Source of the DNA: an uncultured Bacteroidales bacterium
GTDB lineage: Bacteria > Bacteroidota > Bacteroidia > Bacteroidales > UBA932
Assembly (NCBI GenBank): GCA_900318355.1
Contig: ONKE01000037.1
Location: forward strand, 1-47,431
Direction of reading: 5' to 3'
DNA: 47,431 bases
Shown here one piece after another: positions 1 through 47,431 of this stretch. The position numbers were made by a program, and so were the translations under genes. Positions within the stretch are counted from its first letter, which is position 1. The number at the start of each line of letters is the position of its first letter. Below the pieces are notes generated by a model. It saw nothing but the letters and a program-made list of their open reading frames with translations. It was not told the origin of the DNA and did no database searches.

Positions 1-83
1 AGAGCGAGATTCGAACTCGCGATACCCTTTTGGGGTACACACGCTTTCCAGGCGTGCCTCTTCAGCCACTCGAGCATCTCTCC
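1..83 (-). tRNA. tRNA-Ser(GGA), 3' end cut by window edge
   Basis: Read on the minus strand from 83 to 1, the sequence begins GGAGAGATGCTCGAGTGG, contains an anticodon loop CTGGAAA (anticodon GGA), a long variable arm typical of serine tRNAs, and a T-arm with GAGTTCGAATCTC. The last acceptor bases and the CCA end fall outside the window. A good promoter lies just upstream (112-144). The anticodon GGA reads UCC/UCU serine codons. Confidence 0.95.
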
Positions 84-111
84 AAAAATAGCGGCCGGAA
101 GAACCGGACTG

Positions 112-144
112 CAAATGTACGAAAAACTTTCGGAAAGTTGCAAA
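112..144 (-). promoter_or_regulatory. Bacteroidota-type promoter of tRNA-Ser
   Basis: On the minus strand TACATTTG (119-112) matches the phylum's -7 box TAnnTTTG exactly. A TTTG (144-141) lies 21 bases further upstream and fits the -33 box. The predicted start is near 106, about 20 bases before the mature tRNA 5' end. Confidence 0.7.
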
Positions 145-183
145 AAATGTGGAAAAAATCTTTCCGATGGCTTCGAAAAAAAA

Positions 184-244
184 TTTCGGATTGCGCCTTT
201 TGATAATCTGAAAGGATATGGGCCGGAAATGTTACAATCCGAAA
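184..244. other. Inverted repeat in intergenic region, possible structured RNA
   Basis: A perfect 10-base inverted repeat, TTTCGGATTG at 184-193 and CAATCCGAAA at 235-244, encloses a second short one, CCTTT at 196-200 and AAAGG at 211-215. Together they could fold into a nested stem-loop. The surrounding 84-482 stretch is AT-richer than the genes, and I see no convincing gene in it other than the leader elements listed separately. Its function is unknown. Confidence 0.35.
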
Positions 245-329
245 GCCAAACCGCCGAATAGCTTTAGAGTTGTCATCTCTTAAAACGATAAAAACCTGAA
301 TTATACCATTCTGGAGGGTGGAGTGCCGG

Positions 330-361
330 TTTGGAAAAAACACAAATTATTTGTTAATTTG
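330..361 (+). promoter_or_regulatory. Probable promoter of the SusC operon
   Basis: TTTG at 330-333 is followed after 20 bases by TTAATTTG at 354-361, which matches TAnnTTTG except at the second base. The predicted start near 367 gives a leader of about 115 bases before the SusC-like start codon, long enough to carry regulatory structure. Confidence 0.45.
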
Positions 362-396
362 CGGAAATTGTCTGTACTGTACGCACCGGGTGGTGA

Positions 397-471
397 ATGT
401 TTATGCGGGCAAGGCCCCCTGAAAGGGGGAGCGATTTATGGTTTGAACTTATTCAAATTTTTGTGTATTAA
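397..471 (+). promoter_or_regulatory. Structured leader of SusC mRNA with hairpin and short upstream ORF
   Basis: The leader contains a GC-rich hairpin, CCCCCT (415-420) pairing with AGGGGG (424-429). An open frame of 24 codons, starting ATG at 397 (or 403) and ending TAA at 469-471, reads through it. It stops only 11 bases before the SusC-like start at 483. Whether this frame is translated is unknown; the hairpin is seen directly. Confidence 0.3.
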
Positions 472-482
472 AGGAATAGCTT

Positions 483-3400
483 ATGAAAAGAATCAAGGTT
501 CTATTCGTAATGTTGTCGTTGCTCGCGGGTTCTGCGGCGTTTGCCCAGCAGAACATCTCGGTCTCCGGCGTCGTGACTGACGCGTCGACCGGCGAGCCCG
601 TCCCCTTTGCGGCTATACAGATTGCAGGGACTGCTACGGGCGGAGCGACGGACGCAGATGGTAAATACACCATCACGGTCCGTTCTGACGGCACACTGAT
701 CTTCTCATCCGTAGGCTACAAGAATTCAGAGATTCCGGTTGCGGGACAGAGCAAGCATGACGTTCAGCTCTTCCCCGACAGCGAAACGCTTGCAGAGACC
801 ATCGTCGTTGCTTTCGGTACCTCAACGAAGGAAGCCTTCACCGGTTCTGCGGCCGTTGTGAAATCATCGGATATTTCCAAGGTGCAGAGCTCCGACGTGA
901 CGCGTTCCCTGGAAGGCCTCGTCGCAGGCGTGCAGATGACAACGTCCTCGGGTTCGCTCGGTTCTTCCCCGTCCATCATCATCCGCGGTATCGGCTCCAT
1001 CAATGCCAGCTCGACCCCTCTCTACGTGGTTGACGGCATCCCCTACGGCGGTGACATGAACAACATCAACCCGGCCGACATCGAGTCGATGACCGTCCTC
1101 AAGGACGCCGCCTCGAATGCCCTCTACGGTGCCCGTGGCGCCAACGGCGTCATCATGATCACCACCAAGAAAGCCAAGGCGGGCGATGCCACGGTCAACG
1201 TCGACGCCAAGTGGGGTCTCAACACCAAGGCTCTCCAGTTCTACGACTACATCACGGATCCGGGTCAGTATTACGAGATGCACTACCGCACCCTCTACGA
1301 CTACTACCGCCTCTCGGCCACCGGCAATTATTCCAACAACGAGGCCCACGTCGCCGCAGCCCGCGCCCTTGTGCAGTCGTCCAATGAAGGCGGCCTGGGC
1401 TACAACATCTTCACCGTGCCCGACGGCCAATACCTGATTGGTTCCAACGGCAGGCTGAACCCCAACGCCACCCTTGGACGTCGCATGGCTTACAACGGAC
1501 AGGAATACTACCTGACCTCCGACAACTGGATGGACGCCGTCTACCAGACCGGTTTCCGCCAGGAATACAACGTCAGCGTCTCCGGTTCCAACGAGAAGGC
1601 GTCGGTCCACGCTTCGTTCGGCTATCTTAACAACAAGGGTATCGTCTACGGCAACGACATGTTCCGTTACACCGGACGTCTCCGCGCCGAATACCAGGCC
1701 AAGGAATGGCTGAAGGTGGGTGCCAACGTCGGCTACACCAACTTCAACTGGAACAACTCCAACGGCGACGAAGGCAACTCAGGCTCCACCGGCAACATCT
1801 TCGGCTTTGCCGCCACGATGGCCCCTATCTATCCGGTCTACATCCGCGACGGACAGGGCAACATCATGGTCGACTCCCACGGCTACACGGTCTACGATTT
1901 CGGTAACGGAATGAACGCCGGTCTCACCCGACCCAACAACCCTAACGCCAACGCCCTCAGCCTTGCCCGCCTCGACGTGAGCAACTCCGAAGGCAACGCC
2001 GTCACGACCCAGGCCTTCGCCGAGGTCCGCTTCCTGAAGGATTTCAAATTCACCTTCAACGCCGGTTTCAACCTCGACGAGACCCGTTCCACGGACATGA
2101 GCAACATGTACTACGGCCAGTTCGCCACCAACGGCGGTTCCATCAGCAAGAGCCACAGCCGCTACTTCGCGCTCAACCTCCAGGAATACCTCGACTACAA
2201 CAAGACCATCGCCCAGGTCCACCACATCGGAGCGATGATCGGTCACGAGAACTACAACGTCACTTCGTCCAGCCTGGGTGCCAGCAAGACCAAGATGTTC
2301 TCCATCGACAACCTCGAACTCAACGGGGCGGTCGTCGACGCACAGGGCGCATCTTCTTCCCGTAGCCGCTACAACACCGAAGGTTACTTCACCCGTGTCC
2401 AGTACGACTACGACAACAAGCTCTTCCTCAGCGCCTCCTACCGTCTGGACGCATCTTCGCGTTTCGCGGTCAACTACCGATGGGCCAACTTCTGGTCGGC
2501 CGGCGTGGGCTGGCTGATCGACCGTGAGCCCTGGTTCAAGGCACAGTGGGTCGACATGCTCAAGCTCAAGGCTTCCGTAGGTTCGCAGGGTAACGACAAC
2601 ATCGGCAGCTACCTCTACACCGACACCTACAACATCTCCAACAACGAGGGCGAGATCGCAATCTCCTTCGCCGGCAAGGGTAACCCCCAGATCACCTGGG
2701 AAACCAACACCAACATCAACGCCGGTGTGGACTTCGAACTGCTCGGCGGGCGTTTCCGCGGAGGTATCGAATACTTCTACCGCCTGACCTCCGACATGCT
2801 CTTCTGGTTCACCGTTCCGCGTTCCCTCGGTTATTCCGGTTACTACGACAACATCGGCGACATGCGCAACAGCGGTGTCGAGTTCAACATCGCCGCCACC
2901 GCCATCAACCGCAGCAACTTCCGTTGGGACATCAACTTAAACGCAACCCACTACACCAACAAGGTGCTGATGCTCCCGGAGGAAAACAAGACCCTGACCG
3001 TCGAAGGTCACGGCGGTTTCGCCTCCAACAACAAGTTCATCGGTGAAGGCCTGCCTCTGAACACCTTCTACATCCGCAAATACGCCGGCATCGACCACGA
3101 AGACGGCAAGTCCCTCTGGTGGAAGGACATCAAGGACGCCGACGGCACCCTGGTCCGCCGCGAAAAGACCAAGGAATATTCCGAGGCCACCCAGTACCTC
3201 TGCGACGACACGACCCCGAAGGTCTACGGCGGTTTCGGCACCAGCATCGAGACCTACGGATTCGACTTCGCCGTCCAGTTTACCTACTCCCTCGGCGGCA
3301 AGACCTACGACTCCGGTTATGCGGCCCTGATGGGTTCCCCGTCCACAAGCACCGGCAGCAACTTCCACAAGGATGCGCTCGGCGCCTGGACTCCTGAAAA

Positions 3401-3704
3401 CAAGACCTCGGACATCCCCCGCATCGTCTATCAGGACCAGAACACCGCAGGCGAGTCCGACCGTTTCCTCGTTCCGGCAAGCTACCTGAACATCCAGAAC
3501 GCCCAGCTCGGCTACACCTTCCCCAAGAAGTGGACCGACAAGGTCAAACTCTCGCGCCTGCGCGTATATCTTATGTGTGACAATATCTGGTACTGGTCCT
3601 ACAGGCAGGGTCTCGACCCCCGCTACAGCTTCAGCGGTTCGACCAACTTCGCCAGCAACTCCCCGATCCGTACTTTCTCGGGTGGTATCAACATTACATT
3701 CTAA
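483..3704 (+). CDS. SusC/RagA-like TonB-dependent outer-membrane transporter
   Basis: This 1073-residue protein should form the TonB-gated outer-membrane channel of a SusCD-type import complex. Residues 1-22 are a signal peptide ending AFAQ. Residues about 25-110 are a carboxypeptidase-regulatory-like beta-sandwich ending in a TonB-box-like ETIVVAFG. A plug domain follows (IIIRGIGSI, LYVVDGIP, LYGARGANGVIMITT), then a long barrel ending in an aromatic strand INITF. Length and order are normal for SusC. The start at 483 is supported by the signal peptide and an upstream AAGGA. It is followed after 15 bases by the SusD-like gene. Its neighbours are two surface proteases and no glycosidase, so oligopeptides are a more likely substrate than glycans, as for RagA of Porphyromonas. 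That substrate is inference. Confidence 0.95.
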   Translation: MKRIKVLFVMLSLLAGSAAFAQQNISVSGVVTDASTGEPVPFAAIQIAGTATGGATDADGKYTITVRSDGTLIFSSVGYKNSEIPVAGQSKHDVQLFPDSETLAETIVVAFGTSTKEAFTGSAAVVKSSDISKVQSSDVTRSLEGLVAGVQMTTSSGSLGSSPSIIIRGIGSINASSTPLYVVDGIPYGGDMNNINPADIESMTVLKDAASNALYGARGANGVIMITTKKAKAGDATVNVDAKWGLNTKALQFYDYITDPGQYYEMHYRTLYDYYRLSATGNYSNNEAHVAAARALVQSSNEGGLGYNIFTVPDGQYLIGSNGRLNPNATLGRRMAYNGQEYYLTSDNWMDAVYQTGFRQEYNVSVSGSNEKASVHASFGYLNNKGIVYGNDMFRYTGRLRAEYQAKEWLKVGANVGYTNFNWNNSNGDEGNSGSTGNIFGFAATMAPIYPVYIRDGQGNIMVDSHGYTVYDFGNGMNAGLTRPNNPNANALSLARLDVSNSEGNAVTTQAFAEVRFLKDFKFTFNAGFNLDETRSTDMSNMYYGQFATNGGSISKSHSRYFALNLQEYLDYNKTIAQVHHIGAMIGHENYNVTSSSLGASKTKMFSIDNLELNGAVVDAQGASSSRSRYNTEGYFTRVQYDYDNKLFLSASYRLDASSRFAVNYRWANFWSAGVGWLIDREPWFKAQWVDMLKLKASVGSQGNDNIGSYLYTDTYNISNNEGEIAISFAGKGNPQITWETNTNINAGVDFELLGGRFRGGIEYFYRLTSDMLFWFTVPRSLGYSGYYDNIGDMRNSGVEFNIAATAINRSNFRWDINLNATHYTNKVLMLPEENKTLTVEGHGGFASNNKFIGEGLPLNTFYIRKYAGIDHEDGKSLWWKDIKDADGTLVRREKTKEYSEATQYLCDDTTPKVYGGFGTSIETYGFDFAVQFTYSLGGKTYDSGYAALMGSPSTSTGSNFHKDALGAWTPENKTSDIPRIVYQDQNTAGESDRFLVPASYLNIQNAQLGYTFPKKWTDKVKLSRLRVYLMCDNIWYWSYRQGLDPRYSFSGSTNFASNSPIRTFSGGINITF

Positions 3705-3719
3705 AAGGAGGATAAGCGT

Positions 3720-5390
3720 ATGAAAAACAATATTCTGAAATATTCCGTTATTCTCCTGTCGGTTGCCCTTGCATCCGCATGTATCAAGGAGACTTTCCCC
3801 GAGAGCAGCACACAGACAGCCGAGCAGGTTGCCAAGAGTGAAGACGCCCTCAAGGCACAGGCCAACGCCCTTCCAGTCCAGATGATGCGCTCCGGCGGCA
3901 TCCTCGGCTCCGGCAGCCGCCACTGGGACTTCGGTATTCCCGCCCTCCATGTCGCAACGGACTTCATGCTCGAAGACATCGCGACCCAGGGCGAGCCCGG
4001 CTACAACCACTTCGGTTACTGGGCCACCAACGAATACATGGGTTCCGAATACGTTTTCGCCCAGGGATTCTGGGTAGGCTACTACAAGTGGATCAAGTCC
4101 TGCAACGACATCATTTCCGTCGTCAATCCGGAAACGGCCACCGCAGAGATGCTGCAATACCTCGGACTGGCCTACGCCTACCGCGCCTACTTCTACCTCG
4201 ACCTCGCCCGTCTGTATGAGCCCGTTTCCAACGGCGGAGTCTACACCGACGTAAGCCGCGTGGCCAACCTGACCGTTCCGATCGTCGACGAGACCATCGA
4301 CTTCGAAAAGGCCAAGAACAACCCCCGCGCCACCCACGAGGAGATGTACACGTTCATCTTCAGCGACCTCGAGAAGGCTGCCGAATACCTCAAGGACGTC
4401 AAGAGCGGCTACACCACTCCGACCATCTGGGGCGTCTACGGCCTTTTCGCCCGCGCCTACATGGCCGACGGCAACTACAAGGAGGCGGCCCGTTACGCCA
4501 AGATGGTCATCGACCAGAGCGGCAAGTCCCCTCTGACCCAGGACCAGTGGGAAGACCCCGTGAACGGCTTCAACAACGGTGCGGCCAACAACTCCTGGAT
4601 CTGGGGCCTTACGGTGTCGAGCGAAAACTTCAACAACCTGTTAGCCTTCTCCGCCCACCTCTCCGGCGAGGCGCAGTGGGGCTACATGACGCTGACCAAG
4701 CTCGGCATCAACAAGGAGCTCTACAACTTCATCAACGACAAGGACTTCCGCAAGCACTCCTGGCTCGATCCGGACTTCATGTCCTACTATAAGTACAAGC
4801 TGGCAGGTTCGGCCGCCGACCAGGATGCATTCCTCAACGGTTCCGACGCCAAGAGCCTTACCCCTGCCGTGGCTTATCAGGCCATCAAGTTCCGTCCCGC
4901 CAAGGGCGAGTGCAACGACTACAACGTCGGCAACGCCGCTGACCACTGCCTGATGCGTATCGAAGAGATGCACTTCATCTACGCCGAGGCCCTTGCCCGC
5001 GACAACGACCTCCCCGGCGCGATCAAGGCCCTGAACACCATCATGAAGACCCGCTACACCGACGGCAGCTACGACTGCACCGGCCGCGCCTCCTCGCAGA
5101 AGGGCTTCCTCGACGAACTCTTCCTCCAGAAGAGGGTTGAGTTCTGGGGCGAAGGCATCATGATCTACGACTACAAGCGCTATGGCAACAAGGGTATCCA
5201 CCGCGGCTACGAAGGCACCAACCACGCACAGGTGGAGCGCCTCAACACGGCCGAACGTTTCAACTCCGACGGTACTCCTTCCCCGCAATGGAACCTGGTC
5301 GTCACCCGTTCCGAGTTCCAGAACAACCTCGGAATCACCGACGTCACCAACAACCCGGACCCGTCCGGTACCATTAAACTCTGGAAATAA
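3720..5390 (+). CDS. SusD/RagB-like substrate-binding lipoprotein
   Basis: This 556-residue lipoprotein should act as the extracellular lid of the SusC-like channel. A signal peptide ends in ASAC (lipid Cys21). The mature start CIKET has the Cys-x-Lys-acidic pattern reported as a surface-export signal in Bacteroidota. The helical TPR-like core is suggested by motifs such as AYRAYFYLDLARLYEPV, by YIFSDLEKAAEYL-type helices and by the family's C-terminal EEMHFIYAEAL / FLDELFLQKRVEFWGEG region. A strong AGGAGG lies just before the start codon. It ends 14 bases before the next lipoprotein gene, within the same operon. The ligand cannot be read from sequence; the protease neighbours point to peptides. 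Confidence 0.94.
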   Translation: MKNNILKYSVILLSVALASACIKETFPESSTQTAEQVAKSEDALKAQANALPVQMMRSGGILGSGSRHWDFGIPALHVATDFMLEDIATQGEPGYNHFGYWATNEYMGSEYVFAQGFWVGYYKWIKSCNDIISVVNPETATAEMLQYLGLAYAYRAYFYLDLARLYEPVSNGGVYTDVSRVANLTVPIVDETIDFEKAKNNPRATHEEMYTFIFSDLEKAAEYLKDVKSGYTTPTIWGVYGLFARAYMADGNYKEAARYAKMVIDQSGKSPLTQDQWEDPVNGFNNGAANNSWIWGLTVSSENFNNLLAFSAHLSGEAQWGYMTLTKLGINKELYNFINDKDFRKHSWLDPDFMSYYKYKLAGSAADQDAFLNGSDAKSLTPAVAYQAIKFRPAKGECNDYNVGNAADHCLMRIEEMHFIYAEALARDNDLPGAIKALNTIMKTRYTDGSYDCTGRASSQKGFLDELFLQKRVEFWGEGIMIYDYKRYGNKGIHRGYEGTNHAQVERLNTAERFNSDGTPSPQWNLVVTRSEFQNNLGITDVTNNPDPSGTIKLWK

Positions 5391-5404
5391 AATACGACCG
5401 AGAT

Positions 5405-7876
5405 ATGAAAGCATCAAAATATATAGCATCGCTGCTGGCCCTGGGGCTTCTGGCCGTCTCCTGCTCCAAGAAGGAAGACATCCAGCCCGGACCGCAGGAC
5501 TGGTCTGACAGTCAGCTGTTCTATTTCCCGACCCAGGCCCATCTCGGTTCAAACGAGCTGGAACCTGCCGATGACACGTATTTCACCTTCAAGGCGATGC
5601 GCAAGGACAACTCCGCGCGCAAGGTCATCGTCCCCACGGTGAAGGACACGTCGGAAGCCAAGGTGTTCTCCGTCGAGCCCATCGTCTTCGAGAAAGGCCA
5701 GACCGAGACCGAGTTCAAGGTCAGCTTCGACAAGGCGCAGATCGGCATAAACTACGGAGTCACCATTTCCGTGGAAGGTCCGCAGAACGTTTCCTACTAC
5801 TCCACGCAGCCTACGACGCTCAGTTTCGAGGTAATCCGCGTGCAGTGGAACTATCTCGGCAAGGCCAAATACCGCGACGACTTCATCTCCACCATATGGG
5901 TTATTCCCAACAAGTATGCTGAAGCCGACGTCGACATCTACGAGCGCGAAGACATGCCGGGCTACTACCGTTTCCCCGACCTCTACACCAAGAAGCTTCT
6001 CGCAGATTTGTTCGGCCGCGATGAAAACAACGTCGACGGCTATTACACGGACGAAAGCACCGTCGACATCGATGCCACCGACCCCACCAAGGTCAAGATC
6101 AAGCCTCAGCCTCTTGGCGTCCTCGTCAACAACTTCGAGCAGGTGGGATCTTCATACAGTCCCGAATACTGGGTAAACGGCAACTCCTACGGCACCATGG
6201 AAGACGGTGTACTGACCTTCCCATCGCGTGGACTAACCATTGAATACCAAAGCGGAAGCATCACCAATGCAAATGCCAACGGCATGTTCAGGCTTGTTCT
6301 TCCGGGCTACACGGCCACCGACTACATCCTCGACATAGAGGCCGGCCACTCCGACAAAAACGGCGTCATCCGCCTTTCCTTTGACAAGAGCGCCGATGTC
6401 AAGACCATCGTCTACCAGATTTTCGAAGGCCGCCTGAACGACACGCAGGTTTCCGAGTTCGCAATGAGGATTGCCGACGGTTCCCTGGCCGGTTCGAAGA
6501 CCCTTGCCGAATCGAAGTCCGTCAGCATGACCTTCGACAAGACCGGAATCTACACGGCAGTCGCCGTCGGTCTCGACAAGAACGGCGAAGCCCAGGTTAC
6601 CGCCTCGCGCATATTCGGCTATGTCGCTCCCGGCGAGGAAGCTTCGGTCATCCTCAATGCCGGCCTTGACGTCAACGACCGCTACGCCCCGCAGGGCAAC
6701 ACCAGCGAAAACTCCATGCAGTACTACATCAACGGCCAGGATATCCTCGAGCTCTACTACGGCCTTTACGACCGTGCCGACGTTGATGCAGGCCTGGATG
6801 ACATCGTAGCCGTCCTTACCGATCCCGAGAATGAAAATGCCGTCCCTGACACCACCCTTGCCAAGATCAATGCCGAGGGTATTTCCGGTATCTTCACCGG
6901 CCTTGCTCCCGGTACGGAATATGTCCTCGTGGTCGTTGCCGACAACGGCTATGTGGAGCAGACCCTGACATTCTCCAACACCACCGGCGGCGAATACAAC
7001 GAGGTCTATCGCAAATATTCCGACTACAATCTTCGCTCAACAAGCGACATTTCCGCCTATGACGGGGTCTACAACTACTACGCGAAAGACCGTCTGGCCA
7101 TTACCGAGGCCAATCCCAAGGGCGACCCGCAGCGTAAATACATCGGTCAGGTTACCGTCACGTCCGACAAGACCACCGGCCGTGTCTGGTTCAAGGGGCT
7201 GTTCCCCCGCGCAAACGAGGCTCTCGGCATGAAGGCCGATACAGTCTATTTCAGCTCGTCCAACAACGGCACCCTGCTGCACTACGACCAGACACTCAGG
7301 GAAGTAACTGATCCTTCAGGATTCATACTCTACCCTTGGCTTGGAGTCTACGGCGACTACTATGAGCAATACTACGACAGGTATGGTTCATTGGTCTACT
7401 TGATGTACTACTCCTATTCACGGCACGCGAGCCAGTTGATGGAGGGCGGCTTCGTAGGCGACGGGCGCATCTCCTTCGTCACCCGTTTTTCCGAAGTGGA
7501 CTTCTGCGGACTCGGTATCATGGCCTACTTCGATCCTAGGGGCAACAGCCTCGACGGCGTCTATGCCATCTACAACAACATCCTGCTCGTCAAGCCCGAA
7601 GTCGACAATTCCGGTCTAGCACCTGAAACCGACGAAACGACAGAGCCGGCCGGCGCCCCCCGCAGGGTCCGCACCAACATGGTCGAGCTTCCCGAGCCCG
7701 TGCTCAAGCCCGGACGTGTCGGCTACACCGACATTCCCGTTGCCGGCATCGAGCGCAGCGTCAAGGTCGCTTCCTACAAGGCCGCTGCCGAAACCGATGG
7801 TGCTTACGGTCCGGTCGGAACCATGCTTCTGGTCCGCGACGATGTACGTCCGGCCGATATCCAGCCCGTCCAATAA
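5405..7876 (+). CDS. Large surface lipoprotein at the SusE/F position of the operon
   Basis: An 823-residue lipoprotein with a signal peptide ending AVSC (Cys20) and a mature start CSKKED, the Cys-x-Lys-acidic surface-export pattern. I do not recognise one family over the full length. Residues about 35-140 look like the all-beta N-terminal module common in SusCD-associated lipoproteins (DUF4843/Calx-beta-like). The middle (about 490-530) has a fibronectin-III-like stretch with GLAPGTEYVLVVV. The C-terminal third is rich in Tyr and Asp. There are no obvious catalytic motifs. It sits directly after the SusD-like gene, where SusE/SusF-type binding proteins usually lie, so an accessory substrate-binding role outside the cell is my inference. 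Confidence 0.75.
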   Translation: MKASKYIASLLALGLLAVSCSKKEDIQPGPQDWSDSQLFYFPTQAHLGSNELEPADDTYFTFKAMRKDNSARKVIVPTVKDTSEAKVFSVEPIVFEKGQTETEFKVSFDKAQIGINYGVTISVEGPQNVSYYSTQPTTLSFEVIRVQWNYLGKAKYRDDFISTIWVIPNKYAEADVDIYEREDMPGYYRFPDLYTKKLLADLFGRDENNVDGYYTDESTVDIDATDPTKVKIKPQPLGVLVNNFEQVGSSYSPEYWVNGNSYGTMEDGVLTFPSRGLTIEYQSGSITNANANGMFRLVLPGYTATDYILDIEAGHSDKNGVIRLSFDKSADVKTIVYQIFEGRLNDTQVSEFAMRIADGSLAGSKTLAESKSVSMTFDKTGIYTAVAVGLDKNGEAQVTASRIFGYVAPGEEASVILNAGLDVNDRYAPQGNTSENSMQYYINGQDILELYYGLYDRADVDAGLDDIVAVLTDPENENAVPDTTLAKINAEGISGIFTGLAPGTEYVLVVVADNGYVEQTLTFSNTTGGEYNEVYRKYSDYNLRSTSDISAYDGVYNYYAKDRLAITEANPKGDPQRKYIGQVTVTSDKTTGRVWFKGLFPRANEALGMKADTVYFSSSNNGTLLHYDQTLREVTDPSGFILYPWLGVYGDYYEQYYDRYGSLVYLMYYSYSRHASQLMEGGFVGDGRISFVTRFSEVDFCGLGIMAYFDPRGNSLDGVYAIYNNILLVKPEVDNSGLAPETDETTEPAGAPRRVRTNMVELPEPVLKPGRVGYTDIPVAGIERSVKVASYKAAAETDGAYGPVGTMLLVRDDVRPADIQPVQ

Positions 7877-7888
7877 TCTTTAGCAGCT

Positions 7889-9826
7889 ATGAAAATGAAA
7901 CAATACAGAATTTTAGGTGTTTTGGCGGCCGCGTCCCTGATGCTGGCCTCCTGTGCAGACCGCGTCGCCCCTGAAAAGGGTACCGTCGTCCGGGATGCCC
8001 ATTCTTTTGTCTCTGCAAAGATTGTCAACACTTCCGTGAATGCTTCCGCGAGCGAACTCATGGTTCAGGTCGGAGCCAACACGCGTGAGAATATCATGAG
8101 CCTTGAGGCAGTCCCCGGCGTCGCGTCGGTAGAGCCGCTCTTCTTCCACACCCCCGGCAAGGAGGAGATGGAAGCCCGTTTCGGTCTCGACCGCTGGATG
8201 CTCGTTTCCGTGGCGGGCGGCAAGTCCGTCGAGGCGGTTGCAGAGTCCATCGCCGGTCTGGACAAGGTCGAGAAGGTCGAGTTCAGCCACCTCATCAGCA
8301 GGGGAGGCGAGCTCCATGTCGCTTCCTGCGACGTGCCCGGCCCTGTGACGAAAGCCGTCGACTATCCGTTTGACGACCCTTACCTCGTCGACCAGTGGCA
8401 CTACATCAACAACGGTGACGTCCGTGCCGGCGCCGGTGCCCGCATAGGTGCCGACATCAACGTCAAGGACGCATGGTCCCTCTGCGCAGGCGATCCCGAC
8501 ATCATCGTCGGCGTCATCGATGAAGGCATCAAGTGGAACCACCCCGACCTGGCCGACAACATGTGGGTCAACGAAGCCGAGTTCAACGGCACGGAAGGCG
8601 TCGACGACGACGGCAACGGCCTTGTGGACGATATCTACGGCTACAACTTCGCTCTCCGCGACACGACCATCACCTACACTTCCGGCATCCACGGCACCCA
8701 CTGCGCCGGCACCATCGCGGCCGTCAACAACAACGGCATCGGCGTGTGCGGCGTGGCCGGCGGTACCGGCAAGGGCGACGGCTGCCGCCTCATGTCGGCC
8801 CAGGCCGCATATAAGGGCAGTTTCCCGATGGCCGGCACCCTGCGCGCCGTAAAATATGCCGCCGACAACGGTGCGGCGGTCATCAACTGTTCCTACGGCT
8901 ACAGCGGCGATGACATCACTTCCGACAGTCAGTATGCGACAAATTACCCTGCCGAGCTGGCTATCTACGAATACTTCGAAAACACTCCGAACGACGTGAC
9001 CGACGGCGGTATCTGCGTGTTCTCGGCCGGCAACGACGGTCTGGACCACTGCGAATACCCTGCAGGATACTACAAGTTCATCAGCGTCGGCGCACTCGCT
9101 TCCGACTATCTCCCGGCCTACTACTCCAGCTACGGCCCCGGCACCAGCATTTTCGCCCCCGGCGGAGAGGTCCAGAGCGGCAACGCCTATGGTGAAGTCC
9201 TTTCCACCGTCGTCCCCGAAATCAGCAACGGTGATGAATACGCCTTTGCCCAGGGTACTTCCATGTCGGCACCCCATATGACCGGCGTCGTGGCGCTGGG
9301 TCTTTCCTACGCCAAGAAACTCGGCAAGAAATACACCCGCGACGAGTTCAAGTCCCTCCTGCTCACCTCCACCAACAGTATTGACGACCTGCTCGTCGGC
9401 ACCCGTACCTCCTACGGCGGCACCAAGCAGCTCTACAAATACCGTGGCGGCACCGGTGCAGGCGCGATCGACGTCTGGAAGCTCTTCATGAACATCGAAG
9501 GCACCCCCTGCCTGGAAGCGATCCAGGGCGAAACCAACTTTGTCGACCTCGAGGAATACTTCGGCGGCAACGCTTCGTCCCTGACCTATCTCGGCGTCGA
9601 AATCTCCGACCGCGACAAGGCTTCCCTCGGTCTCGAGGAAGATCCCGTGATCCAGTACGGACGCCTTAAGATCACCCCCACCAAGTACGGAAGCGCCAAG
9701 TTCGTCATCCGCGCCGTCAACGGCGGCACCGAAATCGGCGGTGTCAAGGAAGGCGGCATGGAGATTTCCCGTACCGTGTCGGTCATCTGCCGTCCGGTTG
9801 TTTCCAAGAACGGCGGCTGGCTGTAA
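7889..9826 (+). CDS. Subtilisin-like (S8) serine protease, lipoprotein
   Basis: A 645-residue lipoprotein (signal peptide to LASC, Cys22). Residues about 38-135 form a propeptide-like region containing FGLDRW, shared with the second protease of the operon. The S8 catalytic triad is complete: Asp211 in GVIDEG, His268 in HGTHCAG, Ser458 in GTSMSAPH, with the oxyanion Asn382 in SAGNDG. A Ca-binding-like DDDGNGLVDD lies between Asp and His. About 110 residues after the catalytic core form a beta-rich tail. It should be an extracellular or surface endopeptidase. Its place between transporter genes and binding lipoproteins suggests that it supplies peptides to the SusCD-like complex. The mature start CADRV does not carry the Lys-acidic surface signal, so its location is less certain. 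Confidence 0.9.
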   Translation: MKMKQYRILGVLAAASLMLASCADRVAPEKGTVVRDAHSFVSAKIVNTSVNASASELMVQVGANTRENIMSLEAVPGVASVEPLFFHTPGKEEMEARFGLDRWMLVSVAGGKSVEAVAESIAGLDKVEKVEFSHLISRGGELHVASCDVPGPVTKAVDYPFDDPYLVDQWHYINNGDVRAGAGARIGADINVKDAWSLCAGDPDIIVGVIDEGIKWNHPDLADNMWVNEAEFNGTEGVDDDGNGLVDDIYGYNFALRDTTITYTSGIHGTHCAGTIAAVNNNGIGVCGVAGGTGKGDGCRLMSAQAAYKGSFPMAGTLRAVKYAADNGAAVINCSYGYSGDDITSDSQYATNYPAELAIYEYFENTPNDVTDGGICVFSAGNDGLDHCEYPAGYYKFISVGALASDYLPAYYSSYGPGTSIFAPGGEVQSGNAYGEVLSTVVPEISNGDEYAFAQGTSMSAPHMTGVVALGLSYAKKLGKKYTRDEFKSLLLTSTNSIDDLLVGTRTSYGGTKQLYKYRGGTGAGAIDVWKLFMNIEGTPCLEAIQGETNFVDLEEYFGGNASSLTYLGVEISDRDKASLGLEEDPVIQYGRLKITPTKYGSAKFVIRAVNGGTEIGGVKEGGMEISRTVSVICRPVVSKNGGWL

Positions 9827-9850
9827 TAACCCTTAAACGATACGTGCATT

Positions 9851-10288
9851 ATGAAAAAGTTTTTCGCTTTTGCCATTGTGGTGCTGACCGTCCTCGGTAC
9901 GGCATCATGCCGCAAGAACAACCTCTCCGGTGAGAAGGAAGTGCTCGACATCGTCGGGGTTTGGGAGCTGTCCGCCATCGACATCACCAAGGCGGCGACT
10001 CTCGGCGACGAGACCGTCAACGTCTATGTCGATTTCGCGCCGGACAACAGCTTCACCCTCTACCAGCTTCTGGGCGAAGGCCGCTACTCGGTCTACACGG
10101 GCAGCTGGACCCTTTCGGGCGACTACCTGTTCGGAAACTACAGCGACGGCAGCAACTGGGCTTCCAGCTACACCATCACGGTAAGCAAAGTGGCGCTCGT
10201 CCTCACGACCTCCGACGGAAGCCAGATTACGACATACCGTCGCATAGACGAGGTCCCCGCATCTGTCTTCGAGAACATCAAATACTAA
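9851..10288 (+). CDS. Small lipocalin-like lipoprotein
   Basis: A 145-residue lipoprotein with a signal peptide ending GTASC (Cys20). The mature part has the pattern of Bacteroidota lipocalin-like domains: an early IVGVWELS, then repeated short beta strands (NVYVDFAPDNSFTLYQ, GSWTLSGDYL, YTITVSKVALVLTT) and a closing TTYRRIDEVP. No enzyme motif is visible. It lies 24 bases after the first protease gene and 12 before the next lipoprotein gene, so it is co-transcribed. A ligand-binding or protease-modulating role is possible but not shown. Confidence 0.7.
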   Translation: MKKFFAFAIVVLTVLGTASCRKNNLSGEKEVLDIVGVWELSAIDITKAATLGDETVNVYVDFAPDNSFTLYQLLGEGRYSVYTGSWTLSGDYLFGNYSDGSNWASSYTITVSKVALVLTTSDGSQITTYRRIDEVPASVFENIKY

Positions 10289-10300
10289 ACTTGCAGCCAT

Positions 10301-12790
10301 ATGAAAAGAAATATTTCCTTAATGAAACTCGTGCTGACGGTCCTGGCCGGAATCCTCCTTGCGGGCGCTTGCCAGAAGGAGACCTCCGGTGAGAAGACCA
10401 TCTTCAAGGCGGAGTACAAGGAATCCGATTTCCCGGACCTGATTCCGGCCGAAGGCGGCAAGTACTCCCTCACCTTCGTCTACAAGGAGACGAAGTCCAT
10501 GGAGCTCAACACCAAGGTTCTCCCCTGGAAATGCCGTCTTAACATAGGCGAGGCCTATACCGACCCTGTCGACGGCACATGGACCGACGGTATCGTCACC
10601 GTCGAGGTCCCGGCCAACCTTACCGCCGAAGAACTCCCCGTGAAAGTCGAACTCTCCATCGATTTCGGCCCTTGGGAAACGGTCTATACCGGCAAGCAGG
10701 CCGCCTCGCAGTTCGACTACAGCCAGTCCGTCCCCAACTTCGCCGACATCATCCCCGAGCGCATTTCCTGCAACGGCGCGGTCTACACCGTGCCCGTGAA
10801 GCGTTCCGTCGTCACCAAGGCCGATGGCGAGGCCATCTTCCTGCCCTGGCGCTACCGCCTCTCCGGCGAAACTACCGGCTCGGCAGTCGGCCCCTTCCTC
10901 GAGGAAGATACCGAGGTGGAGATTGAGTTCGCCCCCAACTACACCGACAAGGACCTGGAGCTTACCCTTGAGGTCAGCTACTCCGATGTCGCATCCCTTT
11001 GGATCCCCGTTGCCAAGTTTACCCAGAACGCCGGATTTATTAATGAGGCCGGTATGCAGTGGGCACGCGGCAACCTGACCCTGTCCGGGGACAAGACCCG
11101 GTTCGTGATTGCCGACAATCTCGAAGACGCCGGCCTTCTCTTCGCTCCGGGCAGCATCTACGGCATCCCTGCCGGTGAAAACTATGCCGGCAAGGCCTAC
11201 AAGCCCGAAGAGACTGCGATCGCCATCGGCGAAATCCCTTCCGGCGATTTCTCCCAAGACCCTTGCTCCCTCGTGTCCGGCGACTTCCGTCTCCCGACCT
11301 ATGCCGAGCTCGTGGCCCTTGCTGAAAACGCCTACAGGAAGATCGAGCGCAACGATGTCGCCGGATGGGCCTACAACACATCCGCGTTGTTCTTCCCGCT
11401 CGCCGGCACTGTCGACGCCGAGACCGGCGCATTCACCGGAGGCGGCATGTCCTATGCCGGCAACGGTTCCGACCTGGACGGCTGGGTGCTGAAATATGTC
11501 TATACGACCATCGACATGGGCTCCGGTCCGCAGGAATACATGGCGGTCAGCGAGTTCGATTCCTACAACTTCAGCTCCGTCCGCTGCGTTCGCAACACCG
11601 AGCTCCCGACCTATGTGTCCCACACGCCCGAAGAGGCTGTCAGCGCCTCCTTCGACCTTTCCGTGACCACCAATCCCGGCGACTTCGACTCCTATGAGGT
11701 CTGCATCATGACCGAAGGTTCCGGCCCCGTCGGCACCACCGTTGTCACTGCCGCCGACCCGGTCGCCACCATCGAGGTTCCTGCCAACGAAGGCCGCGCC
11801 GGTCTCGAGGACGTCAAGTGGACCATCTTCGTCAACCATGTCAACACCGGCGTCTCCTTCACTCAGCCGGCCATTTCCGACTACGTGTTCTTCGACGGCC
11901 TTGGCGTGGCTCCCGAATCGGCGATCACCGGTGACACCTCGGTCTCCTACGAGTCCTTCATCCTGACTGTCAAGTGCACCAGCGACAAGGTTTCGTTCCC
12001 GGTTGAGGTCGCATTCAGCGACGGCACGGCCTCCCTGACCGGAGCCGGCAGCGCTGAAAGCCCCAACGTGACCTTCGAGGTCCCTGCCAACGAGGGTCAG
12101 GAAGCCCGCACGCTGACCATCTCTGTCGATGGCGAGAAAGTCGCTGAAATCACCCAGGAAGGAGCTCCGGCTCCCGCCACTCACTTCTCCGTGACATGGG
12201 CCCCCGGCAACCTGACTGTCAAGGACGGCGCCTTCGTCAACGCCGAGCCCAAACAGCACGGCCTGTTCTTCAAGTGGAAGAGCACCTATGGCGTCAAGCT
12301 CAGCGATCCGATCACCTCATCCAGCGCATTCGCCGGAGTCGCTTACGGACCGGAAGAGAAGTCTTTCGACGCCTATGCCGACATCCCTGCGGAAGGTGTC
12401 GACCCTTGCGGAAAGGTGGCCCCCGAGGGCACCTGGCGCATGCCGACCCTCAGCGAAATCCGCGAGCTCATCGTGGCCGATATCGCTGAAAAAGGCAAGG
12501 ACGGCGACGTCAACTGGCTCAAGTTCACTGACGGCGAGCAGGAAGTCTACATTCCCGACGGCGGCCAGCTCAAAGCTGCCGGAAACGGTGTCGCCCTGCC
12601 GACAACGTTCCTCTTCTGGACGTCCGACGAAGATCCTGATGCTGCCGAAAAAGCCGTCTACTTCATGATCAGCTCGACTAAGACCACGACGGTCGACGCT
12701 TCCACCGAAACCGGCTATATCAAGGGTTACGCCAGTATGCTTCAGCCCTCGAACGCAGCCTATCAGGTAAGGTGCGTAAAGAGCAAATAA
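10301..12790 (+). CDS. Large modular lipoprotein with two FISUMP/lectin-fold-like modules and BACON-like repeats
   Basis: An 829-residue lipoprotein (signal peptide to AGAC, Cys24; mature start CQKETS, a good surface-export signal). Two related modules can be seen: residues about 247-435 begin with QWARGNLTL and contain DFRLPTYAEL, and residues about 627-829 begin with TWAPGNLTV and contain TWRMPTLSEI. Both end in a similar VRCVRN/VRCVKS strand. This resembles the FISUMP family and the C-type-lectin-like fold. Between them are beta-sandwich repeats marked by EVPANEG near residues 493 and 595, like BACON domains. No catalytic motif is seen. Its last 19 bases overlap the start of the second protease gene. 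A substrate-binding role at the surface is inferred. Confidence 0.7.
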   Translation: MKRNISLMKLVLTVLAGILLAGACQKETSGEKTIFKAEYKESDFPDLIPAEGGKYSLTFVYKETKSMELNTKVLPWKCRLNIGEAYTDPVDGTWTDGIVTVEVPANLTAEELPVKVELSIDFGPWETVYTGKQAASQFDYSQSVPNFADIIPERISCNGAVYTVPVKRSVVTKADGEAIFLPWRYRLSGETTGSAVGPFLEEDTEVEIEFAPNYTDKDLELTLEVSYSDVASLWIPVAKFTQNAGFINEAGMQWARGNLTLSGDKTRFVIADNLEDAGLLFAPGSIYGIPAGENYAGKAYKPEETAIAIGEIPSGDFSQDPCSLVSGDFRLPTYAELVALAENAYRKIERNDVAGWAYNTSALFFPLAGTVDAETGAFTGGGMSYAGNGSDLDGWVLKYVYTTIDMGSGPQEYMAVSEFDSYNFSSVRCVRNTELPTYVSHTPEEAVSASFDLSVTTNPGDFDSYEVCIMTEGSGPVGTTVVTAADPVATIEVPANEGRAGLEDVKWTIFVNHVNTGVSFTQPAISDYVFFDGLGVAPESAITGDTSVSYESFILTVKCTSDKVSFPVEVAFSDGTASLTGAGSAESPNVTFEVPANEGQEARTLTISVDGEKVAEITQEGAPAPATHFSVTWAPGNLTVKDGAFVNAEPKQHGLFFKWKSTYGVKLSDPITSSSAFAGVAYGPEEKSFDAYADIPAEGVDPCGKVAPEGTWRMPTLSEIRELIVADIAEKGKDGDVNWLKFTDGEQEVYIPDGGQLKAAGNGVALPTTFLFWTSDEDPDAAEKAVYFMISSTKTTTVDASTETGYIKGYASMLQPSNAAYQVRCVKSK

Positions 12791-14904
12791 TATCGCTCCT
12801 TTTGGTTCTTGCGGCCTGCTCCAAGCAGGCCGCAACGGTTTCTGTGCCCTATGTCGAGCCATTCCAGACCGATGTGCTTCTGGTACAGGTCGACGACCCG
12901 GCCAACGTTCCGGACTGGTCCGGGATGCCCGGGGTAGTGTCGGCCAGGAGGCTGTTTGTGGACGAGCCCCGTTTCGAAGGCGCCATGCACGATTTCGGCC
13001 TCGACCGCTGGTACAAGCTGTCGGTCGACCCTTCCGTCCCGGTGACCAAATCTTTCGGCGGCGTGGAAGGCATTTCGCTCGTTGAACGCCGCATGAAGCC
13101 CTCGGCCGCAGTGCTCCCGGACGACCCGGATCTGAAACTTCAGACCAGCCTCATTTCATCGACGTCCAGCCCGGACATCCACCTTCTGCCTCTTTGGGAA
13201 AACGGCTTCACCGGCAGCAGCGACATCGCCGTTGCAATCGTAGACGGCGGCATCGACCAGGCCCATCCCGACCTCGCAGCGAACTGCGGCCTGGCGGAAG
13301 ATTTCACGGGCAAAGGCATTCAGACCCACGCCCACGGCACGCATGTCGCCGGCATCGTATCGGCCGTTCGTGACAACGGAATCGGCATCAGCGGCATCGC
13401 CGGCGGCAGCGGAAAGGGCGACGGCACGAAGCTGCTCTCGGCACAGATCTTCTATAACGAGGACGGCAGCGACATCCTGGGCGACTACGAGGCCGCGATC
13501 GTCTGGGCGGCCAACCACGGCGCCGTCATAGCCCAAAACAGCTGGGCGTTCAAAGCCGACACCAATGGCGACGGAGAATTGTCTGAAACGGAAGAGTCGG
13601 CATATCGCAGCAGCCACATAACCATCGCCTTCAAATACGCGCTGGAATACTTCACCACGATGGCCGGCTGCGACCCGCAGACAAGGGAGCAACTGCCCGA
13701 TTCGCCGATGAAAGGCGGTCTGCTGGTGTTTGCGGCGGGCAATGAGGGGCTCGACACCAATCCCGTCGCGGCTGAGTTCCCCGATGCCATATTCGTCGGT
13801 GCGACCGACTCCGAAGGCAAGCCGGCGAAGTTTTCCAACCACGGCGACTGGGTCGACATCTGGGCTCCCGGGACGGGAATCTACAGCACGCTGCCCGACG
13901 GCACATACGGCCGGCTCAATGGTACATCAATGGCGTGCCCCCATGTGGCAGGTGCCGCGGCGCTGATCCTCCAGGCATGCGGCGGCCCGGGATTTACGCC
14001 TTCCCAGCTGGCCGAGCGCCTGAAAGGAGGCGCCTCCGGCGATGCTTCCGTTCCCTTCCTCGATGCGATGGGCGCTTTGCGATATGGTGCGGAAGACAAC
14101 AAGCCCCCGATCCTTCAGGCCGGGCTCTCCGAGGCCGAAATCCACGCCCACGAGCGCTTTGTGACCAAGTTCACCGTGTCGGACCCGGACGGTGACGCTG
14201 TGAGCATTTCCGTTGATAACGAAGTGTTTACCGTCTCGAAGAAGGGCCCCGATACGTATGAAGTAGCCCTCGACGGAAAGACCTCCGGCGCGGGGACTTT
14301 CACCGCCACCGTTACCGCCACCGACCGCCTCGGAGCCACGGACGTCCGCCCGTTGTCCGTGACCGTCCTTCCCAACCATGCTCCGGTCCTTACCGGCCGT
14401 ATAGTCCCCGTTCTCCTCAGAAAGACCGGCGACCGCTTCAGCATGAATCTGCGGGACTATTTTTCCGACCCTGACGGGGAAACGCTATCGTTCAGCGCAT
14501 CCTCCAGCAATCCGGACGTGGTGTTCGTGAGCCGAACTTCCGACAACCTGTCGCTGATAATGCTTGCCGAGGGAAGGGCCGAGGTCTCAATCCGCGCCAC
14601 GGATGCCCTGGGCGCTTATGAAAATGTGTCATTCCCAGTATTCGCCTCTCCCGACGGCGTCACCCTCGTGACTGTCCCCGAGCAGAAAGTGGAATCGTGG
14701 CTGACCATTATCGCCGGCTCAGACCCCGTGCCTGCCCATGTGACGCTCCAGACCGCGACAGGTGCCGTCCTGTATGATGGTAACGTGTCCCTCGGGGTGT
14801 CGTCTCCTCTGATGCTCGACCTTTCGCTGATTGCGCCCGTCCGTCTCCTGCTGTCGGTAAGCTACGGGGGGCAGACCTACACCAAAACCCTTGTGAAACT
14901 GTGA
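12772..14904 (+). CDS. Second S8 serine protease lipoprotein with EF-hand-like loop and cadherin-like tail
   Basis: This 710-residue protein uses a GTG start at 12772, overlapping the previous gene by 19 bases. The choice is supported because it gives a short but proper lipoprotein signal ending LAAC (Cys16). A propeptide-like region contains FGLDRW as in the first protease. The catalytic residues are Asp158 (AIVDGG), His188 (HGTHVAG), Ser386 (GTSMACPH) and oxyanion Asn324 (AAGNEG). Between His and Asn sits DTNGDGELSETE (263-274), a canonical EF-hand calcium loop. Residues about 445-630 contain two cadherin/Ig-like repeats (DPDGDAVSI, DPDGETLSF). It is a paralogue of the upstream protease and is probably a surface or periplasmic endopeptidase. 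Its stop overlaps the start of the next gene (GTGA). Confidence 0.9.
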   Translation: MRKEQIISLLLVLAACSKQAATVSVPYVEPFQTDVLLVQVDDPANVPDWSGMPGVVSARRLFVDEPRFEGAMHDFGLDRWYKLSVDPSVPVTKSFGGVEGISLVERRMKPSAAVLPDDPDLKLQTSLISSTSSPDIHLLPLWENGFTGSSDIAVAIVDGGIDQAHPDLAANCGLAEDFTGKGIQTHAHGTHVAGIVSAVRDNGIGISGIAGGSGKGDGTKLLSAQIFYNEDGSDILGDYEAAIVWAANHGAVIAQNSWAFKADTNGDGELSETEESAYRSSHITIAFKYALEYFTTMAGCDPQTREQLPDSPMKGGLLVFAAGNEGLDTNPVAAEFPDAIFVGATDSEGKPAKFSNHGDWVDIWAPGTGIYSTLPDGTYGRLNGTSMACPHVAGAAALILQACGGPGFTPSQLAERLKGGASGDASVPFLDAMGALRYGAEDNKPPILQAGLSEAEIHAHERFVTKFTVSDPDGDAVSISVDNEVFTVSKKGPDTYEVALDGKTSGAGTFTATVTATDRLGATDVRPLSVTVLPNHAPVLTGRIVPVLLRKTGDRFSMNLRDYFSDPDGETLSFSASSSNPDVVFVSRTSDNLSLIMLAEGRAEVSIRATDALGAYENVSFPVFASPDGVTLVTVPEQKVESWLTIIAGSDPVPAHVTLQTATGAVLYDGNVSLGVSSPLMLDLSLIAPVRLLLSVSYGGQTYTKTLVKL

Positions 14905-15785
14905 AAAGGATATTTACGATACTCTGCCTGGCGCTCGCTTGCGCCAATATGGGCGCCCAGGATATCTCCGGAGGCATAGAGGCGATGGGTTTCAGCCGCA
15001 TAGTGCGCAGCGCCACCCGGGCCGGCATGGCGCATTCCGGCGCCGCATCGGTGAGCCAGCGGGGGGCTTTTGCGCCGTTTTCCATGGTCCCGTTCCAGGG
15101 AGGCGTAATGGATGCTTCCTTCTCTTTCAGCCGCTGGAATCCGCAGGGTATGCCGGCCAGCCATTTCGCCCTTGGCGCGGCCGGTCTCCTGAAAGGGCGC
15201 TATGGCATTTCCGGCAGCGCCGTCTATCAGACAGGGGCCCCTGAGGGCGGTTTCGCTCCGTCGGACCTCCATATCAGCCTCGGAGTCGCCAGAGGGCTTT
15301 CCGAGCATTTTTCCTTCGGCTTCGGCGGGCATTTTGTCTCTTCCAAGCTCACTGCCTCCGACCGGCTTTCGGGCTTTGCCCTTGATGCCTCGGTGGCCTT
15401 TCGTACCGGCGGTTTTTCGGCCCTTGTCGGCCTTACACAGCTGGGTTCGGCCTCTCTTGGCGACGACGTCTATCCTATGGCATCGTCTGTGACCCTGGCC
15501 GTTTCGTATGGCCACAATTTCGGCGACCATCGCGTCGAGGGCAACGTTGACGCCGATTTTTATCTTGCGCGCGGGGTTATCGTCGCAGGCGGCCTCCAAT
15601 ATTCCTGGCGGGAAACGGCGTTCGTCCGCGGAGGCTACCATTGGGCAAGCAAGGATGCCGTGTTGCCTTCGTTCGCCACGGTTGGTGCCGGCGCCAGGGT
15701 GCATGGCGTCACGATAGATGCAGCCTTCCTTCTCGGAGGGCCGCTGTCGGGCACAATGACTTTCGGAGTCGGCTACGGTTTCTAA
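14901..15785 (+). CDS. Outer-membrane beta-barrel protein, PorV/PorQ-like in appearance
   Basis: A 294-residue protein with a cleavable signal peptide ending MGAQ and no lipobox. The mature chain is a series of amphipathic strands rich in Gly, Ser, Ala and aromatic residues and ends in FGVGYGF, a terminal aromatic residue as expected for outer-membrane barrels. Size and the N-terminal EAMGFSRIVRSATRAG / SGAASVSQ region recall PorV/PorQ/FadL-type proteins of Bacteroidota, but I cannot assign it firmly. It starts with GTG at 14901, overlapping the protease stop by four bases, so translation is probably coupled. Its stop overlaps by four bases the stop of the convergent aldo/keto reductase gene. 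A role in placing or supporting the operon's surface lipoproteins is speculation. Confidence 0.65.
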   Translation: MKRIFTILCLALACANMGAQDISGGIEAMGFSRIVRSATRAGMAHSGAASVSQRGAFAPFSMVPFQGGVMDASFSFSRWNPQGMPASHFALGAAGLLKGRYGISGSAVYQTGAPEGGFAPSDLHISLGVARGLSEHFSFGFGGHFVSSKLTASDRLSGFALDASVAFRTGGFSALVGLTQLGSASLGDDVYPMASSVTLAVSYGHNFGDHRVEGNVDADFYLARGVIVAGGLQYSWRETAFVRGGYHWASKDAVLPSFATVGAGARVHGVTIDAAFLLGGPLSGTMTFGVGYGF

Positions 15786-17119
15786 AGGGTCTCCCTCTTC
15801 ATCCGTTCGACGAAATGGTCGATACGGTGCAGCTCGTGCGGAATGTTGATGCTCTGCGGGCAGTGTACCATGCACTGCTTGCAGCCTATGCAGTGGTCGG
15901 CCTGACGCTCCGGCGGGACCGCCTTGCCGTAGCTCGTTAGATAGGCCTTGCGCAGACGCTTGAAATCTTTCTGGGCGGCGCTCTGGGGCACCAGACCTTC
16001 GTTGACGCAGGTGTTGTAGTGCTTGAAGATGGTCGGGATGTCGATGCCGTAAGGACAGGGCATGCAGTATTTGCAGTTGGTGCAGTTAACGGTCGGATAT
16101 TCCTTCATCAGCACGGCCATGCGCTCGAGGAAGTCGATTTCCTCGTCCGTCAGCGGCTCGAAGCCGCAGAAGGTCTTCAGGTTGTCCTCGAGATGCTCCA
16201 TGTAGGTCATTCCGCTCAGTACGGTCAGGATGCGCGGATATGTGCCCACGAAGCGGAAGGCCCAGGAGGCGAGGGAGGCGTCGGGGTCGCGTTCCTTTAG
16301 CTGCGAGGCGACGTTGGCGGGCAGGTCGGCAAGGCGTCCGCCCAGCAGCGGCTCCATCACCACGATGGGGATTTCCCGCTTGTCCAGCTGCTCGTAGAGG
16401 TAGTCGGCATTGACGTTCATCACGCCGTCGGCATGTTTCCAGTCGACGTAGTTCATCTCTATCTGGACGAAGTCGAAATGGTATTTGTCGTGAAGGGCTA
16501 TCATCTCGTCGAACTGCGGACGGCTGCCGTGGAAGGAAAATCCCAACTGACGGATGCGCCCCGCTTCACGCTCGGCCATGACAAAATCCATCATGCCGTT
16601 GTCTTCATAGCGCTGCTTGAAGGCGGCATAGCCTCCGCGGCCGATGGCGTGCATCAGGTAGTAGTCGAACCACTCGGTCTGCAGCTCCTCGAAGGAATTG
16701 TAGTACATCTTCAGCGACAGGTCGTGGTCCGGAATGCCGAAGTTCGACAGCTTCGTCGCAATGAGGTAGCTGCTGCGCGGATGCCGGGCCAGGGCTATGC
16801 CGGTGGCCTTTTCCGACTCGCCCTGAAGATAGACGGGGGATGTGTCGAAATAGTTGACTCCGGCCTCGATGGCCCTGTCGACGAGGGCGTTGACCTTTTC
16901 CTGGTCGATGATATCCTTGCCGTCGGCGTCTTTGGTCATGGGCCAGCGCATGCAGCCGTAGCCGAGCAGCGACACGCGGTCGCCGTTGCCGGGATTGAGG
17001 CGCATCTCCATTTCGCCGCTGATGCCTTCCTGCCTGCGTTTCTTGTCAGTGCCGCATCCTGCAAGCATGGCTCCTGCCGCACCGGCGCCTGTATATTTGA
17101 GGAATGTTCTTCTGTCCAT
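15782..17119 (-). CDS. Tat-exported aldo/keto reductase with C-terminal [4Fe-4S] ferredoxin motifs
   Basis: A 445-residue oxidoreductase. The N-terminus has a twin-arginine signal, DRRTFLKYTGAGAAGAMLAGC, with a lipobox-like Cys22, so the protein is probably exported folded and possibly lipidated. Residues about 40-330 form an aldo/keto reductase barrel with the usual catalytic set Asp92, Tyr97, Lys123, His157. The C-terminus carries two cysteine clusters, CTNCKYCMPCP and CIGCKQCMVHCP, for two [4Fe-4S] centres. This combination is a recognised family; its physiological substrate is not known. It follows the polyferredoxin gene by three bases, so electron transfer between the two is a reasonable inference. 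Confidence 0.88.
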   Translation of the reverse strand: MDRRTFLKYTGAGAAGAMLAGCGTDKKRRQEGISGEMEMRLNPGNGDRVSLLGYGCMRWPMTKDADGKDIIDQEKVNALVDRAIEAGVNYFDTSPVYLQGESEKATGIALARHPRSSYLIATKLSNFGIPDHDLSLKMYYNSFEELQTEWFDYYLMHAIGRGGYAAFKQRYEDNGMMDFVMAEREAGRIRQLGFSFHGSRPQFDEMIALHDKYHFDFVQIEMNYVDWKHADGVMNVNADYLYEQLDKREIPIVVMEPLLGGRLADLPANVASQLKERDPDASLASWAFRFVGTYPRILTVLSGMTYMEHLEDNLKTFCGFEPLTDEEIDFLERMAVLMKEYPTVNCTNCKYCMPCPYGIDIPTIFKHYNTCVNEGLVPQSAAQKDFKRLRKAYLTSYGKAVPPERQADHCIGCKQCMVHCPQSINIPHELHRIDHFVERMKRETL

Positions 17120-17122
17120 GGC

Positions 17123-18541
17123 TTAGTTGGTGATATGGTCTTTGCGCCCTTCCACGTGGATTGCGCTGATGGGCCTCGACGGGCACACGTATTCGCAGGC
17201 GCCGCAGCCGATGCAGCGCTCGGTGTTGACGGCCGGGATCTTCGCTGAATCCGGGTCGTCCTTGTCTTTGCGTACCATCATTATGGCCCCGGCGGGGCAA
17301 TGGCGGGCGCAGTTGCCGCACGAGACGCCGTCGGTCTCGACGACGCAGAGGTCGCGGTCCACCACGGCATAGCCGATATGATGGGAGGTCTTTTCCTCCG
17401 CCGTCAGCGGGAGAATGGCGCCGGAGGGGCACACCTGCGAGCACTTGGTGCACTCGGGACGGCACCATCCGCCGGCATAGCTCATTTCGGGCTGCATCAG
17501 GTGGGAAAGGTCGGTAGAGGGGCTCAGGACCCCGTTGGGACAAACGGATACGCACAGCTGGCACGCGGTGCAACGGCGATAGAAGTCGTCGACGCTGCGC
17601 GAACCGAAGGGAGTGAGAGGCACCTGACGCTCCGGATCCTGCTTCGGGGTGATTTCGGCGAGGCCTCCGTCGCGCTTTTTGTTGTCCTGCGCGATGGCCT
17701 CGATCTTGGCGGAAGCAAGGCCTGCAAGGGCGATGGCGCCAGCTTTCAACACTTCGCGGCGGTTGCCGTCGGGCTCTTCGGCGGGGGAAGATTTCTTGCC
17801 GTAAGCAAAACGGTATTTCAGCGCTCCGAAAGAGCAGTTGTCGATGCAGTCGAAGCAGTCGACGCAGCGGCTGTAGTCGATTTTGTGGTCCTTGATTGAG
17901 ATGCAGGCCGCCTTGCAAGCGCGCTCGCATTTCCGGCAATTCTTGCACTTGGACTCGTCGATGACCGGACGCAGCAGCGAGAAGCGGGAGACGAAACTCA
18001 GCGTCGTGCCCACCGGGCAGATGGCGTTGCACCATGTGCGGCCGTTTTTCCACGCGAGGACGGCGATTACGCCGAAGGTCACGAGGGCGATGAGCAGCGC
18101 CGTCAGGCTCTGGGTCCAGAACGGCCCGAGCAGGGTCGAAACCATGCGGCCATAGGCGCTGTACGGTGCCAAAATGGCGACTGCGGCCTGAAGCCCGGCG
18201 ATGATAGCGGCGACATACAGCACCCAGACTCCGTAGCGGAGCCACTTGAGCTCGGGGGAGTAGCTGAAGCGCAGCTTCTTGCTCCTGCCATGGATCCAGG
18301 AGATGCCGTCTTGCATCACGCCCAAAGGGCAAATAACTGAGCAGTAGACCCTTCCGAAAATCAGGGTCAGCAGCAGAAGTCCGGCGAGAATGCCTATGCT
18401 CCCGGCCAAAAGCGCGGGCAGGAATTGGATTTTCGGCATCCAGCCGAGCCATGCGGGCGCATCGTCCCACCATCCTGCCAGAAGCAGGGTGATCCCGACA
18501 AAGAAGATGATTGCCAGGCAGATACGGGCTTTTCTAAGCAT
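17123..18541 (-). CDS. Membrane polyferredoxin, NapH-like domain fused to a NapG-like ferredoxin domain
   Basis: A 472-residue protein. Residues about 8-180 hold several membrane segments and two CxxxCP motifs (YCSVICP, WCNAICP) typical of NapH/NosR/CcoG-type proteins. Residues 199-238 are a ferredoxin pair ([22 protein letters not shown]). Residues 260-278, [19 protein letters not shown], look exactly like an internal Tat signal sequence. Residues 323-455 hold four more Cys clusters ([38 protein letters not shown]), as in NapG-like ferredoxins. Such a protein would pass electrons from the quinone pool or cytoplasm outward. Its first eight bases overlap the end of the response regulator gene and it precedes the exported aldo/keto reductase, its likely acceptor. 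Confidence 0.82.
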
Positions 18542-19685
18542 TTACGTAGTCCTTGATGTCTTGTTCGCAGATGGGGTTGCCTCCAAGGATCAGAAGCCGC
18601 TCCACGACGTTGCGCAGTTCGCGGATGTTGCCCGGCCATGTCTTTTCCTGCAGCATGGTGACGGCTCCGGGCGTGAAAGGCCTGACGGGCTTTCCGCTTT
18701 CGGCGCAGATCTGCTGGGTGAAATAGTCCACGAGCATCGGGATGTCTTCCTTGCGTTCGTCCAGGGAAGGGACGCGGATGATGATGACGCTGAGGCGGTG
18801 GTAGAGGTCTTCGCGGAAGTTGCCCTTGGCGATTTCGGCCTTGAGGTCTTTGTTGGTGGCGGCGACGACCCTGACGTTGACTTCGATGTCCTTGTCGCTG
18901 CCCACGCGGGAGAGTTTCTTTTCCTGCAGCACGCGCAGCACCTTGGCCTGGGCCGCGAGCGACATGTCGCCGATTTCGTCGAGGAAGAGGGTGCCGCCGT
19001 CGGCCTGCTCGAACTTGCCCTTGTGCTGCTTTATGGCTGAGGTGAAGGAGCCTTTTTCGTGGCCGAACAGCTCGCTTTCAATAAGTTCCGAGGGGATTGC
19101 GGCGCAGTTGACCTCGATGTAGGGCATGGCGCTGCGGTCGCTCTGCTGGTGGAGGCTGCGGGCCACGAGTTCCTTGCCCGAACCGTTGGCGCCGGTGATG
19201 AGCACGCGGGCGTCGGTGGGGGCGACCTTGGCTATCATGTCGCGGATGTGACGGATGGGCTCGGATTCGCCTATCATCTGCTGGCCGTAGACGCGTTTTT
19301 TCAGTATCTTGTTTTCCTTGACGAGGTTGGCCTTGTCGGTGGCGTTCTTGATGGTGATGAGGATACGGTTGAGGTCGAGGGGCTTCTGGATGAAGTCGAA
19401 GGCTCCGTCCCTCATGCAGGAGACCGCCGTGTCGATGTCGCCGTGGCCGGAAATCATCACCACAGGGCTCTCTATGCCGTCTTCCTGGAGCTGGTGGAGC
19501 ACCTGCGTCCCCTCCATGTTGGGCATTTTTATGTCGCAGAATATAACGTCGTAGCGTTCCTTCCCGGCCTGGGCGCAACCTGCCGCACCGTCTTCGGCGG
19601 TGTCGACTTCGTAGCCTTCGTCCATCAGTATTTCCTTGAGGGAATTGCGTATCGCCCTCTCGTCGTCAATTACCAGAATCTTCAT
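18534..19685 (-). CDS. NtrC-type response regulator (sigma-54 activator) lacking the Fis-type DNA-binding domain
   Basis: A 383-residue protein with a receiver domain (phospho-acceptor Asp51, Lys101) and an AAA+ domain with Walker A GANGSGKE (165-172), the sigma-54 contact loop as GSFTSA (212-217, a variant of GAFTGA), Walker B TLFLDE and the WPGNIREL motif. The chain ends about 25 residues after that motif. Family members usually continue for 60-70 residues with a Fis-type helix-turn-helix, which is absent here. It could act from solution without binding a specific enhancer. It heads the redox operon. No kinase is adjacent; the NtrY-like kinase at 24388-27942 is a candidate partner. Confidence 0.88.
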
Positions 19686-19728
19686 AGTCCTAAAACACTT
19701 GTTACGACAAATATCGCATAATTTTCGT

Positions 19729-19755
19729 TTTGTTCAGACATTTTTGTTAATTTTG
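19729..19755 (+). promoter_or_regulatory. Promoter of cmk
   Basis: TAATTTTG at 19748-19755 matches the -7 box TAnnTTTG exactly. A TTTG at 19729-19732 lies somewhat close (15 bases) for a -33 box. The predicted transcript start near 19760 rules out the in-frame GTG at 19755 and favours the ATG at 19782 as the cmk start. Confidence 0.5.
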
Positions 19756-19781
19756 TGTCTGACAATTATCAGTATCGCGCA

Positions 19782-20471
19782 ATGAAAATCCCGGATATCG
19801 TCATCGCCGTAGACGGCTATTCATCAACGGGCAAGAGCACTTTTGCCAAACTCGTCGCCAAGGAGTTCGGTTTCCTGTATCTGGATTCCGGCGCCCTGTA
19901 CCGCGGAGTGACGCTTTTCGCCCTGGAGCAGGGCCTCATAGAAGGAACCGACAAAATCAACACTTCGGCCCTGATCCCCCTTCTGGACGGGATCGACCTT
20001 CGTTTCGACGCCGAGCGCGGCACCTGCATAGGCGACCGTTGCATCGAGTCCGAGATCCGCACTTTGCGCGTTTCCAACTCCGTCAGCCCAATCGCGACGA
20101 TCCCGGCGGTGCGCAACTTCGTCGACTCCAAACTCCATGAGTTCGGACGCAGGGGCCGCATCATCATGGACGGCCGCGACATCGGCACCACCGTCTTCCC
20201 CGACGCCGAGCTCAAGATTTTCATGGTCGCCGACGACCAGGTGAGGGCCCAGCGCCGTTTCGACGAGATGGTGATGAAGGGCCAGTCGCCTGTTTTTGAG
20301 GAAGTCCTGGCCAACCTGAAAGAGCGCGACTACATCGACTCCCACCGCGAGACGTCCCCCCTCCAGAGGGCTGCCGACGCCTTCGTTATGGACAATTCCG
20401 ACATGAATCTCCATGAGGAAGTCGTGTGGATACGCGGCCTCATCCAGGGCAAATTCGGCATCCTCGGCTGA
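19782..20471 (+). CDS. cmk: Cytidylate kinase
   Basis: A 229-residue (d)CMP kinase that phosphorylates CMP and dCMP with ATP in pyrimidine nucleotide metabolism. The N-terminus has the P-loop DGYSSTGKST and the family's LYLDSGALYRGVTL. Later motifs include GRDIGTTVFPDAELKIF and the lid arginines in RAQRR. I chose ATG 19782 because the promoter's -7 box covers the upstream GTG and the family starts at this point. The stop overlaps the ispH start by one base (TGATG), so translation is likely coupled. Confidence 0.95.
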   Translation: MKIPDIVIAVDGYSSTGKSTFAKLVAKEFGFLYLDSGALYRGVTLFALEQGLIEGTDKINTSALIPLLDGIDLRFDAERGTCIGDRCIESEIRTLRVSNSVSPIATIPAVRNFVDSKLHEFGRRGRIIMDGRDIGTTVFPDAELKIFMVADDQVRAQRRFDEMVMKGQSPVFEEVLANLKERDYIDSHRETSPLQRAADAFVMDNSDMNLHEEVVWIRGLIQGKFGILG

Positions 20472-21355
20472 TGATATCCGTTGAAATCGACTCGCAATCA
20501 GGCTTTTGCGGCGGCGTCATTCGCGCCATCGGAAAGGCCGAATCCTTGCTTGATTCGGGCATGAACTTGTCTTCGCTCGGGGCTATCGTCCACAACGAGC
20601 AGGAGCTTGAACGCCTGAGGGCCAAGGGCTTGCGTACCATAAAGAGTCTAGACGAGGCCGACGGCGGCCCGGTGCTTATCCGTGCCCACGGCGAGCCTCC
20701 GTCCACGTATGAGACGGCCCGCAGCCGCTCCCTTGAACTTGTCGACTGCACTTGCCCCGTGGTCCTTCAGCTCCAGCGCAGCATCCGTCAGGCCTATGCG
20801 CGTGTCAAGGCTGTAGGCGGCGGCATCCTCCTTTTCGGAAAGGTTGGCCATGCCGAGGTCCTCGGCCTCGCTGGTCAGGTTGGCGGCGACGTCCTCGTCC
20901 TGGAAGACAGCGCCATGCTCATGGAAGCCTTCGAGGGCGGCCGTGTCCGTCGCGACGCCCCCGTCGAAATATTCTCCCAGACCACCAAGAGCCCGTCGGA
21001 ATACTCCCGGCTCTGTGAGCTGCTTTGCGGCCTGATGGCGTCTCCCGACCTTGTGACCGTCCACGATACGATCTGCCAGCAGGTTGCATCGCGTCACGAC
21101 AGGCTCGAAGCCTTCGCCCGCGGCCACGACGTAATCATATTCGTCGCCGGCACTGAAAGTTCCAACGGCAGGGTGCTCTTCGACCTTTGTCGCAAGGCCA
21201 ACCCCCGATGCTACCGTATCGGATCGGCCTCTGAGATATCTGAAAAATGGCTCCACGACGGCGACCGCGTCGGCGTCTGCGGCGCAACTTCCACTCCGAA
21301 ATGGCTCCTCGAACAGGTCGCCGGAGCCCTGCGCAGCGGAAAATTTGCATCTTAA
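20471..21355 (+). CDS. ispH: 4-hydroxy-3-methylbut-2-enyl diphosphate reductase
   Basis: A 294-residue enzyme for the last step of the MEP isoprenoid pathway, making IPP and DMAPP from HMBPP with a [4Fe-4S] cluster. Cluster cysteines are visible at Cys13 (GFCGGV), Cys95 (CTCPVV) and Cys202 (TICQQ). Substrate-binding histidines are His41 (VHN) and His73 (RAHG), and the C-terminal GATSTPKWLLEQV is the family signature. ATG 20471 overlaps the cmk stop; an earlier in-frame start would lie inside cmk and adds nothing conserved. The efp promoter begins inside its last codons. Confidence 0.94.
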   Translation: MISVEIDSQSGFCGGVIRAIGKAESLLDSGMNLSSLGAIVHNEQELERLRAKGLRTIKSLDEADGGPVLIRAHGEPPSTYETARSRSLELVDCTCPVVLQLQRSIRQAYARVKAVGGGILLFGKVGHAEVLGLAGQVGGDVLVLEDSAMLMEAFEGGRVRRDAPVEIFSQTTKSPSEYSRLCELLCGLMASPDLVTVHDTICQQVASRHDRLEAFARGHDVIIFVAGTESSNGRVLFDLCRKANPRCYRIGSASEISEKWLHDGDRVGVCGATSTPKWLLEQVAGALRSGKFAS

Positions 21356-21375
21356 CTTACAAATAGCTATTTTTG
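21344..21375 (+). promoter_or_regulatory. Promoter of efp
   Basis: TTTG at 21344-21347, 20 bases, then TATTTTTG at 21368-21375 form a perfect Bacteroidota promoter. The -33 box lies inside the last codons of ispH. The predicted start near 21381 gives a leader of about 60 bases. Confidence 0.75.
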
Positions 21376-21439
21376 TATGCTGGAAACGAGCCTGACGGCT
21401 TGTGCTTAACGCAATACCAATTAACAACTATAAACTATT

Positions 21440-22006
21440 ATGGCAACTACCGCTGATTTCAAAAACGGCCTTTATCTCAATTATAACGGCAAACCGTGCT
21501 CCATCGTCTGGTTCCAGCACGTAAAGCCCGGCAAAGGCCCCGCTTTCGTCAAGACCAAGCTCCGCAACCTGGAGAACGGCCGTATCCTTGAAAACACCTT
21601 CACCGCCGGCGCCAAGATTGAGACCATCAACGTCGAACATCGTGGCTACCAGTTCCTCTATGCCGACGAGGACGGCTTCAACTTCATGAACGAAGAGACC
21701 TACGACCAGATTTCCCTTCCGAAGGACATCGTCGAAAACGCCGACCTCATGAAAGAAGGCCAGCACGTCGAGATGATTTTTGTCACCGAGCCCGAAGAGC
21801 GCTGCCTCACCTGCGAGCTTCCGACCTACGTAACCCTCCAGGTCACCTACGCCGAGCCCGCCGTCAAGGGCAACACCGCCTCCACTTCCGCCCTTAAGGA
21901 AGTCACCCTCGAGACCGGCGCCAAGATCATGGTCCCCCTCTTCATCAACACCGACGACGTCATCACGGTCAATACGACCGACCGCAGCTACGGCCAGCGT
22001 GTCTAA
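21440..22006 (+). CDS. efp: Elongation factor P
   Basis: A 188-residue translation factor that relieves ribosome stalling at proline runs. The three beta-barrel domains are of normal length. The loop PGKG (30-33) presents Lys32, the position modified or functionally critical in EF-P. The C-terminal domain has the usual GAKIMVPLFINTDDVITVNT. It has its own promoter and is followed after 10 bases by an unrelated lipoprotein gene. Confidence 0.96.
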   Translation: MATTADFKNGLYLNYNGKPCSIVWFQHVKPGKGPAFVKTKLRNLENGRILENTFTAGAKIETINVEHRGYQFLYADEDGFNFMNEETYDQISLPKDIVENADLMKEGQHVEMIFVTEPEERCLTCELPTYVTLQVTYAEPAVKGNTASTSALKEVTLETGAKIMVPLFINTDDVITVNTTDRSYGQRV

Positions 22007-22016
22007 GGAGTTGACT

Positions 22017-23387
22017 ATGAAAAAGATTTACTGTCTTTTACTGGCCTTCGCCGCAGTCGCATGCGGGGGAGGCCAATCTGTTTCCGGTCCGGTGGACCTT
22101 CAGGAAACATACGAGGTTGAAGGCGTAAGCTTCAAGATGGTCCCCGTCTCCGGCGGCACCTTCACCATGGGCGCCCAGGCGGACATGCGCAAAGTCAAGG
22201 GCGCCGACAGCCACCACCAGGTGGTCCTCGATGCCTATGGCATCAGCGCCGAACCCGTGTCCCAGGCCATCTGGACCGCGGTCATGGGCAAAAATCCTTC
22301 TTCGGCGCAGGGTGACGCACTTCCCGTCGACCGCGTCAGCTGGGAAGATGCCGAAAAGTTCGTGAAGAAGCTCGCAAAGGCTACCGGCGTTCCTTTCGTG
22401 CTGCCCACCGAGGCCATGTGGGAGTTCGCCTCTAACGAAGGCGTTTTCGAGCCTCTCAGCGGCGTCCGCGAGTGGTGCGCCGACTCTTTCACCGAATCTC
22501 CGGCAACCGAACTTACCCGCAATCCGCTCTATGCTGACGATGGTTCCGTCAAGGTTGTCCGCGCTTTCGCAAGCCGCGAGGGCGTCGCCGGCTACAGCAA
22601 GGCCGGAGCGCTCACCTTCCGCGTTGCCGTGGTGACGGGTGAGCCTTGCCCCGAGGCCGTCGTTAAGGCCATTGTCGACCAGAATCCCGACCGCGAACAC
22701 GTCTGCGCCAACGAGACCGTCCAGGCCGCCGGCGTCAAGTTCAACATGATCGCCGTCAAGGGCGGTACCTTCAAGATGGGTGCTACCCCCGAACAGGAAG
22801 AGCAGGCCGGCGAGGATGAAAAGCCCGTCCACGAGGTTTCCGTCGAAGACTTCGAAATCGCCCAGACCGAGGTTACGGTAAAGCAGTGGCTCGCCGTCAT
22901 GGGCACCCTGCCCATCGGCAACTACGAGAAGTTCCCCGACAAGCCCGTCATCAATGTCTCGTGGTATTCGGCCCAGATGTTCATCCTCAAGCTCAACGAG
23001 ATCTCCGGTAGGAAGTTCCGTCTTCCCACTGAGGCTGAATGGGAGTTTGCCGCCCGCGGCGGTGTCCGCTCACGCGGCACGCGCTATGCCGGCTCCGGCG
23101 ACATCGCTTCCGTCGCCGCCTACACGAAAAACACCGACGGCAAGCCCGTCAACGTCCGCAGCAAGCGCCCCAACGAGCTCAACATCTACGACATGTGCGG
23201 CAACGCATGGGAGTGGTGCCAGGACCGTTTCGCCATCTACGGCCAGACCGCCGAGCCCGGCTCCGAGTGGCACGTCCAGCGCGGCGGCAGCTGCGCCAGC
23301 CCCTGGGATGCCTGCCGCATCGCCAACCGTTCCAAGATGCCCGCCGTCAACATCAAAGGCACCTTCGGCTTCCGCCTCGCTATCTAG
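22017..23387 (+). CDS. Lipoprotein with two tandem FGE/sulfatase-modifying-factor-fold domains
   Basis: A 456-residue lipoprotein (signal peptide to AVAC, Cys16). Two copies of the formylglycine-generating-enzyme fold follow. The first, residues about 35-215, is shortened (GGTFTMGAQ, FVLPTEAMWEFA, VREWCADSF). The second, about 245-456, is complete (GGTFKMGAT, FRLPTEAEWEFAARGG, MCGNAWEWCQD, RGGSC, GTFGFRLAI). The copper-binding cysteine pattern of true FGE is not preserved and no sulfatase is nearby, so a structural or binding role, as in GldJ/GldK-type proteins, is more likely than enzymatic activity. ATG 22017 is preceded by AAGGAG. A bidirectional terminator follows. Confidence 0.85.
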   Translation: MKKIYCLLLAFAAVACGGGQSVSGPVDLQETYEVEGVSFKMVPVSGGTFTMGAQADMRKVKGADSHHQVVLDAYGISAEPVSQAIWTAVMGKNPSSAQGDALPVDRVSWEDAEKFVKKLAKATGVPFVLPTEAMWEFASNEGVFEPLSGVREWCADSFTESPATELTRNPLYADDGSVKVVRAFASREGVAGYSKAGALTFRVAVVTGEPCPEAVVKAIVDQNPDREHVCANETVQAAGVKFNMIAVKGGTFKMGATPEQEEQAGEDEKPVHEVSVEDFEIAQTEVTVKQWLAVMGTLPIGNYEKFPDKPVINVSWYSAQMFILKLNEISGRKFRLPTEAEWEFAARGGVRSRGTRYAGSGDIASVAAYTKNTDGKPVNVRSKRPNELNIYDMCGNAWEWCQDRFAIYGQTAEPGSEWHVQRGGSCASPWDACRIANRSKMPAVNIKGTFGFRLAI

Positions 23388-23403
23388 CGGAAACCTGACC
23401 TAT

Positions 23404-23443
23404 AAAAAAAGCGGACCGGCCTTCGTGGCTAGTCCGCTTTTTC
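23404..23443. terminator. Bidirectional rho-independent terminator
   Basis: An A-tract and AGCGGAC (23410-23416) pair with GTCCGCT (23432-23438) and a T-tract, with a smaller GGCC-TTCG-type inner hairpin. It lies between convergent genes and works for both. The stop codon of the minus-strand DUF4783 gene (23429-23431) lies inside the hairpin. Confidence 0.8.
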
Positions 23444-23836
23444 AAATTTCAGCTGGCGTATGTGGTAGCTTTTCTCCTTGCAGGAGACCAGGATCGTGAC
23501 CCCGAAGACTTCGCCGCCTGCACGCAGGGTGCCGATGGCGTGGCGGGTGTTGCCGCGGCTGGCTGTGCTGGTCACTTCGAATGAGCGCGGCGCATAGGCC
23601 TCGAAGAAGGACTTCACGATCTGCTTGGCCTGGTTGCGGCTGGCGACGCTCGTGGACGAGAGCACCGTTACTTCAAGATTGTCGGCGAACCATGCGGAAA
23701 GGGATTCAGCGTCGGCGGTGCGGATGTATTTCGCTATGGGCTGGAATACATCTGCGCCTTCCCCGGTCTGGGCCGAGGCCGAAAGCGGAAGCAGCATCGG
23801 AAGGGCTGCGGCGAGAATCATCAAAAATTTCTTCAT
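23429..23836 (-). CDS. DUF4783 family exported protein
   Basis: A 135-residue protein with a cleavable signal peptide (MKKFLMILAAALP to SASAQ). The mature part matches the small NTF2-like DUF4783 family of Bacteroidales: IAKYIRTADAESLSAWFADNLEV, then QAKQIVKSFFEAYAPRSFEV and a final SYHIRQLKFEK strand. The function of this family is unknown. I chose the Met of MKKFLM as start because it begins the signal peptide; in-frame ATGs at 23845 and 23884 are possible but add non-signal residues. Confidence 0.8.
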   Translation of the reverse strand: MKKFLMILAAALPMLLPLSASAQTGEGADVFQPIAKYIRTADAESLSAWFADNLEVTVLSSTSVASRNQAKQIVKSFFEAYAPRSFEVTSTASRGNTRHAIGTLRAGGEVFGVTILVSCKEKSYHIRQLKFEKAD

Positions 23837-23865
23837 CCGAATCATGGAATTCTCCGGCGCTGAAT

Positions 23866-23897
23866 GTTGCAAAATCCGCGCCACGTCCTTATCTTTG
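23866..23897 (+). promoter_or_regulatory. Promoter of rlmH
   Basis: GTTG at 23866-23869, 20 bases, then TATCTTTG at 23890-23897, an exact -7 box. The predicted start near 23903 gives a short leader with AGGGAAGAAG before the rlmH start codon. Confidence 0.65.
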
Positions 23898-23921
23898 TGG
23901 GAACCATAAAGGGAAGAAGAT

Positions 23922-24395
23922 ATGCGGATTACCCTCAGGGTTATCGGAAAGACCGATTTCGAGTGGATAAAAGAAGGCCTCGGGCTATATACCCGGCGGC
24001 TCTCGCACTATATTCCCTTTGCGGTGGAGGAGATTCCCGAGCCCAAATTCCCGGTTTCCGCCACTCAGGACTTCGTCAAGGAAAAGGAAGGCGCGCTGCT
24101 CCTCTCGGGCCTTAAGCCTTCGGACGAAGTCATCCTGCTGGACGAGCGCGGCTCCCAGATGCGCAGCGTGGAATTCGCCCGTTACCTTCAGGACAAGATG
24201 GCCCGCGGCGGCCGCAACATCGTGTTCATGATCGGCGGGCCCTACGGCTTCTCCCAGGCCGTTTACGACAGGGCGGAGGGCAAGATTTCCCTGTCAAAAA
24301 TGACATTCTCCCACCAGATGGTGCGCGTTTTCTTCGTTGAGCAGGTATATCGCGCCATGACCATCCTCGGAGGCGAACCGTATCACCATGAATAA
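23922..24395 (+). CDS. rlmH: 23S rRNA (pseudouridine1915-N3)-methyltransferase
   Basis: A 157-residue SPOUT-family methyltransferase that modifies pseudouridine 1915 in helix 69 of 23S rRNA. The length is normal. Visible signatures are LLDERGSQMRSVEFA, FMIGGPYGFS (the SAM-binding knot) and the C-terminal SLSKMTFSHQMVRVFFVEQVYRA with EPYHHE. Its end overlaps the histidine kinase start by eight bases, so the two are co-translated from the rlmH promoter. Confidence 0.96.
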   Translation: MRITLRVIGKTDFEWIKEGLGLYTRRLSHYIPFAVEEIPEPKFPVSATQDFVKEKEGALLLSGLKPSDEVILLDERGSQMRSVEFARYLQDKMARGGRNIVFMIGGPYGFSQAVYDRAEGKISLSKMTFSHQMVRVFFVEQVYRAMTILGGEPYHHE

Positions 24396-27300
24396 GTTCA
24401 GGCACAATTGGTTATCGCGTTATCTGTGGCTCTTTCTGATAGGAGTCGCGATGGTGCTTCTTGGCGCGTCGGTCCTTTCAAAGCGCGGCACCGACCTGAG
24501 CGACCTTGCTTCCCGCCGCCTGACCTCGCGCCTGGAGGAGCGTACCGCACGGCTCGAGAGCTATATGGCCGAGGTGATGGCCCTGCCCAAAGGCGTGTGG
24601 CCCGACCTTCCCGACCTTCCGGAAGACATGGTGGTCTACCGCTACGACAACGATTCGCTCAAGGCGTGGTGCCATCAGTTCTCCCTTGACAATGACGACA
24701 TCGCCTCCGAATATCGCGTAGAGCGTCTGACGGCCCGCCGGTTCAATCTCATCTCGCCGCTTGTCGAAGTCGACACGAGTTTCAGCTACATCAGCCTCGG
24801 CCCGCAGTGGTATCTGGTGAAAATGGTCTCGGACGGGCGCGGGACCAAGGTCTATGGCGGTTTGTTCGTGCGCAACATTCTGGATACCAGAAGCTACAAC
24901 GGCGTCAATCCGCGTCTGAAACTTTCCGACCGCTTCGCCATCTATCCCGTCTCCTCCACCGGCGGCACGACCATCTTCCTTGACGGCCAGCCCATCATGA
25001 AGATCATCCAGGAAAACACCCGGGTGATGCCTCTTGTCCCGGATGCGGGCATCCTGTGGCTGGCGGTGCTGCTGGTCCTGTCTGGCATTTTCCTATATCT
25101 GTCGCGCCATTGCAGCCTGCGCAACGCCGCCGTCGCCGCGCTCGCCATAACCGGCTCGATGAGTATATTCTACATGCTGGGCCGCGGGATGCAGGGGATG
25201 TCGGATTTCTTCTCGCCCACGGTCTATGCCGGAAGCCGGTTCTTCTTCTCGCTCGGGGCGGTGCTCATCGTCAACACCACTCTGACCTGCCTGGCCATCT
25301 GCATGTCGATGGTTCAGGTGCCGCTGCTCCTTGCGGTCCGTCGCGGAGGTGCGCGGCGCCGGCGCGTTTTTGCCGGCCTGCTGATTGTGCTCACGCTGGC
25401 CCTGGCGGCATATATCCATGCCACTTTCAGCAGCATAATCGCCAACTCCAACATCACGCTGGAGCTCTACAAGATACGCGACCTGAGCCGTTTTACGGCC
25501 TATGTCTATATTTCCTATCTGTGTCTCCTGGGGGCGATTCCGCTGCTGCTCCAGATCTTCGGGCGTGTGCTTCGCAGGCCCGGTGGCCCGCGTTACGACG
25601 TGTTCTCGCGCAGTGGCAGGCTCGTTTTCGCGTTCCTTTCCACGGCCTATCTCCTGACGGCGTCTTCCGTGCTGGGATTCCGCAGGGAGGCAAGCCGCGC
25701 CGAGATATGGGGCAACCGCCTTGCCATGGACCGCAACCTCGGCTTCGAACTCCAGCTGCGGCGAATGGAGCGGGCCATCGCTTCAGACCCCGTCATCCCG
25801 TCGCTCCTCGCTTTCGACACGGACTACCGCATCTCCCTCGGCCGCATCACCGAAAACTACATGCACCGCCTGCCGCAGGAATACGACGTGAGCCTCTACA
25901 TGTTCCGCGAGGGCGACTCCGACCCGGGCACGCTGAAATACTACAACGACCGTATCCGTCAGGGCGTCGCGCTTGCAGACAGCTCGCATTTCCTATATTC
26001 CAGGGCCGGCAACGGCAGGGCGCGGTACACGGGCATTTTCGCCTACGTCACGCCGTCGGTCGGGGTGACGACCCTTCTTGTCGGCATCGATTCCAACGCC
26101 GACAAGGAAGACCGTGGCTATGCCGCGGCTTTGGGGGTCAACCGCAGCGTCCTTCCGCGTGGATATTCCTATGGTAAATACTTGGAAGACAAGCTTATAA
26201 GCTATAACGGCGACTATGCCTATCCGACCGTCCTGTCCGGCCGTCTGAAGGATTTCGCCGACAGGGTGGACGACAGCGGCAACACCAGCCTCGACCGCTA
26301 CGTCCATTTCGTGACCCGCATCTCCGATGACGAGTGCGTCATAATCTCAAGACCGTCAGAGGGTTTGACCCAGTATATGGTGGCCGGCCTGCTGATTTTC
26401 CTGATATCTTTCTTCGGGATCAACATTCCGCTTCTCTTCCGCAAGCGGACCAGGACTTTCGAACGCAACTACTACAAGCAGCGGATAAACATTGTGCTGT
26501 TCTCCTCGCTCGTGGCCACCCTCGTCGCAATGGCGGCCATCAGCGTGCTCTTCGTCTATCGGCGCAACGAGGCCAACCTCCAGAGCCTCATGACCGCGCG
26601 GGTCAACACCGTCCAGTCGCTCGTCGAGGCCCGAAGCCGCGCCTTCACCGGCAAGGAAGAGTTCCTTTCGCAGGAGTTCGCCGGCATCCTCGCCAGCATC
26701 GGCGACTACACCCATTCCGACATAACTCTCTATGGCACAGATGGTAAGGTGATGAGGTCCACGGCCCCGGAATACTTCGAAAGGATGATTGTCGGCTCCC
26801 GTCTCGACGAAGACGCCTTCCGGAACATCATGTTCAGCAACCGCCGCTATTTCATCCACAAGGAGAGGGTATCCGGGCGGAGTTTCTATGCCCTCTATGC
26901 TCCTGTCTTCAACACGGACGGGCAGATGCTTGCGGTCCTCTGTGCTCCCTACACCGATTCCGGGCTCGGGTTCCGGGAGGAGGCGGTGTTCCATGCGGTG
27001 TTCATCATCACGGTGTTCTTCCTCCTGCTGATCCTGACCCGTTTCCTGTCTACGAAGGTGATAGACAAGATGTTCCGTCCGCTTGTGGAGATGGGCGAGA
27101 AGATGACGGCCGCCCGTACCGAAGGCCTTGAATACATCATCTACGACCGTGAGGACGAGCTGTCGGCCCTGGTCCGTTCCTATAACCTGATGGTCCACGA
27201 CGTGAGCGAGAGCAGCAAGCAGCTGGCGCAGGTCGAGCGCGACAAGGCCTGGAGCGAAATGGCCCGCCAGGTCGCCCACGAAATCAAGAATCCTCTGACT

Positions 27301-27942
27301 CCCATCAAGTTGCAAATCCAGCGCATCATCCGCCTGCGCGACCGCCACGCCCCCGACTGGGAGGAAAAATTCGATTCCATCGTGCCCGTCATCATGGACA
27401 GCATCGACTCGCTGACCGACACTGCCAACGAATTCTCCACCTTCGCCAAGCTCTACAGCGAAGAGCCCGTCGACATCGACCTTTACAGGCTGATCGCCGA
27501 CCAGGTTGCGCTGTTCGACGACAAGGACAATATCGACATTGAATTCATCGGCCTTAAGGATGCTGCCGTTTCCGGCCCCAAGCCCCAGCTGACCCGCGTG
27601 ATAGTCAATCTGCTCACCAACGCCGTCCAGGCCGTTGAAAACCAGCAGCATGAAGAAGTGGGCTCGGGCAAGGATGCGACCCGCGGCAGGATTAACGTCT
27701 CCCTGCGCAATTCCTCGCGCGAGGGCTTCTACGACATCGTCGTCGAAGACAACGGCCCCGGCGTCCGCGACGAGAACCGCGCCCGCCTCTTCACCCCCAA
27801 CTTCACCACCAAATCCGGCGGCACGGGCCTCGGCCTTGCCATCTGCAAAAACATTCTCGAGCGCTGCGGAGGCGAAATCTTCTACTCCCGCGCCTTTACC
27901 CTGGGCGGCGCTTCCTTCACCGTCCGCTTCCCTAAGAAATAG
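24388..27942 (+). CDS. Very large multi-pass sensor histidine kinase, NtrY-like
   Basis: An 1184-residue membrane kinase. It has one N-terminal membrane segment, an extracytoplasmic region to about 210, a cluster of membrane segments (about 215-430), a second soluble region (about 430-655), further segments near 655 and 695, a third Cache-like soluble region (about 715-875), a last segment near 890, then a HAMP-like linker, HisKA and HATPase. The H-box is VAHEIKNPLTPIK with phospho-acceptor His964. The N-box is around Asn1078 (NLLTNAVQA), with G boxes DNGPGV and GTGLGLAIC. The AHEIKNPLTPI motif is typical of NtrY-type kinases that pair with sigma-54 activators, so the regulator at 18534-19685 is a candidate partner. 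The ligand is unknown. Confidence 0.88.
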   Translation: MNKFRHNWLSRYLWLFLIGVAMVLLGASVLSKRGTDLSDLASRRLTSRLEERTARLESYMAEVMALPKGVWPDLPDLPEDMVVYRYDNDSLKAWCHQFSLDNDDIASEYRVERLTARRFNLISPLVEVDTSFSYISLGPQWYLVKMVSDGRGTKVYGGLFVRNILDTRSYNGVNPRLKLSDRFAIYPVSSTGGTTIFLDGQPIMKIIQENTRVMPLVPDAGILWLAVLLVLSGIFLYLSRHCSLRNAAVAALAITGSMSIFYMLGRGMQGMSDFFSPTVYAGSRFFFSLGAVLIVNTTLTCLAICMSMVQVPLLLAVRRGGARRRRVFAGLLIVLTLALAAYIHATFSSIIANSNITLELYKIRDLSRFTAYVYISYLCLLGAIPLLLQIFGRVLRRPGGPRYDVFSRSGRLVFAFLSTAYLLTASSVLGFRREASRAEIWGNRLAMDRNLGFELQLRRMERAIASDPVIPSLLAFDTDYRISLGRITENYMHRLPQEYDVSLYMFREGDSDPGTLKYYNDRIRQGVALADSSHFLYSRAGNGRARYTGIFAYVTPSVGVTTLLVGIDSNADKEDRGYAAALGVNRSVLPRGYSYGKYLEDKLISYNGDYAYPTVLSGRLKDFADRVDDSGNTSLDRYVHFVTRISDDECVIISRPSEGLTQYMVAGLLIFLISFFGINIPLLFRKRTRTFERNYYKQRINIVLFSSLVATLVAMAAISVLFVYRRNEANLQSLMTARVNTVQSLVEARSRAFTGKEEFLSQEFAGILASIGDYTHSDITLYGTDGKVMRSTAPEYFERMIVGSRLDEDAFRNIMFSNRRYFIHKERVSGRSFYALYAPVFNTDGQMLAVLCAPYTDSGLGFREEAVFHAVFIITVFFLLLILTRFLSTKVIDKMFRPLVEMGEKMTAARTEGLEYIIYDREDELSALVRSYNLMVHDVSESSKQLAQVERDKAWSEMARQVAHEIKNPLTPIKLQIQRIIRLRDRHAPDWEEKFDSIVPVIMDSIDSLTDTANEFSTFAKLYSEEPVDIDLYRLIADQVALFDDKDNIDIEFIGLKDAAVSGPKPQLTRVIVNLLTNAVQAVENQQHEEVGSGKDATRGRINVSLRNSSREGFYDIVVEDNGPGVRDENRARLFTPNFTTKSGGTGLGLAICKNILERCGGEIFYSRAFTLGGASFTVRFPKK

Positions 27943-27957
27943 GTAACACTCCGGGAG

Positions 27958-29622
27958 CTACTGGGAACTCTTGGGGAGGGAGTATGTGATGCGGAGACGG
28001 GGACGCTTTTTGACGTCGGTGGCTTCGGGGCCGTAGAAGACTGCGCGGTAGTAGCGGTGGGTGTCGAGCATGGTCTGGACGCTCACGGACTCGGAGGATG
28101 AGTCGTTGGAGGCGTAGAGCTGCGACAGCATCATGTAGTTGTAGTAGTTGTTGTAGTAGCTGTCGTAGCCATAGCCGTAGCTGCCGTAACCATAGCCATA
28201 ACCGCCGTAGCCGTAACCGTTGTAGAGGTTGTTGTAGTAGCTGGCGTAGGCGAGCTGCTGGAGATACTGGTCGTATTCGCTTGTGGAGGAAGAACTGCGC
28301 TCAATCATCTCTTCGTTGGCCATCGCCAGGAACCAGATGTCGTAGTTGGCGGGATCGGCATCGGCCTTCATGCCAATTAGGGACTGGATGTGATGGGTGA
28401 TGTCGGGAGCGTAGCGGCTGAGGGAGAGGTTGATGTCGCCCTGATTCTCGTCCGAGGTGCTGGAATCGGTCAGGCTGCCGTAGGAGACGGTTTTGACCCC
28501 GTCCTTGGTGGTGACGACGCGGCTGGTGGGGCTGGCCATGGCGGGGAAATAGTCCAGCAGGGTGTAGTCGTCGGGGAACTCGCAGGGGAGTATGAGGCTG
28601 GCCTTGCCGACGACGATGCCCTCGGTGGAACCATGCTTGGAGATTTCCTCGAGAATCTTTTCGCGCAGGCTGGCCGCCTTGATGACAGGCTTTACGCCGC
28701 GTCCGCCTTCGAGGTAGAACTTGTCGGTGGCGGATTTGCCCTTGAGGGTGGCGTCGCCGGAAGACATGTTGAATGCCACCTGAGGGTAGCTGGAGGTGGA
28801 TGTCGAGCTTACGCCTGCGGTCTTGTAGTGTTTCAGGGGGCCGATGTAGAACATGAAGGACGTGTCGGTCCTTTCCTTCTTGCCCTCGTACATGGCGCTG
28901 AACTTGAGCGAGGCGTAGCTGCCGAGGATATAGGACTCGTAGACGTCGACGGGAACCTTGAACATGTTGATTCGTCCGCCGTTGCCGGCAGGCTCGTCCA
29001 TTTCAATGTAGATGCCGGGGAATTTCTTGACGTAGTTTTCAAGACTCTCGTCCAGGTCGTCCTTGGTGATGGTCATGTAGTGTTCGCCGAAGGCCTTCGT
29101 GAAATTGAAGGAGAGGGAGTCTGTGCCGTCGTAGACCGGTGTGCCGAGGGTTATGACGCCGCCGTCACGGTCGGGATAGACCTTGGGGTAGCTGGCCTTG
29201 GCAGTGATGGGGGAGGCGAGGGCGTAGACGCGGACGTTTTGCAGGATGAAGCGCTCGGCCGGGTCGGAACATGACACCGAGTCGGAAACGGCGGCGAAAT
29301 GGAACGACTTGAACTGCTGGGTGCCGGGAATGCCGAAATCCAGGGAGTCGGCCACGGGGACAAGCGTGAAGGCCGTGCTGCGGGTCGTCAGGCCGAAGGT
29401 TTCATCGCGCAGGGCACCGACCGTGAATCGGTAGATGCTGTAGCCCGACAGGCTGTCCGGCTCTTCCATGCGGATGTCTTCGAGCGGGATGTCCGCGGTG
29501 TAATAGTCATATTGCCGGTCCGTAGCCAGAAAGCCGCGGCCCAGCTGGGAGTCGACCGATATACATGAGGCGCAGCTTGCAATCACGAGGAAAGCTGCTA
29601 TTACAGAAGAATTTAGCTTCAT
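27958..29622 (-). CDS. DUF4270 family lipoprotein with a Tyr/Gly-rich segment
   Basis: A 554-residue lipoprotein; the signal peptide ends ASCASC, with Cys20 the likelier lipid site. The N-terminal half fits DUF4270, a Bacteroidota family of unknown function (DSQLGRGFL, YSIYRFTVGALRDETFGL). Residues about 457-500 are an extreme low-complexity run of Tyr, Gly and Asn with YGYGGYGYGYGSYGYGYDSYY as its core. A final strand pair RYYRAVFYGPE / RPRLRITYSL closes the domain. It starts directly at the stop of the glycogen synthase-like gene with no gap. That pairing recurs in Bacteroidales as far as I recall. Confidence 0.82.
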   Translation of the reverse strand: MKLNSSVIAAFLVIASCASCISVDSQLGRGFLATDRQYDYYTADIPLEDIRMEEPDSLSGYSIYRFTVGALRDETFGLTTRSTAFTLVPVADSLDFGIPGTQQFKSFHFAAVSDSVSCSDPAERFILQNVRVYALASPITAKASYPKVYPDRDGGVITLGTPVYDGTDSLSFNFTKAFGEHYMTITKDDLDESLENYVKKFPGIYIEMDEPAGNGGRINMFKVPVDVYESYILGSYASLKFSAMYEGKKERTDTSFMFYIGPLKHYKTAGVSSTSTSSYPQVAFNMSSGDATLKGKSATDKFYLEGGRGVKPVIKAASLREKILEEISKHGSTEGIVVGKASLILPCEFPDDYTLLDYFPAMASPTSRVVTTKDGVKTVSYGSLTDSSTSDENQGDINLSLSRYAPDITHHIQSLIGMKADADPANYDIWFLAMANEEMIERSSSSTSEYDQYLQQLAYASYYNNLYNGYGYGGYGYGYGSYGYGYDSYYNNYYNYMMLSQLYASNDSSSESVSVQTMLDTHRYYRAVFYGPEATDVKKRPRLRITYSLPKSSQ

Positions 29623-30441
29623 CTACAGCTGATCATAAAAACTGTTGTACGCGGCAACGTATGTGCCGTCGGCCATTGCGGCGCCGTCAAACGGCAGGAC
29701 GGGGATGCCGAGACCTTCGCACCATGAAACAATCTGGCCGTCTACGTCCGGAGCGCTGAAAATGACGCCGTCGCTATACTGAGCGGCAAGTTTCGCAAGA
29801 TTGATGCCAGTAGGCTCGGAAAGCAGGCAGACGTCGCCTTCGTCCACGCCTGAAAAACGGGCGAGGCGGGCGAAATCGGGGCTGAACGGCGCTGAGGGCG
29901 TGTCGTCGTAGAACGAAGTCACCACCTTGCTGCCGGAGAAGATGGGGTCGTCGCGGTAGGATTTCTTCAGATACAGCGGAAGGATGTGGGAAATCCATCC
30001 GTGGCAGTGGATGATGTCCGGTGCCCAGCGCAGCTTCTTCACCGTCTCGAGGACGCCCCTGGCGAAAAATACGGTCCTTTCCGCATTGTCGGCGAAGAAG
30101 TTGCCCTCGTCGTCGAAGGCGAGCTGCTTGCGGCGGAAATAGTCGTCGTTGTCGATGAAGTAGACCTGCATCCTCGCAGCGGAAATCGACGCGACCTTGA
30201 TCACCAGCGGACGGTCGACGTCTCCGACCACGATGTTGATGCCGGAGAGGCGGATGACCTCGTGCAACTGGTTTTTCCGCTCGTTGATGCAGCCGTAGCG
30301 GGGCATGAATGAGCGGATTTCCTTCCGGCATTCCTGTATCCCCTGGGGAAGATAGCGCCCGATGCGCGACATCGGTGTCTCCGGGAGATAGGGATAAATC
30401 TCGGAATTGACGAAGAGTACTCTTTTCGCAGAATCAGCCAT
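29623..30441 (-). CDS. Glycogen/starch synthase-like protein, GT5 N-terminal domain only
   Basis: A 272-residue protein matching only the N-terminal half of GT5 glycogen synthase (VLFVNSEIYPYLPE, DIIHCHGWISHILPLYLKK, KVVTSFYDD). The canonical ADP-glucose-binding KTGGL loop is replaced by PMSRIGRYLP. The whole C-terminal Rossmann domain, which supplies the other half of the active site, is absent. Because this short form is intact and seen in other Bacteroidales, I read it as a distinct protein rather than a pseudogene; enzyme activity alone seems unlikely. It is co-transcribed with the DUF4270 gene. Confidence 0.8.
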   Translation of the reverse strand: MADSAKRVLFVNSEIYPYLPETPMSRIGRYLPQGIQECRKEIRSFMPRYGCINERKNQLHEVIRLSGINIVVGDVDRPLVIKVASISAARMQVYFIDNDDYFRRKQLAFDDEGNFFADNAERTVFFARGVLETVKKLRWAPDIIHCHGWISHILPLYLKKSYRDDPIFSGSKVVTSFYDDTPSAPFSPDFARLARFSGVDEGDVCLLSEPTGINLAKLAAQYSDGVIFSAPDVDGQIVSWCEGLGIPVLPFDGAAMADGTYVAAYNSFYDQL

Positions 30442-30461
30442 TTGTCACTTTTTTATTCAAG

Positions 30462-30469
30462 CAAAGGTA
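30462..30469 (-). promoter_or_regulatory. -7 box of the glycogen synthase-like/DUF4270 operon
   Basis: TACCTTTG on the minus strand (30469-30462) is an exact -7 box, 20 bases before the start codon at 30441. No clear -33 TTTG is present at the usual spacing, only TTTA near 30495-30492. Confidence 0.5.
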
Positions 30470-30541
30470 AGAATTTTTTTCGATATTCCGATAAATAACT
30501 ATCTTTACGGTCAAATTGGTGTATTGTTGCCTTTTCCGACT

Positions 30542-31420
30542 ATGGCCTCAAGAGAAAACCGAATAATCCGTCGCCGCATCGCAGGCGCATATCTGTCCTC
30601 GGTAGCCAGCATCAGCCTGGTGCTGCTTCTGGTGGGGATAGCCAGCCTGCTGCTGGTCAATACAGAGAGCGTTTCCAACTATTTCAAGGAAAATCTTCAG
30701 GTCTCCGTGATCATGCGTCCCGAAGTGTCCGAAGCCCAGGCCGCCGACTATATCAGCTCCATCGCGTCGGCCCGCTATGTCCATACTGCCGACCTGGTTA
30801 CCCGTGAGCAGGGTGAGGAGGAAATGGCAAAGATGCTGGGCGAAGACTTCCTGTCGGTGTTTGCCACCTCCCCGATCCCGGTATCGGTCAACCTGACGAT
30901 GAATGCCCCCTACGTGTCCAAGGACAGCCTGGCCGTCGTAGAAAAAGAGCTGTCGGCGTCCCCGCTGGTCGAAGAGGTGGTCTATCAGCAGTCGCTCATA
31001 GACGCCCTAAATGCCAATCTGCGCAGCATCTCCATGGTGTTCGGCGTTTTCATCCTGTTGTTGCTGTTCATTTCGGTGGTGCTGATCAGCAACACCATGC
31101 GCCTGATTGCCTACGACAAACGTTTCACCGTCCACACCATGCAGCTGGTCGGCGCCACGCGTTCATTCATCCGCGGGCCGTTCCTCCTCCGTTCGGCGTT
31201 CCTCGGGCTGTTCTCCGCGCTGCTGGCCATCCTCATGCTGCTGGGCATCCTCTATGTCGTCAGGCTGGAATTCTCGCAGCTTTTCGAAGTGTTCCGCCTC
31301 GACCTGCTCCTTGTCGTCATGGGGATTGTGGTGGCCTCGGGCCTGCTTATTTGCGTTGCGAGCACATGGGTCGTCGTCGGGCGCCTCACCTCGCTTGATA
31401 AAGATGAACTATACTATTGA
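30542..31420 (+). CDS. ftsX: Cell division protein FtsX
   Basis: A 292-residue ABC-transporter-like permease of the FtsEX complex, which controls peptidoglycan hydrolysis at the septum. There is an N-terminal membrane helix (VASISLVLLLVGIASLLLV), an extracytoplasmic domain (about 50-165) and three C-terminal helices with the FtsX signature MQLVGATRSFIRGPF. The start is ATG 30542; the longer open frame to 30407 overlaps the divergent promoter region and lacks family residues. It begins the conserved Bacteroidota cluster ftsX-DUF3098-uppP. ftsE is not in the window. Confidence 0.92.
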   Translation: MASRENRIIRRRIAGAYLSSVASISLVLLLVGIASLLLVNTESVSNYFKENLQVSVIMRPEVSEAQAADYISSIASARYVHTADLVTREQGEEEMAKMLGEDFLSVFATSPIPVSVNLTMNAPYVSKDSLAVVEKELSASPLVEEVVYQQSLIDALNANLRSISMVFGVFILLLLFISVVLISNTMRLIAYDKRFTVHTMQLVGATRSFIRGPFLLRSAFLGLFSALLAILMLLGILYVVRLEFSQLFEVFRLDLLLVVMGIVVASGLLICVASTWVVVGRLTSLDKDELYY

Positions 31421-31421
31421 T

Positions 31422-31661
31422 ATGGAAGAAAATACAAAGATGCCCATTACCTGGAAGGGCTTGAAACTGCTTATTGTCGGAGTCGTCGTGCTTTTCGCCG
31501 GCTACATCCTGATGGCCGGAGGCGGAAGCGACGACCCGGCCGTGTTCAATCCGGCCATGTTCGATTTCCGCAGGCTCGTCGCGGCCCCGCTGGTCATCCT
31601 CTGCGGCCTCATCATCGAGGTCGTCGGAATCATGGGTATCTTTAAGAAGGAAGGGAAATGA
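31422..31661 (+). CDS. DUF3098 family small membrane protein
   Basis: A 79-residue protein with two membrane helices (LKLLIVGVVVLFAGYILMAGGG and LVAAPLVILCGLIIEVVGIMGIF) joined by a short loop with FNPAMFDFRR, the pattern of DUF3098. ATG 31422 starts one base after the ftsX stop; an earlier in-frame ATG at 31404 would overlap ftsX and add six residues. Its stop overlaps the uppP start (ATGA). Its function is unknown; its constant place between ftsX and uppP suggests a link to envelope biogenesis. Confidence 0.85.
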   Translation: MEENTKMPITWKGLKLLIVGVVVLFAGYILMAGGGSDDPAVFNPAMFDFRRLVAAPLVILCGLIIEVVGIMGIFKKEGK

Positions 31662-32473
31662 GCTGGTGGCAGGCAATCCTCCTTGGCCTCGTCCAGGGAC
31701 TGACGGAGTTTCTCCCCGTATCAAGCAGCGGTCACCTCATGATTTTCAAGGAGCTGCTCGGCGTCGACGCCGAAGATTTCCTGGATTTCACGGTGACGGT
31801 CCATTTCGCCACGGTGCTCAGCACCATAGTAGTGTTCTGGGGTGCGATCGTCGCCCTCTTAAAGGGACTCCTGAAGTTCCGCTACAACGACGAGACCGAC
31901 TACGTCTGCAAGCTGCTGGTTTCCATGATTCCCGTGGCCATCGTCGGCTTCTTTTTCAAGGACCGGGTCGAAAGCCTGTTCGGCGACTCCCTGCTTCCGG
32001 TCGGAATCGGCCTTCTGGTCACGGCGGCGCTGCTGTTTTTCTCCGACCATTTTTCCTCGTGGTTCAAGCCGGTCTATAAGGAGCACCGGGGCGGTATTTC
32101 CTTCCTCCAGGCCTTTGTAGTGGGTTTGGGACAGGCTTTTGCGGTGGCTCCCGGCATTTCCCGCAGCGGCACCACCATCGCCACCGGCCTGATGTCCGGC
32201 GTCCGTCGCGAGTCCATGGCGCAGTTCTCCTTCCTCATGGTGCTCGTCCCCATTATCGGCGAGCAGTCGCTGGATCTTCTCAAGGTCGCCATCGGCCATG
32301 TCGAATTCGGCGGGGGAGTGGGGCCGCTTGCCCTGGTCCTCGGCTTCATCTCGGCCTTTGCCGCCGGCCTTTTCGCCTGCCGGGCCATGGTTGCTCTTGT
32401 GCGCCGCTCCAAGCTTGGCTGGTTCGCCCTCTACTGCGCCGTCGTTGCGGTTCTGATCCTCATCTTCGCCTGA
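31658..32473 (+). CDS. uppP: Undecaprenyl-diphosphatase
   Basis: A 271-residue integral membrane phosphatase of the BacA/UppP family that recycles undecaprenyl diphosphate to the monophosphate carrier for cell wall and O-antigen synthesis. The N-terminal signature GLVQGLTEFLPVSSSGHL carries the catalytic Glu and Ser/His set, and the second motif PGISRSGTTIATGL is intact. The length is normal. It overlaps the DUF3098 gene by four bases and is followed one base later by lpxH. Confidence 0.95.
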   Translation: MSWWQAILLGLVQGLTEFLPVSSSGHLMIFKELLGVDAEDFLDFTVTVHFATVLSTIVVFWGAIVALLKGLLKFRYNDETDYVCKLLVSMIPVAIVGFFFKDRVESLFGDSLLPVGIGLLVTAALLFFSDHFSSWFKPVYKEHRGGISFLQAFVVGLGQAFAVAPGISRSGTTIATGLMSGVRRESMAQFSFLMVLVPIIGEQSLDLLKVAIGHVEFGGGVGPLALVLGFISAFAAGLFACRAMVALVRRSKLGWFALYCAVVAVLILIFA

Positions 32474-32474
32474 T

Positions 32475-33200
32475 ATGGAACGCCCCCTGACCTATTTCGT
32501 CTCCGATGTCCATCTGGGGCTTGACGTCGCCAATCCTGCCGGCCGGGAGGCTCGTTTCGTATCCTTCCTGCGCGGCATCCCTGCCGAAAAAACCGATTCG
32601 CTCTACCTTCTGGGCGACATCTGGGATTTCTGGTACGAATACCGCGATGTCGTGCCCAAGGGCTATGTGAGGGTGTTTTCGGCCCTTCTGGACCTAATGG
32701 ACGCGGGGGTGAAGGTGCGTTTCTTCCCCGGCAACCACGACATCTGGTGCTACTCCTATTTCGAGGAAATGGGGATAAAGGTGCTGGCCCAGCCCTACGA
32801 GGTCACCATCGGCCGCCGCCGCTTCTGTCTGGGCCATGGCGACGGTCTCGGACGCGGAATGGGCGGCTACAAGATTCTCAAGTCCATTTTCACCTGCCGC
32901 CCCCTGCAGGTCCTCTTCAGCACCCTCCATCCCTGGCTGGCATTCCGCCTTGGCAACAACTGGTCCAAGGGCAGCCGCCTTGCCAAGAACATCCGCTACA
33001 AGTTCAAAGGCGCCGAAGAGCCTCTCTTCCGCTGGTGCGAAGACTACCGCTCCCGCCATGCCGTCGACACCTTCATCTTCGGCCACTACCACGACAGCGT
33101 CTGCATCGACATCCCCGGCGGCGCCCAACTCCGCATCCTCCAGGACTGGATCCAGTCCTCTCCCTATCTGGTCTACAACAGCCAGACGGACAGTTTTTAA
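32475..33200 (+). CDS. lpxH: UDP-2,3-diacylglucosamine diphosphatase, LpxH-like
   Basis: A 241-residue metallophosphoesterase that should cleave UDP-2,3-diacylglucosamine to lipid X in lipid A synthesis. Metal-binding motifs are all present: DVHLG near the start, GDIWD, GNHD, HGDG and GHYH. The helical insert between HGDG and GHYH is of the size seen in Bacteroidota LpxH. Its stop codon (33198-33200) is the first triplet of the left arm of the long inverted repeat that follows, so the C-terminus could have been set by that element. Confidence 0.88.
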   Translation: MERPLTYFVSDVHLGLDVANPAGREARFVSFLRGIPAEKTDSLYLLGDIWDFWYEYRDVVPKGYVRVFSALLDLMDAGVKVRFFPGNHDIWCYSYFEEMGIKVLAQPYEVTIGRRRFCLGHGDGLGRGMGGYKILKSIFTCRPLQVLFSTLHPWLAFRLGNNWSKGSRLAKNIRYKFKGAEEPLFRWCEDYRSRHAVDTFIFGHYHDSVCIDIPGGAQLRILQDWIQSSPYLVYNSQTDSF

Positions 33201-33363
33201 GTCCGGAGGGGTTCTCTCCAGGAAAACTGTGCCGCCCACGGCATCATGAGTGGGAGGGGCCCGAAAGTTCGCAGAACTTTTGGGAGGGACGGAGCGGAAG
33301 CGGGGCCCCACAGTTGTGGGGTGCTGTAGCGGAGGTTTTCAGGAGAGAACCCCTCCGGACTTA
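33198..33363. repeat. 166-bp element with 22-bp terminal inverted repeats and internal hairpins
   Basis: The ends are perfect inverted repeats of 22 bases (33198-33219 and 33342-33363). They are extended after a small bulge by GAAAAC (33222-33227) pairing with GTTTTC (33335-33340). Inside lie three further hairpins: CCCAC/GTGGG (33235-33254), AAAGTTC-GCA-GAACTTT (33264-33280) and CCCCACA-GT-TGTGGGG (33306-33321). The whole could fold as a closed multi-branch structure. The two outermost triplets are the stop codons of the convergent genes on either side. It may be a MITE or REP-like repeat, a large bidirectional terminator or a structured RNA; no transposase is nearby. Confidence 0.85.
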
Positions 33364-34089
33364 GCCTTTGCGTGATTTCCGCTTGCTTGTTTTCTTTGCG
33401 GCTTTTGGAGATTTGGCGTCGATGCGCTTGGCGATGACTTTTTCCGGCATTTTCCCGAAAACGGACCAGTAGAGGGCGTCGTATTCTCCCGTCTCCCATT
33501 TGCGGACCAGCTCTTCGGTGGCCTTGTCGAGGCCGTCGGGCTCGTAGGCGCGCTTGAGGTCGCCGTCGAACATCTTGGCGATGCCCTGCCAGAAGGCGGC
33601 CGCCGCACCGCTCTTGTAGTTTTTGATAAGGTCGTAGGGGGTTATGCCGGTTTCGCGGTCGATAAGGCGGATGAGGAGCTTGCCCTGACTTACGGTCATT
33701 TCGCGCAGAACCGGCTCATAGGCCGTCAGGAGGCCGTCCTGTATGGTGGAGATGTATTTGTCTTTCTTGCCGCGGCGAAGACCGTCGGCGGCGATGGTGC
33801 TGTCGACCTCGGCGATCAGGCGGCCGGCTTCCAGGGCGTAGGGGTACACTTTGCCGAAGTTGTGGAGGAGGCGGTATTCATCGCGCCAGTTGCGTCCGCG
33901 ATTGCGCCCGCGGGCGAAGCTGTAGGCCGGGCGGAGGGTCTCGACGTAGACGGTGTCGCCGTTGCTTATAATGTAGTGCATATAGTTTCCGCCGCGGGGC
34001 ATGCGGGTAAGGAGTTCCTGCCCTGCGGAGGTCGCCGCGGTCGCAAGGAGCGCGACGGCGCAGAAAACGTATGCTGCGAGCCTTCTCAT
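33361..34089 (-). CDS. DUF4294 family exported protein
   Basis: A 242-residue protein with a signal peptide (MRRLAAYVFCAVALLATAA to SAGQ). The mature chain matches DUF4294 of Bacteroidota (NGDTVYVETLRP, NWRDEYRLLHNFGKVYPYALEA, LIRLIDRETG, NYKSGAAAAFWQGIAKMF) and ends in a basic Lys/Arg-rich tail of about 20 residues. The function is unknown. ATG 34089 was chosen over 34098 because the promoter places the transcript start at about 34090. The stop codon (33361-33363) lies in the right arm of the inverted repeat. Confidence 0.82.
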   Translation of the reverse strand: MRRLAAYVFCAVALLATAATSAGQELLTRMPRGGNYMHYIISNGDTVYVETLRPAYSFARGRNRGRNWRDEYRLLHNFGKVYPYALEAGRLIAEVDSTIAADGLRRGKKDKYISTIQDGLLTAYEPVLREMTVSQGKLLIRLIDRETGITPYDLIKNYKSGAAAAFWQGIAKMFDGDLKRAYEPDGLDKATEELVRKWETGEYDALYWSVFGKMPEKVIAKRIDAKSPKAAKKTSKRKSRKG

Positions 34090-34095
34090 CGTTTG

Positions 34096-34128
34096 CAAAA
34101 TTACGCATTTTTCAGAGAATGTGCCAAG
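34096..34128 (-). promoter_or_regulatory. Promoter of the DUF4294 gene, implying a near-leaderless transcript
   Basis: On the minus strand TAATTTTG (34103-34096) is an exact -7 box with CTTG (34128-34125) 21 bases upstream. The transcript would begin within a few bases of the ATG at 34089. Confidence 0.55.
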
Positions 34129-34252
34129 CGCGGCCGACGCGTGTCGAAAATTCGGGCAAAAATTTTTTCCCGCATTGCGTAACTCGCTGAAAAATCGGAA
34201 AGATAACTTTCAAAAAAACGTGTCGAAAAGAGTGAAATATTTTTCAAAAAAA

Positions 34253-34283
34253 CTTGCGGATTGAGATATTTTTACTAACTTTG
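34253..34283 (+). promoter_or_regulatory. Promoter of the rplP-rplQ ribosomal protein operon
   Basis: CTTG at 34253-34256, 19 bases, then TAACTTTG at 34276-34283 (exact -7 box). The predicted start is near 34289, giving an 84-base leader. Just upstream, TTTCAAAAAAAC occurs twice (34208-34219, 34242-34253) and CGTGTCGAAAA twice (34140-34150, 34218-34228). These could be A-tract upstream elements or regulator sites. Confidence 0.7.
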
Positions 34284-34306
34284 CAGTCCTAAATTTGAGG
34301 AAAACT

Positions 34307-34369
34307 ATGCCCAACCAGCTAATACTCAAGCATTTAGGGATTTTTGAGAAAAATTTTATAAAGTTATAG
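34307..34369 (+). CDS. Possible 20-residue leader peptide before rplP
   Basis: An open frame MPNQLILKHLGIFEKNFIKL starts 19 bases after the predicted transcript start and ends three bases before the rplP ATG. It is preceded at good spacing by GAGGA (34297-34301), a better ribosome-binding site than rplP itself has. It is not a remnant of rpsC. The composition is AT-rich, unlike the genes around it. It could couple or regulate rplP translation, or be chance. Confidence 0.4.
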   Translation: MPNQLILKHLGIFEKNFIKL

Positions 34370-34372
34370 GCT

Positions 34373-34795
34373 ATGTTACAACCCAAGAAAACCAAGTTCA
34401 GAAGAGAACAGAAGGGCGTCATGAAGGGAATGGCCCAGCGTGGCAATCAGCTCGCATTTGGTTCCTTCGGTCTCAAGACGCTTGAAAACTGCTGGCTCAC
34501 CGCCAACCAGATCGAGGCTGCCCGTCAGGCAATTTCCCGTTGCATGAACCGTGAAGGCCAGATTTGGATCCGGGTTTTCCCTCAGAAACCGTTCACCAAG
34601 AAGCCTCTCTCCACCCGTATGGGTAAAGGTAAGGGTGATCCTCAGGGCTTCGTCTGCCCCATCACTCCCGGCCGCATCCTCTTCGAGGCTGAAGGTGTTT
34701 CCTTCGACGTTGCAAAGGAAGCGATGCGCCTGGCCGCCAACAAGCTCCCCGTCGCCACGAAGTTCATCGTCCGCAGGGACTATGTTGTTGAATAA
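34373..34795 (+). CDS. rplP: 50S ribosomal protein L16
   Basis: A 140-residue protein of the large subunit near the A-site tRNA. The start [15 protein letters not shown] and the motifs [34 protein letters not shown] are diagnostic. It is the first ribosomal gene of this operon; normally rpsC precedes it. An in-frame leader of 84 bases separates it from a good promoter. Confidence 0.97.
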
Positions 34796-34813
34796 TATTA
34801 AAGGATCAGAACA

Positions 34814-35008
34814 ATGAAGATAGCAGAAGTTCGCGAAATGTCCGTTGCAGACCTGCAGGACCGCATCGCAGTGGAGAAGGCTAACCTCGATTCGATGAAG
34901 GTCAACCACGCTGTCTCCCCCCTGGAAGACACCTCCAAAATAAAGAAGACCCGCAAGGACATCGCCCGCATGATGATGGTCCTCGCCGAGAAACAGAACA
35001 AGCAGTAA
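34814..35008 (+). CDS. rpmC: 50S ribosomal protein L29
   Basis: A 64-residue two-helix protein located at the exit-tunnel rim. The start [18 protein letters not shown] and the end [12 protein letters not shown] match the family. It lies between rplP and rpsQ, the standard order. Confidence 0.95.
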
Positions 35009-35028
35009 TAATCAGTAGCGACAATATC

Positions 35029-35283
35029 ATGGAAAGAAATCTTCGTAAGGAAAGAATCGGAGTGGTTGTCAGCAACAAGATGGACAAAACGATTGTCGTT
35101 GCTGTCGAAGCCCGCGAGAAGCACCCCATCTACGGAAAGTTCGTCAAGAAGACGACCAAGTTCGTCGCCCAGGACGAAAAGAACGAGTGCAGCGAAGGCG
35201 ACACCGTCCGCATCATGGAAACCAGGCCGCTTAGCAAGACCAAGCGCTGGAGATTAGTTGAAATCGTAGAAAAAGTCAAGTAG
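35029..35283 (+). CDS. rpsQ: 30S ribosomal protein S17
   Basis: An 84-residue OB-fold primary 16S rRNA-binding protein. [19 protein letters not shown] and the family signature [20 protein letters not shown] are present. It ends two bases before the rplN start. Confidence 0.97.
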
Positions 35284-35285
35284 TT

Positions 35286-35651
35286 ATGATACAGCAGGAA
35301 ACACGTTTACAGGTAGCTGACAACAGCGGTGCGAAGGAAGTCCTCTGCGTCCGCGTTCTGGGTGGCACCAACCACCGCTACGCTACCGTCGGCGACAAGA
35401 TCGTCGTCGCAGTCAAGAGCGCAATCCCCGGCGGCGACGCCAAGAAGGGTTCCGTGACCAAGGCTGTCGTAGTCCGTACCAAGAAAGAAATCCGCCGTCA
35501 GGATGGTTCCTACATCCGTTTCGACGACAATGCCTGTGTCCTTCTCAACAACGCAGGCGAGCTCCGCGGCACCCGTATTTTCGGTCCCGTCGCCCGTGAG
35601 CTTCGCGAGAACTATATGAAGATTGTTTCACTGGCACCGGAGGTCCTTTAA
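35286..35651 (+). CDS. rplN: 50S ribosomal protein L14
   Basis: A 121-residue protein at the subunit interface. [27 protein letters not shown] and the C-terminal [14 protein letters not shown] are characteristic and the length is normal. Confidence 0.97.
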
Positions 35652-35663
35652 TCAGAATTCACT

Positions 35664-35981
35664 ATGAAGAAGTTTCACATTAAGAAAGGTGACACCGTGT
35701 TTGTGAACGCGGGCAACGACAAGGGCAAGACCGGTAAGGTTCTCGAGGTCCTCCGCGACAAGGATCGCGTTATCGTTGAAGGTATCAATATGGTCAGCAA
35801 GCACACCAAGCCCAATGCCAAGCAGCCCCAGGGCGGCATCGTAAAGCAGGAAGCCGGCATCCACATTTCCAATGTCCAGCTCCTCGACCCCAAGAGCGGC
35901 GCTCCCACCAGGGTAGGTTTCCGCATCGAGGACGGCAAGAAGGTTCGCTATGCTAAAAAATCTGGAGAGGAGATCAAGTAA
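35664..35981 (+). CDS. rplX: 50S ribosomal protein L24
   Basis: A 105-residue KOW-domain protein that initiates large-subunit assembly. [23 protein letters not shown] is the KOW motif, followed by [15 protein letters not shown]. It ends two bases before the rplE start. Confidence 0.97.
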
Positions 35982-35983
35982 TT

Positions 35984-36583
35984 ATGGCAAAGAAGAAAAA
36001 TGAAACTGTCGAGGTGGTCGCTCTGCCCGCAGGATATGTTCCGACCCTGAAGAAGGTCTACAAAGAGGAGATCATCCCCGCTCTGATGAAGCAGTTCTCC
36101 TACTCGACCGTCATGCAGGTCCCCAAGATCGTCAAGATCACCATCAACGAAGGTGTCGGCGATGCCACCCAGGACAAGAAGCTCGTCGAAGAGGCCGCTG
36201 AGGAACTCTCGATGATCGTCGGCCAGAAGGCTGTCATCACTTCCTCCAAGAAGGACGTCTCCAACTTCAAGCTCCGTAAGGGTATGCCCATCGGTGCCAA
36301 GGTGACCCTCCGCGACGTCAAGATGTACGAGTTCCTGGAGCGCCTCATCCGCGTTTCCCTCCCTCGTATCCGCGACTTCAACGGTATCGCCGAGAAGATG
36401 GACGGCCAGGGCAACTACACCCTCGGTCTGAAAGAGCAGATTATCTTCCCCGAAATCGATATGGACAAGAACCCCCGTATCCACGGCATGGAAGTTACTT
36501 TCGTCACCACGGCCAAGACTGACGAAGAGGCTTACGCCCTTCTCAAGGCCTTCGGTCTTCCTTTCAAGAAACACAACAACTAA
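35984..36583 (+). CDS. rplE: 50S ribosomal protein L5
   Basis: A 199-residue protein of the central protuberance that binds 5S rRNA. Motifs [21 protein letters not shown] and [10 protein letters not shown] are typical. About 12 N-terminal residues ([12 protein letters not shown]) precede the usual start of the family and are lineage-specific. Confidence 0.97.
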
Positions 36584-36594
36584 ACGACAACGCA

Positions 36595-36864
36595 ATGGCA
36601 AAAGAATCAATGAAGGCCCGCGAGGTCAAGCGTGCAAAGCTGGTTGCAAAGTATGCCGAGAAGCGGAAGGCTCTCAAAGAGGCCGGTGACTGGGCCGCCC
36701 TTGACAAGCTCCCGAAAAATGCATCTCCCGTCCGTATGCACAACCGTTGCTCCCTCACCGGTCGTCCGAAAGGCTACATGAGAGATTTCGGCCTGAGCCG
36801 TATTCAGTTCCGCGAGATGGCCTCCAACGGCCTCATCCCCGGTGTCAAGAAGGCCAGCTGGTAG
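36595..36864 (+). CDS. rpsN: 30S ribosomal protein S14
   Basis: An 89-residue S14 of the long, zinc-free type. It has [30 protein letters not shown] but lacks the CxxC pairs of the short zinc-binding form. It is followed by an 84-base spacer before rpsH, the longest gap in the operon. Confidence 0.96.
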
Positions 36865-36948
36865 AAAGATTTTACCTTATATAATTAATTATTAACAATC
36901 GGATATCGGGCGCAACACAATCGCGCCGGTCCCAAAAAGACAAACAAA
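36865..36948 (+). other. 84-base spacer between rpsN and rpsH
   Basis: This non-coding gap is several times longer than the others in the operon. It holds an AT-rich run and a small GGCGC/GCGCC hairpin (36909-36913 with 36923-36927). No promoter of the TAnnTTTG type is visible. It might be a binding site for an autoregulatory ribosomal protein, which is speculation. Confidence 0.3.
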
Positions 36949-37344
36949 ATGACTGATCCAATTGCAGATTACCTGACCAGGATTCGCAACGCTTACCGCG
37001 CCGGTAAGAAGATCGTCGAGGTCCCTTCCTCCAAGATGAAGGCCGAACTCACCCGTATCCTGTGCGAAAAGGGCTACATCCTCAGCTACAAGGTAGTTGA
37101 CGGCACCCCTTTCAACACTCTCAAAATCGCATTGAAGTATCACCCTCAGACCAAGGCCGCTGCCATCAAGGGTATCGACCGTATCTCCAAGCCGGGTCTG
37201 CGCCGCTATGCCGCCGCCGACAACCTGCCTCGCGTTCTCAACGGTCTGGGTATCGCCATCCTCACCACTTCCAAGGGTGTCGTCACCGACAAGGAAGCCA
37301 AAGAGCTTGGTGTAGGCGGTGAAGTGATTTGCTATGTTTATTAA
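36949..37344 (+). CDS. rpsH: 30S ribosomal protein S8
   Basis: A 131-residue primary 16S rRNA-binding protein, the translational repressor of the spc operon in E. coli. [19 protein letters not shown] at the start and [31 protein letters not shown] at the end are diagnostic. Confidence 0.97.
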
Positions 37345-37363
37345 TTTTTAACAACGCAGAATA

Positions 37364-37924
37364 ATGTCAAGAATCGGTAAATTGCCTGTAAACCTTCCGG
37401 CCGGCGTCTCCGTCTCCGTGAGCGACGACAACGTGGTGAAGGTGAAAGGCCCTCAGGGTGAGCTCTGCCAGCAGGTCAATCCTGTCATCAAGGTCACGGT
37501 TGAGGGAAATGAAATCAAGTTCACCCGCCCGGACGATCTTCCTGCCAACCGCTCGATGCACGGTCTGTACCGCGCACTCGTCCACAACATGGTTGTCGGT
37601 GTGTCCAAGGGCTACGAGATCCGTCAGGAACTCGTGGGTGTGGGTTACCGCGTGGACGTCCAGGGTCAGCTCCTGACCTTCGCCCTCGGTTATTCCCACG
37701 ACATCCAGCTTCTCCTTCCCGCAGAGGTCAAGGCTGAAGCCGCACAGGTCCGTAAGGGTGAGAACCCTGTCCTGATTCTCCGGAGCATCGACAAACAGCT
37801 CCTGGGTCAGGTCGCTGCCAAAATCCGTTCGTTCCGCAAGCCGGAGCCGTATAAGGGCAAGGGTATCAAGTTTGTTGGCGAGCAGCTGCGCCGCAAGGCC
37901 GGCAAGAGCGCTTCTGCCAAATAA
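37364..37924 (+). CDS. rplF: 50S ribosomal protein L6
   Basis: A 186-residue two-domain protein near the sarcin-ricin loop. It has MSRIGKLPVNLPAGVSVSV and the C-terminal signature PEPYKGKGIKFVGEQLRRKAGKS. The length is normal. Confidence 0.97.
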   Translation: MSRIGKLPVNLPAGVSVSVSDDNVVKVKGPQGELCQQVNPVIKVTVEGNEIKFTRPDDLPANRSMHGLYRALVHNMVVGVSKGYEIRQELVGVGYRVDVQGQLLTFALGYSHDIQLLLPAEVKAEAAQVRKGENPVLILRSIDKQLLGQVAAKIRSFRKPEPYKGKGIKFVGEQLRRKAGKSASAK

Positions 37925-37939
37925 TTAGGAGGATGAATT

Positions 37940-38302
37940 ATGGCACTGAGTAAAATTGAAAGAAGAAAGAGGATCCACTACCGCATCCGCAAGCATGTCA
38001 ACGGTACCGCTGAGCGTCCTCGTCTGGTTGTTTTCAGAAGCAACAAGCAGATTTATGTCCAGGTCATCGATGATGAGCAGGCTGTGACCCTGGTCGCCGC
38101 CGCTTCCAACGACAAGGAACTTGCCGCACAGTGCAAGGGCAAAGCCGGTAAGGAAGCCGCCGCCATCGTCGGCAAGGCCATCGCAGAGCGCGCCCTGGCA
38201 AAGGGTATCGCCGAAGTCGCATTCGACCGCGGCGGATATCTCTACCATGGCAGAGTGAAATGTTTGGCAGACGCTGCCCGTGAAGGCGGCCTTAAATTCT
38301 AA
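37940..38302 (+). CDS. rplR: 50S ribosomal protein L18
   Basis: A 120-residue 5S rRNA-binding protein with [20 protein letters not shown] and the closing [32 protein letters not shown] precedes the start codon. Confidence 0.97.
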
Positions 38303-38310
38303 TCGGGACT

Positions 38311-38829
38311 ATGGCAAATACAAATGTAAAAAGAGTCAAGACCTCTGACCTCGAGCTGAAGGACAGACTGGTAGCCATCAACAGGGTAACCAAGGTTACC
38401 AAGGGTGGCCGTCATTTCCGCTTCGCAGCCATCGTTGTGGTTGGAGACGAAAACGGTGTTGTCGGCTACGGTCTCGGCAAGGCCAATGAAGTGACCGCTG
38501 CGATTCAGAAGGGTATCGAGGATGCCAAGAAGAATCTGGTCAAGATTCCGGTCATCAACAAGACCATCCCTCACGAGCAGGTCGCCAAGTTCGGCGGCGC
38601 CGAGGTTTTCATGAAGCCTGCGGCCCCCGGTACCGGTGTGAAGGCCGGTGGTGCTATGCGTGCCGTGTTCGAGTCCGTGGGCGTTCAGAACGTCCTTGCC
38701 AAGAGCAAGGGTTCTTCCAACCCTCACAACCTCGTCAAGGCCACTGTCGCCGCCCTCACCGAGATGCGCGACGCCTATACTGTCGCCGGTCTCCGTGGCG
38801 TTCCTATGACCAAGGTATTTAACGGATAG
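38311..38829 (+). CDS. rpsE: 30S ribosomal protein S5
   Basis: A 172-residue protein that contributes to decoding fidelity. [33 protein letters not shown] and [21 protein letters not shown] match the family. It is followed by rpmD after 12 bases. Confidence 0.97.
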
Positions 38830-38841
38830 GAGGATACGGAT

Positions 38842-39021
38842 ATGGCAAAGTATAGAATTACCCAGATTATCAGTTCCAATGGTGAGACCCGTCGCCAGAA
38901 GGCGAACCTCGCATCCCTGGGCATCCACAGGATGAACCAGACCGTCGAGGTCGAGAAGACCCCGGTTACTACCGGCATGCTTCAGAAGGTTCTCCACCTT
39001 GTCAAGTTTGAAGAAATCTAA
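38842..39021 (+). CDS. rpmD: 50S ribosomal protein L30
   Basis: A 59-residue protein starting MAKYRITQIISSNGETRRQ, with the family motif LGIHRMNQTVEVEKTP and ending LVKFEEI. AGGAGGATACGGAT precedes the ATG. It sits between rpsE and rplO, the expected position; not all bacteria keep this gene. Confidence 0.95.
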   Translation: MAKYRITQIISSNGETRRQKANLASLGIHRMNQTVEVEKTPVTTGMLQKVLHLVKFEEI

Positions 39022-39041
39022 AGCAGAGGAGGACACACAAT

Positions 39042-39494
39042 ATGAATCTTACGAATCTCAAACCCGCAAAGGGCGCGACCAAGAATTCCAAGCGTGTCGG
39101 TCGTGGCGAAGGCTCCGGTAAAGGCGGCACCGCCACCCGCGGTACCAAGGGTGCGCAGGCCCGTGCCGGTTATTCCCACAAGATTGGTTTCGAAGGCGGC
39201 CAGATGCCTATCCAGCGCCGTCTGCCCAAGTTCGGCTTCAAGAACCCTACACGCGTCGAGTTCCAGCCGGTGAACGTTTCCGCTCTCCAGGCTCTCTTCG
39301 AGGCCACTGGCAAGACCGTCATCGGTCTTGACGAACTGGTCGAGGCCGGTCTCGCCGCTCCGAAGGACCTCGTGAAGATCCTTGGCAACGGCGAACTCAC
39401 CGCCAAGCTCGAAGTGTCTGCCGACGCTTTCAGCAAGTCCGCAGTGGCAAAGATCGAGGCTGCAGGAGGAAAGACAACTATCGTTGAGGAATAA
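39042..39494 (+). CDS. rplO: 50S ribosomal protein L15
   Basis: A 150-residue late-assembly protein with NLKPAKGATKNSKRVGRGEGSGKGGTATRGTKG, whose loop threads the large subunit, and GFEGGQMPIQRRLPKFGF. It precedes secY as usual. Confidence 0.97.
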   Translation: MNLTNLKPAKGATKNSKRVGRGEGSGKGGTATRGTKGAQARAGYSHKIGFEGGQMPIQRRLPKFGFKNPTRVEFQPVNVSALQALFEATGKTVIGLDELVEAGLAAPKDLVKILGNGELTAKLEVSADAFSKSAVAKIEAAGGKTTIVEE

Positions 39495-39502
39495 TACGCC
39501 TT

Positions 39503-40840
39503 ATGAAGAAGTTCATCGAAACGATCAAGAACATCTACAAGATCGAGGAGTTGCGCAAGAGGATAGGTTACACTCTCCTCTTGATCCTCGTCTATCGACT
39601 CGGGTGCTTTATCGTGCTCCCGGGTATCGATGCGACGCTCCTGGCCGGTCTGCAGAGCAGCACTCAGGAAGGTCTCGTAGGCCTCCTGAACATGTTCTCC
39701 GGCGGCGCCTTCGGTAACGCTTCGATCTTCGCCCTGGGTGTGATGCCCTACATCTCGGCATCCATCGTCATCCAGCTTCTGGGCATGTTCGTTCCCTATT
39801 TCCGCAAGCTTCAGATGGAAGGCGAGAGCGGTCGTCGCAAGATCAACCAGCTGACCCGCTACCTGACCATCCTCATCCTTGCGATCCAGGGTCCCGCCTA
39901 CATGGCCCAGGTTCACAACCAGCTCCCTCCGAGCGCCTTCGTGGCCGTCGGTCAGATGGGTTGGAGCAACTTCGCCTTCAACCTCGTCAGCACCATCATC
40001 CTGATGGCCGGATCGATGTTTGTGATGTGGCTCGGCGAGCGTATCACCGACCGCGGTATCGGCAACGGTATCTCCCTCATCATCATGATCGGTATCGTCG
40101 CCCGTCTGCCTTATGCGCTCACCGCTGAAATCGGCGAGAAGATGACCACCACCAACGGCGGTCTCCTCCTCCTGATTGTCGAGCTTGTGGTGCTGTTCCT
40201 CGTGTTCGTGGCCGCCATCGCCCTCGTGCAGGCTGTCCGCCGCGTTCCCGTCCAGTACGCCAAGCGCGTTGTAGGCAACCGTCAGTACGGCGGTGTCCGC
40301 CAGTACATTCCCTTGAAGATCAATGCGGCCGGCGTTATGCCTATCATCTTCGCACAGGCCCTGATGCTCTTCCCGCTCCTCTTCTCGAGGTGGGATGCCA
40401 CCCGTGGCCTCGCCGCCACCTTGGGCAACTACAAGGGATTCTGGTACAACTTTATTTTCGCAATCCTTGTCGTCATCTTCACATATTTCTACACCGCCGT
40501 CACCGTCAACCCGACCATGATGTCTGAGGATATGAAGAAGAACGGCGGCTTTATCCCTGGAGTCAAGCCCGGCAAGAAGACCGCCGAGTACCTCGACGCC
40601 ATCATGTCCCGCGTCACTCTCCCCGGTTCCATCTTCCTGGCCATCATCGCCATCCTTCCGGCATTCGCGATGATCCTCGGCGTGAGCAACTCCTTCGCGA
40701 GCTTCTACGGCGGCACCTCGCTGCTGATCCTCGTCGGTGTTGTCCTCGACACGCTCCAGCAGATTGAGAGCTACCTGCTTATGCGCCACTACGACGGTCT
40801 GATGAAGACCGGACGCCTGACAGGACGCTCGGGAATGTAA
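39503..40840 (+). CDS. secY: Preprotein translocase subunit SecY
   Basis: A 445-residue central channel of the Sec translocon with about ten membrane helices. Signatures include FSGGAFGNASIFALGVMPYISASIVIQLL (plug and helix 2), GERITDRGIGNGISLIIMIGI, RRVPVQYAKRVVG and the final LQQIESYLLMRHYDGLMKTGRLTGR. Its place within the ribosomal operon is standard. Confidence 0.97.
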   Translation: MKKFIETIKNIYKIEELRKRIGYTLLLILVYRLGCFIVLPGIDATLLAGLQSSTQEGLVGLLNMFSGGAFGNASIFALGVMPYISASIVIQLLGMFVPYFRKLQMEGESGRRKINQLTRYLTILILAIQGPAYMAQVHNQLPPSAFVAVGQMGWSNFAFNLVSTIILMAGSMFVMWLGERITDRGIGNGISLIIMIGIVARLPYALTAEIGEKMTTTNGGLLLLIVELVVLFLVFVAAIALVQAVRRVPVQYAKRVVGNRQYGGVRQYIPLKINAAGVMPIIFAQALMLFPLLFSRWDATRGLAATLGNYKGFWYNFIFAILVVIFTYFYTAVTVNPTMMSEDMKKNGGFIPGVKPGKKTAEYLDAIMSRVTLPGSIFLAIIAILPAFAMILGVSNSFASFYGGTSLLILVGVVLDTLQQIESYLLMRHYDGLMKTGRLTGRSGM

Positions 40841-40847
40841 TTTATTG

Positions 40848-41627
40848 ATGATTGTAAGGAAGATGGTCAGACCCAAGACAGAGGAAGAAATCGAGCTCCT
40901 TCGCATCAACGGAGAGCTGGTGTCCCGTACACTGGCAGAAGTCGGTAAGGCAGTCGCCCCCGGTGTGACAACCAAAGAGTTGGACAGGGTGGCTGAGACT
41001 TTCATCCGTGATCATGGCGCCGTTCCCAATTTCCTCGGTTTCGACGGTTTCCCCTCATCCATCTGCGCCTCGGTCAACGACGTCGTCGTCCATGGTTTTC
41101 CTTCGGACTACGTACTGAAAGAAGGCGATATCGTCTCGATTGACCTTGGCACGCTCTACAAGGGCTACAACGGAGACTCCGCCTACACCTTCCCTGTCGG
41201 GGAGGTGGACGCGGATACCCGTCAGCTCCTGGATGTAACCAAGGAGTCGCTCTTCAGGGGCATTGCAGAGGCTGTGGCGGGCCACAGGGTCGGTGACATC
41301 GGACACGCGGTACAATCGTATGCGGAAAGTTTCGGATTCGGCGTCGTCCGTGAGCTGGAAGGCCACGGAATCGGCCGCAAGATGCACGAAGAGCCGGGCG
41401 TTCCCAACTATGGGAAGCCGGGCCGCGGGCCTAAGCTTGTGGACGGAATGACGATCTGCATCGAACCGATGATCAACGCGGGGACACGCGGTGTGTACTT
41501 AGCTAAGAATGGTTGGGCAGTACACACGGCCGACCACCGCAAATCGGCGCACTTCGAGCTTACGGTTGTTGTCCGGCACGGACATGCTGAGCAGCTGTCG
41601 ACCTTCGATTATATCGGGAAGGACTGA
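40848..41627 (+). CDS. map: Type I methionine aminopeptidase
   Basis: A 259-residue dinuclear-metal peptidase that removes the initiator methionine. Visible metal-binding motifs are VSIDLGTLYKGYNGDSAYTF (two Asp), GHGIGRKMHEEP (His), TICIEPMI (Glu) and SAHFELTVVV (Glu). I used ATG 40848; a start at ATG 40863, preceded by AAGGA and closer to the usual family start (KTEEEIELLR), is also possible. The order secY-map-infA-rpmJ is typical. Confidence 0.94.
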   Translation: MIVRKMVRPKTEEEIELLRINGELVSRTLAEVGKAVAPGVTTKELDRVAETFIRDHGAVPNFLGFDGFPSSICASVNDVVVHGFPSDYVLKEGDIVSIDLGTLYKGYNGDSAYTFPVGEVDADTRQLLDVTKESLFRGIAEAVAGHRVGDIGHAVQSYAESFGFGVVRELEGHGIGRKMHEEPGVPNYGKPGRGPKLVDGMTICIEPMINAGTRGVYLAKNGWAVHTADHRKSAHFELTVVVRHGHAEQLSTFDYIGKD

Positions 41628-41655
41628 AAACAGTTAATTTTAAAGTGAGATTTTA

Positions 41656-41874
41656 ATGTCGAAACAAGCATCAATCGAGCAGGATGGGGTCATCGTTGAG
41701 ACGCTCCCCAATGCAATGTTCAAAGTCGAGCTGGAAAACGGACACGTCATCCTCGCCCACATCTCCGGGAAGATGAGGCAGAACTTCATCCACATTCTTC
41801 TTGGGGACAAGGTTCGGGTTGAAATGTCACCTTATGATTTGACCAAAGGAAGAATATCCTTCAGATACAAATAA
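41656..41874 (+). CDS. infA: Translation initiation factor IF-1
   Basis: A 72-residue OB-fold factor that binds the ribosomal A site during initiation. [39 protein letters not shown] and [22 protein letters not shown] are diagnostic. Confidence 0.97.
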
Positions 41875-41886
41875 AATTCCAATACC

Positions 41887-42003
41887 ATGAAAGTCAAGAC
41901 ATCCATCAAAAAGCGCAGCGAGGATTGCAAGATTGTCCGCCGCAAGGGCAAGCTCTATGTGATCTGCAAGAAGAACCCCAAGTTCAAAATGCGCCAAGGA
42001 TAA
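41887..42003 (+). CDS. rpmJ: 50S ribosomal protein L36, zinc-free form
   Basis: A 38-residue protein beginning [20 protein letters not shown] and ending [10 protein letters not shown]. Of the four zinc ligands of the classic form only Cys14 and Cys27 remain; the positions equivalent to Cys11 and His32 are Ser and Lys. It is therefore a C-minus L36, as usual in this phylum. It sits between infA and rpsM as expected. Confidence 0.95.
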
Positions 42004-42040
42004 TATCATCTTTGTATAACAAATTAAGTAAGATAAGAAT

Positions 42041-42418
42041 ATGGCAAGAATAGCCGGTGTTGATTTACCCAACAACAAACATGGAGAGATTGGCCTGACC
42101 TACATTTTCGGTATCGGCCGCTCCTCGGCGAGGAAAATCCTTGACGCCTGCGGCGTTCCCTACGACACGAAGGTCAGCGAGTGGAACGACGATCAGATCG
42201 CTAAGATCCGTGCCGAAATTAACGAAAACTACAAGATTGAGGGCGAGCTCCGCTCCTCGGTCCAGATGAACATCAAGCGCCTGATGGATATCGGTTGCTA
42301 CCGTGGCATCCGCCACCGCATCGGCCTTCCCGTCCGCGGCCAGAGCACCAAGAACAACGCCCGTACCCGCAAAGGAAAGAAGAAGACCGTTGCCAACAAG
42401 AAGAAAGCGACCAAATAA
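42041..42418 (+). CDS. rpsM: 30S ribosomal protein S13
   Basis: A 125-residue head protein contacting the P-site tRNA and L5. [57 protein letters not shown] and a basic tail are characteristic. Confidence 0.97.
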
Positions 42419-42428
42419 GCGATGAATT

Positions 42429-42818
42429 ATGGCAAAGAAGACTACCACAACAAAAAAGAGAGTCGTTAAGGTTGACGCCGCCGGTCAGGCGCACATTTCC
42501 GCAACCTTCAACAACGTGATCGTCTCCCTGACCAACAGCGTGGGTCAGGTGATCAGCTGGTCCTCAGCCGGCAAGTGCGGTTTCCGCGGTTCCAAGAAAA
42601 ACACCCCCTACGCCGCCCAAATGGCCGCTGAAGATGCTTCCCGTACCGCTTTTGATGCGGGTCTGCGCAAGGTCAAGTGCTATGTGAAGGGCCCCGGTTC
42701 AGGCCGTGAGTCCGCCATCCGGAGCATCAACAACTCCGGCATCGAGGTGACCGAGATCATCGACGTCACTCCCATGCCTCACAACGGTTGCCGTCCGAAA
42801 GGCCGTCGTAAAGTTTAA
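42429..42818 (+). CDS. rpsK: 30S ribosomal protein S11
   Basis: A 129-residue platform protein with [44 protein letters not shown] and the end [18 protein letters not shown]. It lies between rpsM and rpsD. Confidence 0.97.
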
Positions 42819-42839
42819 CCTTCTAAAGATACATTCGCT

Positions 42840-43445
42840 ATGGCAAGATATACTGGACCCAGTACCAAGATCGCGCGTAAGTTCGGCGAGCCCATCTACG
42901 GCGCCGACAAGTATTTTGAGAAGAGGAATTTCCCTCCGGGACAGCACGGTGCATCACGCAAGCGTGCACGCAAGGCCACTGACTATGGCATGCAGCTCAA
43001 GGAGAAGCAGAAGGTCAAATACATGTACGGAGTTCTGGAGCGTCAGTTCCGCAACACCTACGAGAAGGCCTCCCGCATGCCCGGACAGAAGGGTGAGAAC
43101 CTCGTGATTCTCCTCGAGTCCCGCCTTGACAACATCGTCTACCGTCTTGGCATCGCCCCCACCCGCGCAGCTGCCCGTCAGCTCGTCCTCCACTGCCACA
43201 TCACCCTCAACGGCGAGGTTTGCAACATTCCTTCCGCACAGGTGAAGCAGGGTGACGTCGTCGCGGTCCGCGAGCGTTCCAAGAGCCTTGAGGTGATCCA
43301 GAAGAGCGTTGCCTCCGCAGCCAAGTATTCCTGGCTCGAGTTCGACGCTTCCGCCCTCTGCGGCAAGCTCCTCAATGTTCCTGTCCGCGCCGAGATCCCC
43401 GAGACTATCAACGAACAGCTCATTGTCGACCTCTATTCCAAGTAG
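42840..43445 (+). CDS. rpsD: 30S ribosomal protein S4
   Basis: A 201-residue primary 16S rRNA-binding protein with [56 protein letters not shown] and the S4 domain [30 protein letters not shown]. It lacks the N-terminal zinc-binding Cys set. Confidence 0.97.
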
Positions 43446-43471
43446 TATTTAACACCTTAACACGAACCATT

Positions 43472-44482
43472 ATGGCAATCTTAGCATTTCAGAAGCCGGA
43501 TAAGGTCATCATGCTCGAAGGCACCGACACCGTCGGCCGCTTCGAGTTCCGTCCGCTCGAGCCTGGTTACGGCCAGACCATCGGCAATGCCCTCCGCCGC
43601 ATTCTGCTCTCATCCCTGGAAGGATTTGCCATCAGTTCGATCCGCGTAGCCGGTGTGGACCAGGAGTTCCAGACCATTCCGGGCGTGATCGAAGGGATGC
43701 AGGAAATCATTCTCGGTCTCAAGCAGGTCCGTTTCAAGAGGATGGTGGAGACGGTTGACACCGAAACGGCGAATATCACGGTCAGTGGCAAGAACGAGTT
43801 CACCGCCGAGGATATCTCCAAGGGATTGTCTTCCTTCAAGGTGTTGAATCCGGAGCTCAAGATTTGTTCCCTTGAGCCCTCCGTCAAGCTTGAAATCTCC
43901 ATTACCATCACCAAGGGCCGCGGTTTTGTTCCGGCCGACGAGGAGAGGGATGAAAATACGCCCATCGGCACCATTCCGGTGGACGCCATCTACACCCCTA
44001 TCCGCAAGGTCAACTGGACCGTGGACGACTGGCGCGTCGAGCAGAAGACCGACTATGAGAAGCTCAACCTTGAGATCGTGACCGACGGCTCCATTACGCC
44101 GAACGCCGCGCTCCAGGAGGCAGCCAACATTCTCATCTATCACTTCAAGCTCTTTACCGACGACAAGAAGCTCACCCTCGAAAACGTTGTCGAATCCGAA
44201 TCCGACGAGCTCAACGAGGAGCAGCTCCGCATGCGTCACCTCCTTCTCGGAAAACTTTCCGACCAGGGACTTTCGGTGCGCGCCTACAACTGCCTGAAGG
44301 CAGCCGATATCGACACTTTCGCCGACCTGGTTTCCTACTCCCGCAGCGAACTGATGAAGTTCCGCAATTTCGGCCGGAAATCCCTCAACGAAATCGATAT
44401 CCTCATCGAGAAGATGAAGCTTTCCTTTGGGATGGATGTCAGAAAGTATAATATTGAACCCAAGAAAAAGAATAACGTTTAG
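43472..44482 (+). CDS. rpoA: RNA polymerase alpha subunit
   Basis: A 336-residue subunit that nucleates RNA polymerase assembly. The N-terminal domain has [26 protein letters not shown], and the C-terminal domain has [42 protein letters not shown], the DNA- and activator-binding module. It is followed after two bases by rplQ. Confidence 0.98.
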
Positions 44483-44484
44483 AT

Positions 44485-44988
44485 ATGAGGCACAATAAAG
44501 CAATCAATCATCTGGGCCGCAAGAGCAGCCACCGCAAGGCGATGCTCGCCAACATGGCTTGCTCCCTGATTCAGCACAAGCGCATCGTTACCACGGTCGC
44601 CAAAGCCAAGGCCCTGAAGATGTATGTCGAGCCGATCATCACCAAGTCCAAGGAGGATACCACCCACTCCCGCCGCGTTGTCTTCAGCTACCTGAAAGAC
44701 AAGAACGCCGTGACCGAACTGTTCCGCGTCATCTCCCCGAAGATCGCCGACCGTCCGGGAGGATACCTCCGTGTACTGCATGTCGGTTTCCGTCCGGGTG
44801 ACGCCAGTGAGATGGCTCTCGTAGAGTTTGTCGACTTCAACGAAGCCGCGCTCGCCGGTACCCAGAAGAAAGAGGCAAAGAAGACCACTCGCCGCAGCCG
44901 CGCAAAGAAGGCCGATGCTCCCGCAGCAGAGGCTCAGGCGCCTGCCGAGCAGGCAGCCGAGGCCGCAGAAGAGCCCAAGGCAGAATAA
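44485..44988 (+). CDS. rplQ: 50S ribosomal protein L17 with acidic Ala/Glu-rich tail
   Basis: A 167-residue protein whose first 120 residues are typical L17 ([61 protein letters not shown]). The last 45 or so form a Lys/Arg stretch followed by a low-complexity Ala/Pro/Glu tail, probably disordered, longer than the E. coli protein. It is the last gene of the operon, just before a terminator. Confidence 0.95.
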
Positions 44989-44992
44989 GGCG

Positions 44993-45026
44993 AAAAAGGC
45001 GATCCTGGAAGGGTTCGCCTTTTTTC
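44993..45026 (+). terminator. Rho-independent terminator of the ribosomal protein operon
   Basis: AAAAAGGCGA (44993-45002) pairs with TCGCCTTTTT (45015-45024), the inner CC/GG pairs extend the stem, and a run of six or more T follows. It begins four bases after the rplQ stop. Confidence 0.88.
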
Positions 45027-45088
45027 GTTTCTATTTTGCGGGCGTGCGCCCATTCATTGATTATTAATTCTTAACACAATTTAAGCTT

Positions 45089-47278
45089 ATGGATTATCTG
45101 TTCTATTTCGTGCCTGTGGCGGCGGTTATCGCGCTGCTCTTTGCATGGATTTTCTTCCGTCAGATGATGAAGGAAAGCGAGGGTACTCCCACCATGAAGG
45201 AGATCGCCCAGTATGTGCGTGAGGGAGCAATGGCCTACCTCAAGCAGCAGTACAAGGTGGTCATTATCGTTTTCGCCGTTCTGGCCGTGTTCTTCGCTAT
45301 CCTGGCCTACGGTTTCGGTGTCCAGAACCCCTGGGTTCCGTTCGCCTTCCTGACCGGCGGTTTCTTCAGTGGCCTTGCCGGCTTCGTCGGCATGAAGACT
45401 GCAACTTACGCTTCGGCCCGCACGGCCAACGCCACCAGCCGCAGCCTCAACTCCGGTCTTAAGATCGCATTCCGCAGCGGCGCCGTCATGGGGCTGACCG
45501 TTGTCGGACTCGGACTTCTCGATATCTCCATCTGGTGGCTCATCCTCAACGCATTCGTCGAGGAAGCTACTGATGCCCAGAAACTTGTCGTCATCACCAC
45601 TACGATGCTGACCTTCGGTATGGGTGCTTCCACCCAGGCCCTCTTCGCCCGTGTCGGCGGCGGTATCTACACCAAGGCCGCTGACGTAGGCGCCGACATC
45701 GTCGGCAAGGTCGAGCAGGATATCCCCGAAGACGATCCCCGCAACCCTGCCACCATCGCAGACAACGTGGGTGACAACGTAGGCGACGTCGCCGGTATGG
45801 GCGCCGACCTCTACGAGTCCTATTGCGGTTCCATCCTCGCTACCATGGCCCTTGGCGCCTCCGCGTTCTTCAGCGACGGTACCGCCGTACAGATCCGCGC
45901 CATCATGGCCCCGATGCTGATTGCCGCTATCGGCGTGGTCCTTTCCATCATCGGTATTTTCGCAGTCCGCACCAAGGAAGGCGCTTCGCTGAAAGACCTT
46001 CTGGGCTCTCTGAGCGTCGGTACCAACCTGGCCGCCGTCCTCATCGCAGTCCTTTCCTTCGGTGTTTTCTATCTCCTCGGCTTCCCCAACTGGTGGCAGA
46101 TGTCCCTTAGCGTGATCTCCGGTCTTCTGGCCGGCGTCGTCATCGGCAAGGTCACCGAATACTACACCTCCCACTCCTACAAGCCGACCCAGAAGCTGGC
46201 CGAAAGCTCCCAGACCGGTCCCGCCACCGTCATCATCAACGGCGTCGGCCTCGGTATGATCTCCACGGCCGTTCCGGTTGTCACCATCGCCGCCGCCATC
46301 CTTCTGGCTTACGGCTTCGCCACCGGTTTCGTCTTCTCGACCGATACCCTCAGCATGGGCCTTTACGGCATTTCCATCGCCGCTGTCGGTATGCTCTCGA
46401 CCCTCGGCATTACCCTTGCGACCGACGCCTACGGCCCTATCGCCGACAACGCCGGCGGCAACGCCCAGATGTCCGAGCTCGATCCTTCCGTCCGTGAAAA
46501 GACCGACATCCTCGACTCCCTCGGCAACACCACAGCCGCTACCGGCAAGGGCTTCGCCATCGGCAGTGCCGCCCTTACCGCCCTGGCCCTCCTTGCCTCC
46601 TACATCGAGGAAATCAAGATCGGCCTCGGCCACATCGGAAAGACCACCCTCGAGGTCGGAGACAAGGTTGTCAACACCGTTTCCGCTTCCATCACCGACA
46701 TCGTAAACTACTACGATATCACCCTGATGAACCCGAAGGTCCTGGTGGGCGTATTCATCGGCTCCATGATGGCATTCCTGTTCTGCGGCCTCACCATGAA
46801 CGCCGTGGGCCGTGCCGCTGAAAAGATGGTCGTCGAGGTCCGTCGCCAGTTCCGCGAGATCGCCGGCATCCTCGAAGGCAAGCAGCGTCCGGACTACACC
46901 TCCTGCGTGCGCATTTCCACCAAGGCTGCACAGCATGAGATGATATTCCCTTCGGTCCTCGCTATCATCGTTCCTATGCTGGTCGGTGTGCTTCTCGGCC
47001 CTGCCGGCGTCATCGGCCTGCTGGCCGGCGGCCTCGGTGCAGGTTTCGTCCTGGCCATCTTCCTGGCCAACTCCGGCGGCGCCTGGGACAATGCCAAGAA
47101 GTATGTTGAGGAAGGCCACTTCGGCGGCAAGAACTCCCCGTCCCACCACGCCACCGTCGTCGGCGACACCGTGGGCGACCCGTTCAAGGACACCTCAGGT
47201 CCTTCGCTGAACATCCTCATCAAGCTCATGAGCATGGTCTCCATCGTCATGGCCGGCCTGACCGTGATGCTGCACTAG
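45089..47278 (+). CDS. hppA: Membrane-bound ion-pumping pyrophosphatase, K+-dependent type
   Basis: A 729-residue, about 16-helix enzyme that couples pyrophosphate hydrolysis to Na+ and/or H+ export. Substrate-binding motifs are [44 protein letters not shown] and the C-terminal [14 protein letters not shown] / [22 protein letters not shown]. The [10 protein letters not shown] motif carries Ala where K+-independent enzymes have Lys, so this is the K+-dependent subfamily, which in Bacteroidota usually pumps Na+. It is a single gene behind the ribosomal operon terminator; no clear promoter box was seen in 45027-45088. Confidence 0.95.
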
Positions 47279-47431
47279 ACCAACCGCGCACATGCGTGGA
47301 GGGTAACACCCTGAGTCACATTTATTTATGCGAAATGGCTGTCTCGCGTGGATTCAAGCGTGAAATGCAACTGAATCGTCAATCTGAGTTAAAGATTTAA
47401 ATATTTCATTTGGTGTTGAATAGCCTAGCCT
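47279..47431. other. Downstream region without a recognised gene
   Basis: This AT-richer stretch after hppA contains a small hairpin AGGGT-AAC-ACCCT (47300-47312) with no strong T-run, so it is at best a weak terminator. No coding region, RNA gene or promoter of the usual type is visible before the window ends. Confidence 0.5.

Follow-up and report, generated by a model that had tools for sequence, protein, structure and literature searches.

The window is a stretch of 47,431 nucleotides in which two convergent genes meet at a long inverted repeat. The first gene, on the forward strand at 32475..33200, is an lpxH (UDP-2,3-diacylglucosamine diphosphatase-like) gene, recognised by Pfam Metallophos and by the NCBIfam lpxH models (E 2.5e-18 and 6.4e-21, both under the curated cut-offs). 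The second, on the reverse strand at 33361..34098, is a DUF4294 gene (Pfam PF14127, E 3.2e-38). The element between them occupies 33198..33363, lies on the forward strand in the core-sense orientation, and has copies in its own genome. Its outer stem is formed by a left arm (33198..33228) and a right arm (33333..33363), which a repeat finder reported as 31 nt long and 90% complementary. The left end, TAAGTCCGGAGGGGTTCTCTCC at 33198-33219, has its exact reverse complement at 33342-33363; beyond an AG/A mismatch the stem gains six more pairs (GAAAAC 33222-33227 with GTTTTC 33335-33340), which also appear in the predicted fold. The perfect 22-bp inverted repeat with six inner pairs that the first-pass annotation had reported is therefore exact when read from the bases. 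The same holds for its statement that the outer ends supply the TAA stops of both convergent genes, which are found at 33198..33200 on the forward strand for lpxH, from the left arm, and at 33363-33361 on the reverse strand for the DUF4294 gene, from the right arm.

The RNA fold of 33190-33371 has a predicted energy of -102.9 kcal/mol, against a mean of -67.1 (sd 4.4) for 200 dinucleotide shuffles, none of which was as stable (z -8.1; 0/200). The fold draws three internal hairpins, as had been claimed; comparison of copies reads the first region as two crossing stems, S1 and S2, with the second and third hairpins (P2 and P3) following, a pseudoknot that is absent from the drawing because the folding program cannot draw crossing stems. 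Stem S1 (33228..33246, forward strand) consists of T33228-A33246, G33229-C33245 and TGCC 33230-33233 with GGCA 33240-33243; stem S2 (33235..33254, forward strand) pairs CCCAC 33235-33239 with GTGGG 33250-33254. Since S1 and S2 cross, the loop of S1 pairing with the strand that follows it, the arrangement is an H-type pseudoknot. Hairpin P2 (33260..33284, forward strand) pairs CCCGAAAGTT at 33260-33269 with AACTTTTGGG at 33275-33284, and is given by alignment A2 (below) as well as by the fold. Hairpin P3 (about 33300..33327, forward strand), placed by the fold and by variation among copies, is optional and variable in length, being reduced or absent in many copies. The covariance model R1 matches the window at 33216-33290 (63.8 bits, E 1.5e-16). 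Weak R1 matches elsewhere in the window, at 40381-40439 (E 0.035), 38566-38640 (0.19) and 20210-20283 (0.28), are probably due to chance. The element had been described as unexplained by the gene list, and Rfam offers no explanation either: no family reached the gathering score in the window, the best sub-threshold match to the element had E 0.18, and the Rfam covariance models gave 0 matches at the gathering score in the window plus seven loci. Membership in an Rfam family was accordingly rejected.

The junction of the two genes was compared in relatives drawn from 29 other fetched DUF4294 loci. Both stop codons could be located in 11 relatives, and in every one of these the tails of lpxH and DUF4294 overlap, by 23-76 nt, with no R1 match; in the window genome the two gene ends are 160 nt apart, with the element between. 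The best explanation is that the window copy inserted at a place where, in relatives, the two genes overlap, and that its ends now provide both stops. The earlier suggestion that the insertion trimmed both genes agrees with this difference between overlap and gap. It is plausible, short of proof, because short LpxH tails occur also in loci that carry no element (L223, L224). None of 400 sampled congeners offered a clean, unfilled lpxH-DUF4294 site to set beside the window copy, a comparison that the first-pass annotation had proposed; the best-scoring other match was 73% identical. Among 48 other loci around lpxH or DUF4294, a single one (L217) had an R1 match at E <= 0.01. This copy (L217:1327-1399) belongs to another species and stands just past the DUF4294 3' end; lpxH was not found at this locus. 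The junction may have received a second, separate insertion there.

The structure of the core was derived from hand-picked sequences, near-duplicates and unusual layouts being left out. From 175 anchors, 106 were kept after removal of 20 armless, 31 low-scoring, 16 duplicate and 2 odd ones; alignment A1 holds 71 cores of these 106, and alignment A2 holds 70 cores of 93 candidates. The stated structure has 96.0% of its cells paired in A2, against 81.4% in shuffles, and a covariation of 0.345 against 0.113 (0/500 shuffles as high). The count of pairs with double changes likewise lies above all 500 shuffles, and registers in which the structure was slid gave 25-55% paired cells, all below the stated one. 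The compensatory changes that had been proposed as a check are therefore present: 184 core cells are doubly changed, a count that 0 of 500 shuffles equalled, and the arms are complementary to their own partners (below). By helix, S1 has 94.7% of cells paired, with changes on both sides in 4 of 6 pairs; S2 has 100% paired, with 53 doubly changed cells and no G-U; P2 has 94.3% paired, with changes on both sides in 5 of 8 pairs. One S2 pair is found as G-C in 38 cores, A-U in 19, U-A in 12 and C-G in 1, and the next as U-A in 49 and C-G in 21, the remaining three S2 pairs being invariant. Further pair types in the core showed no excess over shuffles (455/500 at least as high). Cores end in GGGAGGGAC in some copies and in GGGAGGGAT or GGGGT in others. 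By eye, A2 columns 14, 35 and 80 vary together, U-A tending to occur with a final C and C-G with a final U; this correlation may reflect a base triple, or it may mark a subfamily.

In contrast to the core, the arms drift in sequence and stay paired. Arm statistics cover 224 distinct elements, all preselected for having arms (score >= 9), and therefore give no armed fraction. An arm score of at least 14 was reached with the own partner in 175 of the 224, against 2 of 600 mismatched pairs, with medians of 17 and 6, respectively. In 212 elements the mean arm is 22 nt and 94.7% Watson-Crick, and these 212 fall into 120 arm types at a 75% similarity cut, a weak common pattern being kept beside the core. 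The 251 arm cells that are not Watson-Crick comprise 122 G-U, 34 A-C and 95 other mismatches (G-U versus A-C, p 8e-13, with G-U scored like any other mismatch). With one element taken per arm type, G-U is ahead in 45, A-C in 9, and 66 are ties (p 7e-7). The lean to G-U is 16 to 4 within spanning frames and 47 to 11 outside them. A process acting on double-stranded DNA treats G-U and A-C alike and a folded single strand does not; therefore selection probably acts on one strand in its folded form, as RNA or as single-stranded DNA, the G-U preference in these arms, which were chosen for pairing, fitting both equally. At one locus (L291; G134:C49) the left arm is apparently missing and the right arm is kept.

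Complementarity might instead be kept solely by conversion of one arm by the other at the DNA level (template switching in the palindrome), with no selection of a folded strand. The arms at L140, 55 nt with one mismatch, are consistent with such conversion, and the inversions in place described below suggest recombination between arms. Conversion alone, however, predicts G-U and A-C in equal numbers where 122 and 34 are observed, and it leaves the covariation in the short internal pseudoknot unexplained; we regard it as very unlikely.

A search for copies in the genome and in relatives, proposed in the first-pass annotation, was positive in both. When 33190-33371 was compared with the own genome at nucleotide level (E <= 0.001), 21 matches were obtained, two of which are the arms matching each other, and thus 19 places that contain the element, the window copy included; the covariance model gave 24. 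The core is common to the own-genome copies and the outer arms mostly are not, though one group has similar arms. Several copies stand at contig ends, where a copy may be split or missed. Contigs C8, C22, C23, C47, C53 and C64 of this genome start or stop inside element copies; the element therefore breaks the assembly and hides copies. The same DNA query matched 24 of 41 genomes of the genus, which we infer from named relatives to be Candidatus Cryptobacteroides. Within the genus, model R1 matched 107 of 120 sampled genomes, each at least 90% complete; within the order it matched 7 of 393 (three of the genus, one of another genus of the family and three of other families). Both totals are minima, since the number of candidates scored in each genome was small. 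No copy was detected in the other 13 of the 120 congeners. Over the 120, the median is 10 copies per genome, 14 genomes have at least 30 and the maximum is at least 41; these numbers are also lower bounds, at most 42 candidates having been scored per genome. The first-pass annotation had named the absence of other copies and of compensatory changes as grounds for refutation. Both were found, and its reading of the element as either a structured RNA or a mobile element in miniature is supported.

An exact pattern was found in at least 120 stretches of the named genome-contig collection. Among the 80 matches listed, the titles were Bacteroidales, Bacteroidia, Bacteroidaceae, Candidatus Cryptobacteroides (three loci) and one Elusimicrobium. 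In the last (L085, RUG13725), the flanks of a copy at ~867-1038 are identical to those around one copy on contig C8 of the window genome, and the contig is probably misbinned or mislabelled rather than a sign of a host jump, as judged from this identity. A viral carrier was rejected, one strict pattern having 0 exact matches in viral contigs. At L009:1323-1556, three tandem 78-nt units were seen, partial copies leading into a full copy.

Many copies lie inside genes. Of the 194 elements flanked by 400 bp or more on each side, 54 lie in a spanning frame that continues open far past both ends when they are counted by locus and strand, and 55 when each is counted on its own. Thirty spanning ORFs, the familiar-looking ones among the 55, were compared with Pfam, the other 25 being outside this count, and 30/30 matched families. 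Some protein names used here (AtpG, TilS, RNase R, XerC, MtaB, DapF, XseA) go further than the titles of the matched Pfam or NCBIfam models. A single Pfam domain match crosses the element in 8 cases: AtpG, TilS (L029), RNase R, XseA, two radical-SAM proteins and two MFS proteins. Domains flank the element on both sides in an MtaB-like protein, Ugd, TruB and a SpoU methylase, and a tyrosine recombinase holds two copies, again with domains on both sides. In-frame copies are found in conserved genes in either orientation, including those for AtpG, DapF, RNase R, TilS, XseA and HemW. Where no ORF spans the copy, 142 of 504 frames are stop-free in sense and 243 of 504 in antisense, and chance openness is therefore not small. 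At L276 and L308, two nearby copies of opposite orientation lie within single open frames.

The hemW gene of the window genome holds one of these copies. In 29 other hemW loci, weaker R1 matches were found in L180 (E 1.9e-9) and L168 (E 2e-4), and the remaining ones had none at E <= 0.01. The HemW loop that runs from GAHS to an RSWN/RQWN-like motif bears long in-frame inserts in other species (L168, L174 and L180); the insert of L174 has no R1 match and those of L180 and L168 weak ones, the loop being a recurrent insertion site. The left arm of the window genome's hemW copy (APEG) resembles host residues (SPDG) of a relative. As it could be read as host sequence, it is not certain that the arms arrive with the core every time.

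Outside genes, crude longest-ORF calls place 37 of 102 intergenic copies in convergent gaps, whereas 83 of all 381 pairs of adjacent genes are convergent; the arms lie a median of 15 nt from flanking gene 3' ends. These calls also give 18 sense and 26 antisense copies within genes, and 19 sense and 36 antisense copies between genes of the same direction. A structured RNA that benefits the host and recurs at the ends of many genes, as a terminator, an attenuator or a stabiliser of 3' ends, would account for this excess in convergent gaps, for the short distance to gene 3' ends and for the strand-asymmetric pairing, and the arms in G000 and G134, which often end in A-runs and T-runs, resemble a two-way terminator. 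Such a role sits poorly with the T-run missing at the window copy, with the antisense lean between same-direction genes, with copies in conserved genes in both orientations, with copies inverted in place, and with the 13 congeners in which no copy was detected. We hold it to be unlikely, and favour a mobile element over a host function.

Mobility was viewed through static comparison of sequences. Seven G063 loci have a unit of 185-189 bp in common, arms included, and the arms are nearly constant within this burst. Some flanks are shared beyond the unit (L279 and L285 are alike over 371 bp, and L281, L283 and L284 over up to 257 bp), and not all seven are therefore independent insertions. Target-site duplications, suggested earlier as a sign to look for, were not seen on inspection of the seven copies by eye. 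Six candidate empty sites were viewed in relatives; in these the core is missing and no arm-like sequence was seen by eye, in loose alignments between conserved flanks. Pairs of orthologous sites were counted by flank identity: at 80% or more (n=27), the core is inverted in 3 pairs and points the same way in 24; at 70% or more, 11 pairs are inverted, 32 agree in direction and one is mixed. Base-level inspection covered three of the inversions. The core is reversed in L025/L100 between flanks 95% identical, 30-odd bases beside one arm being different; in L098/L234 between flanks 87-92% identical; and in L053/L312 between flanks 89% identical, with the arms changed on both sides too. Comparison of such loci shows that some orthologous copies are inverted in place.

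The differing arms could also mean that existing hairpins, for instance terminators, receive the core in their loops, the arms being host DNA, and the resemblance of APEG to SPDG in hemW would fit this. In the G063 burst, however, arms and core are shared as a unit (as are some flanks), the arms keep a weak common pattern beside the core, and the empty-site candidates, which were aligned loosely and not folded, show nothing arm-like by eye. Insertion of a bare core into a host hairpin is disfavoured as the general case because arms and core are common to the burst, hemW being ambiguous; we give this reading scarcely any credence.

For the mobilising activity, three gene classes were compared with the distribution of the element over the 120 genomes. 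Y1 transposase genes are present in 95 genomes; the element occurs in 91 of these and in 16 of the 25 Y1-negative genomes (p 8e-5, a statistic that ignores kinship), with a median of 12 copies with Y1 and 1 without. Sixteen genomes thus have copies and no detected Y1 gene. Inside the element no Y1 gene was seen; of 37 fetched Y1 loci, 1 has a copy within about 1.5 kb (0 of the first 10). Several of the fetched Y1/RAYT-like genes carry other repeats, and L338, L343 and L367 are, by eye, bordered by different repeats of their own. A Y1 (HUH) transposase that mobilises the element in trans is suggested by the co-occurrence; it is the best lead rather than a finding, because so few Y1 loci are near an element and kinship is ignored in the statistic. 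No association with the element was found for IS110 (p 0.50) or for reverse transcriptase genes (p 0.37), which are present in 41 of the 107 genomes with the element and in 7 of the 13 without it, and both spread driven by reverse transcriptase and a generic transposon load were rejected. Movement by reverse transcription of an RNA intermediate, with the machinery of a group II intron or retron, would be in line with the RNA-like look of the conserved pseudoknot and of the G-U tolerance on one strand. The distribution of these genes argues against it, as does the window genome, which has 24 model matches to the element and no RVT_1, and we judge this route most improbable.

We consider it likely that the element is a dispersed, non-autonomous, selfish palindrome of Cryptobacteroides and some other Bacteroidales, whose folded strand may be mobilised by Y1 in trans. 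The folded single strand (single-stranded DNA exposed at replication, or RNA) would be the substrate of the mobility step, a Y1 (HUH, IS200/RAYT-type) transposase would act on it in trans, and this step would keep the outer stem paired while the sequence of the stem drifts. Copies inside genes would be those that survived, being by chance open in the reading frame of the host. A broader proposal, to which we attach a low but appreciable probability, is a class of selfish nucleic acid whose unit of selection is the folded strand itself, its pseudoknotted core constant and its outer duplex free to drift, and whose mobilisation is of an undescribed kind. If this were true, the class would spread with no linked gene and no need of reverse transcriptase; it would rewrite its ends and yet keep their complementarity, flip in place, and cross conserved genes as open-frame cargo.

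To our knowledge, the mechanism by which protein-coding palindromes such as RPE spread is unsolved. In the gut Bacteroidales set the copies number in the hundreds, some relatives have a copy flipped or lack it, the structure is defined well enough for modelling, and there is a candidate enzyme class. The open-frame copies in genes of the AtpG, DapF and RNase R type are natural tests of insertion tolerance. The element also can mislead gene calls, as well as breaking assemblies.

Transposition of HUH systems (IS200/IS605, RAYT) acts on one folded strand and makes no target duplication. The element is like them in that Y1 genes co-occur with it, and unlike them in that no Y1 gene was seen inside it and only the one Y1 locus of 37 is near a copy. 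Bacterial MITEs (ERIC, Correia/NEMIS, RUP) are described in PMC2229807 as structured, non-autonomous elements of ~100-200 bp with intragenic fusions. The present element is of similar size and also structured, non-autonomous and found within genes; unlike in MITEs, its terminal inverted repeats are not constant across the family (120 arm types in 212 elements). No target-site duplication was seen by eye in the seven G063 copies. REPs, according to PMC3733652, are palindromes near gene 3' ends that sometimes give the stop codon of the neighbour, have G-T pairs in their stems, and are reported in tRNA pseudouridine synthase B and Uvr protein genes; the CGTC REPs, which consist of a CGTC tag, an 8-9 bp stem, a 4-5 nt loop and a CCA-like tail, seem to have no dedicated transposase. 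The element resembles REPs as a palindromic repeat that stands near gene 3' ends, supplies a stop codon and occurs within genes. Whereas REPs are hairpins of 20-40 bp with a tetranucleotide tag, it measures about 90-190 bp across the family, with several helices and no constant tag. Membership in the GTAG REP/RAYT group was rejected on this size and tag and on the 1/37 Y1 loci near a copy, and membership in the CGTC REPs on the core endings (GGGAGGGAC, GGGAGGGAT or GGGGT), which differ from the CGTC definition. RPE are described in PMC10969869, PMC2229807 and PMC3733652 as dispersed palindromic elements of ~105-150 bp, intergenic and also in frame within unrelated conserved genes, tRNA pseudouridine synthase B among the genes that bear them. 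The element is likewise palindromic and dispersed, and it runs in open frame through conserved genes, 30/30 of the spanning ORFs compared with Pfam matching families; it differs from RPE (Rickettsia), beside which it is set by description, in phylum, in its length of about 90-190 bp, in its H-type pseudoknot core and in its copy-specific outer stem. No description of the element was found in the literature searched, most subscription papers and preprints being outside its coverage. In kind the element resembles RPE and intragenic REPs, and it is set apart from them by its pseudoknot and its drifting outer stem.
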